Source: Rhodoflexus caldus
Lineage (GTDB): Bacteria; Bacteroidota; Bacteroidia; Cytophagales; Thermoflexibacteraceae
Reading direction: 5' to 3'
NCBI RefSeq assembly: GCF_021206925.1
Contig: NZ_JAJPRF010000013.1
Coordinates: 1-64,000, forward strand
Length of the DNA: 64,000 nucleotides
This document shows positions 1-64,000 of the stretch, piece after piece (the first letter of the stretch is position 1; each line of letters begins with the position of its first letter). The notes under the pieces are model-generated. The model did no database searches, was not told the DNA's origin, and was given only the letters and a program-made list of their open reading frames with translations. The translations under genes were made by a program, and so were the position numbers.

Positions 1-174
1 GTCACTTTTAAGATGCGACGTGCAACGTGTGAAAAATACTTGCCATAGTTATATAAATTTGAAAGAATCACCAAGTAAAATTAGGTAATTCACTGATAAT
101 CACCAACCAAAAGGTCTATTGATATCCTTAATCTTTACAAGGATAAAAAAAAGGAATTTGCCCCATTATTTAAA

Positions 175-627
175 ATGGCGGAGGGCTATGACTTGAGTGA
201 CCCGTTCAACAAAGTACCCATGCAGTTGTACAATGATATGTGCAATTGGTTAGAGAATGAACTGGGACAATTTAACCTTATCCGTGTCGGGCGGCAAATC
301 GGTGAAAGTGTTTATAACAGCCTGAAAGCCAACAATGTAACCAATGAAAAATCCACACCGTTGGACTACATGAAAGCCTTGGTATATGCCGCCTCTACCA
401 TGGTGCAAGACCCGCAGGGGCGCGGTTGGGAAATTGTTTCGCATGATAAAAGTAGCATCGTCATGCGTCGCACCCAAACCTTTAACAGTAAACTGCAATT
501 AGGTCTGCTTGCAGGTTTGGTTTACAAGTGTAAAAATGTTTTTGGCGTTACAGTAGATTATCAGGAAAAAGAAGCCAATGGAGCGGAGTATGATACCTAT
601 ATCATCCGTTGGACAAATATGAAGTAA
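175..627 (+). CDS. Hypothetical cytoplasmic protein, 150 aa
   Basis: I do not recognise this protein with certainty. It has no signal peptide or membrane segment. A hydrophobic middle (about residues 60-80, 'MKALVYAASTM') is followed by a G-W-x-I-V motif and a beta-rich C-terminal half ending 'YIIRWTN'. That overall pattern recalls the small V4R/heme-NO-binding-like fold proteins seen in Bacteroidota and myxobacteria, but I see no diagnostic ligand residue, so no function is claimed. The ATG is the only plausible start: the frame is open from position 100 but contains no other ATG. No Shine-Dalgarno sequence is close by. The stop is followed at once by an AT-rich hairpin, so it looks monocistronic. 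The antisense frame at 250-498 is a shadow. Confidence 0.7.
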   Translation: MAEGYDLSDPFNKVPMQLYNDMCNWLENELGQFNLIRVGRQIGESVYNSLKANNVTNEKSTPLDYMKALVYAASTMVQDPQGRGWEIVSHDKSSIVMRRTQTFNSKLQLGLLAGLVYKCKNVFGVTVDYQEKEANGAEYDTYIIRWTNMK

Positions 628-639
628 ATGAATTTTTAT

Positions 640-676
640 TTTACACCTATAAAACATGTATTTTTATAGATGTAAA
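640..676. terminator. AT-rich hairpin after the first gene
   Basis: Arms at 640-654 and 662-676 are complementary over 15 bp with one G:U-type mismatch, around a 7-nt loop. It lies 13 nt after the stop codon at 627. It is rich in A and T, so a weak terminator or 3'-end stabiliser is the most that can be inferred. Confidence 0.4.
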
Positions 677-734
677 TACTAATATCAATCACTATGCCAA
701 ATTTATTAATTTTTTTTTAAAATGTTATATAAAA

Positions 735-766
735 TTTGCTTTATACAAGAGCCTCTTCTACATTTG
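735..766 (+). promoter_or_regulatory. Bacteroidota-type promoter of the Cys-rich lipoprotein gene
   Basis: TTTG at 735-738 and TACATTTG at 759-766 are separated by 20 nt, an exact match to the TTTG/TAnnTTTG promoter used by the primary sigma factor of Bacteroidota. Predicted transcription start is near 772, about 20 nt before the ATG at 793. Confidence 0.7.
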
Positions 767-789
767 TTATAGATAATTAAATCTATAAC
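766..789. promoter_or_regulatory. 9-bp perfect inverted repeat over the transcription start
   Basis: GTTATAGAT at 766-774 and its exact complement ATCTATAAC at 781-789 flank AATTAA. The dyad starts in the last base of the -7 element and ends 3 nt before the start codon, so it could be an operator or a 5'-end mRNA hairpin. Which of these applies cannot be decided from sequence. Confidence 0.45.
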
Positions 790-792
790 ACC

Positions 793-1779
793 ATGAAAAA
801 ACGAATTATTTATTTACTTGCATGTTGTCTTGCAGTAAATGCCTGCTCTCCATTGAAAGAGGTTGAAGAGTCCTCTGTGCCTATTTCAGACCAAAATGCC
901 TCTGTATGTACATCTTGCACCGGATTGTTATTGCCCTCACAAACAAAAATTGCTAAAATGGGTGATAATACTGTACAAATAGATTTACCACAGGGTTATT
1001 TTTTTAAAGCATACACAAATGATAATACTCCTGTCTTGCTTAGCTCATCGGTTACTATTAAATGCGATTGCAGAGGCAATGGCAATGGCCACGGTTGTTC
1101 ACCTGTTTACAGACAGTTTGCCAATGGCACTATCGAGTATGCATGTGCACAGGCCGGAAGTTGTGATATGGAGATTCATGAAAAAGTTGACCAGGCAGGC
1201 TCTATGATGTTGTCTGCTGTGGCAGATTATAACCGGCGAAACGGCTATATTAAGAACAGAAATTTATCCACCGGTCGGTTGGAGGTTGGAATAGGCTCGC
1301 CGTTGGATGAGCTGGAAAGAACAGAACAGGTAGCATTTATGGATTTGATAAATGAAACCTCTCTGAAACCGTCCCCCAATGAATCTTTAATGCCTGTTGT
1401 GCCGGTTTCGTCTTTTTCGCAGTTGATAAAATCAGCACCCGTAACGGAGGCAGATTTGAATGATCCTGAAGTGGTGAATGAATTGAACCAGATTTTTACA
1501 GGGCTGAAGAGAGCTGTTCATACACGCGGAATCCCTGATAGTCAGGAGAAAGCATTAGTGCCACTGATGATAAAAAATAAAATTGCCTACTGGCAAATTC
1601 CTGCCGCTTATGTGAGAGCAGATAATGTCTTTGGCTTTACTGATATCGGCACGAATGCAAACTTTTCTTGCAGTGGCTGCAATGGCAACTGCACGCTTCA
1701 TGCAAAGAAAACGCTTGAATATGATATATACTATCGCAAGGGCAGCGGTTGCGATTGTACACTCCATGTAGAGCGATAG
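793..1779 (+). CDS. Cys-rich secreted lipoprotein, 328 aa
   Basis: The protein begins with a lipoprotein signal peptide: two lysines and an arginine, a hydrophobic stretch, then a lipobox ending 'AVNAC' with the acylated cysteine near residue 18. The mature part is unusual for its cysteine pairs: CTSC near residue 39-42, CDC and a Gly/His-rich 'GNGNGHGCS' near 92-103, and a C-terminal cluster 'CSGCNGNC' followed by 'GCDCTLHVER'. Such paired cysteines suggest metal binding or disulfide cross-linking, but no family is recognised. It has its own promoter (735-766) and ends at a very strong bidirectional terminator, so it is a single-gene unit. The antisense 1555-1767 frame and the +2 frame at 1019-1207 are shadows. 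Confidence 0.75.
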   Translation: MKKRIIYLLACCLAVNACSPLKEVEESSVPISDQNASVCTSCTGLLLPSQTKIAKMGDNTVQIDLPQGYFFKAYTNDNTPVLLSSSVTIKCDCRGNGNGHGCSPVYRQFANGTIEYACAQAGSCDMEIHEKVDQAGSMMLSAVADYNRRNGYIKNRNLSTGRLEVGIGSPLDELERTEQVAFMDLINETSLKPSPNESLMPVVPVSSFSQLIKSAPVTEADLNDPEVVNELNQIFTGLKRAVHTRGIPDSQEKALVPLMIKNKIAYWQIPAAYVRADNVFGFTDIGTNANFSCSGCNGNCTLHAKKTLEYDIYYRKGSGCDCTLHVER

Positions 1780-1790
1780 GTATTATTGTT

Positions 1791-1833
1791 AAACAGAAGC
1801 AGCGTGGTAAAATTTACCACGCTGCTTCTGTTT
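1791..1833. terminator. Strong bidirectional terminator between convergent genes
   Basis: A perfect 21-bp inverted repeat (1791-1811 with 1813-1833) is flanked by AAA on the left and TTTTT on the right. It sits between the stop of the Cys-rich lipoprotein (1779) and the minus-strand M28 peptidase gene, whose stop codon begins at the adjacent base (1834). It can serve both strands. Confidence 0.85.
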
Positions 1834-3336
1834 TTATTTACCGTACAGTTTCTTACCTGCTTCAAAGTACTTATCTCCCTCTTTCCAGAAAGGAATTTCC
1901 TTTGCATTGGCAATCAGGCGTGAGGCATAGACGTATGCAGAAAAGAATTTTTGCAGGTAGTCATAATCCAGATTGTCGGGCTGATCGCCGGGTTGGTGGT
2001 AGTATTTGTTGATAGCATCGTCAAATGCGGTAAATCCGAGGCTGAAAGTAGGGGCAGGGATGCCCATCGCTGCAAAGTTTACGTTGTCGGAACGGTCAAA
2101 CAGGTTTTGCTCAGGGGCGGGGTCATCGGTAGCTTCCAGACCAAAAGCCTTGCAGGCCTGCTCAATCATCGGTGCGGCCGAGGTGCGCTTCAACCCGATG
2201 ATAGTGGCTGCCTTTGTAGTATTGTAGCCTGCATTGTCGCTGTTGAAACAGTAAACCATTTGCTTGTGAGGAATCGGGCTGTTTTCTATAAACCACTCGC
2301 TGCCCAGCAAACCTTTTTCTTCGCCTGTAAACAGCACAAACAGCGCCGAGCGCTTGGTGGGGTGTTTGGCAATATTTTCAGCCACGGACAGAACCGTTAC
2401 CGTACCTACTGCATTATCGCGCGCACCGTTATAAATGGAGTCGCCCGCTACATCAGGTCTGCCGACACCTACGTGGTCGTAGTGAGCAGAATACACCACA
2501 TATTCATTTTTAAGTTTCGGGTCGGTGCCTTCCACATAGGCCACTACGTTCGGGCTGGAGGCGTAAACAATCTCCATGCCTGTAATGGATAATTTGGCAG
2601 TATAGGCGGCATCTGTTTTCATTTCGGCGGCTTCTTTCCAGTCGGGGTCATTCAGCCACAGGTGCGGGATGCTGCCCGGCGCGTCCTTACCTGTTCCTTT
2701 GTCTAATACCAGCTGGTCGCTGCCAAGATAATTGACCAAAAATCGCCAAGGAATCATTGGGTTGTTGTAAAGTTCAATCAGTGCTGCTGCACCTGCTTTG
2801 GCTGCGCGCTCATGCTTTTTGCGCCCGTCGGCAAACCATTGGCGCGCGTCGGTGCCTTCGCCGACACCCGCTTTTACAACTACGATTTTCCCTTTGACAT
2901 CGGTTTTGGCAAATTCTTCTTCCTTGCCGTATTCCATAAATACCATTGCTCCGTCGGCAGACATGTTGCCGCCTTCAATGGCTACCATGTGTGTGTTTTG
3001 CTCAAAATTTTTACCGTTGAAGCTGAAAGTAATTTTGGCTTTTGATTTTTTCTGGGTTTTGAATTTAACCTGCTGGAAATAGCCTCCCAACGATGGCAGC
3101 GGCTTTGCGCCATAACATTGCAACTGTGTTGCCAGATAGCGGGCAGCAATGAGTTGCTCGGGTGAGGGCGTATTGCGTCCTTTTAACTCATCGGAAGCCA
3201 AAAAGCCGATGTGTGCTTCAATTTTTGCACGGCTGATGGTTTGGGTTGCCAGCGTTTGGTCGTTCTGAGCGTAGGCAGTAGTGCCTGCCAACAAAGCCCA
3301 CGCAACCAACGCCATGCGATAATACTTTTTAGACAT
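1834..3336 (-). CDS. Secreted M28 family zinc metallopeptidase, 500 aa
   Basis: An exported aminopeptidase-like enzyme. The ATG at 3336 gives a clean Sec signal peptide (hydrophobic core, 'AYA' cleavage region about residue 23). Upstream codons in the same frame do not look like a signal sequence. A PA-type inserted region occupies the first half (about residues 100-250). The catalytic M28 domain shows the metal ligands in order: HYDHVG near residue 285 (His, Asp), 'ARDNAVG' near 305 (bridging Asp), 'TGEEKGLLGS' near 340 (catalytic Glu pair), a 'DNAGYN' Asp, and 'YYHQPGDQPD' near 447 (last His). All ligands are present, so it should be active. It likely degrades peptides in the periplasm or outside. 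It follows the S8 protease gene on the same strand but a terminator lies between them. Confidence 0.9.
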   Translation of the reverse strand: MSKKYYRMALVAWALLAGTTAYAQNDQTLATQTISRAKIEAHIGFLASDELKGRNTPSPEQLIAARYLATQLQCYGAKPLPSLGGYFQQVKFKTQKKSKAKITFSFNGKNFEQNTHMVAIEGGNMSADGAMVFMEYGKEEEFAKTDVKGKIVVVKAGVGEGTDARQWFADGRKKHERAAKAGAAALIELYNNPMIPWRFLVNYLGSDQLVLDKGTGKDAPGSIPHLWLNDPDWKEAAEMKTDAAYTAKLSITGMEIVYASSPNVVAYVEGTDPKLKNEYVVYSAHYDHVGVGRPDVAGDSIYNGARDNAVGTVTVLSVAENIAKHPTKRSALFVLFTGEEKGLLGSEWFIENSPIPHKQMVYCFNSDNAGYNTTKAATIIGLKRTSAAPMIEQACKAFGLEATDDPAPEQNLFDRSDNVNFAAMGIPAPTFSLGFTAFDDAINKYYHQPGDQPDNLDYDYLQKFFSAYVYASRLIANAKEIPFWKEGDKYFEAGKKLYGK

Positions 3337-3398
3337 GATAATGAAGTTTTTAATACGCAGGCAATTTAAGGAAAAACGATGGTTGCCGATAAGGCCAC

Positions 3399-3432
3399 AA
3401 AAAATAAGTGCCACACCAAAGGCGTGGCACTT
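3399..3432 (-). terminator. Terminator of the S8 protease gene
   Basis: AAGTGCCAC (3406-3414) and GTGGCACTT (3424-3432) form a 9-bp stem. Read on the minus strand it is followed by a T-rich tract (complement of the A-run at 3399-3404). It lies 29 nt after the S8 protease stop. Confidence 0.75.
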
Positions 3433-3460
3433 GAATTTCTAAATTACTTAACAGCAAATA

Positions 3461-4855
3461 TCAGAATCCGCTTACGTTCAGCCTGCCGCCTGTTACGCAT
3501 CGGCCGCTCAGCGACGGTGTTGGAATAGCGCTGTTCATAATCGCATTTTTGATTTGCGCCGCAGTAGCGCTTGGGTTGATAGACTTGTACAGCGCAACGG
3601 CACCTGTTACGTGCGGAGTAGCCATTGAAGTACCGTTATAGCTGGCATAGCCTGAAACTACGCGGCCGCCTTGTCTTACAGGCACCGTTGACCATACGCC
3701 TGAACCCGGAGCACCGATATCAACAGAAGTAGCGCCAAATTGCGAGAAACTGGACAGCGCGCCTGTGCTGGTGATAGAAGCTACGGCAATAATGTTGCTG
3801 TTTGGATAGCTAGCAGGATAGCTTGGCGTAGCGTCATTATTAGTACCGTTGTTGCCTGCTGCTGCTACAAACAGAATACCTGCCTGATTCGCGCGCTCGA
3901 TAGCGTCTTGCAGCGCCTGAGAAAAGCCGCCGCCGCCCCATGAGTTGTTGGTAGCCACAATGTTCAGCCCCTGACGGGTTTTCAAATCGGTGAAGTAATC
4001 AATGGCTTTAATGGCGTTTGCAGTAGTGCCGCCTGTTGAACCAAGAAATTTAGCACCCAGCAATTTTACGTTCCATACCACACCGGCAACGCCTCTGCCG
4101 TTGTTGCCAACCGCACCGATAGTACCTGCACAATGCGTTCCGTGGTCGTCGTTTACACCGTCAAAAACAGAGTTGTCGTTACCTGCAAAGTCCCAGCCGT
4201 AAACGTCGTCCACATATCCGTTACCATCATCATCTCGGCCGTTGCCTGCAATTTCGCCGGGGTTTACGCCCGTGTTAGCTGCCAAGTCCTCATGATTAAA
4301 CATGTAGCCTTCATCAATTACACCTATATAAACAGTGTTTGAACCGCGTTTGCCGGCAGCCCATGCAATAGCAGCACCACAGCCAAATTGGTTAGCAGGT
4401 GAAGAGGTAGCACTGTACATACCCCACAAAGAACCGTTGGTAAAGTAGGTATCGTTAGAACTGTTGTGGCGATACACGTAGTTAGGCTCGATGTATTCTA
4501 TTTCGCCGAAACCGCGAGCTTTTGCAAGCGCTTCTTGTGCCTGAATGGGCAAATTGACTAACATGATACCTGCACGGTCGCCTGCACGCTCCATCGCACG
4601 TGTCATCAGTTTTTCTTTCATTTTACCGCCCATTTTGTCGAGGATTTCATCCTTTTTGGCATCGCTGGTGCCGGCTTTGAATTTTACGATGTACTCGTTT
4701 ACCACCACTTCGTAACCATCTTCGGTTCTGCCCACATTAAGAGCCTGCTCCGATGAATTGCTGTTTTCCGTAGGGTTGATGTCATTTGTTTGGCAAGCGG
4801 TGATTGCACCAATAAGAGCAAAAAAGTAAAGGGAATTGAGAAATAATTTTTTCAT
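3461..4855 (-). CDS. Subtilisin-like (S8) serine protease lipoprotein, 464 aa
   Basis: The start at 4855 gives a lipoprotein signal with lipobox 'IGAITAC'; the longer reading frame adds 16 residues that do not improve it. Residues about 45-110 resemble the I9 propeptide ('EYIVKFKAGTS'). The peptidase domain carries the triad: Asp in 'VIDEGYMFNHEDL' near residue 180, His in 'DDHGTHCAGTIG' near 239, oxyanion Asn in 'AAGNNG' near 331 and Ser in 'NGTSMATPHVTG' near 408. A calcium-loop-like 'GNGRDDDGNGYVDDVYGWDF' is present between Asp and His. It is therefore a cell-surface or periplasmic protease expected to be active. There is no T9SS sorting domain at the C-terminus. A 272-nt AT-rich region precedes it with no clear promoter. 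Confidence 0.92.
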   Translation of the reverse strand: MKKLFLNSLYFFALIGAITACQTNDINPTENSNSSEQALNVGRTEDGYEVVVNEYIVKFKAGTSDAKKDEILDKMGGKMKEKLMTRAMERAGDRAGIMLVNLPIQAQEALAKARGFGEIEYIEPNYVYRHNSSNDTYFTNGSLWGMYSATSSPANQFGCGAAIAWAAGKRGSNTVYIGVIDEGYMFNHEDLAANTGVNPGEIAGNGRDDDGNGYVDDVYGWDFAGNDNSVFDGVNDDHGTHCAGTIGAVGNNGRGVAGVVWNVKLLGAKFLGSTGGTTANAIKAIDYFTDLKTRQGLNIVATNNSWGGGGFSQALQDAIERANQAGILFVAAAGNNGTNNDATPSYPASYPNSNIIAVASITSTGALSSFSQFGATSVDIGAPGSGVWSTVPVRQGGRVVSGYASYNGTSMATPHVTGAVALYKSINPSATAAQIKNAIMNSAIPTPSLSGRCVTGGRLNVSGF

Positions 4856-5126
4856 CTTACGTGAGTATGAAAAAGTTGATAAAATGAACTTATTGGGACG
4901 CAATTAATAGAATTTCAAGATTGCCTCAAAGTATATAAAAAATTTTTTTTGAGAATCGCACAATAAAGCACTTGGGCAGACGTTAAAAACAAAACGATAC
5001 GTTTGGTCTGCAATAAATCTTCTTTTTTCAAAATAACCTTACGTTTTATAAAAAATTCGCTTTAAAACAAAATAACCATCTACTTGATAGCAGATGGTTA
5101 TCTATAAGTGTTGCAACAAGTATTTT
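4856..5126. other. AT-rich intergenic region
   Basis: About 270 nt between the S8 protease start and the end of the TlpA-like gene. Apart from the hairpin at 5064-5101 it shows only A/T-rich runs. No open frame or RNA gene is supported. Confidence 0.6.
5064..5101 (-). terminator. Terminator of the TlpA-like gene
   Basis: ATAACCATCT (5072-5081) pairs perfectly with AGATGGTTAT (5092-5101). On the minus strand a T-rich run follows. It lies 26 nt past the stop of the 5127-7013 gene. Confidence 0.75.
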
Positions 5127-7013
5127 TTACATCTCCGCCAACAAATCAATCATCACCTGCATTTCCTGTGCGGTCAGGTCGGTGGAGCCGTTGTAGCCTA
5201 TGCTTTTGAAGCGGATGCGACCTTGTTTGTCTATTACAAACTTAGTCGGGATGCCGCTTACCTTATAAGAGCCGATAACGCTGTTGTCTTCGTCCATGGG
5301 TACGTTGAAGTCATATTCCTTTTTGGCGATGAAGTCGCCTGCCTGCTTTTTCTTGTCTTCCACGCGCTCCCAACTGTTGATGAATAGGAACTGGACATCA
5401 CTGCGGCCTTTGAAGCTGTCTTGCGCTTTTTTCATACCGGGAAAAGAGGCGATGCAAGGGCCACACCAGGTTGCCCAGAAGTCAATCACCACCACTTTGC
5501 CGCGCAATCCTTCCAGCGATACGGTTTCGCCGGCCAGGTTGGTCAGCGTGAAGCCCGGGGCAGGTTCGTCAATCATTTTAGCGGCAATCTCTGCAACCAT
5601 GTTTTTCTTTGCCTCTGCCTCTATCCCTTTCAGATACTCCTCCCAGCCTGTTTCGCTGCCTTTGGTTCTGATGTAGGCAATTTTCAAAGATTCTTTGACA
5701 ACTTCTCTGCTTTTGTTTTTGCGCACCATATCGGCAATGGTTTCCAAGGCTTTGGCGGGGTCGCCTGCTTTGGCTAAGGCTTGTGCATGGTTTTCGGAGA
5801 GCACACTGCCCATCATTCTTTCAACAGGAGCAAAAGATAAAGCGGCTTCCAGCAGCGGCAGAGCCTCGGCAGCTTTGCCCTGTTGCAAGAGTGCGCCGCC
5901 GGCAACGCCCTTGGCATACAAGCCCCACAGCATGGCATTACCGTCGGGTTTGCCGCCCGACGCTATGTTGCTGAGATTTGCCTGAAAAAGGTCTATTACG
6001 CTTTGCGTCAGCGACAGCGCCAAGTCGTATTGTGCGTTTTTGGGTTGCGACAATGCAGAAGCGGCATTGACATATACGGACAAGGTTTGCCCTTCCAACG
6101 GCAGCGAGCGTACAAACTGCACGCCTTCCTGCCATTGCGAATTGTTGAAGTATTCCTGCGCAATCATGGTTGCCATGTTGGAATACTTTTCATCCATGCC
6201 GATTTTATTGCGGTAATTGCTAAAGATGGCGCGTTTTTTATCTATTTCGGCAGCCTGACGGAACTCGGTAAACATATTTTCTCTAACGGTTTGTCCGGTA
6301 GGAAAGCGCTGCAACACCTCGGCATCCAATCGGTCGGCCTCTTCTTTTTTGCCCAACATACGGGCTATTTGTGCAGCCATCGTAACCTCGCGCTCGGTGT
6401 TAAAGTTTGCAGACTGCCGTATCAATGCCTCAAAGGTTGCCATGTGTTTTTCTGCCTCCTCTTTTTTGTTGCCTTTCAACAGATTGCTCATTACATGCAA
6501 TACATAAGGGCTTTTGTTGGCAGGAAACTGCTGCATTTCGCGCTCAAACAGTTGATTGGCAAAGGCGTTGTTCCTTTCGCGAAGCAAGCCGACAGCGGTC
6601 GTTTCATAGAAAACGCCCATTGAGCCTTGTGCATGAGGCAAGAAAGCACCGTTTTTGTCCGTAAGAAGTGTATAATAACCCTTGCCGTCGTTGGTGTCGG
6701 CATTTTCGCCGGCTCTGATGTCCCAAAAAATGCCCACAGTATTAGCAGGGGGTGTAAATGTACCTTGCCAAATGCCGTTGTTTTCTGTCAATTTTACATT
6801 GATGCGCTCATTGGATTCGTCGGCAGTAATCGCATAAGCAACTATAAACAATTGCGAAGCCGATTTGAGCGGGCCGTTGGCGGCTGTGTAAGTAATGCTG
6901 ACAGGTTCGCCCTGTTTGGGCTGTGCAGGCTGAATTTTCAGGCGTTCATACTGCGCCTGTGCCGCCGATATCAGCAGCAACAATGCCCACAGAGAAGAGA
7001 GTAGTTTTTTCAT
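5127..7013 (-). CDS. TlpA-like thioredoxin-domain protein with long N-terminal region, 628 aa
   Basis: A periplasmic thiol-disulfide protein. It has a Sec signal peptide ('AQAQ' near residue 21), an Ig-like N-terminal beta domain, a long alpha-helical middle with TPR-like character (about residues 130-470), and a C-terminal AhpC/TSA-TlpA domain from about residue 480. The redox motif is 'WATWCGPC' near residue 514, and the cis-proline loop is 'VSGIPTKF'. Proteins of this shape are common in Bacteroidota and act as periplasmic reductases, for example of exported or cytochrome-associated cysteines. The specific partner is unknown. It is divergent from the lipoprotein gene at 7153, with a 139-nt shared upstream region. 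Confidence 0.88.
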   Translation of the reverse strand: MKKLLSSLWALLLLISAAQAQYERLKIQPAQPKQGEPVSITYTAANGPLKSASQLFIVAYAITADESNERINVKLTENNGIWQGTFTPPANTVGIFWDIRAGENADTNDGKGYYTLLTDKNGAFLPHAQGSMGVFYETTAVGLLRERNNAFANQLFEREMQQFPANKSPYVLHVMSNLLKGNKKEEAEKHMATFEALIRQSANFNTEREVTMAAQIARMLGKKEEADRLDAEVLQRFPTGQTVRENMFTEFRQAAEIDKKRAIFSNYRNKIGMDEKYSNMATMIAQEYFNNSQWQEGVQFVRSLPLEGQTLSVYVNAASALSQPKNAQYDLALSLTQSVIDLFQANLSNIASGGKPDGNAMLWGLYAKGVAGGALLQQGKAAEALPLLEAALSFAPVERMMGSVLSENHAQALAKAGDPAKALETIADMVRKNKSREVVKESLKIAYIRTKGSETGWEEYLKGIEAEAKKNMVAEIAAKMIDEPAPGFTLTNLAGETVSLEGLRGKVVVIDFWATWCGPCIASFPGMKKAQDSFKGRSDVQFLFINSWERVEDKKKQAGDFIAKKEYDFNVPMDEDNSVIGSYKVSGIPTKFVIDKQGRIRFKSIGYNGSTDLTAQEMQVMIDLLAEM

Positions 7014-7093
7014 GTGATGTAAGTTTGTGTTTTGAATGAACCGAATATACTAAGGTACGGGTTTGTCAAGAATTTTGTTCATTCAAGCGTTTT

Positions 7094-7126
7094 TTTGATA
7101 AAGACAGGGCTTATGACCTACCTTTG
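7094..7126 (+). promoter_or_regulatory. Bacteroidota-type promoter, perfect match
   Basis: TTTG at 7094-7097 and TACCTTTG at 7119-7126 with a 21-nt spacer. Predicted start near 7132, which places the ATG at 7153 (and not the in-frame TTG at 7132) as the translation start of the next gene. Confidence 0.7.
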
Positions 7127-7152
7127 CAGAGTTGATTTGCCTGAAAAATTCC

Positions 7153-7656
7153 ATGAAAAAATTAATTCCCTTAGTTGCCTTGTGGCTGATGTTAGGAGGC
7201 TGTAACTTGCCCTCAGCCGTTGTTACACCGCCACCCAAGGGCATTACCCGCTTTCAATTGAACATCAGCTATGCGGAAATAGCCGAACGCACCGAAAAAA
7301 ACGAACGCTGGGACGTGGGTGTAACCGAAGAACAAATGGCTCCCGATGCTTATTATATCGTTAGCATTGCCGGGCGGCAAGTCTATAAATCGGCCACTTC
7401 CGACAATAAATATATTACCCAATGGTTAGAAAAATCGGACGTGATAGACATGAAACCGGCCGAAAAAATCACCATCAGCTTCTATGACTATGACTACTCC
7501 ATTGCCCGTACAGGCATGTTGAGCAATCAGGATGATTTCATCGGAGCAATTGAATTAAGCATTGATGAGCTGATTCAGGGTGCCAAGTCGGGGAAGGAAT
7601 TCAGCGGCGGCCAAATAAAAAAATGCCGCATCAGTTTGCACAGCCTGTACCGATAA
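7153..7656 (+). CDS. C2-like lipoprotein, 167 aa
   Basis: Lipoprotein signal peptide with lipobox 'MLGGC' (acylated Cys about residue 17). The mature part is a single beta-rich domain. Its end carries 'ISFYDYDYS' and 'DDFIGAIELSIDEL', a pattern seen in C2 domains, where Asp residues of the loops bind calcium and 'D-x-I-G' begins a strand. C2 assignment is inference from this pattern only. It lies behind a near-perfect promoter and is monocistronic. Role unknown, presumably at the inner face of the outer membrane. Confidence 0.7.
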   Translation: MKKLIPLVALWLMLGGCNLPSAVVTPPPKGITRFQLNISYAEIAERTEKNERWDVGVTEEQMAPDAYYIVSIAGRQVYKSATSDNKYITQWLEKSDVIDMKPAEKITISFYDYDYSIARTGMLSNQDDFIGAIELSIDELIQGAKSGKEFSGGQIKKCRISLHSLYR

Positions 7657-7756
7657 AGGATGTTTGGGAATTCGGATTTTATGCAGAATCACAAGTGATT
7701 TGCAAAAATAATAATTGTGTCATTCGCAGAATCTGTTGATAAACTACTGCAAGCAG

Positions 7757-8401
7757 TTATTTTAAAACCTCTTTTTGTAAATCAAAAAATAGGTTGCGCT
7801 CCTGTGGCTTGAATTTTTTAAAAGGAAATAAGACTTCTTTGGTTAAAAAAATATCTGATACTTTTTCCAATGGCAGAATATACAAGTCCTCCGGATTGTC
7901 TGCTGTACCGCCTACGCCAAGCGCCACAAACACCGGTATGCGCGTTTCCATGGCAAATTTTTTATACCCATTGAACTGATGGATTTTGCACCACTCAATG
8001 CCGTTTTTATAGTAACCGCTGCGGTATTTACACTCTACGGCAAATACTTTAACGGTATTGTTCAATTTAAATTGCAATTTTAGGTCGAGGTGGAATATAT
8101 TTTTTGCATACACACCGGCGGTATATTTATCGCTCGACCACTCTAACAATGTGAAGTATTTTTTATCAAACTTGCGGACGATATACTTTTCAAAGTCATC
8201 GCCTTTTTGTTTTTCTCTGTCTATGATTTGGGTTTCGGCAGGAGTGCCCGCAAGTGCTGCCTGAATCTGCGCCGCATAGTCGTTATAATTCAAACCTAAT
8301 TCGGCTGCTTTTTTCTGCAACATTTTTTGTTCGTCGGGGGACAACTGACCGTCGGCAGTGGCCAGCGCAATGAGGTTTTCAAATATTGATTCCTTGTTCA
8401 A
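7757..8401 (-). CDS. TerB-like N-terminus fused to a restriction-endonuclease-fold domain, about 214 aa
   Basis: Residues about 1-50 ('LIALATADGQLSPDEQKML') look like the helical TerB/DUF-type start. The rest has the layout of a PD-(D/E)xK nuclease fold: 'KGDDFEKYIV' helix, an 'HLDLKLQF' strand with Asp, then 'VFAVECKYRSG', in which E-x-K is the typical catalytic pair. It may cut or bind nucleic acid. No target or defence partner is adjacent, so a role is not claimed. No ATG exists at the front. TTG at 8401 gives the best N-terminus (L-N-K-E-S); the frame is open up to a TTG at 8434, adding 11 hydrophobic residues. The flanks are ordinary genes. Confidence 0.65.
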   Translation of the reverse strand: MNKESIFENLIALATADGQLSPDEQKMLQKKAAELGLNYNDYAAQIQAALAGTPAETQIIDREKQKGDDFEKYIVRKFDKKYFTLLEWSSDKYTAGVYAKNIFHLDLKLQFKLNNTVKVFAVECKYRSGYYKNGIEWCKIHQFNGYKKFAMETRIPVFVALGVGGTADNPEDLYILPLEKVSDIFLTKEVLFPFKKFKPQERNLFFDLQKEVLK

Positions 8402-8485
8402 CTTAATTATGAAAACAATCCTTACCAAAAACAACCATAAAACAAGGCTGTATTTGCATAAAAAGCAAATGCGCCGTTAATGCCT

Positions 8486-8493
8486 TAGCTTTG
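8486..8493 (+). promoter_or_regulatory. -7 element upstream of hldE
   Basis: TAGCTTTG matches TAnnTTTG, 19 nt before the ATG at 8513. No TTTG lies at the right distance upstream, so this is a partial match. Confidence 0.4.
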
Positions 8494-8512
8494 CGCCGCA
8501 AACAAGGCATCC

Positions 8513-9946
8513 ATGATTGTAGAATTTCCAAATCCTTCGCCGCGCCTGCTGGTGGTCGGCGATTTGATGATAGACCATTACCTCTGGGGAAGTTGCAACC
8601 GTATATCGCCCGAAGCTCCTGTGCAAGTGATTGATATTGAGCGCGAAAGTTGCATTTTAGGCGGTGCGGGAAATGTTGTAAACAACCTCCTTGCATTAGG
8701 CGCACAGGTAACTGTTGCCTCCGTTATCGGCAAAGATGCCAACGGAGAGCTGCTGCAAAACCTGTTGCAGCAAGCCGGTGCCGATGCCCGCTTTCTAATT
8801 ACTTCGGAAACGCGCAAAACCAGCCGTAAAAGCCGCCTGATGGCTGCCCACCAACAGGTAGTTCGCTACGACAGCGAAACAAAAGCCGCCATTACATCGG
8901 AAGAAGAAGCCCAATTGCTTGCCTCATTACTGCCTGCATTGCAGCAGTTTGACGTGGTGCTGCTTTCCGACTACGGGAAGGGAGTTTTAACCGACAAGGT
9001 TTGTCAAGAAATTATTCAAAGTTGCCGTGCTCATAATATTAAAGTGCTGATTGACCCCAAAGGAACGGATTACAGCAAATACAAAGGCGCATACCTGATT
9101 ACGCCCAACCGCAAAGAAGCAGCCGCAGCAACGGGGCTTTCGTTGCACAACAACGAACAACTGCTGCTTGCAGGTCGGCAACTCAAACAATCCTTAGCAC
9201 TTGCCTATGCCATCATTACGCTTTCGGAAGCGGGGATGGCTTATTTTGATGAAGAAATGCACCTCATTCCCACACAGGCAAAAGATGTGTATGACGTTAC
9301 GGGTGCAGGCGATACGGTACTCGCCGCCCTTGGTTTTGCGCTTGCCAACAACAAGCCACTGGCCGAAGCCTGTCATTTTGCCAACTATGCCGCTGCGGTG
9401 GTAGTTGCCAAAGTGGGCAGCGCCACGGCTACACTGGGCGAAATTGAGGCCTTTATTGCTTCCACGGGAAAATCGGAAGGCAGCGAAACATTCATCAAAT
9501 CGTGGGAAGAAATCGGCAGGTTGGTGCAGCAACTGAAAAAGAGCGGTAAAAAAATCGTTTTTACCAATGGTTGTTTTGACATCCTGCATTTGGGGCATGT
9601 CAAATATTTGGAGAAAGCCCGCAGTTTTGGCGATGTGCTCATTGTGGGCGTAAATACCGACGAATCGGTACGCCGCCTGAAAGGCCCCGAAAGACCGGTT
9701 AATACAGAGTTTGACCGCGCCTATCTGCTGGCAGCACTCAGTGCGGTGGACTATGTGGTGCTGTTCGGTGAAGACACGCCCTACGACCTGATTCGCCTGA
9801 TTCGCCCCGATGTGCTGGTCAAAGGCGGCGACTATACAGGCAAGGAAGTAGTTGGCAGCGATATTGCCGGAGAGGTGCGTCTGGTGGACTTTGTACAAGG
9901 CAAAAGCACCACCTCGGTTATTGAAAAAATGCGAAAACAGGGGTAA
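8513..9946 (+). CDS. hldE: Bifunctional heptose-7-phosphate kinase / heptose-1-phosphate adenylyltransferase
   Basis: HldE makes ADP-heptose for LPS core. The N-terminal ribokinase-like domain (about 1-320) has 'GGAGNVVNN' for substrate and the 'DVTGAGDT' anion-hole motif with the catalytic Asp near residue 264. The C-terminal nucleotidyltransferase domain begins near residue 340 with 'FTNGCFDILHLGHVKYLE' (HxGH motif). Full length of 477 aa matches the fused two-domain enzyme. gmhA, which makes its substrate, follows one gene downstream (11041). gmhB is not in the window. Confidence 0.95.
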   Translation: MIVEFPNPSPRLLVVGDLMIDHYLWGSCNRISPEAPVQVIDIERESCILGGAGNVVNNLLALGAQVTVASVIGKDANGELLQNLLQQAGADARFLITSETRKTSRKSRLMAAHQQVVRYDSETKAAITSEEEAQLLASLLPALQQFDVVLLSDYGKGVLTDKVCQEIIQSCRAHNIKVLIDPKGTDYSKYKGAYLITPNRKEAAAATGLSLHNNEQLLLAGRQLKQSLALAYAIITLSEAGMAYFDEEMHLIPTQAKDVYDVTGAGDTVLAALGFALANNKPLAEACHFANYAAAVVVAKVGSATATLGEIEAFIASTGKSEGSETFIKSWEEIGRLVQQLKKSGKKIVFTNGCFDILHLGHVKYLEKARSFGDVLIVGVNTDESVRRLKGPERPVNTEFDRAYLLAALSAVDYVVLFGEDTPYDLIRLIRPDVLVKGGDYTGKEVVGSDIAGEVRLVDFVQGKSTTSVIEKMRKQG

Positions 9947-10066
9947 GTTCCGTATTTATGCCCTATGTTTGTAATATTTCGCAAGCAGAGAAACAGAGAT
10001 TCGTTTCTATCAACCTAATTATATGCAGTAGGAAATTTTAGTTAAACAAACAGTAAAAAAATCAAA

Positions 10067-11035
10067 ATGCAAGACAAACTCATTCGGATAGGCGTATTCT
10101 ACGATGGCAACTATTTTTGGCAAGTAAGCAACTACTATGCATATTCACACGCAAGAAAAAAACGCCTCAGTATTCCCGGATTACATGAATTTATCCGTCA
10201 TCAGGTAGCAGAAGAAGAAGGCAGCGACGTTCGCCTGTGCCAGATTGTGGATGCACACTATTTCAGAGGCCGACTGAATGCCTACGATGCCAGCCAGCGC
10301 GGCGATATGATTTTTTGGGACAGAGTATTTGACGATGTGCTGATGAACGAAGGGGTAAATACCCACTACATGCCGCTGAAAAACACCTACGACGGCCAAC
10401 GACAACAGGAAAAAGGCATTGATGTATGGCTCGCTTTGGAAGCCTACGAAATGGCTGTTTACAAAAAGTTCAACGTGATTGTGCTTGTGGCCTCCGATGG
10501 CGACTATGTGCCGCTTATCCGCAAACTGAATACGCTGGGCACGCGAGTGATGGTATTGAGTTGGGACTTTGAATATACGACCGACACCGGACAGCGCCAC
10601 GTTACTCGCACTTCGCAAGACCTGCTCGAGGAAGTAACGTATCCTATTGCGATGCACGAAATTATTGACAACCGTGTGCGCCGCAACGACCCGCTGATTA
10701 ACAATCTGTTTGTCAATACGGAACTGAAAAAGCCTGTTTCAGGCAAGCCCGTTACCGCACCCGTAAACGTCAATGATGGCGAAATTTTGAGCCTTAAAAA
10801 CGGCTACGGCTTTATTAAATATCCGCCCAACAACCTGTTTTTTCACTACTCTACCTTGATTGACACCGATTTTAACGACTTACAGGTTGGCGATAAAGTA
10901 GAGTTTACCATAGAGCGCGGCGCAGAAGGGCAGGAAATTGCCAAAAATGTGCGCATCATCGCGCCCGACGATAGTAATAATATCGGCAACACATTTGAAT
11001 CGGACGACATCAACCACACCGACCACGACGAATAA
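10067..11035 (+). CDS. NYN (PIN-like) RNase domain protein with C-terminal cold-shock domain, 322 aa
   Basis: The N-terminal NYN domain (LabA/DUF88 type) shows the expected acidic residues: Asp in 'FYDGNYF' near residue 12, '[12 protein letters not shown]' near 118 and '[10 protein letters not shown]' near 143. NYN domains are usually metal-dependent ribonucleases. After a linker, residues about 231-310 ('[16 protein letters not shown]' and 'LFFHYSTL') match the cold-shock fold, including the K-G-Y-G-F-I and F-F-H RNA-binding motifs. The protein thus joins an RNase to an RNA-binding module. It lies between hldE and gmhA; its stop is 5 nt from the gmhA ATG, so the two are likely co-transcribed. 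A -7-like TATGTTTG lies at 9964-9971. RNA processing is inferred. Confidence 0.85.
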
Positions 11036-11040
11036 AGTAC

Positions 11041-11610
11041 ATGGATTTTCAACAGTTGGTAGCACGCGAATTGCAATCGCATGTGGAAACAATCGCACAG
11101 GTGCAGGCTACCCTATCTGCCGACATACAAAAAGCTGCCGAGATGGTTACTCAAACCATCATCGGCGGCTGTAAAATATTGCTGTTTGGAAACGGCGGCA
11201 GTGCGGCCGATGCCCAACATATCGCCGCCGAGTTTACGGGGCGTTTCGTGAAAGAACGCCGCGGGCTGCCCGCCATTGCGCTGACCACCGATACCTCCGC
11301 ACTCACCGCCATTGGCAACGACTACGGCTACGACCGAGTGTTTGAGCGGCAGGTGGAAGCCCTTGCCCGACCGGGTGATTTGCTCATTGGCATCACTACC
11401 AGTGGCAACAGCCCCAACGTGTTGCTGGCATTGGCCAAAGGGCGCGCGATGGGCTGCCAAACCCTTGCACTCACGGGCAAAGACGGCGGTAAAGCCTCCC
11501 AAACGGCCGACCTGAATATTGTTGTTCCCTCGCAGGTAACGGCGCGTATTCAGGAAATGCACATCTTGATAGGGCACATTCTGTGCGCTGCGGTAGATGA
11601 AATTGCTTGA
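11041..11610 (+). CDS. gmhA: Phosphoheptose isomerase (sedoheptulose-7-phosphate isomerase)
   Basis: GmhA converts sedoheptulose 7-phosphate to heptose 7-phosphate, the first step of ADP-heptose synthesis. This 189-aa SIS-domain protein has '[18 protein letters not shown]' near residue 53, including the His of the conserved AQH, 'TSGNSPN' near 120 for phosphate binding, and a C-terminal '[12 protein letters not shown]' with the second catalytic His and Glu. Full length. It is 5 nt after the NYN gene and works with hldE at 8513. Confidence 0.93.
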
Positions 11611-11657
11611 CTTTAAAGCATATTATTGGTTATATTGTCTGCCCATTCATATAACAC

Positions 11658-13025
11658 ATGCAAACAGGCAGAGCATTTCCCTTATTTTTTGATTTAGACA
11701 AAAAAATTACCGCAGCTTCTGCTTTTCGGGTTTCATTGGTTTTTTGGTTGATATACTCTTTTGTCTATCTCGTGCTGAAAGGTGAAAATGTTGATTACTT
11801 TGGCTTTGAGAATGGAAATATAGCAGCCTCCGTAGCACGCGGCGAAGGTTTTGCCGATGTGATGGCAACCGGTAAGCAACAACCAACCGCATGGATGCCC
11901 TTGCTTTATGTATATCTGCTGGCAGGCGTGTTTTACCTGACAGGGATTAAATCAACAGCGGCGTTGTGGATGCTCTCGCTCATCCGTTGTGTGGTGTTAG
12001 CTGGGGGGGGCTATCTCGCTTTCAAAATCGGCGAACGGTTCGGGCGCTTGCAGGCTGTGGTATGTACCCTTTCGTTTATCGGATATATGACGGGGTTTTC
12101 CTACATCATGGTCAGCAACATATTTACCGAAGAATGGCTCATGGCTGTACTGCTCCTGCTGTTGGTGCATCAGTTTATCTTGCTGTTTTTCAATGAGCAT
12201 GTATCGGAAACTTATGCCGCAATAGTCGCCGCACTGTGTGCACTGAGCAGCCCTATTTTGCTGGCGGTTTGGTTAGGTTTATTTGTGATATATGTGGCAA
12301 CAGGCACCTTGAATCATTTGCTTCCGCAAAATTGGCGCGCGATTTCCCATACCACCATCGCATGGAAGCCGACACTTGTTGCAATTGCCGCAATCGTTGT
12401 CATCTTCTTTGCATGGGGCATCAGAAACCACTATGCAATGGGTAAATTCATTCCTCTAAAGTCAAATATGTGGATGGAGGTATATCTGTCTAACGTTATG
12501 TCGCAGGACGGCCTACTGTGGAAAGATGTATTACACGGAAATCATCCGCTTACCAATCAGGCAGCTCGTGCAGCCTACATGGCGCAGGGGGAAGTAGATT
12601 TTCTGAAAGCAAAAGAAATGGCAGCCAAACAGTATCTGGCTGACCATCCGACAGACTACCTGCGAAAAGTTGCCCGACGGTTCATCAATGCTTTCGGCTA
12701 TACCGACATGAACCAGCAGGCAACCGATTGGTCGGAAGTTTCTCTCAAACAGCATATTCGCAGCCTGATGGTTGCCTTTATCCCGTTGCTTGCATTGCTG
12801 ATTAATTTATTTACTTACAGGCTGCAAAAACCGGCACTGACGGTTATGGCGCTGGTATATGTGGGTTGTATTATGCCCTATGTGCTGATTTCTCATTTTT
12901 CCCGCTATCAGTTCTTTGCTATGGGGTTGCAGGCCGTTTTTGTAGGATTAGCTTTCTGTATATTTGTTCATCGGATACAAACCGGCCGGTTTTTCCCGGC
13001 ACTCATCTCACGTAAATCACTATGA
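11658..13025 (+). CDS. Polytopic membrane protein, GT-C-like, 455 aa
   Basis: About 10 hydrophobic segments cover the protein. The first loop has '[18 protein letters not shown]', where an acidic residue and the 'A-x-S-x-x-x-G-x-G' pattern resemble the first extracytoplasmic loop of GT-C type lipid-linked sugar transferases (PMT/ArnT-like). The assignment is inferred from topology and this loop. The stop overlaps the gmd start (ATGA), so it forms an operon with gmd and fcl. It could use or move a polyprenyl-linked sugar in surface glycan assembly. Confidence 0.7.
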
Positions 13026-14134
13026 AAAAAGCCCTTATTACAGGCATTACCGGCCAAGATGGCGCATATTTAGCCGACTTACTGCTTGCCAAAGGCTACG
13101 AAGTCCATGGCATTAAAAGGCGCAGCTCGTTGTTTAACACACAACGCATTGACCATATTTACCAAGACCCGCACGAAGCAGGCAGACGGTTCATTCTCCA
13201 CTACGGCGACCTGACCGATTCTACTAACATTATCCGCGTGGTGCAAGAAGTGCAGCCCGATGAAATCTACAACCTCGGCGCAATGAGCCACGTAAAAGTG
13301 AGCTTTGATACACCCGAATACACGGCCAATGTGGATGCCCTCGGCACGTTGCGGATTCTGGAAGCGGTGCGCATTTTGGGACTGACTGAAAAAACCCGCA
13401 TCTATCAGGCGTCTACTTCCGAACTGTACGGGTTGGTACAAGAAGTACCTCAAACCGAAAAAACGCCGTTTTATCCGCGCTCGCCTTATGGGGTGGCCAA
13501 AATCTACGGCTACTGGATTACGGTCAATTATCGCGAATCGTATAACATGTTTGCCTGCAACGGCATTTTGTTCAACCACGAAAGCCCGCTGCGCGGCGAA
13601 ACGTTCGTAACACGCAAAATCACGCGCGGAGCAGCACGCATCGCGCTCGGTTTGCAAGACATCATCTACTTAGGCAACTTAGACGCTCAGCGCGACTGGG
13701 GACATGCCAAAGACTATGTGGAAGCCATGTGGCTCATGCTGCAACAGCCCAAACCCGACGACTACGTAATAGCCACAGGTATTACCACCCGCATCCGCGA
13801 GTTTGCAAGGCTCGTTTTTGCCGAGATGGGCATTGACATTGAATTTTCGGGCAGTGGCGTAAATGAGGTCGGAAAAGTAGCCGCCTGCCGCAATCCGGAG
13901 TTTCAGTTGCCCGCAGGCAAAACCGTTATTGCCGTTGACCCGCGCTATTTCCGCCCGACAGAAGTGGACTTGCTCATTGGCGATGCAAGTAAATTTAAAA
14001 GCCACACCGGCTGGGAGCCACGCCACAGCTTGGCAGACCTGATTAAGGACATGGTAGAAGCGGACTTGGCACTGTTCCGCAAAGACAAATATTTGCTCAA
14101 AGGAGGGCATCGGATTTTCCAGTTACATGAATAA
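13022..14134 (+). CDS. gmd: GDP-mannose 4,6-dehydratase
   Basis: Converts GDP-D-mannose to GDP-4-keto-6-deoxymannose, the first step to GDP-L-fucose. Extended short-chain dehydrogenase: '[16 protein letters not shown]' near residue 5-20 (NADP glycine motif), '[12 protein letters not shown]' typical of Gmd, the catalytic 'STSELYG' near 133 and the Tyr-Lys pair in '[12 protein letters not shown]' near 157. Length of 370 aa is normal. Start ATG overlaps the previous stop by 4 nt. The last 8 nt overlap fcl, which catalyses the next step. Confidence 0.97.
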
Positions 14135-15059
14135 ATCGGATAAAATTTACGTTGCCGGCCATCGGGGTATGGTCGGTTCTGCCATTGTGCGCAGGTTGCA
14201 GGCAGAAGGATTCAACAACTTGGTGCTGCGCACTTCCGCGGAGTTAGATTTAACGCAACAACAGGCCGTAGCCGATTTTTTTGCTGCTGAAAAGCCCGAC
14301 TATGTATTTATGGCAGCCGCCAAAGTAGGCGGCATTGTGGCCAACAATACCTACCGCGCTCAATTTATCTATGAAAACCTGATGATTCAGAACAATGTGA
14401 TTCATCAGAGTTATTTGCATGGCGTTAAAAAACTGCTGTTTTTGGGCTCTTCCTGCATCTATCCTAAGTTGGCACCGCAACCGCTCAAAGAGGAATATCT
14501 GCTCACCGGTTTGTTGGAGCCTACCAACGAACCCTACGCCATTGCAAAAATTGCGGGTATTAAAATGTGCGATGCCTACCGCGCACAATACGGCTGCCGT
14601 TTTATTTCGGCAATGCCTACCAACCTCTACGGCCCTAACGACAACTACCACCCGCAAAATTCGCACGTACTGCCCGCGCTTTTGCGCAAAATTCACACCG
14701 CCAAAACCGAAGGGTTGCCCGAAGTGGAAATATGGGGCACAGGCACACCACGCCGCGAACTGATGCACGTGGACGACTTGGCCGATGCCTGCCTGTTCCT
14801 TATGAAAAATTACGATGAGGAGGGATTCGTTAATGTGGGTACAGGAGAAGACATTACCATCAGCGAACTTGCCCAACTGATTTGTCGCATTGCCGGCTAT
14901 GAAGGCCACCTGCGCTACAATACCGCCCAACCCGACGGAACACCGCGCAAATTGATGGATGTCAGCAAGTTGCACAGTCTGGGGTGGCGGCATAGCATCT
15001 CACTGACCGACGGCATCCGCAGCGTTTATCAGGCACAGGAGTGGATGCAGTTGGCATAG
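14127..15059 (+). CDS. fcl: GDP-L-fucose synthase
   Basis: Epimerase-reductase (WcaG) that turns the Gmd product into GDP-L-fucose. '[16 protein letters not shown]' near residue 9-24 is the NADP motif, 'GSSCIYP' near 107 holds the catalytic Ser and Cys, and 'YAIAKIAG' near 136 gives the catalytic Tyr and Lys. His in '[11 protein letters not shown]' is also conserved. At 310 aa it is full length. It starts 8 nt inside gmd and ends the operon before a strong terminator. No fucosyltransferase is seen nearby. Confidence 0.97.
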
Positions 15060-15098
15060 GCAAGCGCCTGCTGCTGACTTTTGCAAGAGTGAATCAGG

Positions 15099-15135
15099 CA
15101 AGCAAAATCAACACTGTGATTTTGCTTGTTTTTTT
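15099..15135 (+). terminator. Terminator of the gmd-fcl operon
   Basis: A 12-bp perfect stem (15099-15110 with 15117-15128), loop ACACTG, followed by seven Ts. A classical intrinsic terminator 40 nt after the fcl stop. Confidence 0.9.
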
Positions 15136-15215
15136 GAGATATATCGACAAAAAGGTTATCAAAATCACAAACAAACCTGATGGGGCTTAGAAGTCCGTCG
15201 GGTTTTGTTATCAAT

Positions 15216-16076
15216 CTAAGAATCCCCCTCATCCAAAACCCTGCTGATTTCGGTTAATATACTGTTCATTTCTTTGGCATTGCTGTCTATCAAATGAATC
15301 AGGTAGCGCAGCTCGGCAGGGTCTTGGGGGATTTCCATTCGCAGAATTTCCATCACACCCATAATGCGCACTAATGGCGCACGCACTTCATGAGCATTCT
15401 TAGAGGCATAGTGAATCAGGCGCAGGCGGCGTTCATGTGCTTCGTTGCTTTTGCGTTGAACTTCCTCTTCTAACTGCTCGTTGAGTAAGGTGATTTCTTC
15501 ATTGGCACTTTGCAATTCTTCGTTGCTGGTACTCAACTCTTTGTTGGCTTTTTCAACTTCATATTGAAAGTTTGTATATTCTTTTTTGATGGCATAGGCC
15601 AGATAGAGCGACACGCCTATGTGGATAATGGTATCCATTACGATATTATCGTTGTAATAATCGGTAATGACAGGGCCAAAAGCCTGATAGAGCAGCAAAC
15701 CGATTAGGGAAACCATAAAAATGGCAGCCAATATGCGTCGTTCCCAACCTGCACCCGCAAACATGATAACAAACCCGATATTGATAAAATCCAATGCCAG
15801 CGTGCTACTGAAGCCGTTGATGTAGAAAAAAATAGCTACATGCATAGCATGAATAATCAACAGAATCGGGAAATATATTTTTGAAAAAAGATTGTGAGCA
15901 CGAATCAGATAAATGCCGGATACGCTCAATAGTATCAGTGCGATGCTGCCCCAAGTAAGCAGAGAGTAATCGGAAACCGCAATGTCCCGGCCTACATACA
16001 CAGCGTTGCCCACTATCAGACCTATTAAAAGCGCCTGCGTAATGTTGCTTTCTAATTTTAACTGTTGCTGTTCCAA
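15216..16076 (-). CDS. Membrane protein with coiled coil and a DHp domain but no ATPase domain, 286 aa
   Basis: Residues about 1-165 contain six or so hydrophobic segments. A coiled coil follows ('NEELQSANEEITLLNEQLEEE', about 175-205). The C-terminus (about 225-286) is a histidine-kinase dimerisation domain: 'ASKNAHEVRAPLVRIMGVMEIL', with His followed by E-x-R-x-P-L. The protein stops about 50 residues later. No N, G1 or G2 box of the catalytic ATPase follows, and none is encoded in the downstream DNA before the terminator at 15099. It may be a phosphotransfer or decoy dimerisation partner. The large protein at 48375 ends the same way. The start at 16076 is an ATG in good frame; a promoter-like pair lies at 16124-16154. 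Confidence 0.75.
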   Translation of the reverse strand: MEQQQLKLESNITQALLIGLIVGNAVYVGRDIAVSDYSLLTWGSIALILLSVSGIYLIRAHNLFSKIYFPILLIIHAMHVAIFFYINGFSSTLALDFINIGFVIMFAGAGWERRILAAIFMVSLIGLLLYQAFGPVITDYYNDNIVMDTIIHIGVSLYLAYAIKKEYTNFQYEVEKANKELSTSNEELQSANEEITLLNEQLEEEVQRKSNEAHERRLRLIHYASKNAHEVRAPLVRIMGVMEILRMEIPQDPAELRYLIHLIDSNAKEMNSILTEISRVLDEGDS

Positions 16077-16123
16077 AAGACAATTTGGTTTATGGGAAAA
16101 TTCGTATCCGGTCTTATTTAAAA

Positions 16124-16154
16124 CAAATTAAACCAAAAACCTTTGAATAGCAAA
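16124..16154 (-). promoter_or_regulatory. Possible promoter of the DHp-only membrane protein
   Basis: On the minus strand TTTG (16151-16154) and TTAATTTG (16124-16131) are 19 nt apart; the second differs from TAnnTTTG at one position. About 47 nt before the start codon. Confidence 0.4.
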
Positions 16155-16361
16155 CAACTATACCTTACATGAGCGAAATAATCGGTTAAACTGTCCGATG
16201 GTGGACAAACAATGGGCGACAATGGTACAGTTTGATTTTCCGATAGCTTGGTTTTTGCTTATAAGTGTTTGATTATCAGAATGTTATTGGCTTTGGCATC
16301 GGAATGGTAATTCTTATGGCATCACACGGTAGTTGATACCGAATTTAAAATTGCAAAAGCC

Positions 16362-16727
16362 ATGAAAAATATATTATCAGTTTTCGCCATTGTATTCGCA
16401 TTGTTGAGCATGTCTGCATCGGCCAATGACAAAAAGCCTGCTGCTTCGGCAAACAATCCACAACCTGAAAAAAAGACAACCATATCAGCTTTACAGGCCA
16501 TGCAGGATGAGTTTTTGGCTGAGGTGCAGTCGTATGTACGCGAAACGTTTGAAGTCCCTGCCCGCGAGGTAAGCAAACTTGGCAAGCCGCAAAACGAAGT
16601 GCGCGTGTACGATATGGCGGGGAATCTTGTATATTGCTGTAAAACAGGTGAATATGCCGACCTGCCAAGTGGGGCAGAGTTGCTGACCGTACACGGCAAT
16701 ATTGCCTACTATATGCTAACGAAGTAA
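16362..16727 (+). CDS. Small secreted protein, 121 aa
   Basis: Signal peptide with 'ASAND' cleavage region near residue 21, a Lys/Pro/Ala-rich linker and a small mature domain of about 80 residues. 'VRVYDMAGNLVYCC' resembles the beta-hairpin phrase 'V-x-V-x-D-x-x-G' seen in small Bacteroidota exported domains. No family is recognised. A good hairpin (16765-16813) follows the stop. Single gene between divergent and convergent neighbours. Confidence 0.65.
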   Translation: MKNILSVFAIVFALLSMSASANDKKPAASANNPQPEKKTTISALQAMQDEFLAEVQSYVRETFEVPAREVSKLGKPQNEVRVYDMAGNLVYCCKTGEYADLPSGAELLTVHGNIAYYMLTK

Positions 16728-16764
16728 TACCTGACGGCTAAAGCCTGCCAATTGCTTACATAAC

Positions 16765-16813
16765 ATCAAGGGGGCGTCTTTGCATTGTTCCGATGCGAAG
16801 ATGCCCCCTTGAT
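16765..16813. terminator. Long hairpin after the small secreted gene
   Basis: Arms 16765-16785 and 16793-16813 pair over about 21 bp with two non-canonical positions, core AAGGGGGC/GCCCCCTT. No long T-run follows, but the position 37 nt after the stop fits a terminator. Confidence 0.6.
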
Positions 16814-16816
16814 TTG

Positions 16817-16911
16817 CTGAAAAACCGACATTTAAACCTGTCAGGTTTGTGTGCATATACACAAACCCGAAAGATTTGACAATATCTTGGGTTTAATATT
16901 TTGATTTTCAG
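16817..16911. repeat. Palindromic intergenic element (family 1)
   Basis: About 95 bp with imperfect terminal inverted repeats: CTGAAAA at 16817-16823 and TTTTCAG at 16905-16911, both continuing as '...ATTTAAACC'-like sequence. In the centre GGTTTGTGT (16844-16852) pairs exactly with ACACAAACC (16859-16867). It shares the phrase TGAAAATC...TATTTAAACCTGACA with 22021, 40073, 56212, 57289 and 60411. A MITE-like or REP-like unit is inferred. Confidence 0.6.
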
Positions 16912-16936
16912 TAGTTTACATCTGCTTCAAAATCGC

Positions 16937-17509
16937 TTAGTAAGCCACACCCGAATCGCAGCCTAACTTGGCAATGAGCCATTTTCCGTTTTCTTTGACC
17001 ATTTCGTAGGTAAAATCGGTGCTGTAATTACCGTCGGAGAGGGTGAGTTTGGCCTGTGCACGGTTGCCGTCAATAACCGATGTTACTTTGCCTGTATTGT
17101 AGGGTGCAACGTAGTCCTGTGCACACAGCCAGCGGTCAGCCCCCAAGCCCGAGGGGACTTCGTCTTTGGGTTCGTTTTGCCAAAGTTTGGCGCAGGCGCG
17201 ATAGAAACGGGTTTCGTTGGCAATCAACTCGTCGCTGATGCAACCCGATGCTTTGAATTGTGCCAAATAAGCGCTTAACCTCTCTTCGTTGAGTGCCAGA
17301 TGTTCGCCCGAATCATCGGTGAAGTTGATTTTGTACAAGATGGTATCGTTGGCTGCATACCAAGTGTAAAAATCGTGGATGGTTTTTTCAGTGGCTGCAC
17401 TGTCGGGCAAGGCTTGCGCCGTAGCTTCTTCGGCAGGTTTGTCAGGCGATTGCCCGCAGGCAAACAGTAGCCCTACTGCTAAAAAAGCAATAAAAAAGAT
17501 GTTTTTCAT
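16937..17509 (-). CDS. DUF3828-like lipoprotein, 190 aa
   Basis: Start at 17509 gives a lipoprotein signal with 'LLFACG' lipobox (Cys about residue 18). The mature part has 'IHDFYTWYAAND', then 'RLSAYLAQF', 'RFYRACAKLW' and a C-terminal 'YEMVKENGKWLIAKLGC'. This order is that of small DUF3828-type exported proteins, in which a variable ligand pocket is formed by an NTF2-like fold. Function unknown. It follows the glycosyltransferase gene by 51 nt on the same strand and may share its transcript. Confidence 0.75.
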   Translation of the reverse strand: MKNIFFIAFLAVGLLFACGQSPDKPAEEATAQALPDSAATEKTIHDFYTWYAANDTILYKINFTDDSGEHLALNEERLSAYLAQFKASGCISDELIANETRFYRACAKLWQNEPKDEVPSGLGADRWLCAQDYVAPYNTGKVTSVIDGNRAQAKLTLSDGNYSTDFTYEMVKENGKWLIAKLGCDSGVAY

Positions 17510-17560
17510 GGTATTTTTCAGTGAATTTTGGCGATTATGGTTTGGCACCGACCTGTAAAA

Positions 17561-18289
17561 CTACATTGAGCGGTCAAAAATATTGTACTTCAACATGCAG
17601 TAGAAGGCTCGCACACCGTCTTTCCAGCCGATTTTCTTGCCCTCTTCATAGGTTCTGCCATAATAGGAGATACCCACTTCGTAGATGCGTATTTTAGGTA
17701 CTCGAGCAATTTTGGCGGTTACTTCCGGCTCGAACCCGAAGCGTTTTTCTTTGAGTTTGATTTTCTGAATAATATCGGTGCGAAACATCTTATAGCACGT
17801 TTCCATATCGGTCAGGTTCAAATTGGTGAACATATTGGAAACGAACGTAAGAATCTGATTGCCAATAGAGTGCAGGAAAAACAGCACGCGGTGCGGGCTG
17901 CCTCCCATAAACCGTGAACCATAAACCACATCGGCAAAGCCGTCCAAAATAGGTTGCAGCAGCAGGTTGTATTCCTTGGGGTCATATTCCAAGTCGGCAT
18001 CCTGAATCACGAGGTACTCGCCCGTTGCCTTGCTGATACCCGTGTGGAGGGCTGCGCCTTTCCCTTTATTTACTTCGTGCTTGTAGTACTGGATGTCCAT
18101 ATCGGGGTTGGCGGCCATGTAGCGTTTGATAGCGCCTTCTGTGTCATCTTTTGAGCAATCGTTGATAATGATTATCTCTTTGGCAATATTATTGGTGAGC
18201 CGAACTTGTTTTATTTTGTCCAGAATCAGATGAATAGTCCGTTCTTCGTTGTAGGCAGGGATGATAATTGAAAGTTTGTTGATATCCAT
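17561..18289 (-). CDS. Family 2 glycosyltransferase (dolichyl-phosphate mannosyltransferase-like), 242 aa
   Basis: GT-A fold enzyme using a nucleotide sugar. '[13 protein letters not shown]' at the N-terminus, 'DCSKDDTE' near 47, '[13 protein letters not shown]' near 95 (the DAD/DxD metal site) and 'GSRFMGG' near 125 follow the DPM1-like order. There is no C-terminal membrane domain, so it is a soluble or peripheral enzyme that probably charges a lipid carrier with a sugar. Glycan genes gmd and fcl are 3 kb away. ATG at 18289. Confidence 0.9.
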
Positions 18290-18402
18290 TTGATTAAAAT
18301 AATGCAGCTTAGTCAGATTGGCGGCAAATTACAAAAAAACAATTGTACGGCTGTTCTTCACCGAAATTTACGTACAACAGCGCTTATTTAGGCCGCAGCA
18401 TG

Positions 18403-18410
18403 TATTTTTG
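18403..18410 (+). promoter_or_regulatory. -7 element of the 35-residue membrane protein gene
   Basis: TATTTTTG matches TAnnTTTG, 33 nt before the ATG at 18444. No TTTG at the right distance upstream. Confidence 0.4.
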
Positions 18411-18443
18411 CGGCATACAAACACTTAAAAACCGCTTTTCAAT

Positions 18444-18551
18444 ATGGAAACAATGGAATTGGCTGCCTATATCTTTTTCATCTCGCTGTTTGCTGTTTCT
18501 ATTGCCGTTGGAATCTGGCTGGAAAAAGGCAAATACAGAGGCAAAGTTTAA
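18444..18551 (+). CDS. 35-residue single-span membrane protein
   Basis: A short ORF starting METMELAAY, with one hydrophobic segment of about 20 residues (residues 8-26) and a basic tail 'LEKGKYRGKV'. Positive charges after the span suggest the N-terminus faces out. It is supported as a real gene by a -7 element upstream (18403-18410), lack of any other gene in the 390-nt gap, and a proper intrinsic terminator 24 nt after its stop. A longer frame in another register (18343-18576) covers the same DNA but has no such features. No family is recognised; tiny proteins of this kind often join a membrane complex such as a respiratory oxidase. Confidence 0.6.
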   Translation: METMELAAYIFFISLFAVSIAVGIWLEKGKYRGKV

Positions 18552-18574
18552 GATATTTATTTTCCGAAAAAGCT

Positions 18575-18605
18575 AAGCCATCCCATTTGCGCGGGGTGGC
18601 TTTTT
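18575..18605 (+). terminator. Intrinsic terminator after the 35-residue ORF
   Basis: AAGCCATCCC (18575-18584) pairs with GGGGTGGC (18593-18600) through one G:U, followed by TTTTT. Confidence 0.8.
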
Positions 18606-18650
18606 GGTTGCTGATTGTTATCGGCCGAAACAACCGCCGCTTTATTGCGT

Positions 18651-18658
18651 TATCTTTG
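18651..18658 (+). promoter_or_regulatory. -7 element of the His-rich protein / TonB receptor unit
   Basis: TATCTTTG matches TAnnTTTG, 21 nt before the TTG start at 18680. No good -33 element. Confidence 0.45.
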
Positions 18659-18679
18659 TGTAAAAACATTTAGGATGTT

Positions 18680-19045
18680 TTGAGAGAAAAAATTGCCATA
18701 AAAAAACCGCTTGTGTGGTTACTGCTGGGCTTGTGGACGCTCATCATGCTCAACAGCGTGATGTATCGCCACTCGCACCGCCTGCCCAATGGCAAAATTG
18801 TTTCTCATGCCCACCCCTATAAAAAAAGTTCGGACGGTTCGCCCGCAAAACCCCACGAGCACACAGACGAAGAGTTGGCTCTGCTCCAACTTATTGATGG
18901 TCAGTTATTTACTACGCCCGCGACCCTTTCTGTCGCAATTGTTGTGCCTTCGGTAAATGAGGCTGCTCATAACTTTGCGTATGCCTGCCTTGCCCTTTCT
19001 TCTTGCCAGCTGCACCACGCAGGACGCGCCCCACCGCAAGTTTAA
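18680..19045 (+). CDS. His-rich membrane-anchored small protein, 121 aa
   Basis: One N-terminal membrane span ('LVWLLLGLWTLIMLNSVMY', residues about 11-30) is followed by 'RHSHRLPNGKIVSHAHPY' and 'KPHEHTDEELALLQL', so at least six His lie just outside the membrane. A second, more hydrophobic part ends the protein. His clusters of this type bind Zn, Ni, Cu or Co. It sits directly upstream of a TonB-dependent receptor, which suggests a role in metal acquisition or sensing; this is inference. The start is TTG: no in-frame ATG precedes the span and a -7 element lies at the right place. Confidence 0.65.
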   Translation: MREKIAIKKPLVWLLLGLWTLIMLNSVMYRHSHRLPNGKIVSHAHPYKKSSDGSPAKPHEHTDEELALLQLIDGQLFTTPATLSVAIVVPSVNEAAHNFAYACLALSSCQLHHAGRAPPQV

Positions 19046-19053
19046 CATCCCTT

Positions 19054-19097
19054 CGCATATGTAATGCGGCACACCTTTTAGGGAAAGTTGTGTGCCG
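19054..19097 (+). promoter_or_regulatory. Overlapping hairpins in the leader of the TonB receptor gene
   Basis: CGCAT/ATGCG (19054-19058 with 19064-19068) and CGGCACAC/GTGTGCCG (19067-19074 with 19090-19097) share two bases, so the two stems compete. They lie between the His-rich ORF and the receptor start at 19223. A control role is possible; no known riboswitch class is recognised. Confidence 0.35.
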
Positions 19098-19222
19098 GAT
19101 GCTCGGTAAATCATCGCGCGCCTGCAAAGGCTCTGATGCATTTTCTTACCTTCCAACTTACCTGTCATATCAACCTGACAACTGCTCTGCATTGTTGTTT
19201 CCATTTGTTTTGCCTTTCGCAT

Positions 19223-21580
19223 ATGAAAAAATATATAACCATTTTTGCTCTTATTATTTGCTTCAATTTCATTAATGCCGCCTTTTCTCAAAATCAGTTT
19301 ACACTGAAAGGTAGAATTACAGAAGCAGGTGGCGACCCCATCCCCGGCGCAACCATTCAATTGGCGGCACAGGGCACAGCCTCCGGTACTGTCAGCGACC
19401 AAGAAGGCAACTTCTCCATCAAAGTCAATAAAGAAGGAACACATACCGTTATCATCCGCGCCGTAGGCTATCAATCATTGACCAAAGATTTGACCACGGG
19501 CGAAACGGCTGAGATACAACTTGCTGCCGATGTGTTGCATTTAGAAGGTGTGGTGGTAACAGGCACACGCAATGAGCGCGACCGCAGCACGGCACCGGTG
19601 GTCGTAAACATCAGCGACCAGCGCGTTTTCAATGCGGCACAGGCTGTGAGCCTTTCGGAAGGTTTGCGTTTCCAGCCCGGGCTGCGCGTTGAAAACAACT
19701 GTCAGAATTGCGGTTTTACGCAGTTGAGAATGAACGGGTTAAGTGGCCCATACACGCAAATTCTGGTAGATAGTCGCCCGATTTTCAGTGCCCTGAATGG
19801 TGTTTACGGGTTGGAGCAAATCCCCGTAGCAATGGTAGAACGCATAGAGGTAGTACGCGGCGGAGGCTCTGCCCTCTACGGTGCCAATGCAATTGCAGGT
19901 ACTGTAAACATCATTACCCGCGAACCAGTAGAAGATTATTTTGAGGCAGGTATCAATTCCGGCTTAATCAACGGTAAAGTTTTTGAACATACTCTCAATG
20001 CCAATGGCGCAAGTATCAGCAAAGACGGCAACAGGGGCATCAGTTTGTTTGGTTCGGCACGTACCCGCAATCCGCTGGATATTAACAATGACGGGTTTTC
20101 GGAATTGACCCTTCAACGCAACATTGCAATGGGCAGCAAAGCCTTTTGGAAAACCCAAAACAGAGGCAAATACACCGCCGAGATGCACTTCATCCGCGAG
20201 CGGCGGCGCGGCGGCAACTTGTTTGACCGTGCCCCACACGAAACCGACATCGCCGAGCAAATTGTTCAGCAAGTTTACGGCGGTCAGATAGCCTATGAAG
20301 GCTACTCGGCGAATTATCGCACTCGTTATGCCGTTTATGCATCGGGGCAGCAGACTTTCCGCGACAGTTACTATGGCGGCGGCGGCAACTCGCCCGACCC
20401 CGAAGAACGCGCACAAGCATTGTTGTACTACGGCAACACAGCCGACCTGATGATGGTAGGAGGTGTGCAACTCACACACAGCATGGGAAAAACCGACAAA
20501 GGTGTAACTCTCACCGCAGGTATAGAATCGCAACACAACAATGTGGATGACCGAATGCCGGGCTACAATCGCCGCATTGAACAGCGGGTAAACGGTATGG
20601 CAAGCTATGCGCAATTGGAGTGGAAACCATTGGAACGGCTCACCCTGTTAGCAGGCGGACGTTTTGATATGATGGATTTAAAAGGCACTTATGATTTTGG
20701 CGTAGGAGAAACCGCCAAAAACAATCGCACATTTGCCGTATTCAATCCGCGCACAAGTCTGTTGTGGCAAACCGGTAAGTTTTCGCGCATCCGCGCAGGG
20801 TATGCCCGCGGTTTTCGTCCGCCACAGGCTTTTGACGAAGACCTGCACATTAAAACACTGAGTGGAACGGCACAATTTATCCGCATCAGCAAGGAGTTGC
20901 GCAGCGAAACTTCCGACAGCTTTACTGCCTCTTTTGACTTGACTCGCAACAATCCCGTCCGTCCGTTCTCATTATTGATAGAAACGTTCTACACCCGTTT
21001 AAACAATCCGTTTGTGCTGGAATTTTCCGGTGAAACAACCGCAGGAGGAGCCGCTTTTGTATCGGAAAAACGCAACGGTACGGGTGCTTATACAACGGGT
21101 GTCAATCTGGAAACCATGTATGCCATTGGCAGCCGCTGGCAGTTTCAAGCAGGCGCAACCCTGCAACAGGCGCGCTACATAGAACCCGAAGCTGTGCTTG
21201 CCAACCCCACAACCGGCGCGGAGATACTGACTGACCGATTGTTGCGCACACCTGATGTGTATGGTTATGCGCTGGTTACTGCCAAAGTTCTCAAAACGCA
21301 TCAATTGAGCTTGACCGGGGTCTTCACAGGCCCTATGACCGTGCCGAACGAACGCTCACGCACACTTGTACGCACGCAAGGCTTTGCCGAATTGAATCTG
21401 AAATGGGCGAAACAAGTTAAAGTAGCACGCCACAGCAATATGGAGTTAAGTGCAGGCGTGCAAAATATCCTGAACAGTTTTCAGCAGGACTTAGAGGTTG
21501 GTGCAAACCGCGATGCCGGTTATATCTATGGCCCCATCAGACCGCGTACCATATTTGCCGCCCTGAAATTTCATTACTAA
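19223..21580 (+). CDS. TonB-dependent outer membrane receptor, 785 aa
   Basis: An outer membrane 22-strand transporter driven by TonB. ATG at 19223 gives a signal peptide ending 'AAFSQ'. Residues about 25-105 form a carboxypeptidase-regulatory-like domain ('LKGRITEAGGDPIPGATI'), typical for Bacteroidota receptors. The plug (about 110-235) has 'VVVTGTRN' and 'VVRGGGSALYGANAIAGTVNIITREP'. The phrase 'NNCQNCGFTQLRMNGL' adds a cysteine pair in the plug. The barrel runs to 'RPRTIFAALKFHY', whose terminal aromatic residue fits BamA recognition. There is no SusD partner, so a small ligand such as a metal chelate is more likely than a glycan; the His-rich neighbour fits this. The 45 codons in front of 19223 in the same frame are not coding-like. 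Confidence 0.93.
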   Translation: MKKYITIFALIICFNFINAAFSQNQFTLKGRITEAGGDPIPGATIQLAAQGTASGTVSDQEGNFSIKVNKEGTHTVIIRAVGYQSLTKDLTTGETAEIQLAADVLHLEGVVVTGTRNERDRSTAPVVVNISDQRVFNAAQAVSLSEGLRFQPGLRVENNCQNCGFTQLRMNGLSGPYTQILVDSRPIFSALNGVYGLEQIPVAMVERIEVVRGGGSALYGANAIAGTVNIITREPVEDYFEAGINSGLINGKVFEHTLNANGASISKDGNRGISLFGSARTRNPLDINNDGFSELTLQRNIAMGSKAFWKTQNRGKYTAEMHFIRERRRGGNLFDRAPHETDIAEQIVQQVYGGQIAYEGYSANYRTRYAVYASGQQTFRDSYYGGGGNSPDPEERAQALLYYGNTADLMMVGGVQLTHSMGKTDKGVTLTAGIESQHNNVDDRMPGYNRRIEQRVNGMASYAQLEWKPLERLTLLAGGRFDMMDLKGTYDFGVGETAKNNRTFAVFNPRTSLLWQTGKFSRIRAGYARGFRPPQAFDEDLHIKTLSGTAQFIRISKELRSETSDSFTASFDLTRNNPVRPFSLLIETFYTRLNNPFVLEFSGETTAGGAAFVSEKRNGTGAYTTGVNLETMYAIGSRWQFQAGATLQQARYIEPEAVLANPTTGAEILTDRLLRTPDVYGYALVTAKVLKTHQLSLTGVFTGPMTVPNERSRTLVRTQGFAELNLKWAKQVKVARHSNMELSAGVQNILNSFQQDLEVGANRDAGYIYGPIRPRTIFAALKFHY

Positions 21581-21602
21581 GGTCTATGATTGTTAAAATG
21601 CC

Positions 21603-21654
21603 TATTTGGCTTAATTCGGTGTAAAAAGTGAAATAAGCCAAATAAACTTACACC
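21603..21654 (+). other. Interleaved inverted repeats after the TonB receptor
   Basis: TATTTGGCTTA (21603-21613) pairs with TAAGCCAAATA (21634-21644), and GGTGTAA (21618-21624) with TTACACC (21648-21654). The order A-B-A'-B' means the stems are either alternative or form a pseudoknot. It lies 22 nt after the receptor stop; a terminator role is possible. Confidence 0.45.
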
Positions 21655-21811
21655 ATTATTGCAGGAAATTTTTTAAAAAAAGTTGCTTAATATTTTGCAA
21701 ATGAATTTTCCGATGCTAATTTTGAGTGTAAATCGCTTGAAAAATTACGCAAGTAATTAATGAGCAATTTTTTAAGGCAAATCCATGATATGTGAGGTAG
21801 CGTATTTGCCT

Positions 21812-21903
21812 TACCTTTGACTGTGAGCTGTTTCAAACTTGCTTTAATACCATAGGGTTATCTTGTTAGTGGGTATGTCTTCTGGGCATGCCTACTTTTT
21901 TTT
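21812..21903 (+). ncRNA. Candidate small RNA of about 80 nt
   Basis: A perfect -7 element TACCTTTG (21812-21819) is followed about 50 nt later by a strong intrinsic terminator: AGTGGGTATG (21868-21877) pairs with CATGCCTACT (21887-21896) with two G:U pairs, then eight Ts to 21903. No ORF with a plausible start lies in between. The predicted transcript runs from about 21826 to 21903. A 9-bp inverted repeat AAGGCAAAT/ATTTGCCTT (21774-21782 with 21804-21812) overlaps the promoter. No -33 TTTG is seen at the usual place, and I cannot assign a known RNA family. Confidence 0.45.
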
Positions 21904-22158
21904 GTGCCAAGTTGTCTCTAAGGGGTACTGCCGGTTTAATGCAATCGCGCAGGGCTTTTGTGTTTAAGACTCGGCGTACACCGCGGTTGTCTTGTTTGCT
22001 GCAAAGGCTTTTGTAAATTCCTAAAAATCAAATATTTAAGCCTGACAACTCTTAGAGAATCGTCAGGCTTGTAAAGCATTGAACAAAGCCAATCGGCAAA
22101 TGACGTGGTTTTTTGCTGAATTTTTACATACGAATTCCGAAAGGCTGTTTTGCCAACT
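21904..22158. other. Non-coding region with family 1 repeat
   Basis: About 250 nt without a supported gene. It contains the family 1 repeat at 22021-22070 and otherwise no clear signal. Confidence 0.5.
22021..22070. repeat. Family 1 palindromic repeat
   Basis: Begins CTAAAAATCAAATATTTAA and continues with AAGCCTGAC (22038-22046) pairing exactly with GTCAGGCTT (22062-22070). The loop 'CTCTTAGAGAA' resembles that of the copy at 57289. Confidence 0.6.
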
Positions 22159-24018
22159 TTAAAACAAGATGTGATAGCTCAAAACGGCTTCTTTTCCGGC
22201 AGGGGCTGCCCAGATGAGTTCGCTTTGCCCGCCAATGGTGCGTATTTTGAGCTGTGCGGCCTGCTCTGCCGAAAGGCGCAGATAGTGCGTGCCGTTAATC
22301 AGGAACAATCCTTCGTCTGCTTTGGTAACAGTGCCTTTGGCAAGGCGCAGGTAAGTATTGGCAGGCGCACCGTTGATGCTGATGTTGCGCAAGAGGGTTT
22401 TGCCGCCGTCTGCCATTGCCACGCGGTCGGTAAGAGTGGTGCTGCCCATCAGGTAGCGGAAAGTCGGCACGCCCTGCGTGTCAAGTTCCATACCTTTGTA
22501 GGTAATGCCTACGGAGTCGGGAAATGCGGTTTGTTCTGTTGCCAGCACTGCTGCTATCGGGGCAGCCTGCAAATCAACCACGCTGCCCAGCGGAGGAACA
22601 TTGCCGCCGCCGCGCTCGTGCCAAATGGGAGCAGCATCTACAAACTCGCCGCGCCATGCGTACAGCAACTTGCCCTGACTTAAATCCATGGCATAGTTGA
22701 TTTGTTCGGGAAAACCAACCGAAATGGCATGAGAATATTGTCTGCCGCTATGTTGTACAAAAGCTCGCAGGAGATAGGGCTTTCCATCTTCGGGTTTTAC
22801 GTGCATGATAGGGTCGGGAGAAAGCGGCGGCACACTGCCCGAGGCGTGCAAGGCATGACGCTCGATGTTTGGCCCTTCGGCATAAACTCCCAGTAACGGA
22901 TACTGCCATTCAATCCACTTGGCATATGCCACCTGAATCGGATATTTACCGGGTTTAAGGTCTATTTTGCCCAATTTGACACTGCCGCGCCAATTTTCGC
23001 CGGTTTTCTCTACTAACTTTTGCCCATTGACCGTAATGCTGCCTGCTCCGTTACATTCTAACCCGAAGAAATAAGTACCGGGTTCAGCTACGGTAACGGT
23101 ACCGTTAAAAAGCAGTGCGCCGGGTTCGTTGTTGTCGCTTACCTGCCACGTAATGCCCTCAGGAGCAGGCAAATTGCCCTCAGGTTGCAGGGTTTTCCAA
23201 TCGGGCAGGGCTTTGTCAAAAGTGCCGTTGTAGCGCACCGCCGTTACGTTGTCCACTTTCAGGCCGGGCTTGCTGTACAAACGATAGCGGATGTTGCGGA
23301 ATGCCACCGGCCCGTGGTCGCCTTGGATGCGCAGCGGCCCTGTCGGGGCTTCTTTCTCAAAAGCAGAACCGCGTGTAGGCCCTGTAATTTCCACATTTTC
23401 ATGCACCAGAACGCCATTGTGGAATACTTTGACAAACTTTGCATTGGCTGTTTTTTCACCTTTCTCGTTGAAGCGCGGCGCACGGAAAATAACATGGTAT
23501 TTTTGCCATAAACCCGGGGCACGGGTTACGTTTACTCGGGGCGGGCGGCCTTCGTAGCCTTCCTGCCCTTTGGGTTTGCTGCTGTCCCAGCGTTCGTAGA
23601 TGGCGGCGCAATCGTGCTTACCCGGTTTGAGGCTGCCGCTGAGCGTGCGTGTATGGCTATCCAGAATCTGCAACTCATAGCGCCCCATAAAATAAATCCC
23701 CGAATTGGTTTCGCGGGCGTTCATAAATTCCAGCTCAATTTCCATGTCGCCATGTTCCATGAGCGTAAAAAGGTCGTCTTTTTTATGTTCATCGGGCAGA
23801 TTGACCAATATGCCTGTGCCGTTGCCTGCCTGCAAGTCTAATTTTTTGTCCGGATGTGCGCTTACGCTACCTGCAATGCGCCAGTTGCCGGCCTGCGACT
23901 TAAATGCCTTCATATCGGCCAGCGACAGGGTAGAGAAGGGATAGCCCTGCTCATTTTGCGCCCGAACGCCCCATGCAGCCAACATTACAACGGCTACAAG
24001 CCCGTTTTTCCATTTCAT
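22159..24018 (-). CDS. Secreted DUF1080 (3-keto-disaccharide hydrolase family) protein, 619 aa
   Basis: Signal peptide ('GVRAQ' near residue 21). Residues about 30-245 form a DUF1080 concanavalin-like domain: 'HGDMEIELEFMNARETNSGIYFMGRYELQILDS' and the closing 'GPLRIQGDHGPVAFRNIRYR' are hallmark phrases. Members act on 3-keto-glycosides or related sugars. A middle beta domain (about 265-385) has the 'FLGL..NGAGSITVNGQKLVE' pattern of PA14-like sugar-binding modules. The C-terminal 220 residues form a further beta-rich region not recognised. A carbohydrate-active periplasmic role is likely. Its start is about 150 nt from the palindromes of the divergent hsp20 region. Confidence 0.85.
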   Translation of the reverse strand: MKWKNGLVAVVMLAAWGVRAQNEQGYPFSTLSLADMKAFKSQAGNWRIAGSVSAHPDKKLDLQAGNGTGILVNLPDEHKKDDLFTLMEHGDMEIELEFMNARETNSGIYFMGRYELQILDSHTRTLSGSLKPGKHDCAAIYERWDSSKPKGQEGYEGRPPRVNVTRAPGLWQKYHVIFRAPRFNEKGEKTANAKFVKVFHNGVLVHENVEITGPTRGSAFEKEAPTGPLRIQGDHGPVAFRNIRYRLYSKPGLKVDNVTAVRYNGTFDKALPDWKTLQPEGNLPAPEGITWQVSDNNEPGALLFNGTVTVAEPGTYFFGLECNGAGSITVNGQKLVEKTGENWRGSVKLGKIDLKPGKYPIQVAYAKWIEWQYPLLGVYAEGPNIERHALHASGSVPPLSPDPIMHVKPEDGKPYLLRAFVQHSGRQYSHAISVGFPEQINYAMDLSQGKLLYAWRGEFVDAAPIWHERGGGNVPPLGSVVDLQAAPIAAVLATEQTAFPDSVGITYKGMELDTQGVPTFRYLMGSTTLTDRVAMADGGKTLLRNISINGAPANTYLRLAKGTVTKADEGLFLINGTHYLRLSAEQAAQLKIRTIGGQSELIWAAPAGKEAVLSYHILF

Positions 24019-24172
24019 ATGATAGAATAAGTTAAGTATGCGATGATTTATCGCCCATAAAATTGAAGAAAGTGGGGGGATTTATCAAATCAATGTTTTT
24101 GCAGCGGCTTGTTTTAACTACAAGGTACGAAAGGCACAGGGTTAGGGGGGTAGCCGCTACAAAATAAAAAAG

Positions 24173-24227
24173 TGTCATTTTGACATCTTTTTTATTTTGA
24201 AAAAAGCCAAAAAGTGTCAATTTGGCA
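24173..24227 (+). promoter_or_regulatory. Two palindromic operator sites upstream of hsp20
   Basis: TGTCA-TTT-TGACA (24173-24185) is a perfect dyad. TGTCA-ATT-TGGCA (24215-24227) repeats it with one change. They are 42 bp apart, four turns of DNA, so both face the same side. They lie 65-25 bp upstream of a -24/-12 promoter, as expected for sites of a sigma54 activator. Confidence 0.6.
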
Positions 24228-24249
24228 GTAAAAAACCGATAGAAATGGG

Positions 24250-24266
24250 CTGGTACAGGGCTTGCA
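24250..24266 (+). promoter_or_regulatory. Sigma54-type (-24/-12) promoter of hsp20
   Basis: TGGTACA-GGGC-TTGCA matches TGGCACG-N4-TTGCA: GG at 24252-24253 and GC at 24264-24265 are 12 nt apart, the invariant spacing. Predicted start near 24277, giving a leader of about 45 nt to the ATG at 24322. Confidence 0.65.
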
Positions 24267-24321
24267 ATGCTGTTAAGCGTAAACGTTAAAAATGATTCAA
24301 ACAACTAAACATCATAAAGCT

Positions 24322-24762
24322 ATGACACTGATTCAATATCCTTCTCGCTTAGGCAACAGTTTATTCCCTGTGTTCAACCAATTGTTGAGCGATTTTTGGA
24401 ATAATGACGATTTATTGAGCCGTACTACACAGTTTGTACCGGCGGCAAACATCAAGGAAAATGCCGACGAGTTTATTGTAGAGTTGGCTGTGCCCGGCTT
24501 GAAGAAAGAAGATTTCAATATTCAGGTAGAGGACAACGTGCTGCGCATTTCCGCTACTAAACAAAACGAAAGTACCGATGAAACAACAACCGTACACCGT
24601 CGTGAGTTTAGTTTCCATTCATTTGAGCGCACTTTCCGCTTGCCTAAGTCTGCCGATGGCGACAAAATCGCAGCTACTTATACCGATGGTGTGTTGCACC
24701 TCAATATTCCGAAGCGCGAAGAGGCTAAACCCAAAGCGCCAAGAACTATCCAAATCGCTTAG
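24322..24762 (+). CDS. Small heat-shock protein, Hsp20/alpha-crystallin family, 146 aa
   Basis: An ATP-independent holdase that binds unfolding proteins. The alpha-crystallin domain spans about residues 38-135: 'PAANIKENADEFIVELAVPGLKKEDFNIQVEDNVLRISA', the arginine-rich 'RREFSFHSFERTFRLP', and 'ATYTDGVLHLNIPKRE', which holds the G-V-L motif of the beta-sandwich. A C-terminal 'RTIQIA' supplies the I-x-I tail for oligomer contacts. ATG 24322 is preferred because relatives start M-T-L; an in-frame ATG at 24292 would add ten residues. Control by sigma54 with paired palindromes is predicted from the upstream DNA. Confidence 0.93.
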   Translation: MTLIQYPSRLGNSLFPVFNQLLSDFWNNDDLLSRTTQFVPAANIKENADEFIVELAVPGLKKEDFNIQVEDNVLRISATKQNESTDETTTVHRREFSFHSFERTFRLPKSADGDKIAATYTDGVLHLNIPKREEAKPKAPRTIQIA

Positions 24763-24813
24763 TAACAGAAGATTTCATAGTGTATGCTATTCATATAGCC
24801 AATAGGGAAAATG

Positions 24814-24839
24814 CCCGCCTTTTTGAGGCGGGTTTTTTT
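24814..24839 (+). terminator. Intrinsic terminator of hsp20
   Basis: CCCGCCT (24814-24820) with AGGCGGG (24826-24832), loop TTTTG, then seven Ts. Confidence 0.9.
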
Positions 24840-24907
24840 ATTTTGATACCTGAATTGCAGCAATTGCTGTGATTTTAGAAGTTTTTTTGCGGAAAAATTT
24901 CTTGTGA

Positions 24908-26095
24908 ATGGAATTACGGCAATACTTTTCCCTTTCCCGCATTTCTCTTGCAGCCGTTGGATGGCTATATGCGCTGCTGGCTGTTTTTGCGGCAGTACAA
25001 GCCATACTGCTCGGCGAAAATCCGGTTGAAAACGGCATTTATACGCATTACAACAACTATGTCATTTTCAAATATTCCTTTTTTCATTTGCTGGAAGGCA
25101 AAGATTTGTACGTATTCCATCCCAACGACCATTTTGACCTCTACAAATACAGCCCGACTTTCGCGCTGCTGTTCGGTGTTTTTGCGCCCTTCCCCGATGT
25201 GATAGGGCTTTCGCTGTGGAATCTGGCCAATGCAATGGCGATTTATTGGGGGATTCGTCGCGCCGATTTCCTTTCGGAAGGCGCACAAAAAAGCGTATTG
25301 CTGTTTGCGGTCATTGAAATGCTTACTTCGCTGCAAAACTCGCAAAGCAATGCACTCATTGCAGGCTTGTTTATTTGGGCATTTATCTGGTTGGAAAAGC
25401 GGCAGTATGCATGGGCTACGCTTGCCATCCTACTGACGGGTTTTATCAAAATTTTTGGTGTAGCATTGTTTGCCATTTGCATATTCTATCCACAGAAATG
25501 GAAAATTATTTTGTACAGTCTTTTCTGGGGGATTGTGCTGCTGCTGTTGCCATTGCCTTTTACGGGTTGGGAATATTTGCTGAGCCTTTACAAAAGTTGG
25601 TGGGAGTTGCTCAAAAACGACCACAGCATTTCTTACGGATTGTCGGTAATGGGTTGGCTGGCAAGCTGGTTTCATTGGGAGCCGCCTAAAAACACAGTGG
25701 TGCTGGCAGGTTTGGCGATATTGTTACTGCCGCTGCTGCGTATCCGTGCCTACAAAGAGTTGCCGTTCAGGCTGGCGTTTTTTGCTTCGCTGCTTTGCTG
25801 GGTTGTTATTTTCAACCATAAGGCCGAGTCGCCGACATTCATTATCCCCGTTGCGGGACTTGCCATGTGGTATTTCAGGCAGGAAAAAGCACCGCTTGTA
25901 ATTACGGCACTGATGGTTGCCGTCTTTGTGCTTACGTCGTTGTCTCCCACCGACCTGTTCCCGCGCAGCCTACGCGATGAGGTCGTCATCCCGTATGTGC
26001 TGAAAGCCGCACCCTGTATTTTCCTCTGGATAGCCCTGCAATGGGAAATGAGATTCCGTATTTCGGATTTCCGATTTCGGATTGGGGATAGCTGA
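24908..26095 (+). CDS. GT87-like (DUF2029) polytopic membrane glycosyltransferase, 395 aa
   Basis: About ten membrane spans. The first large loop ends 'DLYKYSPTFALLFGVFAPFP', where the Y-K-Y-S-P-x-F phrase and a preceding 'HPNDHFDLY' are the recognised motif of GT-C family 87 mannosyltransferases (DUF2029). 'NSQSNALIAGLFIWA' and 'GFIKIFGVAL' (K-x-x-P/G type loop) are also usual. It probably moves a sugar from a polyprenyl carrier. The last 14 residues ('RISDFRFRIGD') are encoded by a short simple repeat that is common between genes, so the true C-terminus may have been extended. ATG at 24908. Confidence 0.82.
   Translation: MELRQYFSLSRISLAAVGWLYALLAVFAAVQAILLGENPVENGIYTHYNNYVIFKYSFFHLLEGKDLYVFHPNDHFDLYKYSPTFALLFGVFAPFPDVIGLSLWNLANAMAIYWGIRRADFLSEGAQKSVLLFAVIEMLTSLQNSQSNALIAGLFIWAFIWLEKRQYAWATLAILLTGFIKIFGVALFAICIFYPQKWKIILYSLFWGIVLLLLPLPFTGWEYLLSLYKSWWELLKNDHSISYGLSVMGWLASWFHWEPPKNTVVLAGLAILLLPLLRIRAYKELPFRLAFFASLLCWVVIFNHKAESPTFIIPVAGLAMWYFRQEKAPLVITALMVAVFVLTSLSPTDLFPRSLRDEVVIPYVLKAAPCIFLWIALQWEMRFRISDFRFRIGDS
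26053..26092 (+). repeat. Short simple repeat fused to the end of the GT87-like gene
   Basis: The DNA reads as repeats of the unit 'TTTCGGATT/TTCCGATT'. Such tracts are usually intergenic. Here it is translated as 'RISDFRFRIGD' to the stop. Confidence 0.5.
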
Positions 26096-26157
26096 TGTAG
26101 ATTTGCAATTCTAAACCATCCGTTTTTCGCAAGTTAATTTATCTGTCAGTCCCAATC

Positions 26158-27384
26158 ATGCAAACCTATCCCATTCTGCAACTGCAACCCAAAAAAGAAC
26201 GCGCCGTACTGTTGCGCCATCCGTGGATTTTTTCGGGTGCGGTAAAAAAACTCCCCAAAGCTGCCAACGGCGACATTGTGGAAGTGCGCACTGCCGAAGG
26301 GCAAACGCTTGCATGGGGTTTCTTTTCGCCTGAAAGTCAGATTGTTTGCCGATTGTTTGCTTTTGCGGCAGGCATGAATGCCACGGGTAAATGGGCGGGC
26401 TATGAGCTCAACCCTGCGATGCAGTTTGATGCTGCCTTCTGGGAAGGTAAAATCAGCCGTGCACTGGCTTTGCGCCGCCGCCTGATTGACAGCGCAACTA
26501 CCGACTGCTACCGACTGCTGCACGCCGAGGGCGATTTTATGCCCGGTGTCATTGCCGATGTTTACGGCGATACGGTTGTGTTGCAAATCCTGATTAAGGG
26601 GACGGAAAACCTGTTGCCCGTTTTGGAACAGGCGCTGCGCAAACAAGGTTTTCGCCATGTTTTTCTGAAAGGCAAGAGCAGCACCCACCACTTGGAGGGA
26701 CTGCCGCAGGAAAACCGCTGGCTTGGTCAGCCGCGCCCCGCGCTGCCAATTGAAGTAAGGGAGCATAATGTTAAATTTTTCGTCAATCCTGAAAAGGGGC
26801 AGAAGACCGGCTTTTTCATAGACCAGCGCGAAAACCGCCAACTGTTGCGCAACTTTTCGCAAGGCAAGCGCGTGCTCAACACCTTTGCCTACACGGGCGG
26901 ATTCAGCGTTTATGCGCTTGCAGGGGGTGCAAGTGAGGTTGTATCGGTAGATATTTCCAAAGAGGCCGTTGCTTTAAGCGAAGAAAACGCCCGCCTCAAC
27001 TTTGGGGAACAGGCAGCGCACAAAGCCGTTGCTGCCGATTGTTTTGACTACCTGCGGCAAATGAATGAAGATTTTGATATCATCGTATTAGACCCGCCTG
27101 CCTTTGCCAAAAACGCCCGTGCCGTACCTAATGCTTCCCGCGGCTACAAAGACCTTAACTACTTGGCTTTCAAAAAAATAAAACCGCAAAGTTTGCTCTT
27201 TACTTTCTCCTGTTCGCAGAATATAGACAAGGTGCTTTTCCAGAAGATCGTCTTTGGTGCGGCTGCCGATGCAGGCAGGGAAGTAAGAATTTTACAGCAT
27301 TTGGAACAACCTGCCGACCATCCTGTCAATATTTATCACCCCGAAGGCGAATATTTGAAAGGATTATTGCTTTGGGTGGAATAA
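26158..27384 (+). CDS. rlmI: 23S rRNA cytosine methyltransferase, RlmI type, 408 aa
   Basis: SAM-dependent RNA methyltransferase. A PUA domain at residues about 1-75 ('LQPKKERAVLLRHPWIFSGAV') is followed by an EEHEE-like region and a Rossmann domain. Motifs include 'GQKTGFFIDQRENR' near 220, 'LNTFAYTGGFSVYALAGGA' (SAM loop), 'VVSVDISKEAV', and 'IIVLDPPAFAKN' near 320. The catalytic-cysteine region is 'LLFTFSCSQNI', the usual T-C/F-S-C-S motif. At 408 aa it is full length. RlmI of E. coli modifies C1962; the same site is assumed here. Start ATG 26158. Confidence 0.9.
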   Translation: MQTYPILQLQPKKERAVLLRHPWIFSGAVKKLPKAANGDIVEVRTAEGQTLAWGFFSPESQIVCRLFAFAAGMNATGKWAGYELNPAMQFDAAFWEGKISRALALRRRLIDSATTDCYRLLHAEGDFMPGVIADVYGDTVVLQILIKGTENLLPVLEQALRKQGFRHVFLKGKSSTHHLEGLPQENRWLGQPRPALPIEVREHNVKFFVNPEKGQKTGFFIDQRENRQLLRNFSQGKRVLNTFAYTGGFSVYALAGGASEVVSVDISKEAVALSEENARLNFGEQAAHKAVAADCFDYLRQMNEDFDIIVLDPPAFAKNARAVPNASRGYKDLNYLAFKKIKPQSLLFTFSCSQNIDKVLFQKIVFGAAADAGREVRILQHLEQPADHPVNIYHPEGEYLKGLLLWVE

Positions 27385-27457
27385 TATTCGCTCACTTTGC
27401 AGCCAATGCCAAACGGATTGAGTATATTTACCATGGCACATTTAATCCGTCAAAAAA

Positions 27458-27913
27458 ATGAAACAGAATCTGTTATTTGCTCTCATGGCACTGATGATAT
27501 CGGTACCGGTTGCTTATGCGCAAAAAAGCACAACCGTTATTGGCAAATTAGAAGGCAGTAAGGCCGTTTTAACGGCAGACAAAGCACAACTGCTTAAAAA
27601 CTATCACGCAAATCTGCAAAAAATGGGTATCACAGACAGGTTGTTTAGTGATGTGCATCTGGTAGCCTTAGAAAACGGTCATTATATGTTGGTCTTTTCT
27701 CATAAAGACTACAAATCCGTTTTTGCCGTTGAACGGGAAGGCGAAATACTGTATGCCAAAGGAACAACGGCCTGTTTTACGTCTGATTGCGTGCAAGAAT
27801 TGCAAGGCAGCATCCCGCAGTTTGAAAAAGATGCCGATTTCGGCATTTGCATACCATGCAGCAACGGCGGCAAAAGTACCCGCATCGCTTCATCCGGTTC
27901 TTTGCTGGAATAA
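27458..27913 (+). CDS. Small secreted protein, 151 aa
   Basis: Signal peptide ('VAYAQ' near residue 22). The rest is a small domain with two cysteine pairs: 'ACFTSDC' and 'GICIPCSNGG'. The second lies in a C-terminal flexible, Ser/Gly-rich end. No family is recognised. A weak promoter-like pair (TTTG at 27396, TATATTTA at 27423) has a spacer two bases too long. The stop lies 9 nt from the stop of the convergent YceI gene. Confidence 0.65.
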   Translation: MKQNLLFALMALMISVPVAYAQKSTTVIGKLEGSKAVLTADKAQLLKNYHANLQKMGITDRLFSDVHLVALENGHYMLVFSHKDYKSVFAVEREGEILYAKGTTACFTSDCVQELQGSIPQFEKDADFGICIPCSNGGKSTRIASSGSLLE

Positions 27914-27922
27914 AATCGCGTT

Positions 27923-28456
27923 TTAGTGTTCAATGCGAACGCGCACCTTTACCTCATCGCCCATGAGCCAATTGCTCGTACCCACCTGAAAATCAAGTCG
28001 GTTGAGGCTGAATTGCGCTGAAAATAGTGTGCCTTCGGCAGTTTTGCGGTAAGTAAACGGAATAGTCAAGGTTTTGGTAATGCCTCTGATGGTCAGGTCA
28101 AATTCGCCCTCCCAATGTTGGCTGTCTTTGCGGCTGATTTTGCGCGATTTCATCTGAATATCAGGGTATTGCGCTGCATGAAAGTAGTCTTCTTTGAGCA
28201 AATGGCGGTCGCGGGCACGAATGCCTGTATTGATACTGCCAACAGTTACCACTGCCGCAAATGCTGCAAACTCAGGGTTTTGCTCATCAAAACGGATAGT
28301 GGTTTTGGCTTCACCAAAAGTTCCTTCTACGTTCAATCCCGCATTTTTGATAGTGAAACGGATATCGGTTTTCGCTTTTATCATATCAGACTGCGCAAGG
28401 GCTTGCAGGGTTATTAGCCAAACTGCCAAAAGTTGGAAAATGAATTTGTACATCAT
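27923..28456 (-). CDS. YceI family periplasmic protein, 177 aa
   Basis: A lipocalin-like beta-barrel binding a hydrophobic ligand such as an isoprenoid. The signal peptide starts at one of two adjacent ATGs (28456 or 28453) and ends 'ALAQ'. The YceI pattern is 'IRFTIKNAGLNVEGTF', then 'GSINTGIRARDRHLLKEDYFHAAQYPDIQMKS', the family hallmark D-x-H-L-x-x-x-D-F/Y-F, and 'GEFDLTIRGITKTLTIPF' near 130. Ordinary length. It is convergent with 27458-27913 with only 9 nt between stops. Confidence 0.9.
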   Translation of the reverse strand: MMYKFIFQLLAVWLITLQALAQSDMIKAKTDIRFTIKNAGLNVEGTFGEAKTTIRFDEQNPEFAAFAAVVTVGSINTGIRARDRHLLKEDYFHAAQYPDIQMKSRKISRKDSQHWEGEFDLTIRGITKTLTIPFTYRKTAEGTLFSAQFSLNRLDFQVGTSNWLMGDEVKVRVRIEH

Positions 28457-28752
28457 GTGCAAGGGGGGCTTTTTATCGGCAGGAAACAGCATAGAAACTT
28501 CCCCCATGGCAAAATGTTTTGCGCAATAATTTATATTATGTTAAGCATTACTAAACTGCTATAATTCTTCTGCCCTATTTGCACAAAGGCATGTGATAAT
28601 CTGGCAGTACACAAATAAACCACGCAAATTTTTGCGCTTTGACCTTGTCAAAGTGTGTATTGCGTTAAACCTTCCTGCCGTTTGCTTGTCAAAGTCAAGC
28701 ATAAATGTGCATATTTGCCAAATCCGAATTGCAAGCCTTAGCCCAATAACCT

Positions 28753-31700
28753 ATGCGGAAAATTTTACTCTCTTTTGCCGTTTGTTTGCTGTCCGTTTTT
28801 GCTGCCTATTCGCAGGTTTCTACCATCAGTACCAAAGGCCGCGAATTTTGGTTCAGTTTTATGCAGATGATTCCCAACGGAAACATCCAGTACCAAATTG
28901 CATTGACGGCGGAAACCAATGCACAGGCCACTATCCGCATACCGGGGATTAACTACACCAATACGGTTAGCATCGTACCCGGCGTTACTACGCAAGTCAA
29001 TTTGACCAATCCTGCGGTTATACCCAGTGGTGAAGGGCTTCGCAATACAGGTATTCAGGTAACGGCAACGGCCGACATCAGCGTTTTTGCCACTTACCAA
29101 AGCAATGCACGGACGGAGTCTACCATTGTATTGCCCGTGCAGGCATTGGGCAGCAGCAGCGAATATATCGTAACGACCATTGCGCCCGAATCGGCCAACG
29201 GCAACAGCAATATCGTGATTGCCGCTACGCAGGATAATACAATGCTGGAAGTTATCCCCTCTGCCCCTACGCTGGGCGGCAGACCTGCTAATGTGCCTTT
29301 CCAAATTACCCTGAATGCAGGCCAAAGCTATCAGATACTCGGTGCGAACGTGCCGCCGCTTCTACCGCGCCCCGATTTGAGCGGAACGATTATTCGCGCC
29401 GTTCCCGGCACTTCTTCCTGCAAGCCGTTTGCGGTTTTTGCAGGTGTAACAGCCACTGTTATTTCTACGCCGGGCTGCTTGGCCACCTCATTGCAACACC
29501 TTTGGGAACAACAATACCCTGTCAGTACTTGGGGAACGCGCTATGCGCTTACGCCTTATACCAACAACCAAAACATCCGCAACAGAGGCTATATCTATCG
29601 GGTGATGGCTTCGCAAGACAACACTCGGGTCACACTGAACAACGGTGCCGCACCGCAAACCGTTACGCTCAACCGCGGGCAAATTTTCACCGGCAGAACC
29701 GGTACGGCAGACGGCATAGACATTTCGCGGGGCGTACTGATAGAAGCCGATAAACCCATTTCCGTTGCGCAAATTACCTTCAGCCAAGCCTGCAACGGTT
29801 CGCAGCCGCAGGCAGGCGACCCCTCGCTGCTGATGCTTACGCCGCTGAATCAGGCCACTACCCGCGTTACGGTAACTCCTGCCCGCATGTTTGGCGGAAA
29901 TACGAACCCCAACCCGCAGAATGAGCGGCACTTCATCAACGTAGTGATGCGCACCAACGCATTCCGTAACTTTCGCATCACCAGCCCGACAGGTAGCGTT
30001 GCGCCGTTTACTTTTCAGCCATTGGCCGCCGACCCTTCTTTCTCTTACGCAGTGATAGAAGTAAGCACAGGTATGACCATTCCGAGTTATACCTTAGAAG
30101 CCTTAGGCAGCGGTTTTGGTGCATTTATTTATGGCTACAATGGCCCCGATGCCTATGCATATGCGGCAGCGGCAACCTTTGAAAATCAGGAAGTTAATTT
30201 CAATGTGGCAGGTTTGCCGGCCTGCGGTGGCACGCAACTCACTTTTACGGGAACAGGAACAGGCATTACCAATTTTGAATGGGACTTTGGCGATGGTTCG
30301 CCTGTACAGCGCGGCCAAACCGTGCGCTATACCTACCCGCGCGGTGGCATTTACAATGTGCGCATGAGGGCAACTACGGGCACAGCCTGCGGGTTCACCG
30401 ATATTGTGAAGGAAGTACAGGTGATAGAACAACCCCGCCCCGATTTAGGCAGAGATACGACCATTTGCAACAATACACCCCTGTTGCTCAACGGCGGAGG
30501 TATCGTAAGCAACCCTTCGGCGGCGCAACTGACCTATCAGTGGAGCACGGGCGCAACTACGCCCAGCATTACCGTAACTCAGCCCGGGCGTTATATCCTG
30601 ACTGTTACCAACTTTGGACAATGCGTAGGACGAGATACCATAGAAGTAAGGCAGCGCCTTGTGCAAAACGATTTGGGACAAGACCAGACTGTCTGCGCCA
30701 ATATCCCCGTGTCCTTAGGTTTTGCACCGCAACAGGGTATCAGCTACCAATGGACACCGGCCACAGGTTTGAGCAACGATAAAATTTCTAACCCCACTTT
30801 AACACCCGAAAACACGGGAACGACACCGCGGACGGTGCGCTACATCCTCACGGCTATCGACCCGCAAACCAATTGCAGCAAAGCCGACACCATCAACATC
30901 ACCATTCGCCCCAATCCGCTGCAACGACCTGCTACGCCGCAGCCACCCGTTCGCCTGTGTGCGGGAGAACGCGCCCAAATCGGAACGGAGTCAAGCGTTG
31001 CGGGGGTAACGTACAGTTGGAGTCCTGCCACGGGGCTGAGCGATGCAACGGTAGCGCGTCCTTTTGTGCAAATTGACAATGTAACCGCCGATTCGCTGCG
31101 CACACTATATGTGCAAACCGTTACTTTCCAAGGTTGCAGCTACCGCGATACGGTAACGGTGATTGTGTATCGCAGACCCACAGCCAATGCAGGCCGCGAT
31201 ACTGTCGCCTGTTCCAATCGCCCCGTGCAGTTGGGCAGCACACCGCAAAGCGGCCTGACCTACCGATGGGCACCGCTGGACGGGCTTTCCAATGTAACAA
31301 TTGCCAATCCGACCTTGCGATTGACCAACAGCGGCACAACACCCATTACACGTACCTACGTACTCACCGTGCGTAATGCGGCGGGTTGTACTTCAACCGA
31401 TACGGTCAATGTGCGCATTTTACCCGGCGAACTGCCGCCTTCGGGCAGAAGAACCATTCGCCTGTGTCATGGAGATACGACTGTGATAGGTTTGGACAGT
31501 GTGCGGGGCTTTACCTACCGCTGGTCGCCGGCAACGGGGTTGAGCAGTACAACGCTCTCACGCGTGCGGCTGATTGGGCAAAATACCACCGCCGATTCGG
31601 TGCGCATTCTCTATGTGCTGACTATCAGCAACGGGGCTTGCAGCGCACAAGACACGACCGAAGCCATTATTTTCCGCCGCCCCACAGCCAATGCGGGACA

Positions 31701-34074
31701 AGACCAATTGGTTTGTGCGGGTCAGACCGTAACCTTGGGCGCTGCTCCCGTGGCAGGTTTGCGCTACCAGTGGACACCCGCCGAAGGGCTTTCCAACGCC
31801 ACTGTTGCCAATCCGACCGTCAGGGGCGACAACCCGGGCAATACGCCGATTCGCCGCAACTATGTGCTGCGTGTGAGCAATGCAGCGGGCTGTTTCAGCA
31901 CAGATACCGTACAAGTAACCCTTTTGCCGCCGCTTAATACTGCCCTTGCTACCAACTTGCGCGTATGTTCGGGCGATACGCTGCGCTTGGGTGCTGCCCC
32001 TGTGCAAGGTTACACCTACCGCTGGTCGCCTGCTGCCAACCTTAGCGCAACGAACGTTGCCAACCCTGTTTTCCGCCTCAACGTACAAACGCGGCAAACG
32101 CTGACATACGTTCTGACAATTACTGCCAATAACTGTTCGGCAAACGATACCGTGCGCATTACGGTAGAGCCGCGTTTCCCCAAACTGAAAATCAGCGGTG
32201 AAACACTGCTTTGCCCGGGTTCTAATCAGGTGCGCTACCGCTTGGATTCGGCACAGGCGGGCGTGCTGTACGCATGGACGATTACGGGAGGAACGATTCA
32301 AAGCGGACAAGGCACGCGCGAAATTACCGTCAATTGGGGTGCGCTGAACCCTGCGGCAAGTGTAGTTGTAGGTTATGCCGACCCGACCGTGTGCAACAGC
32401 GGCGGCGATACACTCCGCGTGCGGCTCACGCAGCAACTGCAAACAGGTAAAATCAGCACCTTGGGCAGCCGCGATACGCTTTGCGTGAACCGTGCACAAA
32501 ACATCCGCTATCAGGTGCGCCCAAATGCAGGCGCGGTATTTACATGGCAGACTTCGGCCGGCGGCACGATTGTTTCGGGGCAAGGCAGCAACACAATTAC
32601 GGTCAATTGGACAGGTACGGGCGCACAATGGGTGGTTGTGAACGAAAGGCAAACCACTGCCCTCAGCACCTGCACAGGTATTTCCGACACCCTGCGCGTA
32701 CTCATCAATCCTGTGCCCAATCCTAATTTACAGATACAAGGGCTTGCGCAGGTTTGCGAAAATAGCGCCGCTACCTATACGCTTCCCGGCTTCTTCGGCT
32801 CTCGCTATGAGTGGGAAGTTACGGGTGGTACCATTGCAGGCAACCGAAACGGCAGCAGCATCAACGTCAATTGGGGAAGAATCAACGCCACAGGTGCACA
32901 GCCACAGGTGCGCGTCCGCGAAATTTCGGGCGATGGCTGCGAAGGTGAATTTATCACGCTGCCCGTGCGCCTCTTACCGATTCCCGTTACACGCATTGCG
33001 ACAGCCGATTCGGTATTTTGCCCTACTCGCACGCAAGGGCTGCGCTATGTCGTCAGCGGTTTAGCAGGCAGCACCTTCACTTGGCAAATCAGCGGCGGAA
33101 CGATTACACAAATCACTGACAATCAGCAGCAAATTATCGTTACATGGGATACGCTGGTTTTTCCGAAACGACTTTCGGTAACGGAGCGCAGCGCAGGCGG
33201 ATGTACAGGGCAGCCTTTGGTTTTCAACATCTACTACGACAATCCGCAGTTGGAAATGCGCAATGTGAGCGTACAACAGGCAAACGAGCGCAACATAGAA
33301 GTACAATTCCGCATCCGCAATGCAGTGAATCTGCCGCAAACCTTTACCGTTTCGCGCCGTCCGTTGGGGCAAACGCAGTGGACGGCGGCAGGCACTGTTC
33401 GCCCGACCGACTCGCTGTTTACCGACCCGAACCTCTCTACCGACGAAACCGCCTATGAGTACCGATTGGAAAGACAGGCCGTAAGCTGGGGCTGCAACCT
33501 CAACCCGACAGCAGCGCACAACAGTATTTTGCTGCGCGGCACCGCAGAACAGTCAAGCAACGGCATCAGCCTGAACTGGAACAGCTACGGCGGCTGGCGC
33601 GTCGGTCAGTACGAAATCTGGCGCAAGTTGGACAACGAAACCGACTTCCGTTTAATAACTACTGTCAACGGCAACACGCTGCAATTCAACGATTTCAGCG
33701 GTAAGGAAGGCTTTACGCATTGCTTCCGCATTCTGGCACGCGAAGCAGGCGGCAGTCGTCGTTCGTGGAGCAATGATATTTGCTTGGAGTTCCGCCATCC
33801 GATTACCGTTCCGAATGTTATCACGCCCAACGGCGACGGCAGAAACGAAACGTTCGTCATCCCGAACTTAGAACCCTACAAGGAAAACGAACTGTTCATC
33901 TACAACCGCTACCATCAGTTGATTTACAGCCAAAAGAATTACCAACAAAATTGGGACGGCGGCGGCTATCCTTCGGGGACATATTACTACCTGCTGCGTG
34001 CCTTCCGCCCTACCGCCAACGGGCAAACAACAGTAGAAGAATTTAAGGGTTGGTTGCAGGTGATAAGGGAGTAA
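28753..34074 (+). CDS. Giant T9SS type B sorted surface protein with Ig/PKD repeats, 1773 aa
   Basis: A large outer-surface or secreted protein exported by Sec and the type IX system. Signal peptide ('AAYSQ'). Residues about 25-470 have a beta-rich head ('STKGREFWFSFMQM') of IgGFc-binding-like type found in adhesin-like proteins. A PKD domain ('EWDFGDGSPVQRGQTV') lies at about 480-557. Seven tandem repeats of about 80-88 residues follow (560-1139), each with 'CAG..V.LG..P..G..Y.WTP..GLS...ANPT'. Four more Ig-like units ('ITGGTI...G....I.VNWG') extend to about 1495, then an FN3-like part. The final 94 residues match the CHU_C type B sorting domain: 'VPNVITPNGDGRNETF', 'LFIYNRYHQLIY', 'WDGGGYPSGTYYYLL'. 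Adhesion or gliding is inferred. Terminator follows. Confidence 0.92.
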   Translation: MRKILLSFAVCLLSVFAAYSQVSTISTKGREFWFSFMQMIPNGNIQYQIALTAETNAQATIRIPGINYTNTVSIVPGVTTQVNLTNPAVIPSGEGLRNTGIQVTATADISVFATYQSNARTESTIVLPVQALGSSSEYIVTTIAPESANGNSNIVIAATQDNTMLEVIPSAPTLGGRPANVPFQITLNAGQSYQILGANVPPLLPRPDLSGTIIRAVPGTSSCKPFAVFAGVTATVISTPGCLATSLQHLWEQQYPVSTWGTRYALTPYTNNQNIRNRGYIYRVMASQDNTRVTLNNGAAPQTVTLNRGQIFTGRTGTADGIDISRGVLIEADKPISVAQITFSQACNGSQPQAGDPSLLMLTPLNQATTRVTVTPARMFGGNTNPNPQNERHFINVVMRTNAFRNFRITSPTGSVAPFTFQPLAADPSFSYAVIEVSTGMTIPSYTLEALGSGFGAFIYGYNGPDAYAYAAAATFENQEVNFNVAGLPACGGTQLTFTGTGTGITNFEWDFGDGSPVQRGQTVRYTYPRGGIYNVRMRATTGTACGFTDIVKEVQVIEQPRPDLGRDTTICNNTPLLLNGGGIVSNPSAAQLTYQWSTGATTPSITVTQPGRYILTVTNFGQCVGRDTIEVRQRLVQNDLGQDQTVCANIPVSLGFAPQQGISYQWTPATGLSNDKISNPTLTPENTGTTPRTVRYILTAIDPQTNCSKADTINITIRPNPLQRPATPQPPVRLCAGERAQIGTESSVAGVTYSWSPATGLSDATVARPFVQIDNVTADSLRTLYVQTVTFQGCSYRDTVTVIVYRRPTANAGRDTVACSNRPVQLGSTPQSGLTYRWAPLDGLSNVTIANPTLRLTNSGTTPITRTYVLTVRNAAGCTSTDTVNVRILPGELPPSGRRTIRLCHGDTTVIGLDSVRGFTYRWSPATGLSSTTLSRVRLIGQNTTADSVRILYVLTISNGACSAQDTTEAIIFRRPTANAGQDQLVCAGQTVTLGAAPVAGLRYQWTPAEGLSNATVANPTVRGDNPGNTPIRRNYVLRVSNAAGCFSTDTVQVTLLPPLNTALATNLRVCSGDTLRLGAAPVQGYTYRWSPAANLSATNVANPVFRLNVQTRQTLTYVLTITANNCSANDTVRITVEPRFPKLKISGETLLCPGSNQVRYRLDSAQAGVLYAWTITGGTIQSGQGTREITVNWGALNPAASVVVGYADPTVCNSGGDTLRVRLTQQLQTGKISTLGSRDTLCVNRAQNIRYQVRPNAGAVFTWQTSAGGTIVSGQGSNTITVNWTGTGAQWVVVNERQTTALSTCTGISDTLRVLINPVPNPNLQIQGLAQVCENSAATYTLPGFFGSRYEWEVTGGTIAGNRNGSSINVNWGRINATGAQPQVRVREISGDGCEGEFITLPVRLLPIPVTRIATADSVFCPTRTQGLRYVVSGLAGSTFTWQISGGTITQITDNQQQIIVTWDTLVFPKRLSVTERSAGGCTGQPLVFNIYYDNPQLEMRNVSVQQANERNIEVQFRIRNAVNLPQTFTVSRRPLGQTQWTAAGTVRPTDSLFTDPNLSTDETAYEYRLERQAVSWGCNLNPTAAHNSILLRGTAEQSSNGISLNWNSYGGWRVGQYEIWRKLDNETDFRLITTVNGNTLQFNDFSGKEGFTHCFRILAREAGGSRRSWSNDICLEFRHPITVPNVITPNGDGRNETFVIPNLEPYKENELFIYNRYHQLIYSQKNYQQNWDGGGYPSGTYYYLLRAFRPTANGQTTVEEFKGWLQVIRE
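30432..32170 (+). repeat. Seven tandem coding repeats of about 240-260 bp
   Basis: Repeat units begin near 30432, 30668, 30930, 31177, 31440, 31684 and 31935. Units starting at 31177 and 31684 both begin CCCACAGCCAATGC, and their DNA is still clearly alike, which points to fairly recent duplication within the gene. Confidence 0.7.
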
Positions 34075-34086
34075 CCGTTTGATATG

Positions 34087-34128
34087 GCAAATCCCGAAGG
34101 CAGTTACTTTCCTTCGGGATTTGCTTTT
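34087..34128 (+). terminator. Terminator of the T9SS protein gene
   Basis: GCAAATCCCGAAGG (34087-34100) pairs perfectly with 34111-34124, followed by TTTTAGTTTT. It lies 13 nt past the stop. Confidence 0.85.
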
Positions 34129-34183
34129 AGTTTTGATTAATACGTTTGCAAACCCACTACGGGCGCAGTGCACTTGCTATGAT

Positions 34184-34648
34184 TTAGCAGCAACCGCTGC
34201 CGGGCGCGCAACCATTCGCCCTCAGTTCGGAAAGCCTGATTTTCGGTTTCTGTTGCGGAACGCCGCATTGGTCTTGTGCCAAACAAGTGGTGGTGGTAGA
34301 AAGCAGCACAAAATCCTGCCCGTCAAAGTCTAAATGGAACTTGCCGATGGTTTCGCCCTGATATTCCACCTCTATTTCCGCATCTTCCAGCCCCAACTTT
34401 TCTTCCGAAAGGCGGATGATATTCAGCAGCTTTTGCGGTTTAAGACGGTGTTCGTAGTCATTGGCATCCCAAAGCTGGAAGCCGACTTTCTTTTCGGTGC
34501 GGATGGTGCCGCCGCAATCAATAAAATGCTTGGTAATCATGCCTACTTCTGTTACGTGGAAGTGTTCGGGAACGTAAGCCCCGTTTTCCAATCGGAACGA
34601 TACATTTTGCAAACCGGGCAAAATATTTTTGATAGCTGAAAGTTTCAT
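34184..34648 (-). CDS. DUF6428 family protein, arsenic-operon associated, 154 aa
   Basis: The sequence 'VPEHFHVTEVGMITKHFIDCGGT', 'FQLWDANDYEHRLKPQKLL' and 'EIEVEYQGETIGKFHLDF' is that of DUF6428 proteins, which occur with arsR in Bacteroidota. Metal-binding potential is visible: 'HFHV', 'TTCLAQDQCG' and the C-terminal 'CAPGSGCC'. A role in arsenic or thiol-metal handling is inferred from context. It follows arsR on the same strand by 68 nt. The usual further partners (arsenate reductase, ACR3/ArsB pump) are absent here, so this is a two-gene unit. Confidence 0.8.
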   Translation of the reverse strand: MKLSAIKNILPGLQNVSFRLENGAYVPEHFHVTEVGMITKHFIDCGGTIRTEKKVGFQLWDANDYEHRLKPQKLLNIIRLSEEKLGLEDAEIEVEYQGETIGKFHLDFDGQDFVLLSTTTTCLAQDQCGVPQQKPKIRLSELRANGCAPGSGCC

Positions 34649-34716
34649 GGTAATTGGTGGGTTTTAGCTTGTATAAAAATTGACATAAAGTGTTAAAAAT
34701 CAGTTGCTTTTGCGCA

Positions 34717-35049
34717 TTAACAACAAATTGATTTTTGCGCATTGAGTTTGTCCACGATTTGCAGCAAAAAATCGGACAGTTCGCGGATGCTTTCTTCCCG
34801 TAAGCAATAACAGACCGAAGTTCCTTCCACCGTACCCTGAATAATGCCTGCATTTTTCAGTTCTTTCAGGTGTTGCGAAATGGTTGGCTGCGCAAGCGGT
34901 ATAACATTGACCAAATCGCCGCAAATACAGGCTTGGGCATTGAGCAGGTGCTCCACAATCGCTACCCGCGCAGGATGTGCCAATGCTTTGAGCAAAGAGG
35001 CCGTTTTGTTTTGGCGGTCGGTAAACTGTTCGGTTTTGGTTGCTCCCAT
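34717..35049 (-). CDS. arsR: ArsR family transcriptional repressor, 110 aa
   Basis: A winged-helix metalloregulator that leaves its operator on binding As(III) or a similar thiophilic metal. 'LLKALAHPARVAIVEHLLN' starts the domain. 'QACICGDLVNVIPLAQPTISQHLKELKNAGII' contains the recognition helix (T-I-S-Q-H-L-x-x-L) and a C-x-C pair before it at the usual alpha3 sensing site. The C-terminal 'SICC' could add ligands. The perfect palindrome at 35064-35081 just ahead of the start is the expected operator. It heads the unit with DUF6428. The overlapping frame at 34700-35062 is a shadow. Confidence 0.9.
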   Translation of the reverse strand: MGATKTEQFTDRQNKTASLLKALAHPARVAIVEHLLNAQACICGDLVNVIPLAQPTISQHLKELKNAGIIQGTVEGTSVCYCLREESIRELSDFLLQIVDKLNAQKSICC

Positions 35050-35063
35050 AAGTCTTTTTCATT

Positions 35064-35092
35064 GTAATATTGCAATATTACGATAAATATCG
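35064..35092 (-). promoter_or_regulatory. ArsR operator (18-bp perfect palindrome)
   Basis: GTAATATTGCAATATTAC (35064-35081) is a perfect 18-bp dyad, 15 nt ahead of the arsR start. It overlaps by one base a second small dyad CGATAAATATCG (35081-35092). The A/T-rich 'CAATATT' core is typical for ArsR sites. Autoregulation is therefore predicted. Confidence 0.75.
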
Positions 35093-35273
35093 GAATAACC
35101 CAAACTTTCACCTGCTTTTTTGCAAAAGTTGTCCATAAAGGGCTTTGGTGCGATTTTACGGGCGAAAAAGCTGCAAAGAACTTAGGAAAATACGCGCACC
35201 TGTTACAAATTGGCTTGCTATAACTTTTGGTTAGCTTTTTGTACTAATTTAGCGAGCAAACACACGATTCCCC

Positions 35274-35696
35274 ATGAAAAAATTACTCCTTTCTGCTGCC
35301 TTTTCCGCTATCGGTTTGAGCCTGTTTTCATTTACCCTGTTGCAAGATGATGCGATGAAGCAGAGCATGAAACGCGGCGAAACTGTTTATGCAACCAACT
35401 GCGCCAACTGCCACATGGCACAAGGCGAAGGCATTCCCGGTGCTATTCCGCCGCTTGCCAAGTCGGACTACCTGATGAAAGACCAACGCCGCGCCATTCG
35501 TCAAATCATCTACGGGGCTAAAGGCGAAATGACCGTTAATGGTGTAAAATACAACAACGAAATGCCCGGCCAAAACCACCTGACCGACCAAGAAATTGCC
35601 GATGTACTGAACTATGTACAAAACTCTTGGGGCAACAAACAGCCTAAAATGGTTACGGCAATACAAGTGAAGCCCGAGCGCAGCAAAAAACAATAG
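35274..35696 (+). CDS. Class I c-type cytochrome, periplasmic, 140 aa
   Basis: Signal peptide or anchor (residues about 1-22). One heme motif 'CANCH' near residue 43-47 and 'NEMPGQNHLTDQEIADVLNYVQNSW', in which Met is the sixth heme ligand, followed by the C-terminal helix of class I cytochromes. A small electron carrier for a periplasmic oxidoreductase or oxidase. The creatininase-like gene follows but with 130 nt between, so the link is uncertain. ATG 35274 is the only sensible start. Confidence 0.9.
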   Translation: MKKLLLSAAFSAIGLSLFSFTLLQDDAMKQSMKRGETVYATNCANCHMAQGEGIPGAIPPLAKSDYLMKDQRRAIRQIIYGAKGEMTVNGVKYNNEMPGQNHLTDQEIADVLNYVQNSWGNKQPKMVTAIQVKPERSKKQ

Positions 35697-35825
35697 TACG
35701 GCTGCCACTCACAAACATTCGGTTGGCGGCTGTCAATAACCGCAACTTTAACTTTGGCGAAGTTTCAAACTTTGTCAAAGTTTTTTCATTTTTGGGAAAG
35801 TCTTATTCCTTAACCGACCGTTGCC

Positions 35826-36590
35826 GTGATTCGTCCATATATTCTTGCCGAAACCAACTGGAAAGCCGTGCGCGATGCGCGCTTTCAGGTAGCCGTATTG
35901 CCTTGGGGAGCTACCGAGGCTCACAATTTTCATTTACCCTACGGAACGGACACCTATCAGGTGGAGTACGTTGCCGCCGAGGCCGCCCGAATTGCATGGC
36001 AACAAGGCGCACACGTAATAGTGCTGCCTGCCGTTCCCTTTGGTGTCAATACAGGGCAGTTGGATATTCCGCTGTGCATGAACATGAACCCCAGCACCCA
36101 ACTGGCGGTACTGAAAGACATTGCCGACGTAATATGGCGTGCAGGTATTCCCAAGTTGGTGATTATGAACGGGCACGGCGGCAACGATTTTAAGCAAATG
36201 ATTCGCGAGCTGTCGGCACTGTTTCCCGAACTGTTTGTTTGTGCGCTCAACTGGTACCGCGCCGCCGACTGGCACAAATATTTCCCCGAACCGGGCGACC
36301 ATGCCGGACAAATGGAGACCTCTGCCATGATGCACATTGCCCCGCATTTGGTACTGCCGTTGAGCAAAGCGGGCAACGGCAGCGAGCGCAAGTTTATCCC
36401 CAAAGCCCTACGCGAAGGTTGGGCAGTGGCACAACGTGCATGGACACAAATCAGTGCCGATACAGGCGTAGGCAACCCGCAAGGCTCTTCCTCCGACTTG
36501 GCAGAACCTTACTTGGCGGCCTGTGCGCAAAACATCGCCGAGTTTTGGGTAGAGTTGGCCTCCTTGCCCAATGAGGGCTTGTATGAGTAG
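35826..36590 (+). CDS. Creatininase family amidohydrolase, 254 aa
   Basis: Metal-dependent hydrolase fold. Ligands appear as in the family: 'LPWGATEAHNFHLPYGTDT' near residue 26-43 (Glu, His, Asp), 'VIMNGHGGNDFKQM' near 117 (the N-G-H-G-G motif), and 'DHAGQMETSAMMHIAP' near 160 (Glu). All are present. The family contains creatinine hydrolase and formamide hydrolases of other pathways; substrate not determinable here. The start is GTG at 35826, since no ATG precedes the first motif. Confidence 0.85.
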   Translation: MIRPYILAETNWKAVRDARFQVAVLPWGATEAHNFHLPYGTDTYQVEYVAAEAARIAWQQGAHVIVLPAVPFGVNTGQLDIPLCMNMNPSTQLAVLKDIADVIWRAGIPKLVIMNGHGGNDFKQMIRELSALFPELFVCALNWYRAADWHKYFPEPGDHAGQMETSAMMHIAPHLVLPLSKAGNGSERKFIPKALREGWAVAQRAWTQISADTGVGNPQGSSSDLAEPYLAACAQNIAEFWVELASLPNEGLYE

Positions 36591-36678
36591 CCACGCTCCG
36601 TCGGATTATTGTTGCAACAAATAAGGTTTGTCGGAAATTCTGTAACTTTCCTTCAATCACCATTAAAACTGTGAGAAA

Positions 36679-38145
36679 ATGAAAGACAAACCTAGCGACT
36701 CATCCCAATCATTCTCTCGGCGCGATTTTATTAAAGGAGCGGGAGCTTCTTTGGCGCTGTTTACCATTGTGCCACGCCATGTACTGGGCGGTGTGGGCTA
36801 TATCCCCCCAAGCGACAAACTCAACATTGCAGGTGTAGGCGTAGGCGGCCGCGGCTATGACATCCTCAAAGGAGCTTACAACAACGGCACGGAAAACATT
36901 GTTGCCCTTTGCGATGTGGATGATGCGCGCGCAGCCAATACCTACAAAGAATACCCCAATGCGAAACGCTACCGCGATTTCCGCAAAATGCTGGAAGCCC
37001 AGAAAGACATTGATGCGGTGATGATTGGCACACCCGACCACACGCACGCCGTTATTGCGATGGCAGCCATGCAAATGGGCAAACACGTATATGTGGAAAA
37101 ACCTCTGACACACAACATCCGCGAGGCACGGATGCTGACCGAAGCTGCACGCCGCTACAAAGTAGCCACGCAGATGGGCAATCAGGGCAATTCCAGCGAA
37201 GACATCCGCAAAATTGCCGAGTGGATTCAGGGCGGCGTAATTGGCGAAGTACGCACCGTACAGGCATGGACAAACCGTCCCATCTGGCCACAGGGCAAAC
37301 CCGTCCCCAAAGGCGGCGAAAAGATTCCTGCCACTTTGGACTGGGACTTGTGGCTCGGCCCCGCAGCAATGCGCCCTTACAGCCCCGAATATCTGCCCTT
37401 CAAATGGCGCGGCTGGTGGGATTTCGGCACGGGTGCGCTCGGCGATATGGCTTGCCACATCATTGACCCCGTATTTATGGCACTCAAACTCGGCTATCCT
37501 ACGAGCGTAGAAGCCAGTGTGAGCAGCGTTTTTATAGATGATTTTAAAATGGGCGAATTTCCCGAAAGTTGCCCCCCTTCTTCTATCATTCACTTGGAGT
37601 TTCCGGCCAGAGAAGGAATGCCGCCTGTCAGCCTGCACTGGTACGACGGCGGACTGATGCCACAGCGCCCCGCAGAACTCAAAGACAACGAACAAATGGG
37701 CGACTGGGGCGGCGGTGTGATTTTTGAAGGCACTCGGGGCAAAATTATGTGCGGCACCTATGCACGCAACCCAACCTTGCTGCCAACCTCTGCCATGAAC
37801 TACTTCAAACAGCCCGAACCTACCATTCCGCGCGTACAAGGCAACCACCAAACCAGTTGGGTAGCGGCATGTAAAGCAGGAAACCTCGAAGCTGCCAATA
37901 AACTGGCAAGCTCCAACTTTGACTATGCAGGCCCGCTGACCGAAACCGTTCTGATGGGTAACTTGGCGCTGCGCAGCCTGAACATCAAGGAAATGGTAAA
38001 AGGAACAGACGGCAGAGAAACTACCGTTTACACAGGCAAGAAAAAGCTGCTTTGGGATGGAGCGAATATGCGCATCACCAACTATGAGCCTGCCAATCAG
38101 TTTGTAGGGCGCGAGTACCGCAGCGGTTGGGAAATCAAAGGATAA
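36679..38145 (+). CDS. Tat-exported Gfo/Idh/MocA family oxidoreductase, 488 aa
   Basis: Twin-arginine signal at the N-terminus ('[17 protein letters not shown]'), so the folded enzyme with bound NAD(P) is exported. The Rossmann domain has '[18 protein letters not shown]' near residue 50 and 'IVALCDVDD'. '[30 protein letters not shown]' (E-K-P motif with catalytic Lys) lies near 118-147. The C-terminal half is the alpha/beta substrate domain with '[12 protein letters not shown]' and '[19 protein letters not shown]', usual in the secreted members of Bacteroidota that act on glycosides or sugar derivatives. It may act with the DUF1080 enzyme class, but that gene is 13 kb away. Substrate unknown. 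Confidence 0.92.
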
Positions 38146-38262
38146 GCAAAAAGCTAAGTCGCAATGAGCGCAAAGGTCTTTATCGCAACGTCCGCAGAGT
38201 AAATATTCTTTGTGCCCTCGGCGATAACCTTTGCGTTCTTAGCGGTAAAAAAGATATTGCCC
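38146..38262. repeat. Palindromic GCAAAGGT-type intergenic repeat (family 3)
   Basis: Two arms, 'CGCAATGAGCGCAAAGGT' (about 38160-38177) and 'ACCTTTGCGTTCTTAGCG' (about 38227-38244), are nearly reverse-complementary and end in GGTAAAAAA. A related sequence is at 56105-56172. This type of 'CTTTGCG..CTTNGCGG' sequence is found between genes in many bacteria. Confidence 0.5.
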
Positions 38263-38274
38263 TCAGAAATTCAT

Positions 38275-38282
38275 TAAGTTTG
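38275..38282 (+). promoter_or_regulatory. -7 element directly before xdhC-like gene
   Basis: TAAGTTTG matches TAnnTTTG and ends 6 nt before the ATG at 38288, so transcription would begin at or very near the start codon (leaderless mRNA). No -33 TTTG at the right spacing. Confidence 0.35.
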
Positions 38283-38287
38283 CCACC

Positions 38288-39421
38288 ATGCAGGAAATCA
38301 AGCGACTGACAGAAGCGTATCATGCCATTGACTTCAGCCTCCGCAAGGCAGCGCTGGCAACCGTAATTCGGGTAGAAGGTTCTGCCTACCGCCGCCCGGG
38401 TGCGCGAATGCTCATGACAGACGACGGACGCTGGACAGGTGCTATTTCAGGCGGTTGTTTAGAAGGGGATGCCTTGCGCAAAGCCCGCAGGGTCATTCTT
38501 TCAGGGCAGCCCGAGGTGGTTACTTACGATACCATGGACGACAGCAGCGCCACTGCGCTTGGCGTCGGGCTGGGCTGCAACGGCATTATTGACGTACTCA
38601 TAGAACCTATTGATGCGCAAGACCGATTCGGGCATTTTGCCATCCTTCAAAATTTCATCGGGAAAAACAGGCCGGAAGTAGTGGCTACCGTTACGGCGGT
38701 CAGCGGCTTGCCTTTACAGGTTGGCGAGCGCTACTACCAAAGCGGCGAAACCGTTTTACACCTCTCCCACTCGGGCATTCAGGCACAACTGCTCGCACAA
38801 CTGCCCGTAATGCTCATGCAGGGGCGCAACCAACTCGTCCGCCTGACAGAAGGAGAAGGCTATGCCGATGTTTTTGTGGAAATGCTGCAACCGCCCGTCC
38901 GATTGGTTATTTTTGGCGGCGGCTATGATGTAGCACCTGTTGTTGCGCTTGCCAAAGCCACGGGTTGGGATGTTACCGTAACGGACGATTGCGTGGCGCA
39001 CGTAGGCCCTAAGCGATTCCCGATGGCAGATGCCGTATGTGCCATTCCCCGCGAGGTGGCAGTAGAACAATTGGAACTCAACAAATGGTCTGCCGCCGTG
39101 CTGATGTCGCACAACTACAAGTACGACCTTGCCATTTTGCGGCAGTTGCTCCGTAGCGATGTTCGGTACATCGGCATTTTGGGGCCTCGCAAGCGCGGCG
39201 ATAAAATGCTGGCGGAGCTTGCCCCTGAACTTTCCGCCCTGAATAGTGCCGAAAGAGAATTATTTGAAGAAAAACTGCACAGCCCCATCGGGCTGGATAT
39301 TGGCGCAGAAACACCCGAAGAAATCGCCGTTTCCATTGTTGCCGAAGTAATGGCCGCCTTCCGCAATCGCAACGGGCAGTGCCTGAAATACCGCAACCAA
39401 CCTATCCACAGCCATGCCTGA
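38288..39421 (+). CDS. XdhC family molybdenum hydroxylase maturation protein, 377 aa
   Basis: XdhC/CoxF proteins bind molybdenum cofactor and insert it, after sulfuration, into xanthine dehydrogenase-type enzymes. N-terminal XdhC domain: 'VEGSAYRRPGARMLMTDDGRWTGAISGGCLEGD' near residue 25-60. C-terminal Rossmann domain: 'LVIFGGGYDVAPVVALAKATGWDVTVTDD' near 205 and 'VLMSHNYKYDLAILRQLL', 'YIGILGPRKRG'. It overlaps the next gene by 8 nt. Its clients are presumably the 2Fe-2S (41461) and molybdopterin (57452) subunits. Confidence 0.9.
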   Translation: MQEIKRLTEAYHAIDFSLRKAALATVIRVEGSAYRRPGARMLMTDDGRWTGAISGGCLEGDALRKARRVILSGQPEVVTYDTMDDSSATALGVGLGCNGIIDVLIEPIDAQDRFGHFAILQNFIGKNRPEVVATVTAVSGLPLQVGERYYQSGETVLHLSHSGIQAQLLAQLPVMLMQGRNQLVRLTEGEGYADVFVEMLQPPVRLVIFGGGYDVAPVVALAKATGWDVTVTDDCVAHVGPKRFPMADAVCAIPREVAVEQLELNKWSAAVLMSHNYKYDLAILRQLLRSDVRYIGILGPRKRGDKMLAELAPELSALNSAERELFEEKLHSPIGLDIGAETPEEIAVSIVAEVMAAFRNRNGQCLKYRNQPIHSHA

Positions 39422-40013
39422 ACCAATTCATAATACCGTTATTGCCATTTTAGCCGCCGGCGCATCTTCGCGCATGGGCAGCCACAAAGCCCTGCTCAAC
39501 TGGCGCGGGCAGCCGTTAGTGGCACATGTTGCAAAAATGGCGCTGGGGGCAGGTGCGGCAAATGTTGCCGTTATCACCGGTTCGCAGTACAAAGAAGTGC
39601 AACAAGCCGTTGCGGATTTACCCGTACAAACGGTTTACAGCCCGCATTGGGAGTCAGGGATGGCACATTCCATTGCAGTTGCGGCAAAGTGGGCACACAA
39701 ACAACAGGCCGAAGGTTTACTCATTATGGTTTGCGACCAACCCTTTGTGAGCGTGGAACTGTTGCAACAGATTTTACAAAAAGCCGATTCAGGCACATCA
39801 CCGATTGTGGCCTCTGTTTATGCCAATGGTGTCAAAGGTGTGCCGGCGTGGTTCGACGAAAGTTTTTTTGAGTACCTCTACCACCTCAAAGGCGATATCG
39901 GTGCGCGCAAAATCATCGGGCAGTTTGCCGATATGATTGCCGCCGTCCCTTTTCCCGAAGGCGAAATTGATTTAGACACCCCCGAGCAGTACCGCCAATT
40001 TGCGGAGGAATAA
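39414..40013 (+). CDS. Molybdenum cofactor nucleotidyltransferase (MocA-like), 199 aa
   Basis: NTP transferase that adds CMP (MocA) or a related nucleotide to molybdopterin for hydroxylase-type enzymes. 'ILAAGASSRMGSHKALLNWRGQPLVAHV' is the pyrophosphorylase signature with the catalytic Arg/Lys. 'LIMVCDQPFVSVELLQQIL' near 105 has the metal-binding Asp, and 'EIDLDTPEQY' closes the fold. The start lies inside the xdhC-like gene by 8 nt, so the two are translationally coupled, which supports the molybdenum role over a mobA-type one. Confidence 0.88.
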   Translation: MPEPIHNTVIAILAAGASSRMGSHKALLNWRGQPLVAHVAKMALGAGAANVAVITGSQYKEVQQAVADLPVQTVYSPHWESGMAHSIAVAAKWAHKQQAEGLLIMVCDQPFVSVELLQQILQKADSGTSPIVASVYANGVKGVPAWFDESFFEYLYHLKGDIGARKIIGQFADMIAAVPFPEGEIDLDTPEQYRQFAEE

Positions 40014-40072
40014 CCCTGCGTTTGCGGCAAAGGCAGCTAATACGAATGAATGCCGACTTGGTCATTTATGCA

Positions 40073-40123
40073 TTAGACCTGACAGGTATCGGAGCCCCCT
40101 CAGGTCTAAATACTTGATTTTCA
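40073..40123. repeat. Family 1 palindromic repeat
   Basis: TTAGACCTGA (40073-40082) pairs perfectly with TCAGGTCTAA (40100-40109), followed by 'TACTTGATTTTCA'. Read on the minus strand it begins TGAAAATCAAGTATTTAGACCTGA, as in the other copies. Confidence 0.6.
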
Positions 40124-40146
40124 AAAATATGCTTTTGTATAAATCT

Positions 40147-40204
40147 GCCGTCAGGGATATCCTAAGAAAACGCTGTCGGTGGACAAAGTCCCTGCCGACA
40201 GTTT
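40147..40204 (-). repeat. Family 2 repeat (58-bp copy)
   Basis: Read on the minus strand it matches 57163-57220 along its length with about a dozen differences ('AACTG..GGCAGGGACTT.GTCCAC.GACA..GTTTT.TTAGG.TATCCCTG'). CTGTCGG (40173-40179) pairs with CCGACAG (40195-40201). It ends 8 nt before the TssO-like stop. Confidence 0.65.
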
Positions 40205-40211
40205 CATCCAC

Positions 40212-41081
40212 TTACTTAATCACTGCAATTTGATCCATCAATGCTTTGGCATCGCGCTTAACTTCCTCGTCGCGGGTGCGGTCGTGTACGGCCTTGGCTA
40301 TTTCCCAAGCAGCATCGCGCAGTTTGCCGCGTTCGCTGCGTTCAAACAGTTTCTTGTTAAGGGCTGCACTGCGCAAACCGTCGGCTTTGCCTAACTCAAT
40401 GCGCTCTGTCATTTCGGTTTTCATGGACGTTTTTTCGTCTTCGCATTGCTTCAAGGAAGCCTGCAATGCCGCCGAATTATCGGGAGCAGGTTTATTGCCG
40501 CCGCCCCCACCGCCGCCTGCATTTTGTTTCATAGCCAGTTGCAGGTCTTTCATTTCTATTTGGCGTTTCAGGTCTGCAATCTCGCTTTTGAGTTCGTCTA
40601 TGCGCTTCACGGCATCACCTGCCGAGGCGAGTGTTTCCTGCAAACTGCCTATTTTGATGCGATATGCTGCCAGCGTATTGAATGCCCCCAGCGCGTTGGC
40701 ATAATACCCGTTTTCGGCTTTGGAAATTTCCGGACGAGGTGCGGTTTTGCCTTCCTCTATCAGCCGCAGCATGACCGACTCATAGTTTTTTGCCTGTGCT
40801 GCCAGCGAGGCTCGTTGCATATCGGCCTGTGGCATACCGTCCATTTTCTGGTCTAAGTCGTAGAGATAACCTACTTGCCGCGCCAGCGAATCCATTTCTA
40901 AAAGCAGGCGTTCATAGGTCGCCGCTTTTTTCTGCAAGGCTTGATTTTCTTCTTTTAAATAGCCCTCGGGGGCTCGCAGTAAAAAAAACATTGCCCCCAA
41001 CGGCAGCATCAACGACAACAAATATGTTCCCAAAAATTTTTTAACTGCTTTGCTGCGGGCTTCTTTGTTCAGTGGTTCCAT
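40212..41081 (-). CDS. TssO-like T6SS-iii membrane protein, 289 aa
   Basis: The N-terminus has 'LNKEARSKAVKKFLGTYLLSLMLPLGAMFFLL' with one membrane span at about residues 18-35, a basic cytoplasmic tail ahead of it, and then a long helical part. This order is that of TssO, a small membrane protein unique to the Bacteroidota type VI secretion subtype. The domain after the span includes 'LLLEMDSLARQVGYLYDLDQKM'. At 289 aa it is longer than usual for TssO; the extra part has coiled coils, a Gly-rich linker of about 8 glycines and a conserved-looking C-terminal helical segment. Assignment is supported by tssK 1.8 kb upstream on the same strand but remains moderate. It could be another membrane coiled-coil protein. 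Confidence 0.5.
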   Translation of the reverse strand: MEPLNKEARSKAVKKFLGTYLLSLMLPLGAMFFLLRAPEGYLKEENQALQKKAATYERLLLEMDSLARQVGYLYDLDQKMDGMPQADMQRASLAAQAKNYESVMLRLIEEGKTAPRPEISKAENGYYANALGAFNTLAAYRIKIGSLQETLASAGDAVKRIDELKSEIADLKRQIEMKDLQLAMKQNAGGGGGGGNKPAPDNSAALQASLKQCEDEKTSMKTEMTERIELGKADGLRSAALNKKLFERSERGKLRDAAWEIAKAVHDRTRDEEVKRDAKALMDQIAVIK

Positions 41082-41166
41082 GGTTATTTTTAATGTTCAG
41101 TGATTCACAATCGGCAGAACTCATCGCGTGTTTTACACGTTCTGTAATTGACCTTTAAGATAAAAA

Positions 41167-41367
41167 ATGGAAAGCGAAAAATCACCAAAAGAAGAAATCA
41201 GTATCAAAGAAGTTTCTCCGACAGAAGAGCAAGTTCAGGAAACCTACATCCCCGACTTTCGTCAGACAGTAGCAGACACACGGTCAAAAACCTGCGGCAT
41301 CACTTGGAAACTCCACCCGACAGCCGATGATGAGGTAAGCGATGACACGGATTCCGACGAAGATTAA
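41167..41367 (+). CDS. Small acidic protein, 66 aa
   Basis: Starts ATG (MESEKSPKEEIS) and is highly charged; it ends in an Asp/Glu run 'DDEVSDDTDSDED'. The middle contains 'KTCGITWKLHP'. No span or signal peptide. It lies alone between the divergent TssO-like gene and the convergent 2Fe-2S gene, with a shared terminator after it. No family recognised. Reality of the gene is likely but not certain. Confidence 0.5.
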   Translation: MESEKSPKEEISIKEVSPTEEQVQETYIPDFRQTVADTRSKTCGITWKLHPTADDEVSDDTDSDED

Positions 41368-41390
41368 TAGGGTAAAAACTTAACAGTCAG

Positions 41391-41435
41391 AAAAATACAC
41401 TCCCAACAGATGCCGAACACCTGTCGGGAGTGTAT
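41391..41435. terminator. Bidirectional terminator
   Basis: ATACACTCCC (41395-41404) pairs with GGGAGTGTAT (41426-41435), and AACAG/CTGTC add an inner stem. A-run at 41391-41395 gives a T-run on the minus strand for the 2Fe-2S gene. Confidence 0.75.
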
Positions 41436-41460
41436 GCCGAAGAGGCCTAATATGCAGGCA

Positions 41461-41949
41461 CTATTTACCGTCAGTTTTGGCGGGTTGCCCCTGCATCATG
41501 GCAACGGCGCGGTGGATGGCCTTGCGAATGCGTGGATACGTACCACAACGGCACAGATTGCCTTGCATGGCTTTGTCAATATCCTCGTCGGTCGGCTGCG
41601 GTTTTTCTTTAAGCAGGGCTACGGCCGCCATAATTTGCCCCGACTGGCAGTAACCGCATTGCGGCACTTGTTCGGCTATCCATGCCTGCTGCACCGGATG
41701 GCTCAGGTCTGCACTGATACCTTCTATGGTTGTAATTTTTTTGCCCTGCGCAGCCATGACAGGATAAGTACACGAGCGAATCGGTTTACCGTCTATATGC
41801 ACCGTACATGCGCCGCACTGCGAAATACCGCATCCGAATTTTGTACCGGTTAAATCGGCAAAATCGCGGATAGCCCACAGCAACGGCATCTGCTGGTCAA
41901 TATCCATTTGGTAATCCTTTCCGTTAATAGTAAGCGTAATGGCAGCCAT
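41461..41949 (-). CDS. 2Fe-2S subunit of a molybdenum hydroxylase, 162 aa
   Basis: The small iron-sulfur subunit (IorA/CoxS type) that passes electrons from a molybdopterin subunit. The plant-ferredoxin cluster motif is '[25 protein letters not shown]' near residue 37-60 (C-x4-C-x2-C-x11-C). The second cluster is '[12 protein letters not shown]' near 100 and '[16 protein letters not shown]' near 134. Both clusters are complete. The start at 41949 agrees with family N-termini; the frame extends 10 residues upstream but without benefit. The molybdopterin partner is expected next to it but is instead at 57452-59620 on the same strand. Confidence 0.93.
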
Positions 41950-41976
41950 AACAATGCGGATTTTAAACGTTATAGT

Positions 41977-41984
41977 CAAAGTTA
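41977..41984 (-). promoter_or_regulatory. -7 element of the 2Fe-2S gene
   Basis: On the minus strand TAACTTTG matches TAnnTTTG, 27 nt before the ATG. No -33 TTTG. Confidence 0.4.
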
Positions 41985-42065
41985 AAAATTGCGGCTGAGA
42001 AAATGCTATATGCGCTTGTTTTTTTAATCAGTGGCCGATATTGATAAAAAGCCGCAATTGATAAC

Positions 42066-42073
42066 TAAATTTG
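42066..42073 (+). promoter_or_regulatory. -7 element of the HMA protein gene
   Basis: TAAATTTG matches TAnnTTTG, 43 nt before the ATG. A -33-like ATTG lies about 22 nt upstream. Confidence 0.4.
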
Positions 42074-42115
42074 CTATGGAATTATTGATTAACTTACTCA
42101 TTCAACCGCTTAGCT

Positions 42116-42331
42116 ATGTCAAAAACACACAAATTTGCCACTAATATTAACTGTGGCGGCTGTATTGCCAAGGTTACACCTTTTATTAATGCTGTTGAAG
42201 TTATAGAAACATGGTCGGTAGATACTACCAATCCGCAAAAAATTTTAACGGTACAAACAGCAACAGACTCTCCCGAACAGGTTGTGGAAGCTGTGAAAAA
42301 GGCCGGCTTCAAAATAGAGCCTTTATCTTAG
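42116..42331 (+). CDS. Heavy-metal-associated (HMA) domain protein, 71 aa
   Basis: A ferredoxin-like small domain with the metal motif 'NINCGGCIAKVTPFI' near residue 11 (C-x-x-C), and 'VETWSVDTTNPQKILTVQ' as second half. The usual C-terminal phrase 'VVEAVKKAGFKIEPL' is present. Copper-chaperone-like; the ligand is inferred from the family. No metal ATPase or transporter is in the neighbourhood. It has its own -7 element and precedes the response regulator by 65 nt. Confidence 0.9.
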   Translation: MSKTHKFATNINCGGCIAKVTPFINAVEVIETWSVDTTNPQKILTVQTATDSPEQVVEAVKKAGFKIEPLS

Positions 42332-42395
42332 GCTGCGGGTAAGTCCGAATAAAACAAACAACTTCTTTATATTTTTTTGAACAGCAATCAAGCAG

Positions 42396-42776
42396 ATGAA
42401 TAACCCGCTTATTTTGGTTATAGACGATGACAAAGCCATTCGTTTTTTGTTAGAGCGGATTTTTGCTGACAAGTTTAGTGTCAAATCTTTTGGCGATGTC
42501 ATTCACGCTACCGCTTGGCTGGATGAGGGTAATATTCCGCATGTCATCATTTGCGATATTAATATGCCCTATATCAGTGGCATAGAGTTTATGCTAAACA
42601 TTCACAGCAGCGGTATTTACGGCAATGTGCCCATCATTATGCTTTCCAGTTTCAGCCAAGAGGAAGCGGGTAAAAAATGCATGGAAATGGGTGCGTATGC
42701 CTATTTTGAAAAACCCTTTGATCCGCAGGAACTTCTACAAACAGTTCACAAAATTTTCGGAGAAACCAATTCGTAA
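42396..42776 (+). CDS. Single-domain response regulator, 126 aa
   Basis: Stand-alone receiver domain. Acidic pair 'VIDDDKAI' near residue 8-10, phospho-acceptor Asp in 'IICDINMPYISG' near residue 52, Ser in 'IIMLSSFSQ' near 81, and Lys in 'YFEKPFDPQEL' near 106. No output domain follows, so it acts through protein contact. It is convergent with tssK. Partner kinases may include the large sensors at 44838 and 48375. Confidence 0.9.
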   Translation: MNNPLILVIDDDKAIRFLLERIFADKFSVKSFGDVIHATAWLDEGNIPHVIICDINMPYISGIEFMLNIHSSGIYGNVPIIMLSSFSQEEAGKKCMEMGAYAYFEKPFDPQELLQTVHKIFGETNS

Positions 42777-42915
42777 GTTAAGATGGGAGGGTTGCAGTAG
42801 CAGCCCCTTATATGCAACAGTTCGTCGCCTGTGGAGCGCATACAAGCGACAAACTGAAAAGGTACATCAGCACTCAATTACTTTCATCTGCCGAAGCGCG
42901 GGCGATAAACCGACG

Positions 42916-44073
42916 CTAAATCGGGCTCCATCGGTTTTTCTTTTCTACGGGCGTAGCCTCCACAACCGGATTTTCCACAACAAAAACGGTTTGCTGTCCT
43001 TTCCGCTTACCAATAAACTCCAACTGGCTTAACTTTCCGAATAAATCTACCAGCAGGCGCATGAAGTCATCTATTTCGCTGATGATGGGCGCAATTTCGG
43101 CGTGGTTATATTGCAGTGTAATCAGTGTATCCAATTTAAACTCTATTGCGCCGGAAGCTACCCCCGACCACTCGGCAAAATAACCGAGCAATTCTTCGCG
43201 GTCTTTGTCGGGCAGCAGATTGATACCTGTTTTCAGTGTCTGGATGAGTTGTAACAGAAACTCCATCATTACCACGGGCGGTTTGTGAGGCATAAACCAG
43301 CGGAAAGCAATGATTTCATCGGACATGCTGAAAAGCAGTTTTTCCAGCACAAAGTAGATACTCTCGCCAAGGGTGCTTTTGCTTTTGCTGCGGATTTTAT
43401 GCACAATGCGAAAAGCGTAGGTTTCCAAATCGTTGAGCAAGGAGGCAAAGCTGAGGTAGCTCTCCATCAATAGCGGAAAACTGTTTACTGCCATACAGGC
43501 AGGAATGTAATTGCGCACCGGTTTGAGTTCGCCGCTTTGGTAAATAATTTTACCAATAATCAGGTGTGAAACGTTGAAAGAAGCCGTTTGAATCTGACTG
43601 GCGGGAACAATGCTTACTTTGTAGCCCGGTACGGTGTAAGGATGGCGCGGCGGATGTTCTTCCATTTGCGGCTCGCCGGCAGGTTGGCGGGCAAACAAAT
43701 CCACACTCAGCACCACGTAAAATATGTTTTCTTTGGAAGGCTGAATGTTGTACTGTTGCAACAATTGGCTGTAAGAAGTGTTCAGCACCAAATCGTCGCT
43801 TTGGATGATTTCAATGCGGCAGCCGTCGGCCGTAACAGCCCGGCAATTGACCACTTTTACATTGATTTGCTGCGTATAGTCGCAACTGATAAATACTTCG
43901 TAGGATTTACTGCCTTCCGAAGGCAACAGACCATAACTGTGGCTGCTCAGCCCCAATGCAATGGCATCGCGCACGCGGTCAATGGTAAAATTTTCCATTT
44001 CCAGGAAGTGCTTCCTGGCTATTTTCATGCCGTCAATCCAATTGACCGAACGATGGCTAAGTTCCGAAAACAT
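42916..44073 (-). CDS. tssK: T6SS baseplate protein TssK (Bacteroidota subtype), 385 aa
   Basis: TssK links the baseplate wedge of the type VI secretion system to the membrane complex. The N-terminus has the typical 'VNWIDGMKIARKHFLEMENFTIDRVRDA', equal to the 'V-x-W-x-x-G-M-x-x-x-x-x-H-F' signature of TssK. The rest has the expected shell ('GLLPSEGSKSYEVFISCDYTQQINVKVVNCRAVTADGCRIEI') and the C-terminal helical part ('LLESYLSFASLLNDLE', 'FAEWSGVASGAIEFKLDTLI'). The ATG at 44073 is chosen because the 18 residues before it are not conserved-looking. No other T6SS tube, sheath or baseplate gene is adjacent. Confidence 0.8.
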   Translation of the reverse strand: MFSELSHRSVNWIDGMKIARKHFLEMENFTIDRVRDAIALGLSSHSYGLLPSEGSKSYEVFISCDYTQQINVKVVNCRAVTADGCRIEIIQSDDLVLNTSYSQLLQQYNIQPSKENIFYVVLSVDLFARQPAGEPQMEEHPPRHPYTVPGYKVSIVPASQIQTASFNVSHLIIGKIIYQSGELKPVRNYIPACMAVNSFPLLMESYLSFASLLNDLETYAFRIVHKIRSKSKSTLGESIYFVLEKLLFSMSDEIIAFRWFMPHKPPVVMMEFLLQLIQTLKTGINLLPDKDREELLGYFAEWSGVASGAIEFKLDTLITLQYNHAEIAPIISEIDDFMRLLVDLFGKLSQLEFIGKRKGQQTVFVVENPVVEATPVEKKNRWSPI

Positions 44074-44142
44074 ACGAAAGCGATTTATTAAGGCATACCT
44101 GATTACAATTAGGCAATTCTTCTCCAAAAAAGCAAATCAGGC

Positions 44143-44580
44143 TTATGCCTCTACTATTACGGGTTTGCGTCTGCGAAATACGAAGTACTTCTTGGCAAGA
44201 AAATTCCAAATAATTACCAGTGCCAATGCCAGAATTTTCGCAATCCGATAGTCTAACGCGAAGGATTCAACCCAGAAGTACATGGACAACTGATTGATAC
44301 CCAACCCGATAAGCACCACTACAAAGAAACTGACAAACTCCACCCCTTTTGAAAAAGAACCGGCACCAAATATCCACAACCTGCTGGCGATATAATTGGC
44401 TATGACCACAAAACAAAAAGCAATGAAGTTTGCCTGCATGTAACCCAAGCCGAATTTTTCTACCAGTAAAATTAAAAGGCCAAATTCACCGGCGGCCGAA
44501 AGCACTCCAACGATACCGAAACGCAATACCTGCCGGTACAATTCGTTGCTGTAATAAATTGCTAAAAGTTTATTTATCAT
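44143..44580 (-). CDS. GtrA family membrane protein, 145 aa
   Basis: Four membrane spans. 'QVLRFGIVGVLSAAGEFGLLILLV' begins the GtrA domain, 'FIAFCFVVIANYIASRLWIF' and 'IAKILALALVIIWNFLAKKYFVFRRRK' are the recognised second and last parts. GtrA-like proteins are thought to flip a polyprenyl-phosphate-sugar. It is 70 nt upstream of tssK on the same strand, but this looks like chance proximity. A -7-like element TATATTTG on the minus strand (44649-44656) is 69 nt before its ATG. Confidence 0.9.
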   Translation of the reverse strand: MINKLLAIYYSNELYRQVLRFGIVGVLSAAGEFGLLILLVEKFGLGYMQANFIAFCFVVIANYIASRLWIFGAGSFSKGVEFVSFFVVVLIGLGINQLSMYFWVESFALDYRIAKILALALVIIWNFLAKKYFVFRRRKPVIVEA

Positions 44581-44837
44581 AAAAACATTACATATTATAT
44601 TGCACGTACCAATTACGTTATTAAGCCGTTAATAAACAAATAATAGCACAAATATAGGTGGCTAAGATTAGAAAATTTATATTGTTTGTGTGAATTATTA
44701 CATGAAAAGTGTTTATCTTTATATTCGTAAACTTTCCTATTTCATCGTTTTTTTATAAAATAGAATCGGCAGCCAAAATTCATTATTTCAACTTTTGAAA
44801 ACTTTATTTACTTTTTATCTATCAAAATTGGAGAGCT

Positions 44838-47687
44838 ATGGAGCCTCAATCGATAACCGATGTGCTGCAGGAAATCTTAGATGTTGCCGATGACTGTTAT
44901 CTGCTCTTTGAAGGGAATCATATTGTCTATGCCAGCAAAGCTGTTATGAATATCTGGCAATGTACACCGGAGGATTTATTAGACAATAATGATATTTTTT
45001 GGCAGAGTTTTGAGCCTAACGAACTCAACCAGCTTCGCAAAAACTGGGCTACCAAAATTCCGTTCAAACAAACCTGTCGCATTAAACAGCCCAACAACGA
45101 AAGTGCCATACTGTGGGTCGAGCTGAATGCGCGCCGCACCAATGCAAACCGCATTATGTTGCGCGTGCGCAATGTGAGCGAATGGCTAGCGCGCGAAGCC
45201 GAATCGCGCAGCATCTACGAAGAAGTTATCCACCTCAACGAAAATCTGAGCAATCATCAGGAAGAGTTGAAGGCAAGTCTGGAAGAGCTGCGCGAGACCA
45301 ACCATCAATTAGAATACCATCGGAACCAGTTAGATTTTATCATCAAAAATGCCTCCGAAGCCATTTGCACCTTAGATAACTTTGGCAGGCTGACCATGAT
45401 GAACCATGCAGGCATGGAACTGTTACAACTGACTCCGCACAAGGTGCAACTGCACTATTTGGTAAACTTTCTGGCGCGCGAATACCGCAAAGAATTGGCA
45501 GGGTTTATTGTAGGACATCAGGTAAACGCCTTGCCGATTTGGACAAAAGAAAGCGTACAACAGGTTTGTTATTTAGAGGTGGTGATGCGAAACACCAGAG
45601 GCGACGAGTTCCCCGCCAAACTTTCGCTTTCACGCATCAATACGCCCAGCGAAAACTACTTCATTGCCGTAATTACAGACCTGACAGAAGTAAAAAGAGC
45701 ACAACAGGCACTGGTAGAAACCGAAAAACTGATTCGTAAAGTAGCCGAATCCATCCCCGATTTGCTGTTCCTCTACGATGTGAACAGCAACTCGTTTACC
45801 TTCCAAAACGAACATCTCAACGATTTTTTTGGCGACAACGCTAAGTATTTCACGCCTTTCCGCTTGGAAAAAGTTGCGGAGTTGGTTCACCCCGAAGACT
45901 TGGATACCTTAGAGCGCTCGGTTGGTCAGGTGGTAAGCGGCAGAGTGGGTATGGTAGAAGTAGAGTTTCGCCTGCGCAATCCCAACCAAAGCGGCTACAA
46001 GTGGATGCAACTGCGTCATGCAGTCTTCTCCAAAGACCAAGAGCGGGTTACGCGCATTCTGGGGCTTTTACAGGATATTGACGACCGCAAACACCGTGAA
46101 ATGGAATTGGAGCAGGCAAAACAGGAGGCAGAACAGGCCGTCATTGCCAAATCGCAGTTCCTCTCTACCATGAGCCACGAAATCCGCACACCGATGAACG
46201 CCGTTATCGGGATGGCTAACCTGCTCATGTATGAGGTAAAAGACCCGCAGCAGTTAGAAAAAATCAAAATTCTCAAGTTTGCAGCCGACAACTTGATGGT
46301 GATTCTCAACGACGTGTTGGATTTCAACAAACTTGAATCGGGTAAATTAGAATTAGAGCTGCTTACCTTTAACATCAAAGAGTTGCTGCACGGCTTAGAA
46401 CAATTATTTCAACCCAAAGCACAAGAAAAATCGCTTGCGCTCAAACTCAAATTAGATGCGCGCACACCGCTGCACGTAGTAGGCGATGCCGTGCGCCTGT
46501 CGCAAGTATTGAGCAACCTGCTCAGCAACGCCATCAAATTCACCGAAAAGGGCGAAGTATGCCTGACAACCGAATTGCTCACCCTCCAGCACGACACGGT
46601 AACCATCCGCTTTGAGGTGCGCGATACCGGTATCGGTATTCCGCAAGCACAACAGCAACGCATCTTTGAACGCTTTGCACAGGCTTCTCCCGAAATCAGC
46701 AAGAAGTACGGCGGCACGGGGCTGGGGCTGGCCATCTCCAAATTGCTTGTGGAAGCACAGGGCGGACGGCTTGTGGTTGAAAGCACCGAAGGGAAAGGTG
46801 CTACTTTCAGCTTTGTGCTCACATTCCCGCTGGCCTCCGAACAGCAAAGCTCCGTATTGCATACCGACGACAACGCAAGCATACTCTTGCAAGACCTCAG
46901 CGGCTGTAGAATTCTGGTAGCGGAAGACAATCACGTAAATCAGCTCGTAGTGCGGCAATACCTGCAAAATTGGAACGCTACCTTTGCCTTTGCCGAAACA
47001 GGCCAACAGGTCTATGAAAAACTGGCCGATGAGCACTTTGACCTGCTGCTGCTCGACTTGCAACTGCCCGATACCGACGGCTATACCATCGCCGAAACCA
47101 TCCGTAAGAAAGAAGGCAAATACTCCGCCCAGATGCCTATCATTGCCTTTTCTGCCGACTCCGGGCAGGCAATGATTGATAAGGTATTCCGCAGCGGCAT
47201 GAACGATTATGTGCCTAAGCCATTCAGACCCAACGATTTGTTTGACAAACTGGCGCATTATTTAGGTATCAGTCCGCTGCACTTTGGCGATGCAACCCAA
47301 GACGATGCCGCCAATGCCACCCATAAAGCAGAGGGGGGAGAAAGCGAATTAATCAGTTTGGCTCCTTTTATCGCACAAATCGGGCAGGAAGAATTTATGC
47401 GCGACTTTATTCGCCTCAATCTCGAATCGCTGGAACAATTCCCGATTGAGTACCGCGCTGCCATTGAAAAGCACGATACGGAAATGCTGAGCCGCGCAGT
47501 ACATCGTATGCAATCCAATATTTCCCTGTTGCAATTCCATGCGCTTGCACAAGAACTTACCGCCTACAAAAACGGCAAGGCCATTTGGGAAAAGCTGCAA
47601 CCCGAACAACTGGAAGAACATTTGGCACAAGTAGAAAACCTTTGCTACCGCGCCGCAACCATCCTGAAACGGGTGTCGGGCAAGTAG
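44838..47687 (+). CDS. Hybrid sensor histidine kinase with PAS, receiver and HPt domains, 949 aa
   Basis: A soluble sensor without clear membrane spans. Three PAS-like segments fill residues about 10-410, joined by a coiled coil (about 130-165). The kinase core: DHp 'FLSTMSHEIRTPMNAVIGMANLL' with the phospho-His near 446, N box 'LSQVLSNLLSNAIKF' near 560, G1 'VRDTGIGIP' near 595 and G2 'GGTGLGLAIS' near 630. The receiver domain (690-805) has Asp in 'LLLLDLQLPDTDGY' near 739. The C-terminal HPt-like part (about 840-945) has 'RAVHRMQSN' with the expected His near 888. It thus carries a whole phosphorelay. A GGAGAG 3 nt before the ATG is one of the few Shine-Dalgarno-like sites here. Confidence 0.92.
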   Translation: MEPQSITDVLQEILDVADDCYLLFEGNHIVYASKAVMNIWQCTPEDLLDNNDIFWQSFEPNELNQLRKNWATKIPFKQTCRIKQPNNESAILWVELNARRTNANRIMLRVRNVSEWLAREAESRSIYEEVIHLNENLSNHQEELKASLEELRETNHQLEYHRNQLDFIIKNASEAICTLDNFGRLTMMNHAGMELLQLTPHKVQLHYLVNFLAREYRKELAGFIVGHQVNALPIWTKESVQQVCYLEVVMRNTRGDEFPAKLSLSRINTPSENYFIAVITDLTEVKRAQQALVETEKLIRKVAESIPDLLFLYDVNSNSFTFQNEHLNDFFGDNAKYFTPFRLEKVAELVHPEDLDTLERSVGQVVSGRVGMVEVEFRLRNPNQSGYKWMQLRHAVFSKDQERVTRILGLLQDIDDRKHREMELEQAKQEAEQAVIAKSQFLSTMSHEIRTPMNAVIGMANLLMYEVKDPQQLEKIKILKFAADNLMVILNDVLDFNKLESGKLELELLTFNIKELLHGLEQLFQPKAQEKSLALKLKLDARTPLHVVGDAVRLSQVLSNLLSNAIKFTEKGEVCLTTELLTLQHDTVTIRFEVRDTGIGIPQAQQQRIFERFAQASPEISKKYGGTGLGLAISKLLVEAQGGRLVVESTEGKGATFSFVLTFPLASEQQSSVLHTDDNASILLQDLSGCRILVAEDNHVNQLVVRQYLQNWNATFAFAETGQQVYEKLADEHFDLLLLDLQLPDTDGYTIAETIRKKEGKYSAQMPIIAFSADSGQAMIDKVFRSGMNDYVPKPFRPNDLFDKLAHYLGISPLHFGDATQDDAANATHKAEGGESELISLAPFIAQIGQEEFMRDFIRLNLESLEQFPIEYRAAIEKHDTEMLSRAVHRMQSNISLLQFHALAQELTAYKNGKAIWEKLQPEQLEEHLAQVENLCYRAATILKRVSGK

Positions 47688-47799
47688 CAAACGTGCATTT
47701 GACCCACAGGCACACTAACTTCGCAAGCGGTTGTGTGCCTGTGATTGTTTTACCCCAACCATTACAGACCTTATCCCATAAAATTTATCTTCTCCGGCT

Positions 47800-48276
47800 A
47801 TGATTACCATCAACCGAGCGCTTATCCAATCCCTCAGCCAAAAAGCAAAGGCATCGCCGCGCCTTCGCGCCAATCACAACTTCCACACAGACCTTGCCGA
47901 CCCCATCAACCGCATGTTGAACGCCATGGAGCCGGGCACCTATGTACAACCCCATAAACACGAAAACCCCGACAAGCGCGAAGCATTTATTGTTTTAAGC
48001 GGAGAAGTTGCTGTTATTACCTTCCACAACGACGGCACACCCCACGAGTGTCGGATACTTACGGCCGGCGGCGAATGTATGGGTGTGGAAATACCGGCCG
48101 GAGTCTTCCACACACTTGTAGTGTTAAAAAGCGGAACGGTTTGTTACGAACTGAAAGACGGCCCCTACGATGTGCTGACCGACAAGCAATTTGCCGCATG
48201 GGCCCCCCCGGAAGGTAATGCCGATTGCGAAGCCTATTTAAATGGCCTGCTCCAATGGATTAACAGCATTAAATAG
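47800..48276 (+). CDS. Cupin-fold protein, WbuC family, 158 aa
   Basis: WbuC-type cupin, a small protein often in O-antigen or surface polysaccharide loci. Motif 1 is 'PGTYVQPHKHENPDKREAFIVLSGEVAV' near residue 47-72 with His, His and Glu as metal ligands. Motif 2 is 'EIPAGVFHTLVVL' near 106 with the last His. The N-terminal 'RLRANHNFH' is also a family trait. Chemistry unknown. It lies between two sensory genes, 99 nt before the second, with no polysaccharide genes adjacent. Confidence 0.85.
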   Translation: MITINRALIQSLSQKAKASPRLRANHNFHTDLADPINRMLNAMEPGTYVQPHKHENPDKREAFIVLSGEVAVITFHNDGTPHECRILTAGGECMGVEIPAGVFHTLVVLKSGTVCYELKDGPYDVLTDKQFAAWAPPEGNADCEAYLNGLLQWINSIK

Positions 48277-48374
48277 GGCTTTTTAATATTTTTTGCTTTA
48301 ATTTGAGAAAGCATAATTGCTTCCTCTCTTTTAACCCGTTTTGTTGCCGTCAACCTTCTGATTTTACATATTAC

Positions 48375-51300
48375 ATGCCTGAAAACCAAATAGTTATTGG
48401 CATTGGCGCATCTGCCGGAGGCCTTGAAGCTTTGGAACAGTTGGTAGCAGGCATCCCTGCACCCTTAGAAAAGCACGCAAGTCTGATTATTGCACAGCAC
48501 CTCAGCCCGAACTACAAAAGCGTGCTGTCGCAAATTCTTGCCAAAAAATCTACCTTTCCGGTGATAGAAGCAAAAAACGCACAGGAAATTATACCCGGCA
48601 GGGTCTATGTAGCCCCTGCCGATTGCGATATTCAGGTAACAGACGGGCGCATCTGCCTCACAAGGCCTTTACTCACCCAAGTGCCTAAACCTTCGGTTGA
48701 TTTACTGTTTTCCTCGCTGGCAAATACCTATGGCAAAAATACCATTGCCGTTATTCTCTCCGGTACAGGAACCGACGGGGCAAAAGGCGTACAGGCCGTA
48801 AAAGCCAAAGGCGGTATGGTTATCGTTCAGAAGCCCGACACAGCACGCTACGACGGTATGCCCATGGCAGCCCTGCAAACCGGACAGGCCGATTTCGTTC
48901 TTGCGCCCGAACAAATCGGCGAGCATATCCGCCACTGTTTGCTCGACGACGAAGAACCACCCGCTCAGCAACATTCCGCCTTAGACGATTTATACGACCT
49001 GCTGCTCGAAAAATTCAATACCGATTTTTCGCTTCACAAACCCAAAAGTTTTCTTCGCAAGGTAGAAAAGCGCATGATGATAAAACACGTCAGAGACTTA
49101 GCAGCCTATGTGGACTTGCTGAAAACTGACGCGACAGAGGCGGAAACACTTTTTCATACCCTGCTGGTTAATGTAACAGAGTTTTTCAGAGACCCTGATA
49201 TGTTTGAAAAACTGGAACAAATACTGCTGCCCAAAATCAATACACTGACCCCGCAAGACCGTTTCCGAATATGGGTGGCCGGATGCGCCACCGGCGAAGA
49301 GGCCTATTCGTTGGCGATGATGCTGCAATACCGCTTGGAAAAAGCATTCAGCCCTCCCCCCTTGCTGCAAGTTTTTGCTACCGATATAGATGAAGACGCT
49401 TTACACATTGCCCGTAGGGGTATTTACAGCGAGCAACAGGTAAAATCCATCCCCGAGCACCTGCGCGAAAAGTACCTTATTCCGTTAGAAAAAGGATTTG
49501 CCATTAACAAAAGGCTTCGGGCAAAGGTGTTATTTTCCAAACACAACCTTACCTCCGACCCTCCGTTTCTGAAAATAGACTTGCTCAGTTGCCGCAACTT
49601 GTTGATTTACTTCAACCAAACGGCACAGAAAAAAGTATTCCCACTGTTCTATCATGCCCTGAAAGAAGACGGCATCCTGTTTTTGGGTAAATCGGAAAAC
49701 ACTGCACAACTGGAAGATATTTTCACTATGGTTGAACCCAACCTGAAAATATTCCGCAAGCAGAAAAATGTAGCGGCCGAAGTCTCCCTCCGATACAGGT
49801 CATTTGGAACTACCGAAAACCTCATTAAAAAGACAGAAAAACCCAAAGAAGAAAACTATCGCAACCGCTTGCTGGAAACATTCAGTGCGCTCACCAACCA
49901 TACCATACTGATTGTCAATGCCTCACAGCAAATTCTTGAAACTCGGGGCAACATTGGCGGCCTGCTGCAAATACCCGATGGCGCACTCAATTTCAATATC
50001 GGCAATTTGGTTACAAACGAAATCAGCACCGAGCTCAAAAGCGTGTTGATGCAACTGACCAAAACCAATCAGCCGGTGCGGCTGCCCATGAAAAAGATTT
50101 TGCTTAACGGAGAGAGATACTACGTGCGAATACAGGGCAGCCCGTTAGGAAATCCTAACGAAAACATCGGCTTGTATATGATGGTCGTTGAAAGATTCAC
50201 ACCCGAAGACCTGTTTTTGCCCACCGTCAGCACCCAAGCAACCGACAGCGCCAATCAGAACGACCGCATTCCTGAGCTGGAACAAGAGTTGGCAGCCACC
50301 AAGCAACGACTCCAAACCTACATTGAAGAAGTAGAAACCAGCAACGAAGAGCTCCAATCGCTCAATGAAGAGTTGCAGTCGGCCAATGAAGAACTCCAAA
50401 CCGGCAATGAAGAGTTGCGCTCGGCCAACGAAGAGCTTGAAACGGCCTACTCCGAAATCAAGAAAATGAATGAAGACTTGAGTAAAAAGGAGGAAGCCGA
50501 AAAACATGCCAACACATTGTTTCAGGCACTTTTCAACAATACGCAGCAAGGCAACATCCTGCTCAACGAATCTTGGGATATTCAGTTGATGAACCCCCGA
50601 GCGGAAGAACTGCTGGCAAAAACGGGCATCCGACCAACGGCAGACAACAACAACAATTTGATAGCCCTGCTGCCCTTTGATTTGCAACAGCAACTGCTGC
50701 CGTTGCTGCAAGAGGCACAACAAACCCGCCAAACCGCCACCGCAATACTCTCCATGCCATCGTCGGGGAATACTGCTTACTACTATGAATTTTTCATCAA
50801 CCCCATACCTGCCACCCGCAATCACAATGAACAGGCAATGGCGCTGGGCATCATAGACCGCACCGAAGAAAAACTGCGCGAAGCCGAAATTTTCAGACGC
50901 GACGAGCTGCTGGCCTCCCTGATTGACTCTGACACCACCTTTGTAATACGCATTGACCTGCAAGGACGCTATACCTATGTCAATCAAGCATTTTGCAAAA
51001 AATTCGGCTACAAGCAGGATGAAGTAATTGGCAAGCACTACATCTTCACCATCCATCCGGAAGACCACGCCGCCTGCGAGCACGAAGTTGCCCGCCTGTT
51101 CACCCTGCCCGAAGGAGCGGTCGTAGGCTTTGAAATGCGCAAACCGGGGCCTGACGGCGAATACTTGTTTACCGAATGGGAATTTGTACTCATCAAAGCA
51201 CCGTCGGGCGAAGTAACCGAAGTACAAGGCGTAGGGCGCGACATCACGGAAAAGAAACTTGCACAACTCGCCTTGGAAGAAGAGCGGAGCCAATTGGAAA

Positions 51301-53042
51301 TGATGATATGGGGCGGCAGGCTCGGCACTTGGGACTGGCACTTGCCGACAGGCCAAATCCGCTTCAACGAACGCTGGGCAGAGATACTCGGCTACAAAAT
51401 AGAGGAAGTCAATTTTGACTTTGAGCAATGGCAGCAACTCATCCACCCCGACGACCGCGAACGTGTGGTGCAGGCCATTGAGGCCTGTATCAAGGGCGAT
51501 GCTCCATTCTATGAAGTTGAACACCGCAAACAGGCTAAATCGGGCGAGTGGAAGTGGCTCATTGCCACAGGGAAAGTGGTAGAGCGCGACAAAAAAGGCA
51601 AAGCGCTGCGCCTCATCGGCATCCATCAGGATGTTACCGAAAAGAAACGCATAGAAGAAATGGCGCGGCTCAGCGAAGAGCGCAATGAAGCCGTTCTCAG
51701 CACCATGCAGGAAGGCATCGTCATTCAAGACATGTCGGGTGCGATTATTTCCTGCAACCACAGCGCCGAGGAAATTCTGGGCTTGACCTTTGAGCAAATG
51801 ATTGGCCGCACTTCCTTCTTAGACCCCGGCTGGCGTGCCATCCGCGAAGACGGCAGCCCCTTCCCCGGCGAAGAACATCCGGCCATGGTAACCATCCGCA
51901 CCGGACAGCCGCAAAGCAACGTGCTGATAGGTGTGCACAAACCTTCGGGCGAACTTTCTTGGATTTCCATCAACTCGCAACTGCTCTACCACCCCGAAAC
52001 ACAAAATCCCTATGCCGTTTTTGCCATGTTCCACGACATCACGCAGCACAAAAATGCAGAACTGGCGCTCGCATCGGCACACAAGCGTTTTGAAAGCATT
52101 GTGGACTCCACCGACGGCATTGTTTGGGAGTTAGACTACCAGACCTTCTGCTTTACCTATGTCAGCAAACAGGCCGAACGCCTGTTGGGCTATTCGGCCG
52201 AAGAATGGTATCAACCGGGCTTCTGGGAACAGCACCTCCACCCGAAGGATAAAGAACAAACGGTTGCACACTGCATCGCCTGCTCCAACAAACTGGAACC
52301 CCACGAGTTGGAATACCGCTTTATTGCCAAAGACGGCCGCACGGTATGGCTGCGCGACATAGTAACCGTTGTTGTTTCCGACAACAAGCCCTCTTTGCTG
52401 CGCGGCATTATGATTGATATCTCCAAGCGAAAAGAGATGGAGCAAATGTTGGAGCGCCTTTCATTGGTAGCACAGCGCACCTCTAATTCGGTTATCATCA
52501 CCGACCATAAGCGGCGCATTCTGTGGGTGAACGAGGCCTTTACCGAAATTACGGGCTACACGCTGAAAGATGTGCTCGGCAAATCGCCCAAAATCCTGCA
52601 ATTTGAAGAAACAGACCCTGCCACTGTTGCCTACATCAGCGAAAAACTCAGCCAACAACAGCCCGTACACTGCGAAATTCTGAACAGAGGCAAAAATGGC
52701 AATGTGTATTGGCTGGAAATAGAAATTCAGCCCCTGTTTGATGCCGACCACGAACTGACAGGCTTTATGGCCGTACAAACCGACATCACCGAACGCAAAA
52801 AAGCAGAGGAACAGATTAAAAAGCAAAACGAAATTCTAAAAGACATTGCCTTTACGCAGTCGCATATTTTGCGCCGACCGCTGGCCAATATTCTGGGTTT
52901 GCTCAACCTGATTGATATGGAAAAAGGCTATCAGAAAATGAACGCCCTGTACGAATACTTTGACTACCTGCTGCAATCTGCCCGAGAAGCCGACGACATC
53001 ATCCATCAGATTGTGGAGAAAACCAACGCAATGGAGGAGTAA
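48375..53042 (+). CDS. CheB-CheR-multi-PAS sensory fusion protein with a DHp-only C-terminus, 1555 aa
   Basis: A very large cytoplasmic signalling protein. A CheB methylesterase domain (about 1-190) shows the Ser-His-Asp triad: 'GIGASAGGLEAL' near 12, 'IIAQHLSP' near 40, and 'GTGTDGAKGV' near 130. A CheR methyltransferase (about 205-460) follows with 'FRIWVAGCATGEEAYSLAMML' and 'LLSCRNLLIYFN'. A coiled coil with repeats of N-E-E-L-Q lies near 648-705. Then there are about six PAS/PAC units to about 1480 ('GVGRDITEKKLAQ', 'AVQTDITERKKAEEQ'). The last 60 residues form a DHp-like helix ('AFTQSHILRRPLANILGLLNLIDM') with no ATPase domain. Chemoreceptor-like control of a regulator is possible. The ATG at 48375 starts the CheB fold; the 24 codons before it are not coding-like. 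Confidence 0.92.
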   Translation: MPENQIVIGIGASAGGLEALEQLVAGIPAPLEKHASLIIAQHLSPNYKSVLSQILAKKSTFPVIEAKNAQEIIPGRVYVAPADCDIQVTDGRICLTRPLLTQVPKPSVDLLFSSLANTYGKNTIAVILSGTGTDGAKGVQAVKAKGGMVIVQKPDTARYDGMPMAALQTGQADFVLAPEQIGEHIRHCLLDDEEPPAQQHSALDDLYDLLLEKFNTDFSLHKPKSFLRKVEKRMMIKHVRDLAAYVDLLKTDATEAETLFHTLLVNVTEFFRDPDMFEKLEQILLPKINTLTPQDRFRIWVAGCATGEEAYSLAMMLQYRLEKAFSPPPLLQVFATDIDEDALHIARRGIYSEQQVKSIPEHLREKYLIPLEKGFAINKRLRAKVLFSKHNLTSDPPFLKIDLLSCRNLLIYFNQTAQKKVFPLFYHALKEDGILFLGKSENTAQLEDIFTMVEPNLKIFRKQKNVAAEVSLRYRSFGTTENLIKKTEKPKEENYRNRLLETFSALTNHTILIVNASQQILETRGNIGGLLQIPDGALNFNIGNLVTNEISTELKSVLMQLTKTNQPVRLPMKKILLNGERYYVRIQGSPLGNPNENIGLYMMVVERFTPEDLFLPTVSTQATDSANQNDRIPELEQELAATKQRLQTYIEEVETSNEELQSLNEELQSANEELQTGNEELRSANEELETAYSEIKKMNEDLSKKEEAEKHANTLFQALFNNTQQGNILLNESWDIQLMNPRAEELLAKTGIRPTADNNNNLIALLPFDLQQQLLPLLQEAQQTRQTATAILSMPSSGNTAYYYEFFINPIPATRNHNEQAMALGIIDRTEEKLREAEIFRRDELLASLIDSDTTFVIRIDLQGRYTYVNQAFCKKFGYKQDEVIGKHYIFTIHPEDHAACEHEVARLFTLPEGAVVGFEMRKPGPDGEYLFTEWEFVLIKAPSGEVTEVQGVGRDITEKKLAQLALEEERSQLEMMIWGGRLGTWDWHLPTGQIRFNERWAEILGYKIEEVNFDFEQWQQLIHPDDRERVVQAIEACIKGDAPFYEVEHRKQAKSGEWKWLIATGKVVERDKKGKALRLIGIHQDVTEKKRIEEMARLSEERNEAVLSTMQEGIVIQDMSGAIISCNHSAEEILGLTFEQMIGRTSFLDPGWRAIREDGSPFPGEEHPAMVTIRTGQPQSNVLIGVHKPSGELSWISINSQLLYHPETQNPYAVFAMFHDITQHKNAELALASAHKRFESIVDSTDGIVWELDYQTFCFTYVSKQAERLLGYSAEEWYQPGFWEQHLHPKDKEQTVAHCIACSNKLEPHELEYRFIAKDGRTVWLRDIVTVVVSDNKPSLLRGIMIDISKRKEMEQMLERLSLVAQRTSNSVIITDHKRRILWVNEAFTEITGYTLKDVLGKSPKILQFEETDPATVAYISEKLSQQQPVHCEILNRGKNGNVYWLEIEIQPLFDADHELTGFMAVQTDITERKKAEEQIKKQNEILKDIAFTQSHILRRPLANILGLLNLIDMEKGYQKMNALYEYFDYLLQSAREADDIIHQIVEKTNAMEE

Positions 53043-53124
53043 AGATAATTTCCTCCCCTCAGGTTAGCTATCTTTCGGAAAAACTGCCAATTTCACGTTC
53101 AATAACAGCGTTTATACGAACTCC

Positions 53125-55206
53125 ATGAAAATGATACAGCGTTTCCGAATGAAAAAATCACGGATAGCAGCGGCGGTGGTTTGCTGCCTGCTTTCGGCAA
53201 CAGCGTTTGCTCAAAAGCCGCCTACCGAAGACGATTTCTACCAAATCCGCACGCTGCCCGTGCCCGAAGGCGTGGCAATGGAAGTAGGCGGCATGGCTAC
53301 CCTCCCCGACGGCCGACTTGCAGTCTGCACGCGGCGCGGCGAAGTGTGGCTCATCAGCAACCCCACCATGCAGGGCGGACAGCCGCGCTACCAACTGTTT
53401 GCGCAAGGGCTGCACGAACCGCTGGGGCTTGCCTACAAAGACGGCGCCCTCTACACCGCACAGCGCGGCGAACTCACCAAACTGATTGACAAAAACGGAG
53501 ACGATGTGGCCGACATCTACGAATCGGTTTACAACTTCCCGCTGACCGGCAATTACCACGAATACACCTACGGCCCCATTATCGCCCCCGATGGCACCAT
53601 GTACTGCACGGGCAACGTAGGCTTCTGGAACCCTGAATGGTGGTTGGGCAGAAGCCGTGCCCCTTGGCGCGGTTGGGCAGTCGCCATTTCTCCCGATGGT
53701 AAAATGACCCCATTTGCAACCGGTATGCGCTCGCCGTGCGGTATCGGCATCGGCCCCGAAGGTGAATTTTTCTACGGCGACAATCAGGGCGACTGGATTG
53801 GCTCGGGCTTCGTTGCACATGTGGAAAAAGGTGATTTCGTAGGCGGCAACCCCGCAGGCTTGGCTTGGGCTTCCCTGCCCGAGTCGCCCGTGAAAGTGCG
53901 CCCCGAGCAGATTGTCAGCTCCGACAATCCGCAGTTTGAAACAGCCGCCAAAGTGCCGGGCGTAAAACTGCCCGCCGTTTGGCTGCCACATTCCATTCTG
54001 GGCATCTCTACTGCCGAAATTCTGATGATTCTGCCTCGCGAAGGCGCTGTGCCGGGCAAATTCGGCCCCTTTGACGGCCAAATGCTCGTAGGCGACCAAG
54101 GTCAAAGCAAAATTATGCGCGTAGCTTTGGAAAAGGTTAAGGGGCAATATCAGGGCGTGGCCTTCAATTTCAGAGAAGGCTTTATGTCGGGCGTACTGCG
54201 TTTGGAGTGGGCAAAAGACGGCTCGCTGTTTGTTGGCCAAACCAATCGCGGCTGGGGCAGCACAGGCAAAGAACCCTACGGCCTGCAACAGTTGGTGTGG
54301 ACGGGCAAAACGCCTTTTGAAATCAAAACCGTAAGAGCCATGCCCGATGGTTTTGAGTTGGAATTTACACAACCCGTCAATAAAGCAACCGCGCAAGACG
54401 TTGCCTCTTACAAAGTTTCAGGCTTCACTTACAAATACCACTGGCAATACGGCAGCCCGATTATCAACAAACAAGACTGTCCCATTCGCGGCGTGATTCT
54501 CTCACCCGACGGCATGAAAGCCCGCTTGGTAGTAGATGGTCTTCGCGAAAAATACATCCACGAAATTCAGGCCACCGGCGTAAAGAACGGCAGCGGGCAT
54601 CATCTGCTGCACGATACCGGTTACTATACCCTCAACAATATCCCCGACGGCGAAAAAGTAAAACCCGAGCAACTGACAGTTATCGCCGCCACCATTCAGG
54701 CCAACCCCATAAGCAAGGCACCTGAGATGATTCACGCCCACGACCACATGGCAACCGATGTGGCCGCCACCGATGCAGTTGCCGTGCGGGTATCTGCCAA
54801 GCGCACCACAGAAATGCCTGCCGCATGGGGCGCACCCGATGTAACCATCAGCATGGGCACCAAACCCGGCCTGAAATACGACAAAGACAGGCTGGAAGTA
54901 AAAGCCGGCGCAAAAATCAAGCTCGTGTTCAGCAACCCAGACGACATGCCGCACAACTTCGTGCTGACCATGCCCGGCAAGGCCAATGAAGTAGGCACCG
55001 CCGCCCTGAAATTAGGAGTGGACGGCCCTGAAATGCAATATGTGCCCAACAGCCCGCACGTGTTGTACCATACCAACATGGTAAGCCCGGGCAAAAGCGA
55101 AACGATTTACTTCACCGCCCCCGACGAGCCGGGCGACTACCAGTTCGTCTGCACCTACCCCGGCCATGCTTTTGTGATGCAGGGTGTGTTGAAAGTGGTG
55201 AAGTAA
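53125..55206 (+). CDS. Secreted beta-propeller/auracyanin-type cupredoxin protein, 693 aa
   Basis: A secreted protein with a signal peptide ('ATAFAQ'); either ATG at 53125 or 53149 can start it. Residues about 35-440 form a sorbosone/glucose dehydrogenase-like propeller: 'GGMATLPDGRLAVCTRRGEVW', 'GLAYKDGALYTAQRGELTKLID' and 'GMRSPCGIGIGPEGEFFYGDNQGDW'. The C-terminal 130 residues are an azurin/auracyanin-type blue copper domain: 'DMPHNFVLTMPG' (His), 'FVCTYPGHAFVMQGVLKV' (Cys, His, Met). All four copper ligands are present. The protein could pass electrons from a periplasmic sugar or alcohol oxidation to a copper acceptor. Three short ORFs follow at once. Confidence 0.88.
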   Translation: MKMIQRFRMKKSRIAAAVVCCLLSATAFAQKPPTEDDFYQIRTLPVPEGVAMEVGGMATLPDGRLAVCTRRGEVWLISNPTMQGGQPRYQLFAQGLHEPLGLAYKDGALYTAQRGELTKLIDKNGDDVADIYESVYNFPLTGNYHEYTYGPIIAPDGTMYCTGNVGFWNPEWWLGRSRAPWRGWAVAISPDGKMTPFATGMRSPCGIGIGPEGEFFYGDNQGDWIGSGFVAHVEKGDFVGGNPAGLAWASLPESPVKVRPEQIVSSDNPQFETAAKVPGVKLPAVWLPHSILGISTAEILMILPREGAVPGKFGPFDGQMLVGDQGQSKIMRVALEKVKGQYQGVAFNFREGFMSGVLRLEWAKDGSLFVGQTNRGWGSTGKEPYGLQQLVWTGKTPFEIKTVRAMPDGFELEFTQPVNKATAQDVASYKVSGFTYKYHWQYGSPIINKQDCPIRGVILSPDGMKARLVVDGLREKYIHEIQATGVKNGSGHHLLHDTGYYTLNNIPDGEKVKPEQLTVIAATIQANPISKAPEMIHAHDHMATDVAATDAVAVRVSAKRTTEMPAAWGAPDVTISMGTKPGLKYDKDRLEVKAGAKIKLVFSNPDDMPHNFVLTMPGKANEVGTAALKLGVDGPEMQYVPNSPHVLYHTNMVSPGKSETIYFTAPDEPGDYQFVCTYPGHAFVMQGVLKVVK

Positions 55207-55219
55207 GCAAAGGGATATT

Positions 55220-55447
55220 ATGATTTTGGTGATTGCTCAAAGAAAATCTCTGCTTGTTATTGCAGGAATCATATTATTCCCCCTTTGTGTGATGGTGCAG
55301 CATATGCCGCATGACACGGGATTTGCTGCACCTGTCGCTAAACTCACACCGACTGAATCTCTTGCAGCGAACCCAATCAAAAAAAACACTTTTAGGGAGT
55401 ATCAGACGAGAGCCTCCCAACGAGATGCCGGACAAGAAGTCAGATGA
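55220..55447 (+). CDS. Short ORF with N-terminal hydrophobic segment, 75 aa
   Basis: Begins 13 nt after the cupredoxin gene. It has a hydrophobic stretch at residues about 11-27 ('LLVIAGIILFPLCVMV') and then a polar tail. No family recognised. Its end overlaps the next ORF by 23 nt. Real coding is likely given the position, but not proven. Confidence 0.45.
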   Translation: MILVIAQRKSLLVIAGIILFPLCVMVQHMPHDTGFAAPVAKLTPTESLAANPIKKNTFREYQTRASQRDAGQEVR

Positions 55448-55547
55448 AACAGAGCGACTTTCCAAACAAAACCAAGATGCGGAACTCGCCAAAAAAGCTA
55501 AAAAGGCGCTTAAACTGCTTAAAGATGGAAGATTTAAAAAACCATAA
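55425..55547 (+). CDS. Short Lys-rich ORF, 40 aa
   Basis: Starts ATG (MPDKKSDETERL). Highly charged, about one quarter lysine, helical ('AELAKKAKKALKLL'). It overlaps the ORFs on both sides by 23 nt each. No family recognised. Confidence 0.4.
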   Translation: MPDKKSDETERLSKQNQDAELAKKAKKALKLLKDGRFKKP

Positions 55548-56058
55548 GTTCTACTATCTCATGTGGTTGCCGCATGTACGGAATATTATTTGGGAAGCAC
55601 GAAACAAAAAAGCCTTGCCTCAAAAAACGCTTGTAGAAGGCATCAATTTGTACGAAATGCTTAACAATGTGGTTAATCTGGCGAAGTGGCGCAAACAGTA
55701 CACGGCGTTGTATAGGCAATGGCTGGAAAACGATGACAACAGAATTTTTGACCTGCAACATCCTGTCAATGCTCAAATTATCCATGGTTTAAAAAACATT
55801 AACTCCTTGCTGCCTTCACATATCCATTTGTGCTATTGGTATGATGTAGACCGTAGTCTGGATGAAGACTTTATTTGGGAAAACAGCCCTCTTTCAGGCA
55901 AGCGATTGATAGATTTAGGCGAAGATTTTTTTGAGGAAAACAGACTTTGGGACAAGGAAAATAACCTCCTACTCCCTAAGAGAGCAACCGACAGACAATC
56001 TCCAAGCCTATCGGAATTGTCCCAAGCGGCCACCGGTTCGTCTGCACTAAGTAAGTGA
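55525..56058 (+). CDS. Hypothetical protein, 177 aa
   Basis: ATG at 55525 starts M-E-D-L-K-N-H and gives a soluble protein with 'FYYLMWLPHVRNIIWEARNKK', a Trp-rich middle and 'IHLCYWYDVDRSLDEDFIW'. A 27-codon extension upstream is possible but overlaps the preceding ORF more fully. No domain is recognised. It lies last in a row of three overlapping short genes and is followed by an intergenic repeat. Confidence 0.6.
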   Translation: MEDLKNHKFYYLMWLPHVRNIIWEARNKKALPQKTLVEGINLYEMLNNVVNLAKWRKQYTALYRQWLENDDNRIFDLQHPVNAQIIHGLKNINSLLPSHIHLCYWYDVDRSLDEDFIWENSPLSGKRLIDLGEDFFEENRLWDKENNLLLPKRATDRQSPSLSELSQAATGSSALSK

Positions 56059-56104
56059 GCAATTCAAAACGACCTTTCAAATTTACCTCAAAGCCCGCTG
56101 AGTG

Positions 56105-56172
56105 CTTTTATGATGAATCTTTTCTCTGCGTACTCCGCGATTGCACCTTTGCGCACTCCGCGGTAAAAAAAG
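56105..56172. repeat. Family 3 intergenic repeat
   Basis: 'CTCTGCGTACTCCGCG..CTTTGCGCACTCCGCGGTAAAAAA'-like sequence, similar to one arm at 38227-38250. Confidence 0.45.
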
Positions 56173-56190
56173 AGCACAAATGCTTTGTAA

Positions 56191-56262
56191 AAAAATATTT
56201 TGCTTAAATCTCTGAAAATCAATTATTTAAACTTAACAGGTGTTGGCAATCCGTCAAGTTTA
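56191..56262. repeat. Family 1 repeat, long version
   Basis: 'AATATTTTGCTTAAATC' then CTGAAAATCAATTATTTAAAC (from 56212) with TAAACTT/AAGTTTA arms (56228-56234 with 56256-56262). Shares its upstream part with 60391-60410. Confidence 0.55.
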
Positions 56263-56292
56263 TCGTATATCGGCAAAACGCATGGCAGCCCT

Positions 56293-56817
56293 TTATCCGA
56301 CGCTTTCGGCGGCATCCTGCAAAAGGTCGAGGGGAATGGTTACTACTAAACTGTAATCTAATTTCTCTAACCGCACAACTACCTTTCGGTCTGATTTGTA
56401 ACTGATTAGCTCGCCCTTCATTCCTATCAGATGCCCGCCCGTAACAACTACTTTGGTGCCGGGTTCAAGTTTTTCCTGTGTGAGTTCAACGGGAATTTCA
56501 TGCATCAGCATTTTTTTTAACCAGTTGATTTGCTCATCGGGTATTGGCACAGGCTTGCCGTCAAAGTAAATCACTCTGACAACGCCATGCGCCCTTGCAA
56601 TGGCATAAAGTTGCGACACCCCCGTAAAAACAAACAGATAAGACGGGATAAAAGGCATATCTACCCATTTTTTCCTGTCGCTCCACTGGCGCAGTTGTCT
56701 CTGTAAAGGCAGGTACACTTCGTAGCCTTGTGCTTTTAACAACTGACTTACCTTTTTTTCCGCTCGCGGATATGTATGTACTGCAAACCATGCAGCGTCT
56801 TCTTTTTTTGTGTTCAT
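56293..56817 (-). CDS. UpxY family NusG-like antitermination protein, 174 aa
   Basis: A NusG paralogue. The NGN domain is at residues about 8-115: 'AWFAVHTYPRAEKKVSQLLKAQGYEVYLPLQRQLRQWSDRKKWVDMPFIPSYLFVF', and the KOW domain at about 120-165: 'LEPGTKVVVTGGHLIGMKGELISY'. In Bacteroidota, UpxY-type proteins bind the transcribing polymerase of one capsule or O-antigen operon and prevent early stop. Here no polysaccharide operon lies downstream (next gene on its strand is far off and unrelated), so it is an orphan. Start ATG at 56817. Confidence 0.85.
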   Translation of the reverse strand: MNTKKEDAAWFAVHTYPRAEKKVSQLLKAQGYEVYLPLQRQLRQWSDRKKWVDMPFIPSYLFVFTGVSQLYAIARAHGVVRVIYFDGKPVPIPDEQINWLKKMLMHEIPVELTQEKLEPGTKVVVTGGHLIGMKGELISYKSDRKVVVRLEKLDYSLVVTIPLDLLQDAAESVG

Positions 56818-57162
56818 ACGATAGTTTGTCTGCCAAACACCCTACGGCTGATTGTAAGCGTGCAATAAAACAGCATGTCGGCATTTGGATTTGAGCTTTC
56901 GGATTGAAAAATCCAATGTAAAAACCGCATCATCCGCAACGATCCGCTTGCTTATGTCATGTGTTTTTGCTCAAAATGCTTACAGAAGTCTGACTGTAGG
57001 GGCTGAAAAATAAGCTGTTTTCGGATATTTTTCATTGCATCAATCGGCTGATTGTTTTTGTGCAGACAGCCGCAAGCCCCTCTTTGGGTATTTGCGGAAA
57101 ATCAATAAATACAGGGCGCTAAGCATATGAGTAGTTTACTGCGTTCTTTTCTTTCGCTTATT

Positions 57163-57242
57163 AAACTGCTGGCAGGGACTTCGTCCACTGACAAAGTTTT
57201 ATTAGGTTATCCCTGCCAGCGGCTGCAAGCCCTGTCAGTGGA
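57163..57242 (+). repeat. Family 2 repeat with interleaved perfect stems
   Basis: GCTGGCAGGG (57168-57177) pairs with CCCTGCCAGC (57211-57220) and TCCACTGACA (57184-57193) with TGTCAGTGGA (57233-57242). Order A-B-A'-B', 10 bp each and perfect. The first 58 nt match 40147-40204 on the other strand. Confidence 0.7.
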
Positions 57243-57288
57243 TTCGGATAAAAGCGTTTTAATATGCTCACCTGCTTACAAGTAAATG

Positions 57289-57340
57289 CTCATACCTGAC
57301 AATCCTTAGAGATTGTCAGGTATGAGTTGATATTTTCAAC
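57289..57340. repeat. Family 1 palindrome, 16-bp perfect stem
   Basis: CTCATACCTGACAATC (57289-57304) pairs perfectly with 57311-57326, loop CTTAGA. The tail TTGATATTTTCAAC is as in the other copies. Confidence 0.7.
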
Positions 57341-57451
57341 AGATTGGATAATTTTTTTAAACTCTCCGCAAGTTGATATAGACTTCTTTGGGTAAAAAAA
57401 CGATACAGGAAGAGGCATAATTGTTGGTTCAACTACGCACGCAAATAACCG

Positions 57452-59620
57452 CTACGCACCCATGACAAATGGCATTTTCCGCTCGCGTTTGCCTGTGAGG
57501 GCGAAGTATGCATTGGCAAGCGCAGGCGCTACGGGCGGCAAGCCGGGTTCACCTACGCCCATAGGCGGCTCGGTGCTTGGCACAATGTACACCTCTATCG
57601 GTGGTGTTTCTTGCATCCGCAGCAGTCGGTAGCTGTTAAAGTTGTTTTGCACTACAACCCCATCTTTGAAAATAATTTCATCTTTGATTGCTTGTGTAAG
57701 CCCCATCACAATGCTTCCTTCTACCTGTGCCCGCACGTTGTCGGGGTTTACGGCAGTTCCGCAGTCTATTACGGCAATTATTTTTTCAATTACGGGTTTC
57801 CCTTCGCTGTCTTTGCGCATGATGCAAACCTGCCCGCACATGCCGGCGAAAAATTGCCAAACAGCTACGCCCTTCCCTTTGTCTTTGGGCAGGCTATCCC
57901 ATCCCGATTTTTCGGCCAGTATTTGCAAGATGGTGCGGATACGCGGGTGCTTTTCGCCCGTCATTGCCAAGCGGAAATGCAGCGGGTCTTTCCCTGCCGC
58001 ATGTGCCATTTCATCTATGAAGCACTCATGCGCAAAGCAGGTAGTTGAGCTGTAAACTGCCCGCCACCAGCCAATCGGCACGGTTGTAGGCTGATAGATA
58101 TACGATGTGCGGAAGTTCGGGAACCGGTAAGGATGCTCGCTGATGCCTTCCATTACGCCTTTGTCCACTTTGCTGAGGTCTTTGCGCTCGGGGAACATTT
58201 CGTAGCTGATGCTTGGGGCTATTACTTTGTGCTCCATTGCCAACGGGTTGCCCTGCGCATCTACCGCGCCGCGAAGTGCGCCAAACGTGCCCGGACGGAA
58301 AGGGCCTTGTGTCATGTCGTCTTCGCGCGTCCAGATGAGCTTCACGGGTGCTTTTACGGCACGGCTCAGGTAAGCGGCTTCCATCATAAAGTCCACGAAA
58401 AGACGACGGCCAAAGCCGCCGCCCATGTAGAGGCAGTGGATGGTGATGTTCTCTTTGGGAATGTTGAGGAAAGCGGCCAGTTCGTTGCGCACACGGCCGG
58501 GTACCTGTGTCGGAATCCACACCTCGCAGGAGTTTTCGCGCACGTCAATGGTGCAGTTCATGGGTTCCATGGGTGCATGAGCAGCCCATGAACATTCATA
58601 AAAAGCCTCTACGGTTTTGTAACCTTTTTCGGCAGCCTGTGCGAAAACTTCGGCAACATTGCCTTCCTGATGGTCGGTAAGGCCTTCGGTTTGGGCTAAC
58701 TGCCGGGCTTGTTTGCGGAGCGATTCGTTGCTGAAAGGTGCAATGCCGCTGTTGTCCCACTCAATGCGCAGTTGCTTTCTTCCTTGCAAGGCTGCCCAAT
58801 AAGAATCGGCCAGCACCGCTACGCCGTAGGTAGTTACGCCAAAGGCCTGACGCTCGCAGGCAATGACGTGTTTCACGCCTTTTACGTTTTTTGCACGTGT
58901 ATCGTCCCATTTTTTCACTTTGGCACGATGCAGCGGGGCGCGTTCCACACTTGCATAGAGCATACCGGGTACTTTGGCATCTATGCCGAACTGTGCCGTG
59001 CCGTCGCATTTAGGCGGAATATCGGGGCGGCGGGTTTCCTTGCCAATCCATCGGAATTGGGCAGCCTCTTTCAGTGGCGGCTCTTTGGGAACTTCCAATT
59101 TGGCAGCCGCAGCGGCTACGCTTGCATAGGTTACCGTTTGTTGCGGCACAAGGCCATTGATAATATTACCCTTGCCGTCGGTAGAACAGTCTTCGGGTTT
59201 AACGCCCCACTGAGCCGCTGCTGCCATAATGAGCATTTGGCGGGCTGCTGCACCGGCTTTGCGCATAGGCATCCACGAGGTTTTTACGCTGGCACTGCCG
59301 CCTACACTCTGATTGCCATATTTCTCATCGCCCTGTGCCATGCGAACCTCTACCATTTCCAACGGAACATCCAACTCTTCGGCCAATATGAGGGGAACCG
59401 ATTGGAAAGTTCCTTGCCCCATTTCGGGCTTATGCGCCATCAGGATGATTTTTCCGTCCGTACCGATGTGCAGAAAAGGGTTGGGATTGAACAGCGATGC
59501 ATCTTCCGCACCCGAAAGATTGCGAATATGCGCTTCGGGAGTCAGGCTAAAGCCCAATACAAGGGCGGCACTTCCCAGAGCGGAGCGCTTCAGAAATTCA
59601 CGGCGAGCCAGCGTTTCCAT
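57452..59620 (-). CDS. Molybdopterin-binding subunit of a periplasmic aldehyde/xanthine dehydrogenase-type hydroxylase, 722 aa
   Basis: IorB/CoxL-like large subunit that hydroxylates aldehydes or N-heterocycles. Twin-arginine signal 'ARREFLKRSALGSAALVLG', so it is exported folded with its cofactor. 'LMAHKPEMGQGTFQSVPLILAEEL' and 'VGGSASVKTSWMPMRKAGAAARQML' are the first cofactor-binding parts. 'YMGGGFGRRLFVDFMMEAA' near 400 and 'GEPGLPPVAPALANAYFALTG' near 690 (with the active-site Glu in the G-E-P motif) complete the site. ATG 59620 is chosen; the frame begins with a TTG two codons earlier. Its 2Fe-2S partner is at 41461. Confidence 0.93.
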   Translation of the reverse strand: METLARREFLKRSALGSAALVLGFSLTPEAHIRNLSGAEDASLFNPNPFLHIGTDGKIILMAHKPEMGQGTFQSVPLILAEELDVPLEMVEVRMAQGDEKYGNQSVGGSASVKTSWMPMRKAGAAARQMLIMAAAAQWGVKPEDCSTDGKGNIINGLVPQQTVTYASVAAAAAKLEVPKEPPLKEAAQFRWIGKETRRPDIPPKCDGTAQFGIDAKVPGMLYASVERAPLHRAKVKKWDDTRAKNVKGVKHVIACERQAFGVTTYGVAVLADSYWAALQGRKQLRIEWDNSGIAPFSNESLRKQARQLAQTEGLTDHQEGNVAEVFAQAAEKGYKTVEAFYECSWAAHAPMEPMNCTIDVRENSCEVWIPTQVPGRVRNELAAFLNIPKENITIHCLYMGGGFGRRLFVDFMMEAAYLSRAVKAPVKLIWTREDDMTQGPFRPGTFGALRGAVDAQGNPLAMEHKVIAPSISYEMFPERKDLSKVDKGVMEGISEHPYRFPNFRTSYIYQPTTVPIGWWRAVYSSTTCFAHECFIDEMAHAAGKDPLHFRLAMTGEKHPRIRTILQILAEKSGWDSLPKDKGKGVAVWQFFAGMCGQVCIMRKDSEGKPVIEKIIAVIDCGTAVNPDNVRAQVEGSIVMGLTQAIKDEIIFKDGVVVQNNFNSYRLLRMQETPPIEVYIVPSTEPPMGVGEPGLPPVAPALANAYFALTGKRERKMPFVMGA

Positions 59621-59667
59621 AGTCAAAAGCAGTGTTTAGAACAGAAAGTTAGTAATTTTTTTAACGG

Positions 59668-59892
59668 CTATCCTTTTGCCGGACGGTTGCCGTAGAAATG
59701 TATGATGAACACAATCACTGTCCGCAACAGGTACAGTGCCAGCAGCAGGTCTAAAAAGGAGAACGGCCACAGGTTATAGTAGTAGTGCGTGTAAATTTCT
59801 CCCTGCTGGTTAAATGAAAGCACGTGTGCCAAAACTTTTGTAATGAGCCATACACCTACCACATAAGCTCCCAGTTTGAGTTCTTTTCTCAT
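59668..59892 (-). CDS. Small membrane protein, 74 aa
   Basis: ATG at 59892 (M-R-K-E-L-K). Two membrane segments, 'AYVVGVWLITKVLAHVL' and 'FSFLDLLLALYLLRTVIVFIIHFY', with a Tyr-rich loop between. No family recognised. It lies 47 nt upstream of the molybdopterin subunit on the same strand and may be co-transcribed, but a functional link is unproven. Confidence 0.6.
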   Translation of the reverse strand: MRKELKLGAYVVGVWLITKVLAHVLSFNQQGEIYTHYYYNLWPFSFLDLLLALYLLRTVIVFIIHFYGNRPAKG

Positions 59893-60001
59893 AAAAATGC
59901 GGTTTCTATAAGTCATAAACGATAATATGTGCCTCTAAACTTGATTGAATGCAATTTAATCCATTATTTTGGGCAGAAACTAAATCGAACAGAAAACCAT
60001 T

Positions 60002-60187
60002 ATGAACAGATTCAGTGAAATCAAGCAATTGGTAGATAGCATTGAAGCGGATTTTACCAAATTCTATGAGCAGAATAATCAGGCTGCCGGTACGCGTGTA
60101 CGCAAAGCCATGCTCGATTTGAAAAACCTTGCACAAAGCATTCGTCAGCACGTTCAGGAAATTAAAAACGAGAGAAACGCAAAATAA
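60002..60187 (+). CDS. Histone H1-like (Hc1) protein, 61 aa
   Basis: Short, basic and helical. The phrase 'FTKFYEQNNQAAGTRVRKAMLDLKNLAQSIRQ' is that of the small Hc1/H1-like proteins found throughout Bacteroidota. It is thought to bind DNA or shape the nucleoid. A good terminator follows 26 nt after the stop. Alone, with its own terminator, as usual. Confidence 0.85.
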   Translation: MNRFSEIKQLVDSIEADFTKFYEQNNQAAGTRVRKAMLDLKNLAQSIRQHVQEIKNERNAK

Positions 60188-60212
60188 CCTGTTGCGCGAA
60201 TCGTCTACCGAC

Positions 60213-60248
60213 AACCGAAATGGCCAAAAAGCTGTTTCGGTTTTTTTT
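60213..60248 (+). terminator. Terminator of the histone H1-like gene
   Basis: AACCGAAA (60213-60220) with TTTCGGTT (60235-60242), then six more Ts. Confidence 0.85.
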
Positions 60249-60390
60249 ATGGCAAAGAAATCCTCCGAAAATTTGATTAATCAGATTAATTATTGCTATT
60301 TCATGTTGTTGAACAGGCTGTTACTGTTGCCCGCTCTTGGCTATGCAATAATTGCCGATTCGAGCGTTATACAAAAGCACAAGAGATTTG

Positions 60391-60458
60391 CGAAAAATAC
60401 TTTGCTTAAATTGTTGAAATATCGGCATTTAAACCTGACAATTCCTCGATACCTGTTA
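60391..60458. repeat. Family 1 repeat, long version
   Basis: 'CGAAAAATACTTTGCTTAAA' then 'TTGTTGAAATATCGGCATTT' and 'AAACCTGACAATTCCTCG'. The first part matches 56191-56210. The right-hand arm is degenerate. Confidence 0.5.
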
Positions 60459-60535
60459 TTTTTATGCATAAAAAAGCAATAAAGCGAGCAATTGATAACG
60501 ATTTTTTTCGTTAACATCCGAATCATGCGGGCTTT

Positions 60536-60589
60536 CGCAGATTTTTTCGGGTAAATCAGTATTCATCTGTACTTCCGCCAAAATCTGCG
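60536..60589. repeat. Palindromic CGCAGATTTT repeat
   Basis: CGCAGATTTT (60536-60545) and AAAATCTGCG (60580-60589) are perfect complements. The text between, with 'GTAAATCAGTATTCATCTGT', is of the same type as widespread intergenic repeats in bacteria. Confidence 0.5.
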
Positions 60590-60655
60590 GCAGAGGCAAC
60601 AGGCGTTTACATCCGCTGTATGTGTTTTTAAAACGCTTCATAGTTAATATTGTTT

Positions 60656-60707
60656 ACAAGCGGAAAGCCGATTTGTTATGCAAATCGGTTTTTCATTTTC
60701 GCTTGCC
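60656..60707 (+). terminator. Nested hairpin with T-run, no gene before it
   Basis: CCGATTTG (60668-60675) with CAAATCGG (60681-60688), then TTTTTC. An outer stem CAAGCG/CGCTTG surrounds it. It looks like a terminator but the nearest upstream gene ends at 60187 with its own terminator. A small RNA ending here is possible. Confidence 0.4.
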
Positions 60708-60762
60708 AATTTGGAAAATCTCAAAAAAAGGGCTAACTTATTCAAAACTAACTTTTTAAGCT

Positions 60763-61068
60763 ATGCTAAACATCACAAACTTCGCTAAGGCACGCCGCTA
60801 CCTCAATATCAATCTGATAGCTCAGGAAGCGGGCATTGACGTACAAACGCTTTTTGAAAAAATAGCGGCAGAAGAAAACCTACAACCTACGGAGGCTTCA
60901 AAGCTGATTGATTTGTTGAGCAAGGCAGGCATCCAATTGCGCACGTGGGAAAACGACCTTCCGACACCGCTAACCGCTAAATCGGCGTGGGTAGATGAAC
61001 TCCGGGCATTGCCGCTGGAAATACATCCCGAGGCCACGCTCCACCGCGATTTTTTCTATCACGAATAG
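60763..61068 (+). CDS. Putative antitoxin-like protein, 101 aa
   Basis: Cytoplasmic, with a helical N-terminal part 'RRYLNINLIAQEAGIDVQTLFEKIAAEENLQPTEASKLIDLL' that looks like a helix-turn-helix or degron-rich fold, and a Pro-rich, probably flexible C-terminus. It is 12 nt ahead of a PIN-domain gene, the usual place of a VapB-type antitoxin, but the sequence is not a recognised VapB family. Antitoxin role inferred from position only. Confidence 0.6.
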   Translation: MLNITNFAKARRYLNINLIAQEAGIDVQTLFEKIAAEENLQPTEASKLIDLLSKAGIQLRTWENDLPTPLTAKSAWVDELRALPLEIHPEATLHRDFFYHE

Positions 61069-61080
61069 CAGGCTGATACC

Positions 61081-61518
61081 ATGAGAAAAGTGTTTGTAGA
61101 TACGCATGTGTTGCTCTTTGCTACACAGAGTGATTCTCCATTGTTTCATACGGCACAGAACCGCCTGCGCGAGGCTGCCGAAACTTCCGAACTGTTTACC
61201 AGCGGGCAAGTGCTACGCGCCTATACACACACATTCGTTCGCGAGGCGGTGCACAACGGAATGCCTGTGCAGGATGCCATCCATGTGGCACTGAAAAATA
61301 TCAATATTTTTCGCAGCCATATGCAGGTGCTGCAAGATGATGAAACCACCCTTAATACTTGGGAGTACCTGTTGCCTTCGCTTGCCGACAGTTCCGAAAT
61401 TTTGGATGCGGCAAGGGTTGCTTCCATGAAATCGGCAGGGGTAAGTTGTTTGCTTACCTACAAAGCCGATGCTTACAACCGTTTTGACAACCTGATTACG
61501 GTTTGGCCATTGGCATAA
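61081..61518 (+). CDS. PIN-domain protein, VapC-like toxin, 145 aa
   Basis: PIN fold nuclease. 'VFVDTHVLLFAT' gives the first Asp near residue 6. 'SGQVLRAYTHTF' is the second motif, where most VapC proteins have Glu two residues after Q-V-L; here it appears to be Ala. 'ILDAARVASMKSAGVSCLLTYKADAYNRF' has the third and fourth acidic positions. Toxin that cuts RNA is the family role. The apparent loss of one acid may lower activity. It is 12 nt after the antitoxin-like gene and ends at a terminator-like hairpin. Confidence 0.75.
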   Translation: MRKVFVDTHVLLFATQSDSPLFHTAQNRLREAAETSELFTSGQVLRAYTHTFVREAVHNGMPVQDAIHVALKNINIFRSHMQVLQDDETTLNTWEYLLPSLADSSEILDAARVASMKSAGVSCLLTYKADAYNRFDNLITVWPLA

Positions 61519-61521
61519 ACA

Positions 61522-61552
61522 AAGCCCCTGCATCATTCCGATACAGGGGCTT
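61522..61552. terminator. Bidirectional terminator
   Basis: AAGCCCCTG (61522-61530) with CAGGGGCTT (61544-61552) between the convergent PIN and secreted-protein genes. Confidence 0.7.
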
Positions 61553-61573
61553 GCAAAAAATCACCCGAAGGTT

Positions 61574-62212
61574 TTACTGTATGCTGTAAAACTGACTCAG
61601 CGTTTTGTCGCCGTGCGAGATACTTAATATGTACTCGCCTTTCTGTAAAGCAGACACGTTGAATCGGCGTGCATAGTTCTGATTGCCTTCACTGACTTCG
61701 CTGTACAGCACGGCACCGTTGCGGTCAGCAATTTTGATATACACGGGCTCTTCGGCATTGGCAAAGGCTACTTTTACAAAGCCGTCTTTTACTTCCGAAG
61801 AAATGTAAGCCGCAAAAGCCGCTTTTGTCAGTTGCGCACCGCCTACGGCTACTTTGTTGCTCGTGCGAAATTCCCCTGCCGTGATATCTACGGTGTAAAC
61901 ACCCTTGCCAAAAGAAGACAGGTCATAGTTGCGCTTCATTTCGGTCATATTGCGCAATTCTTCGCGATGGAGTACGTTGCCTTGCGCATCCGTAATGCGG
62001 ACTGTTACCTTGCTGCCGGTGCTGTTTTCAAATGCCAGACGGATTTTCATGCTTTCGTTGATGGCATACATGCCATAGGCGAATTTTTCGGCAGCAATTA
62101 CTTTGCTCGTGCCAAAGGGAGCATCCGACGGGTTGGCTTTAACGAAGGTGCTGACTAACGCAAGGGCAGCCATAAAAGCCAGAAAATACAGGCGATGAGT
62201 GAAAGATTTCAT
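61574..62212 (-). CDS. Secreted protein with two Ig-like domains, 212 aa
   Basis: ATG at 62212 gives a signal peptide ('STFVKA'). The mature part is two related beta domains of about 80 residues: each has the pattern 'KVTVRITDAQGNVLHREE' / 'PVYIKIADRNGAVLYSEV' and 'FGKGVYTVDITAG' / 'LQKGEYILSISHG'. These phrases are the same as in the end domains of T9SS cargo ('G-x-Y-x-L/V-x-I') but the final Lys-rich end is missing, so secretion by T9SS is not claimed. No family recognised. Reading frame upstream of 62212 is not signal-like. Confidence 0.7.
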   Translation of the reverse strand: MKSFTHRLYFLAFMAALALVSTFVKANPSDAPFGTSKVIAAEKFAYGMYAINESMKIRLAFENSTGSKVTVRITDAQGNVLHREELRNMTEMKRNYDLSSFGKGVYTVDITAGEFRTSNKVAVGGAQLTKAAFAAYISSEVKDGFVKVAFANAEEPVYIKIADRNGAVLYSEVSEGNQNYARRFNVSALQKGEYILSISHGDKTLSQFYSIQ

Positions 62213-62252
62213 GGTATGCTGAGTGTTTAAGTTTTTAATGCAAATTTTGTTT

Positions 62253-62269
62253 GACACCAGTACAGTGTC
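62253..62269. promoter_or_regulatory. Dyad GACAC-N7-GTGTC upstream of the secreted protein gene
   Basis: GACAC (62253-62257) and GTGTC (62265-62269) form a 17-bp site 41 nt before the start of the 61574-62212 gene. It may be an operator. Confidence 0.3.
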
Positions 62270-62389
62270 GCAAAAGTGTGCCACGTTTTGTAACACACTG
62301 ATAGTCAAACCAATAAAAACCATTCCGCATAATGCTTGACCTCTTGCGTCGTCCGAAACCGAACAGCATACGTTCGCGAAACGGACAAT

Positions 62390-62424
62390 AAAAAAAGCCA
62401 CAGACTAACAGTCGGCGGCTTTTT
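62390..62424 (-). terminator. Terminator of the Clp/TssH gene
   Basis: AAAAAGCC (62392-62399) with GGCTTTTT (62417-62424), inner GACT/AGTC stem. On the minus strand a T-run follows. It lies 110 nt past the stop at 62534. Confidence 0.7.
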
Positions 62425-62533
62425 GCTCTACTAAGGTAAATGTGAAAATGAAGACGATTCAAAAATAGCGTTTTTCAATTTACAAGTCAATTTTTGATGC
62501 TGTTTTTGAATAAAAACATATATTTTTTTACTT

Positions 62534-64000
62534 TTAAGCCTCCGAAATAACCCATTCTTCGGGTTTTTCTGCATTATTTTCCTCTATGTGTACTTTCTGG
62601 CCTTTGCTGAGTCTTCCGGAAATAATCATGCGGCTTAGCGGACGGCGCAGCAGGTTGCGAATAGCTCCTTTGAGCGGACGCACACCATAGCGCGGCGTAA
62701 AGCCTGCCATTGCTATGTGCTTTTTGGCTTCCGGGGTCAGCGAGAGTGTGATGCCTTGCTTGGCCAGCAAGTCGGTCAGCCCTTTCAAGTGGATTTCAAA
62801 TATTTTTACCACATTTTCCTCCGAAATAGGCGCAAAAGGTACAATTTCGGTCAGGCGCGCCAGAAATTCGGGGCGGAAAAACTTGGCCATAATCTCCATC
62901 AGGTCTTGCGACTTCGGAATTTCGCCCGCCTGAAAGGACTGAATAATATGCTCTTGCCCGATGTTGGAAGTAAACAGCACAACGGCATTGGAAAAATCGC
63001 CGACTTTGCCCAAACGGTCGGTGAGTTTGCCTTCATCCAAAATTTGCAGGAACAAGTCAAACACCGAAGGGTGCGCTTTCTCGATTTCATCGAACAGCAC
63101 CACCGAATACGGTTTTTCTCTGATTTTATTAACAAGCATACCGCCTTCTTCGTAGCCTACGTATCCGGGAGGTGCGCCGTAGAGCAGTGCGGCGGAATGT
63201 TCCTCCTTAAACTCGGACATGTCAAAGCGGATAAGAAAACTTTCATCATTGAATAGAAAATCGGCAAGCGCTTTGGCAAGTTCGGTTTTGCCTGTGCCCG
63301 TAGGCCCCAGCAGGAAGAATGAGCCAATAGGCTGCCCGCCTTTAATCAGCCCCGAGCGCGACTCTAAAATAGCTTCGCAAAGAGCTTTTACGGCGTGGTC
63401 TTGTCCTACAACGCGCTGTTTGAGGATTTCGTCCATACCAAGGAGTTTTTCGCGTTCTTTGCTCTGCAATTTGCCTAAGGGAATGCCTGTTTTGTGGGCA
63501 ATAACGGCGGCAATGTCGTTTTTTTCTACGGTGTCTTTTTTGTTGTCGGTAAGCGCCAACAGCGTATTGAGCGTATTGTACAGGTGCTCGCGGAGAATAT
63601 CGGCAGCGTCTATCTCATCTGCCTGCACGGTTTCTTCCATTTGCCCCATCAAAATATGGCTCACTTTGTTTTTGAGTTGGGCATGAAACCAGCGCAGTTC
63701 GCGCAGCAGTGCCACCTCCTCCACCACCGAAAGTTTGTCTAACTCGCTTTTGAGTGCTTCCAACTCGGCGCGGGAGTGTTCGTCCATCATGCGAATGGCT
63801 GCCATGGTTCTATCAACCAAATCTACGGCGGCATCGGGCAAGCGGCGGTCTTTTACATAGCGCTTGGCCAATCGCACGGCTTCGGCTGCCGCATCTTCAG
63901 CCACTCTCAGGCCATGGTGTTGCTCATAGAGCGGCAGAATGTGCTGAATCATGCGGGTAGCGGTGTCCATATCGGGTTCTTCTACTCGCAATACCTCAAA
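62534..64000 (-). CDS. Clp/Hsp100 AAA+ ATPase, TssH (ClpV)-like, 3' part
   Basis: The gene continues beyond the end of the window: the frame is open to 64000, so the N-terminus is missing and only about 488 residues are seen. The middle helical part ('DRRLPDAAVDLVDRTMAAIRMMDEHSRAELEAL') links AAA-1 to AAA-2. It lacks the long propeller-like M-domain of ClpB. AAA-2 has Walker A 'LLGPTGTGKTELAKAL', Walker B 'VVLFDEIEKAHPSVFDLFLQ', 'LFTSNIGQEHI' sensor and the D2 end 'GFTPRYGVRPLKGAIRNLLRRPLSRMI'. The end 'KPEEWVISEA' and the short middle fit the T6SS disassembly ATPase of Bacteroidota. A general ClpB/ClpC chaperone is the alternative. Confidence 0.75.
   Translation of the reverse strand, partial: FEVLRVEEPDMDTATRMIQHILPLYEQHHGLRVAEDAAAEAVRLAKRYVKDRRLPDAAVDLVDRTMAAIRMMDEHSRAELEALKSELDKLSVVEEVALLRELRWFHAQLKNKVSHILMGQMEETVQADEIDAADILREHLYNTLNTLLALTDNKKDTVEKNDIAAVIAHKTGIPLGKLQSKEREKLLGMDEILKQRVVGQDHAVKALCEAILESRSGLIKGGQPIGSFFLLGPTGTGKTELAKALADFLFNDESFLIRFDMSEFKEEHSAALLYGAPPGYVGYEEGGMLVNKIREKPYSVVLFDEIEKAHPSVFDLFLQILDEGKLTDRLGKVGDFSNAVVLFTSNIGQEHIIQSFQAGEIPKSQDLMEIMAKFFRPEFLARLTEIVPFAPISEENVVKIFEIHLKGLTDLLAKQGITLSLTPEAKKHIAMAGFTPRYGVRPLKGAIRNLLRRPLSRMIISGRLSKGQKVHIEENNAEKPEEWVISEA

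Follow-up and report, generated by a model that had tools for sequence, protein, structure and literature searches.

Operators and a predicted sigma54 promoter upstream of hsp20 in Rhodoflexus caldus point to a heat-shock regulon of the Bacteroidota

The hsp20 control region

The window, that is, the whole stretch of 64,000 nucleotides of R. caldus DNA that was analysed, carries an hsp20 gene on the plus strand. Its open frame (24292-24762) begins at ATG 24292, and the product matches the HSP20 family (PF00011, E 6e-28). Translation from a second ATG, at 24322, gives a product beginning with MTLIQY. Since this resembles the MTLVK or MSLVK with which the Hsp20 proteins of relatives begin, ATG 24322 is the likelier start, and the gene is placed at 24322-24762. 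A divergent frame (22159-24018, minus strand) lies on the other side of the control region, which comprises two palindromes, hereafter operators, and a sigma54-type promoter. The distal operator, O1 (24173-24185, TGTCATTTTGACA), is a perfect palindrome, and the proximal one, O2 (24215-24227, TGTCAATTTGGCA), has one mismatch; neither is assigned to a strand, and their start-to-start distance is 42 bp. The -24/-12 element (TGGTACAGGGCTTGCA, TGGTAC-AGGGC-TTGCA) occupies 24251-24266 on the plus strand. Its GG (24252-24253) and GC (24264-24265) give the spacing GG-N10-GC, and its TGG lies 35 bp from the start of the O2 core. From the -12 GC, the geometry of sigma54 promoters predicts a transcription start at about 24277 (plus strand), 45 nt upstream of ATG 24322.

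A sequence-only reading of this region had described TGTCA-N3-TGACA and a one-mismatch copy, four helical turns apart, ahead of a promoter with the GG-N10-GC spacing, and all of these elements and distances were confirmed. It had also named the absence of rpoN as an observation that would speak against it; a single rpoN match (PF04552, 2.7e-57; TIGR02395, 443 bits against a cut-off of 277) was found in the genome (G000; 3.96 Mb in 40 contigs). The genome-wide search for TGTCA-N3-TGACA that it proposed came to nothing: the exact motif occurs at a single place in the genome, as does its backwards control, and it was dropped as the regulon motif in favour of GNCA-N3-TGNC. Likewise, TGGYAC-N5-TTGCW gave seven sites genome-wide, several within genes, against five for the control, so that the sigma54 consensus alone was too weak a marker. 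Within the window, five palindrome matches with at most one mismatch were counted against 1.76 expected, and 3 of 100 shuffles reached five; hence, TGTCA-N3-TGACA is only mildly unusual there by count. The one inspected of the three other matches, at 9371, lies inside coding sequence. R. caldus has three more hsp20 genes, and the O1/O2-promoter layout was absent upstream of them. The case for a functional layout thus comes from the comparison across genomes and not from motif counts in the window or the genome.

Operators and promoters at proteostasis genes

Hsp20 protein matches were found in 36 of 39 genomes, that of R. caldus included, and the best locus of 29 relatives was analysed together with our own. 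The 200 nt upstream of hsp20 were scanned for the operator GNCA-N3-TGNC and the promoter TGGYAY-N5-[ATC]TG. At least one operator was present in 23 of the 29 relatives, at least two in 11, and an operator together with a sigma54 element in 15. When R. caldus is included, the observed numbers are 24, 12 and 16, against dinucleotide-shuffle means of 0.32, 0.002 and 0. In the same-genus genomes (L028, L035 and L037) the best hsp20 matches were diverged, and the operators and the layout were absent from them.

The distances between the elements are clustered. With R. caldus included, operators lie 31, 40, 41, 41, 42, 42, 42, 43, 43, 52, 52 and 52 bp from each other, and the nearest operator lies 24, 24, 34, 35, 35, 35, 45, 46, 46, 55 and 57 bp from the TGG. 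For a period of 10.5 bp the resultant is 0.89 for the operator-operator distances (n = 12) and 0.94 for the operator-TGG distances (n = 11). In five further hsp20 loci the sole recognised operator is farther from the TGG, at 87-114 bp, and once these are added the operator-TGG resultant falls to 0.70. Such helical clustering is what an activator confined to one helix face would leave. The layout of an enhancer-binding activator plus sigma54, as proposed by the sequence-only reading, thus gains support from the same architecture, with its helical phase kept, at the hsp20 genes of relatives. The operator pattern was picked after these hsp20 upstream sequences had been viewed, and searches that name no gene therefore carry more weight.

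In 395 genomes of the class, the pattern GACAWWWTGNC-N{22,26}-TGGYAY-N5-TTG, in which no gene is named, gave 22 sites, each in a different genome, and its backwards control gave 5 (counted by hand from the table). All 22 directly precede proteostasis genes, namely hsp20 (10), dnaK (5), htpG (4), groES, tig and trx (1 each); the htpG loci L139 and L140 were named from sequence only, and the dnaK frame of L126 lacks its middle. A version of the pattern starting with GTCA was rejected as the class operator, its number not being enriched (4 sites class-wide, against 3 controls). The four sites are that of R. caldus hsp20 and three that were named by eye: at a dnaK, at an hsp20 and within coding sequence. 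The TGTCA half-sites of the window are therefore taken as a variant of the GACA consensus. These strict patterns match just 22 and 4 of the 395 genomes. An rpoN match was present in 374 of the 395 and in 21 of the 22 that carry sites; G381, a genome 83% complete, has sites and no rpoN match.

A stricter pattern, GACAWWWTGTC-N{22,26}-TGGYAC-N5-TTG, was searched in GTDB, where at least 118 stretches matched and 80 loci were examined. Among the matches listed, chaperone or protease genes stand at 59 of 69 Bacteroidota/Chlorobi loci, against none of 11 in other phyla (Fisher p 3e-8). The first gene is groES in 17 of these 69 loci, dnaK in 17, hsp20 in 16 and htpG in 3 (53 in all), and a further six begin with clpB (3, of which one was identified by its start alone), lon (2) or htrA (1). 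Three listed loci have thioredoxin reductase or glutaredoxin. Five listed loci do not fit: L146, L165 and L209, which are antisense to an obg-like gene, and L190 and L219. At L161 and L169, also among the matches listed, the site is at a contig edge and the downstream gene cannot be read. At the 11 listed loci of other phyla no chaperone was found by BLAST to chaperone seeds, several having less than 400 nt downstream; Pfam was run for one of them, L208. That the site is seen at thioredoxin reductase, glutaredoxin and thioredoxin genes (L156, L206, L162 and L132) suggests that thiol redox functions may belong to the regulon.

Over the 84 sites of the class search and the listed GTDB matches, gaps of 22, 23, 24, 25 and 26 were counted 8, 25, 36, 12 and 3 times, and the gap between operator and promoter has a sharp optimum. 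The base after TTG, which was free in the search, is A in 44, C in 29, T in 11 and G in none; conservation in the other columns is in part a product of the search patterns. The preponderance of TTGA over TTGC at -12 could reflect a Bacteroidota-specific relaxation of sigma54 promoter recognition.

A profile (R1) built from 50 sites, that of R. caldus hsp20 among them, was run on the R. caldus genome, where 150 of 1157 first-look candidates were scored. It gave 11 matches at E up to 1.35, at ten distinct places among the matches listed. The top match, at 24214-24266 upstream of hsp20 (19.8 bits), is itself a member of the profile; the other nine places lie outside the 50 training sequences. They include dnaK (17.8 bits), groES-groEL (15.2 bits), an operon of miaB and an enhancer-binding activator (EBP) gene (14.6 bits), htrA and lon, so that, with hsp20, six of the ten listed places are accounted for. 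The other four, which have no proteostasis link, are the vicinity of a nitrilase-like gene and genes for a metallophosphatase, an ABC transporter and a response-regulator-like protein. The dnaK site reads TGCCATTATGTCA then TGGCACATGCCTTGC, and both hsp20 and dnaK have the canonical TTGC. Five contigs thus share one operator, at hsp20, dnaK, groESL, htrA and lon; at htrA, lon and miaB the match consists of the operator only, without the sigma54 element. The sequence-only reading had suggested that a sigma54 stress regulon with the operator TGTCA-N3-TGACA may exist here. A heat-shock regulon is indeed indicated, but its operator takes the form tGACA-WWW-TGTCa in the group (GNCA-N3-TGNC), and its apparent scope is not local: it extends across the class and takes in the main chaperones.

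A candidate activator encoded beside miaB

Four strong EBPs were found in the R. caldus genome. One of them, encoded at C12:61694 (L005), has its AAA+ domain from residue 13 onwards and no N-terminal regulatory domain. It matches PF00158 (Sigma54_activat, 5.8e-68), carries a Walker A motif and a GAFTGA-type loop, and ends in a Fis-type DNA-binding HTH (HTH_8, PF02954, 9e-12, residues 399-439). G[SA]FTGA is present in 16 of 18 aligned proteins of this class, and the other two have G[SA]FT with one change. Between the AAA+ domain and the HTH lies a segment of about 25 residues, approximately ERDxLYKVLFDMKxDVxELKKLV. In the candidate it is matched by no Pfam family, and to varying degree it recurs in the 18 proteins of the alignment. 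The protein scores 268.2 bits with the PspF equivalog TIGR02974, below the cut-off of 443.55, which places it outside that family, and none of the NCBIfam equivalogs listed for it reaches its cut-off. Another EBP of this genome, L006 (G000:C6:1-3185), has a long N-terminal part, which we take to be similar to that of RtcR-type regulators; EBPs of like size and score occur in the same genus.

EBPs were listed at E ≤ 1e-30 in the 39 genomes and in 24 more, and the retrieved ones were assigned to classes with BLAST. A single EBP, always of the L005 class, was found in G016, G036, G033, G024, G107 and G062, which are 97, 89, 99, 93, 86 and 93% complete. In G016, G107, G036 and G033 the profile, with 150 candidates scored per genome, finds dnaK, hsp20, htpG, groESL or hsp20-htrA. 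In G005, G038, G025 and G029 the sole other EBP stops after the AAA+ lid and lacks an HTH.

In 13 of 22 loci the L005-class EBP gene has miaB no more than about 1.5 kb upstream of it, and groES-groEL follows in the same stretch in 5 of 22 (G038, G020, G027, G036 and G226). In the 220 nt ahead of miaB-EBP or EBP, an operator is present in 10 of 16 genomes and in 4 of 6 more, i.e., in 14 of 22; it is absent in 6 of the 16, G016 among them, and none was found upstream of miaB in G027. Shuffles of the 16 genomes gave a mean of 0.16 and a maximum of 2 in 1000 rounds, against 9 of 16 observed, a number that became 10 once the operon of G007 was counted from the start of miaB. In G038 the TTG of the operator stands 20 bases before TACTTTTG, and the two presumably represent the -33 and -7 elements of a housekeeping promoter of the Bacteroidota. 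Since the operator would then overlie the -33 region, binding there should repress, which suggests that the EBP may repress its own operon. The L005-class protein is the only EBP found in several genomes that carry sites, and an operator is found at its operon; it is therefore likely that the miaB-linked, PspF-like EBP is the cognate activator.

Proposed mechanism, alternatives and wider occurrence

We consider it very probable that the site in the window controls hsp20 as part of a class-wide sigma54 heat-shock regulon, with a dedicated EBP that binds GNCA-N3-TGNC. This EBP would bind the palindromes, often paired on one helix face at 31, 40-43 or 52 bp and separated by whole helical steps from the TGGYAY-N5-TTG promoter downstream, and would remodel RNA polymerase-sigma54 so that hsp20, dnaK, groESL, htpG, clpB and other genes are transcribed. 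From the operator at its operon it would repress its own expression. Binding by this EBP, the need for sigma54, and heat or misfolding as the signal are what we infer from the computed operators, phasing, promoters, regulon membership and operators at the EBP operon. It is conceivable, though rather doubtful, that a chaperone titrates the EBP, perhaps through the conserved segment between the AAA+ domain and the HTH. As to the phylum, we lean towards the view that sigma54, together with a single dedicated and autoregulated EBP, governs its main heat-shock response.

The palindromes might instead be bound by another regulator, for example a classical heat-shock repressor, while the sigma54 promoter depends on a different EBP, such as one of the HTH-less response-regulator class of L003. 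Palindromes before chaperone genes are also known from the HrcA/CIRCE and HspR systems, which the present ones recall, and the HTH-less class is widespread in these genomes. Moreover, G018 (93% complete) has a 23-bit site at hsp20-htrA and no EBP was found in it at E ≤ 1e-30, and in G024, which has an L005-class EBP, the one listed profile match is not at a proteostasis gene. Yet sites are present in the four genomes in which the sole EBP found is of the L005 class, the operator recurs at the operon of that EBP, and the phasing of the operator to the -24 element suits an activator; we regard a different regulator as improbable. Still less probable, in our estimate, is control of the sigma70 type, in which TGGYAY-N5-TTG would be part of a sigmaA or ECF promoter and its likeness to -24/-12 incidental. 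The frequent TTGA at -12 would agree with it, as sigmaA promoters of the Bacteroidota also contain TTTG elements. It is opposed by the TGG-N8-TTG geometry with an in-phase operator at unlinked genes of many genomes, by the lack of G after TTG in all 84 sites listed, by the near-universal rpoN of the class and of the site-bearing genomes, and by the canonical TTGC at hsp20 and dnaK of R. caldus. That AT-rich palindromes and a consensus-like promoter have met by chance, without meaning, we find barely credible: motif counts alone are near expectation in the window and the genome, but the gene-blind searches, profile R1, the EBP-operon operators and the shuffles of the hsp20 upstream regions contradict it.

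The dedicated EBP proposed here can be compared with known systems. PspF is an EBP without an N-terminal regulatory domain, and the candidate is similar to it in the AAA+ domain at residue 13, the C-terminal Fis-type HTH and the operator at its own operon. It differs in its score below the TIGR02974 cut-off, in its conserved linker and in its targets, which are cytosolic chaperones and proteases. HrcA/CIRCE, HspR/HAIR and CtsR are repressors, and sigma32 is a factor of the sigma70 family. With these the proposed system shares the control of dnaK, groESL, hsp20, clpB and lon by one regulator, whereas here the genes appear to be activated through sigma54 by an ATPase acting at a distance. If correct, this would be a mode of heat-shock control distinct from sigma32, HrcA, HspR and CtsR. 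It would also account for the retention of rpoN by nearly all members, insect endosymbionts with tiny genomes included, and some very large phages would tap the EBP/sigma54 system for expression of their own DnaK and Hsp20. The Bacteroidota are a dominant phylum of gut, soil and water, for which the system supplies a candidate activator gene, an operator and a list of targets.

Sigma54 control of Bacteroidota chaperones has been predicted before in outline. In the accessible part of PMC12316311 (2025), enrichment among the sigma54 promoters predicted for the Bacteroidota is reported for the COGs of GroEL, IbpA, GroES, GrpE, DnaJ, DnaK, HSP90 and proteases, sigma54 promoters are predicted at chaperone COGs of the Planctomycetota too, and EBPs are listed per class. 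Citing a Blattabacterium paper, it names as sigma54-dependent both grpE and groES of B. thetaiotaomicron and the grpE of F. psychrophilum. That work concerns the same phylum and promoter class, and its gene set largely coincides with the present one; it is a COG enrichment from promoter matrices, and in that part of it no operator or cognate activator is assigned to the chaperone COGs. A word search of the same text found no palindrome, UAS, bEBP or upstream activat-. For E. coli ibpB, a sigma54 promoter beside the sigma32 control of ibpAB is mentioned in PMC4370416 (as available), which cites Kuczynska-Wisnik 2001. There, too, a small heat-shock gene has a sigma54 promoter; the difference is that it acts beside sigma32, whereas here one operator stands at dnaK, groESL, htpG, clpB, lon and hsp20, pointing to a dedicated activator. 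Activators without enhancer-binding domains are noted in Bacteroidetes in the accessible part of PMC3372290, and the portions available of PMC3162934, PMC7962754 and PMC4641369 do not name the operator or the activator. The open-licence literature searched yielded no settled account of chaperone control in the Bacteroidota and neither the operator nor the activator by name; subscription papers may differ. As far as searched, the operator, its phasing, the putative activator, its predicted autoregulation and the phage copies appear to be new.

In its accessible part, PMC3971599 describes it as 'unusual' that the flavobacterial endosymbionts Walczuchella, Uzinura and Blattabacterium have kept rpoN, and ties this tentatively to nitrogen; on another reading, rpoN may be retained there for the control of chaperones. 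G062, a genome of 490 kb (L328; L335, G062:C1:142000-160000), has rpoN and a sole, miaB-linked EBP of the L005 class. The one relevant operator (E 0.31, without a sigma54 element) lies 42 nt before a pair named by eye as grpE-dnaJ-like, and none was found at the EBP. This fits, weakly, a retention of rpoN for chaperone control.

On IMG/VR contigs the GTDB pattern gave 16 sites in 14 stretches, some being the same site on related contigs. They stand at dnaK in five (L341, L342, L343, L345 and L349) and at hsp20 in two (L344 and L348); at the rest the gene is a different one or none could be made out clearly. L341 and L345 are possibly pieces of host DNA. L342 measures 171 kb, L343 (232 kb) carries dnaK and L348 (297 kb) an hsp20-dnaK pair. 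L343 has a divergent gene for an ATP-dependent protease (PHROG 4871), to which a frame of L348 is similar by look alone, and a PHROG 36119 protein is present in both. After L348 had been viewed, five large phage records of 484-735 kb with a related dnaK and no stated host (LR756502, LR745206, LR756501, LR756504 and LR756508; L355-L357, L361 and L362) were tested for the sigma54 element, and in all five TGGYAY-N5-[ATC]TG lies 43-73 nt before the start. In LR756501 (735 kb), GACAATGTGAC stands 34 bp before this element. In three records of Lak phages of Prevotella, one of which has a whole dnaK frame, no sigma54 element was found near the dnaK start. Large phages with dnaK, and hsp20, behind a sigma54 element, some with an in-phase host operator, may thus use the heat-shock activator of the host. 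On the related viral contigs L351 and L354 (two sites each) and L346, operator and promoter stand before small non-chaperone genes.
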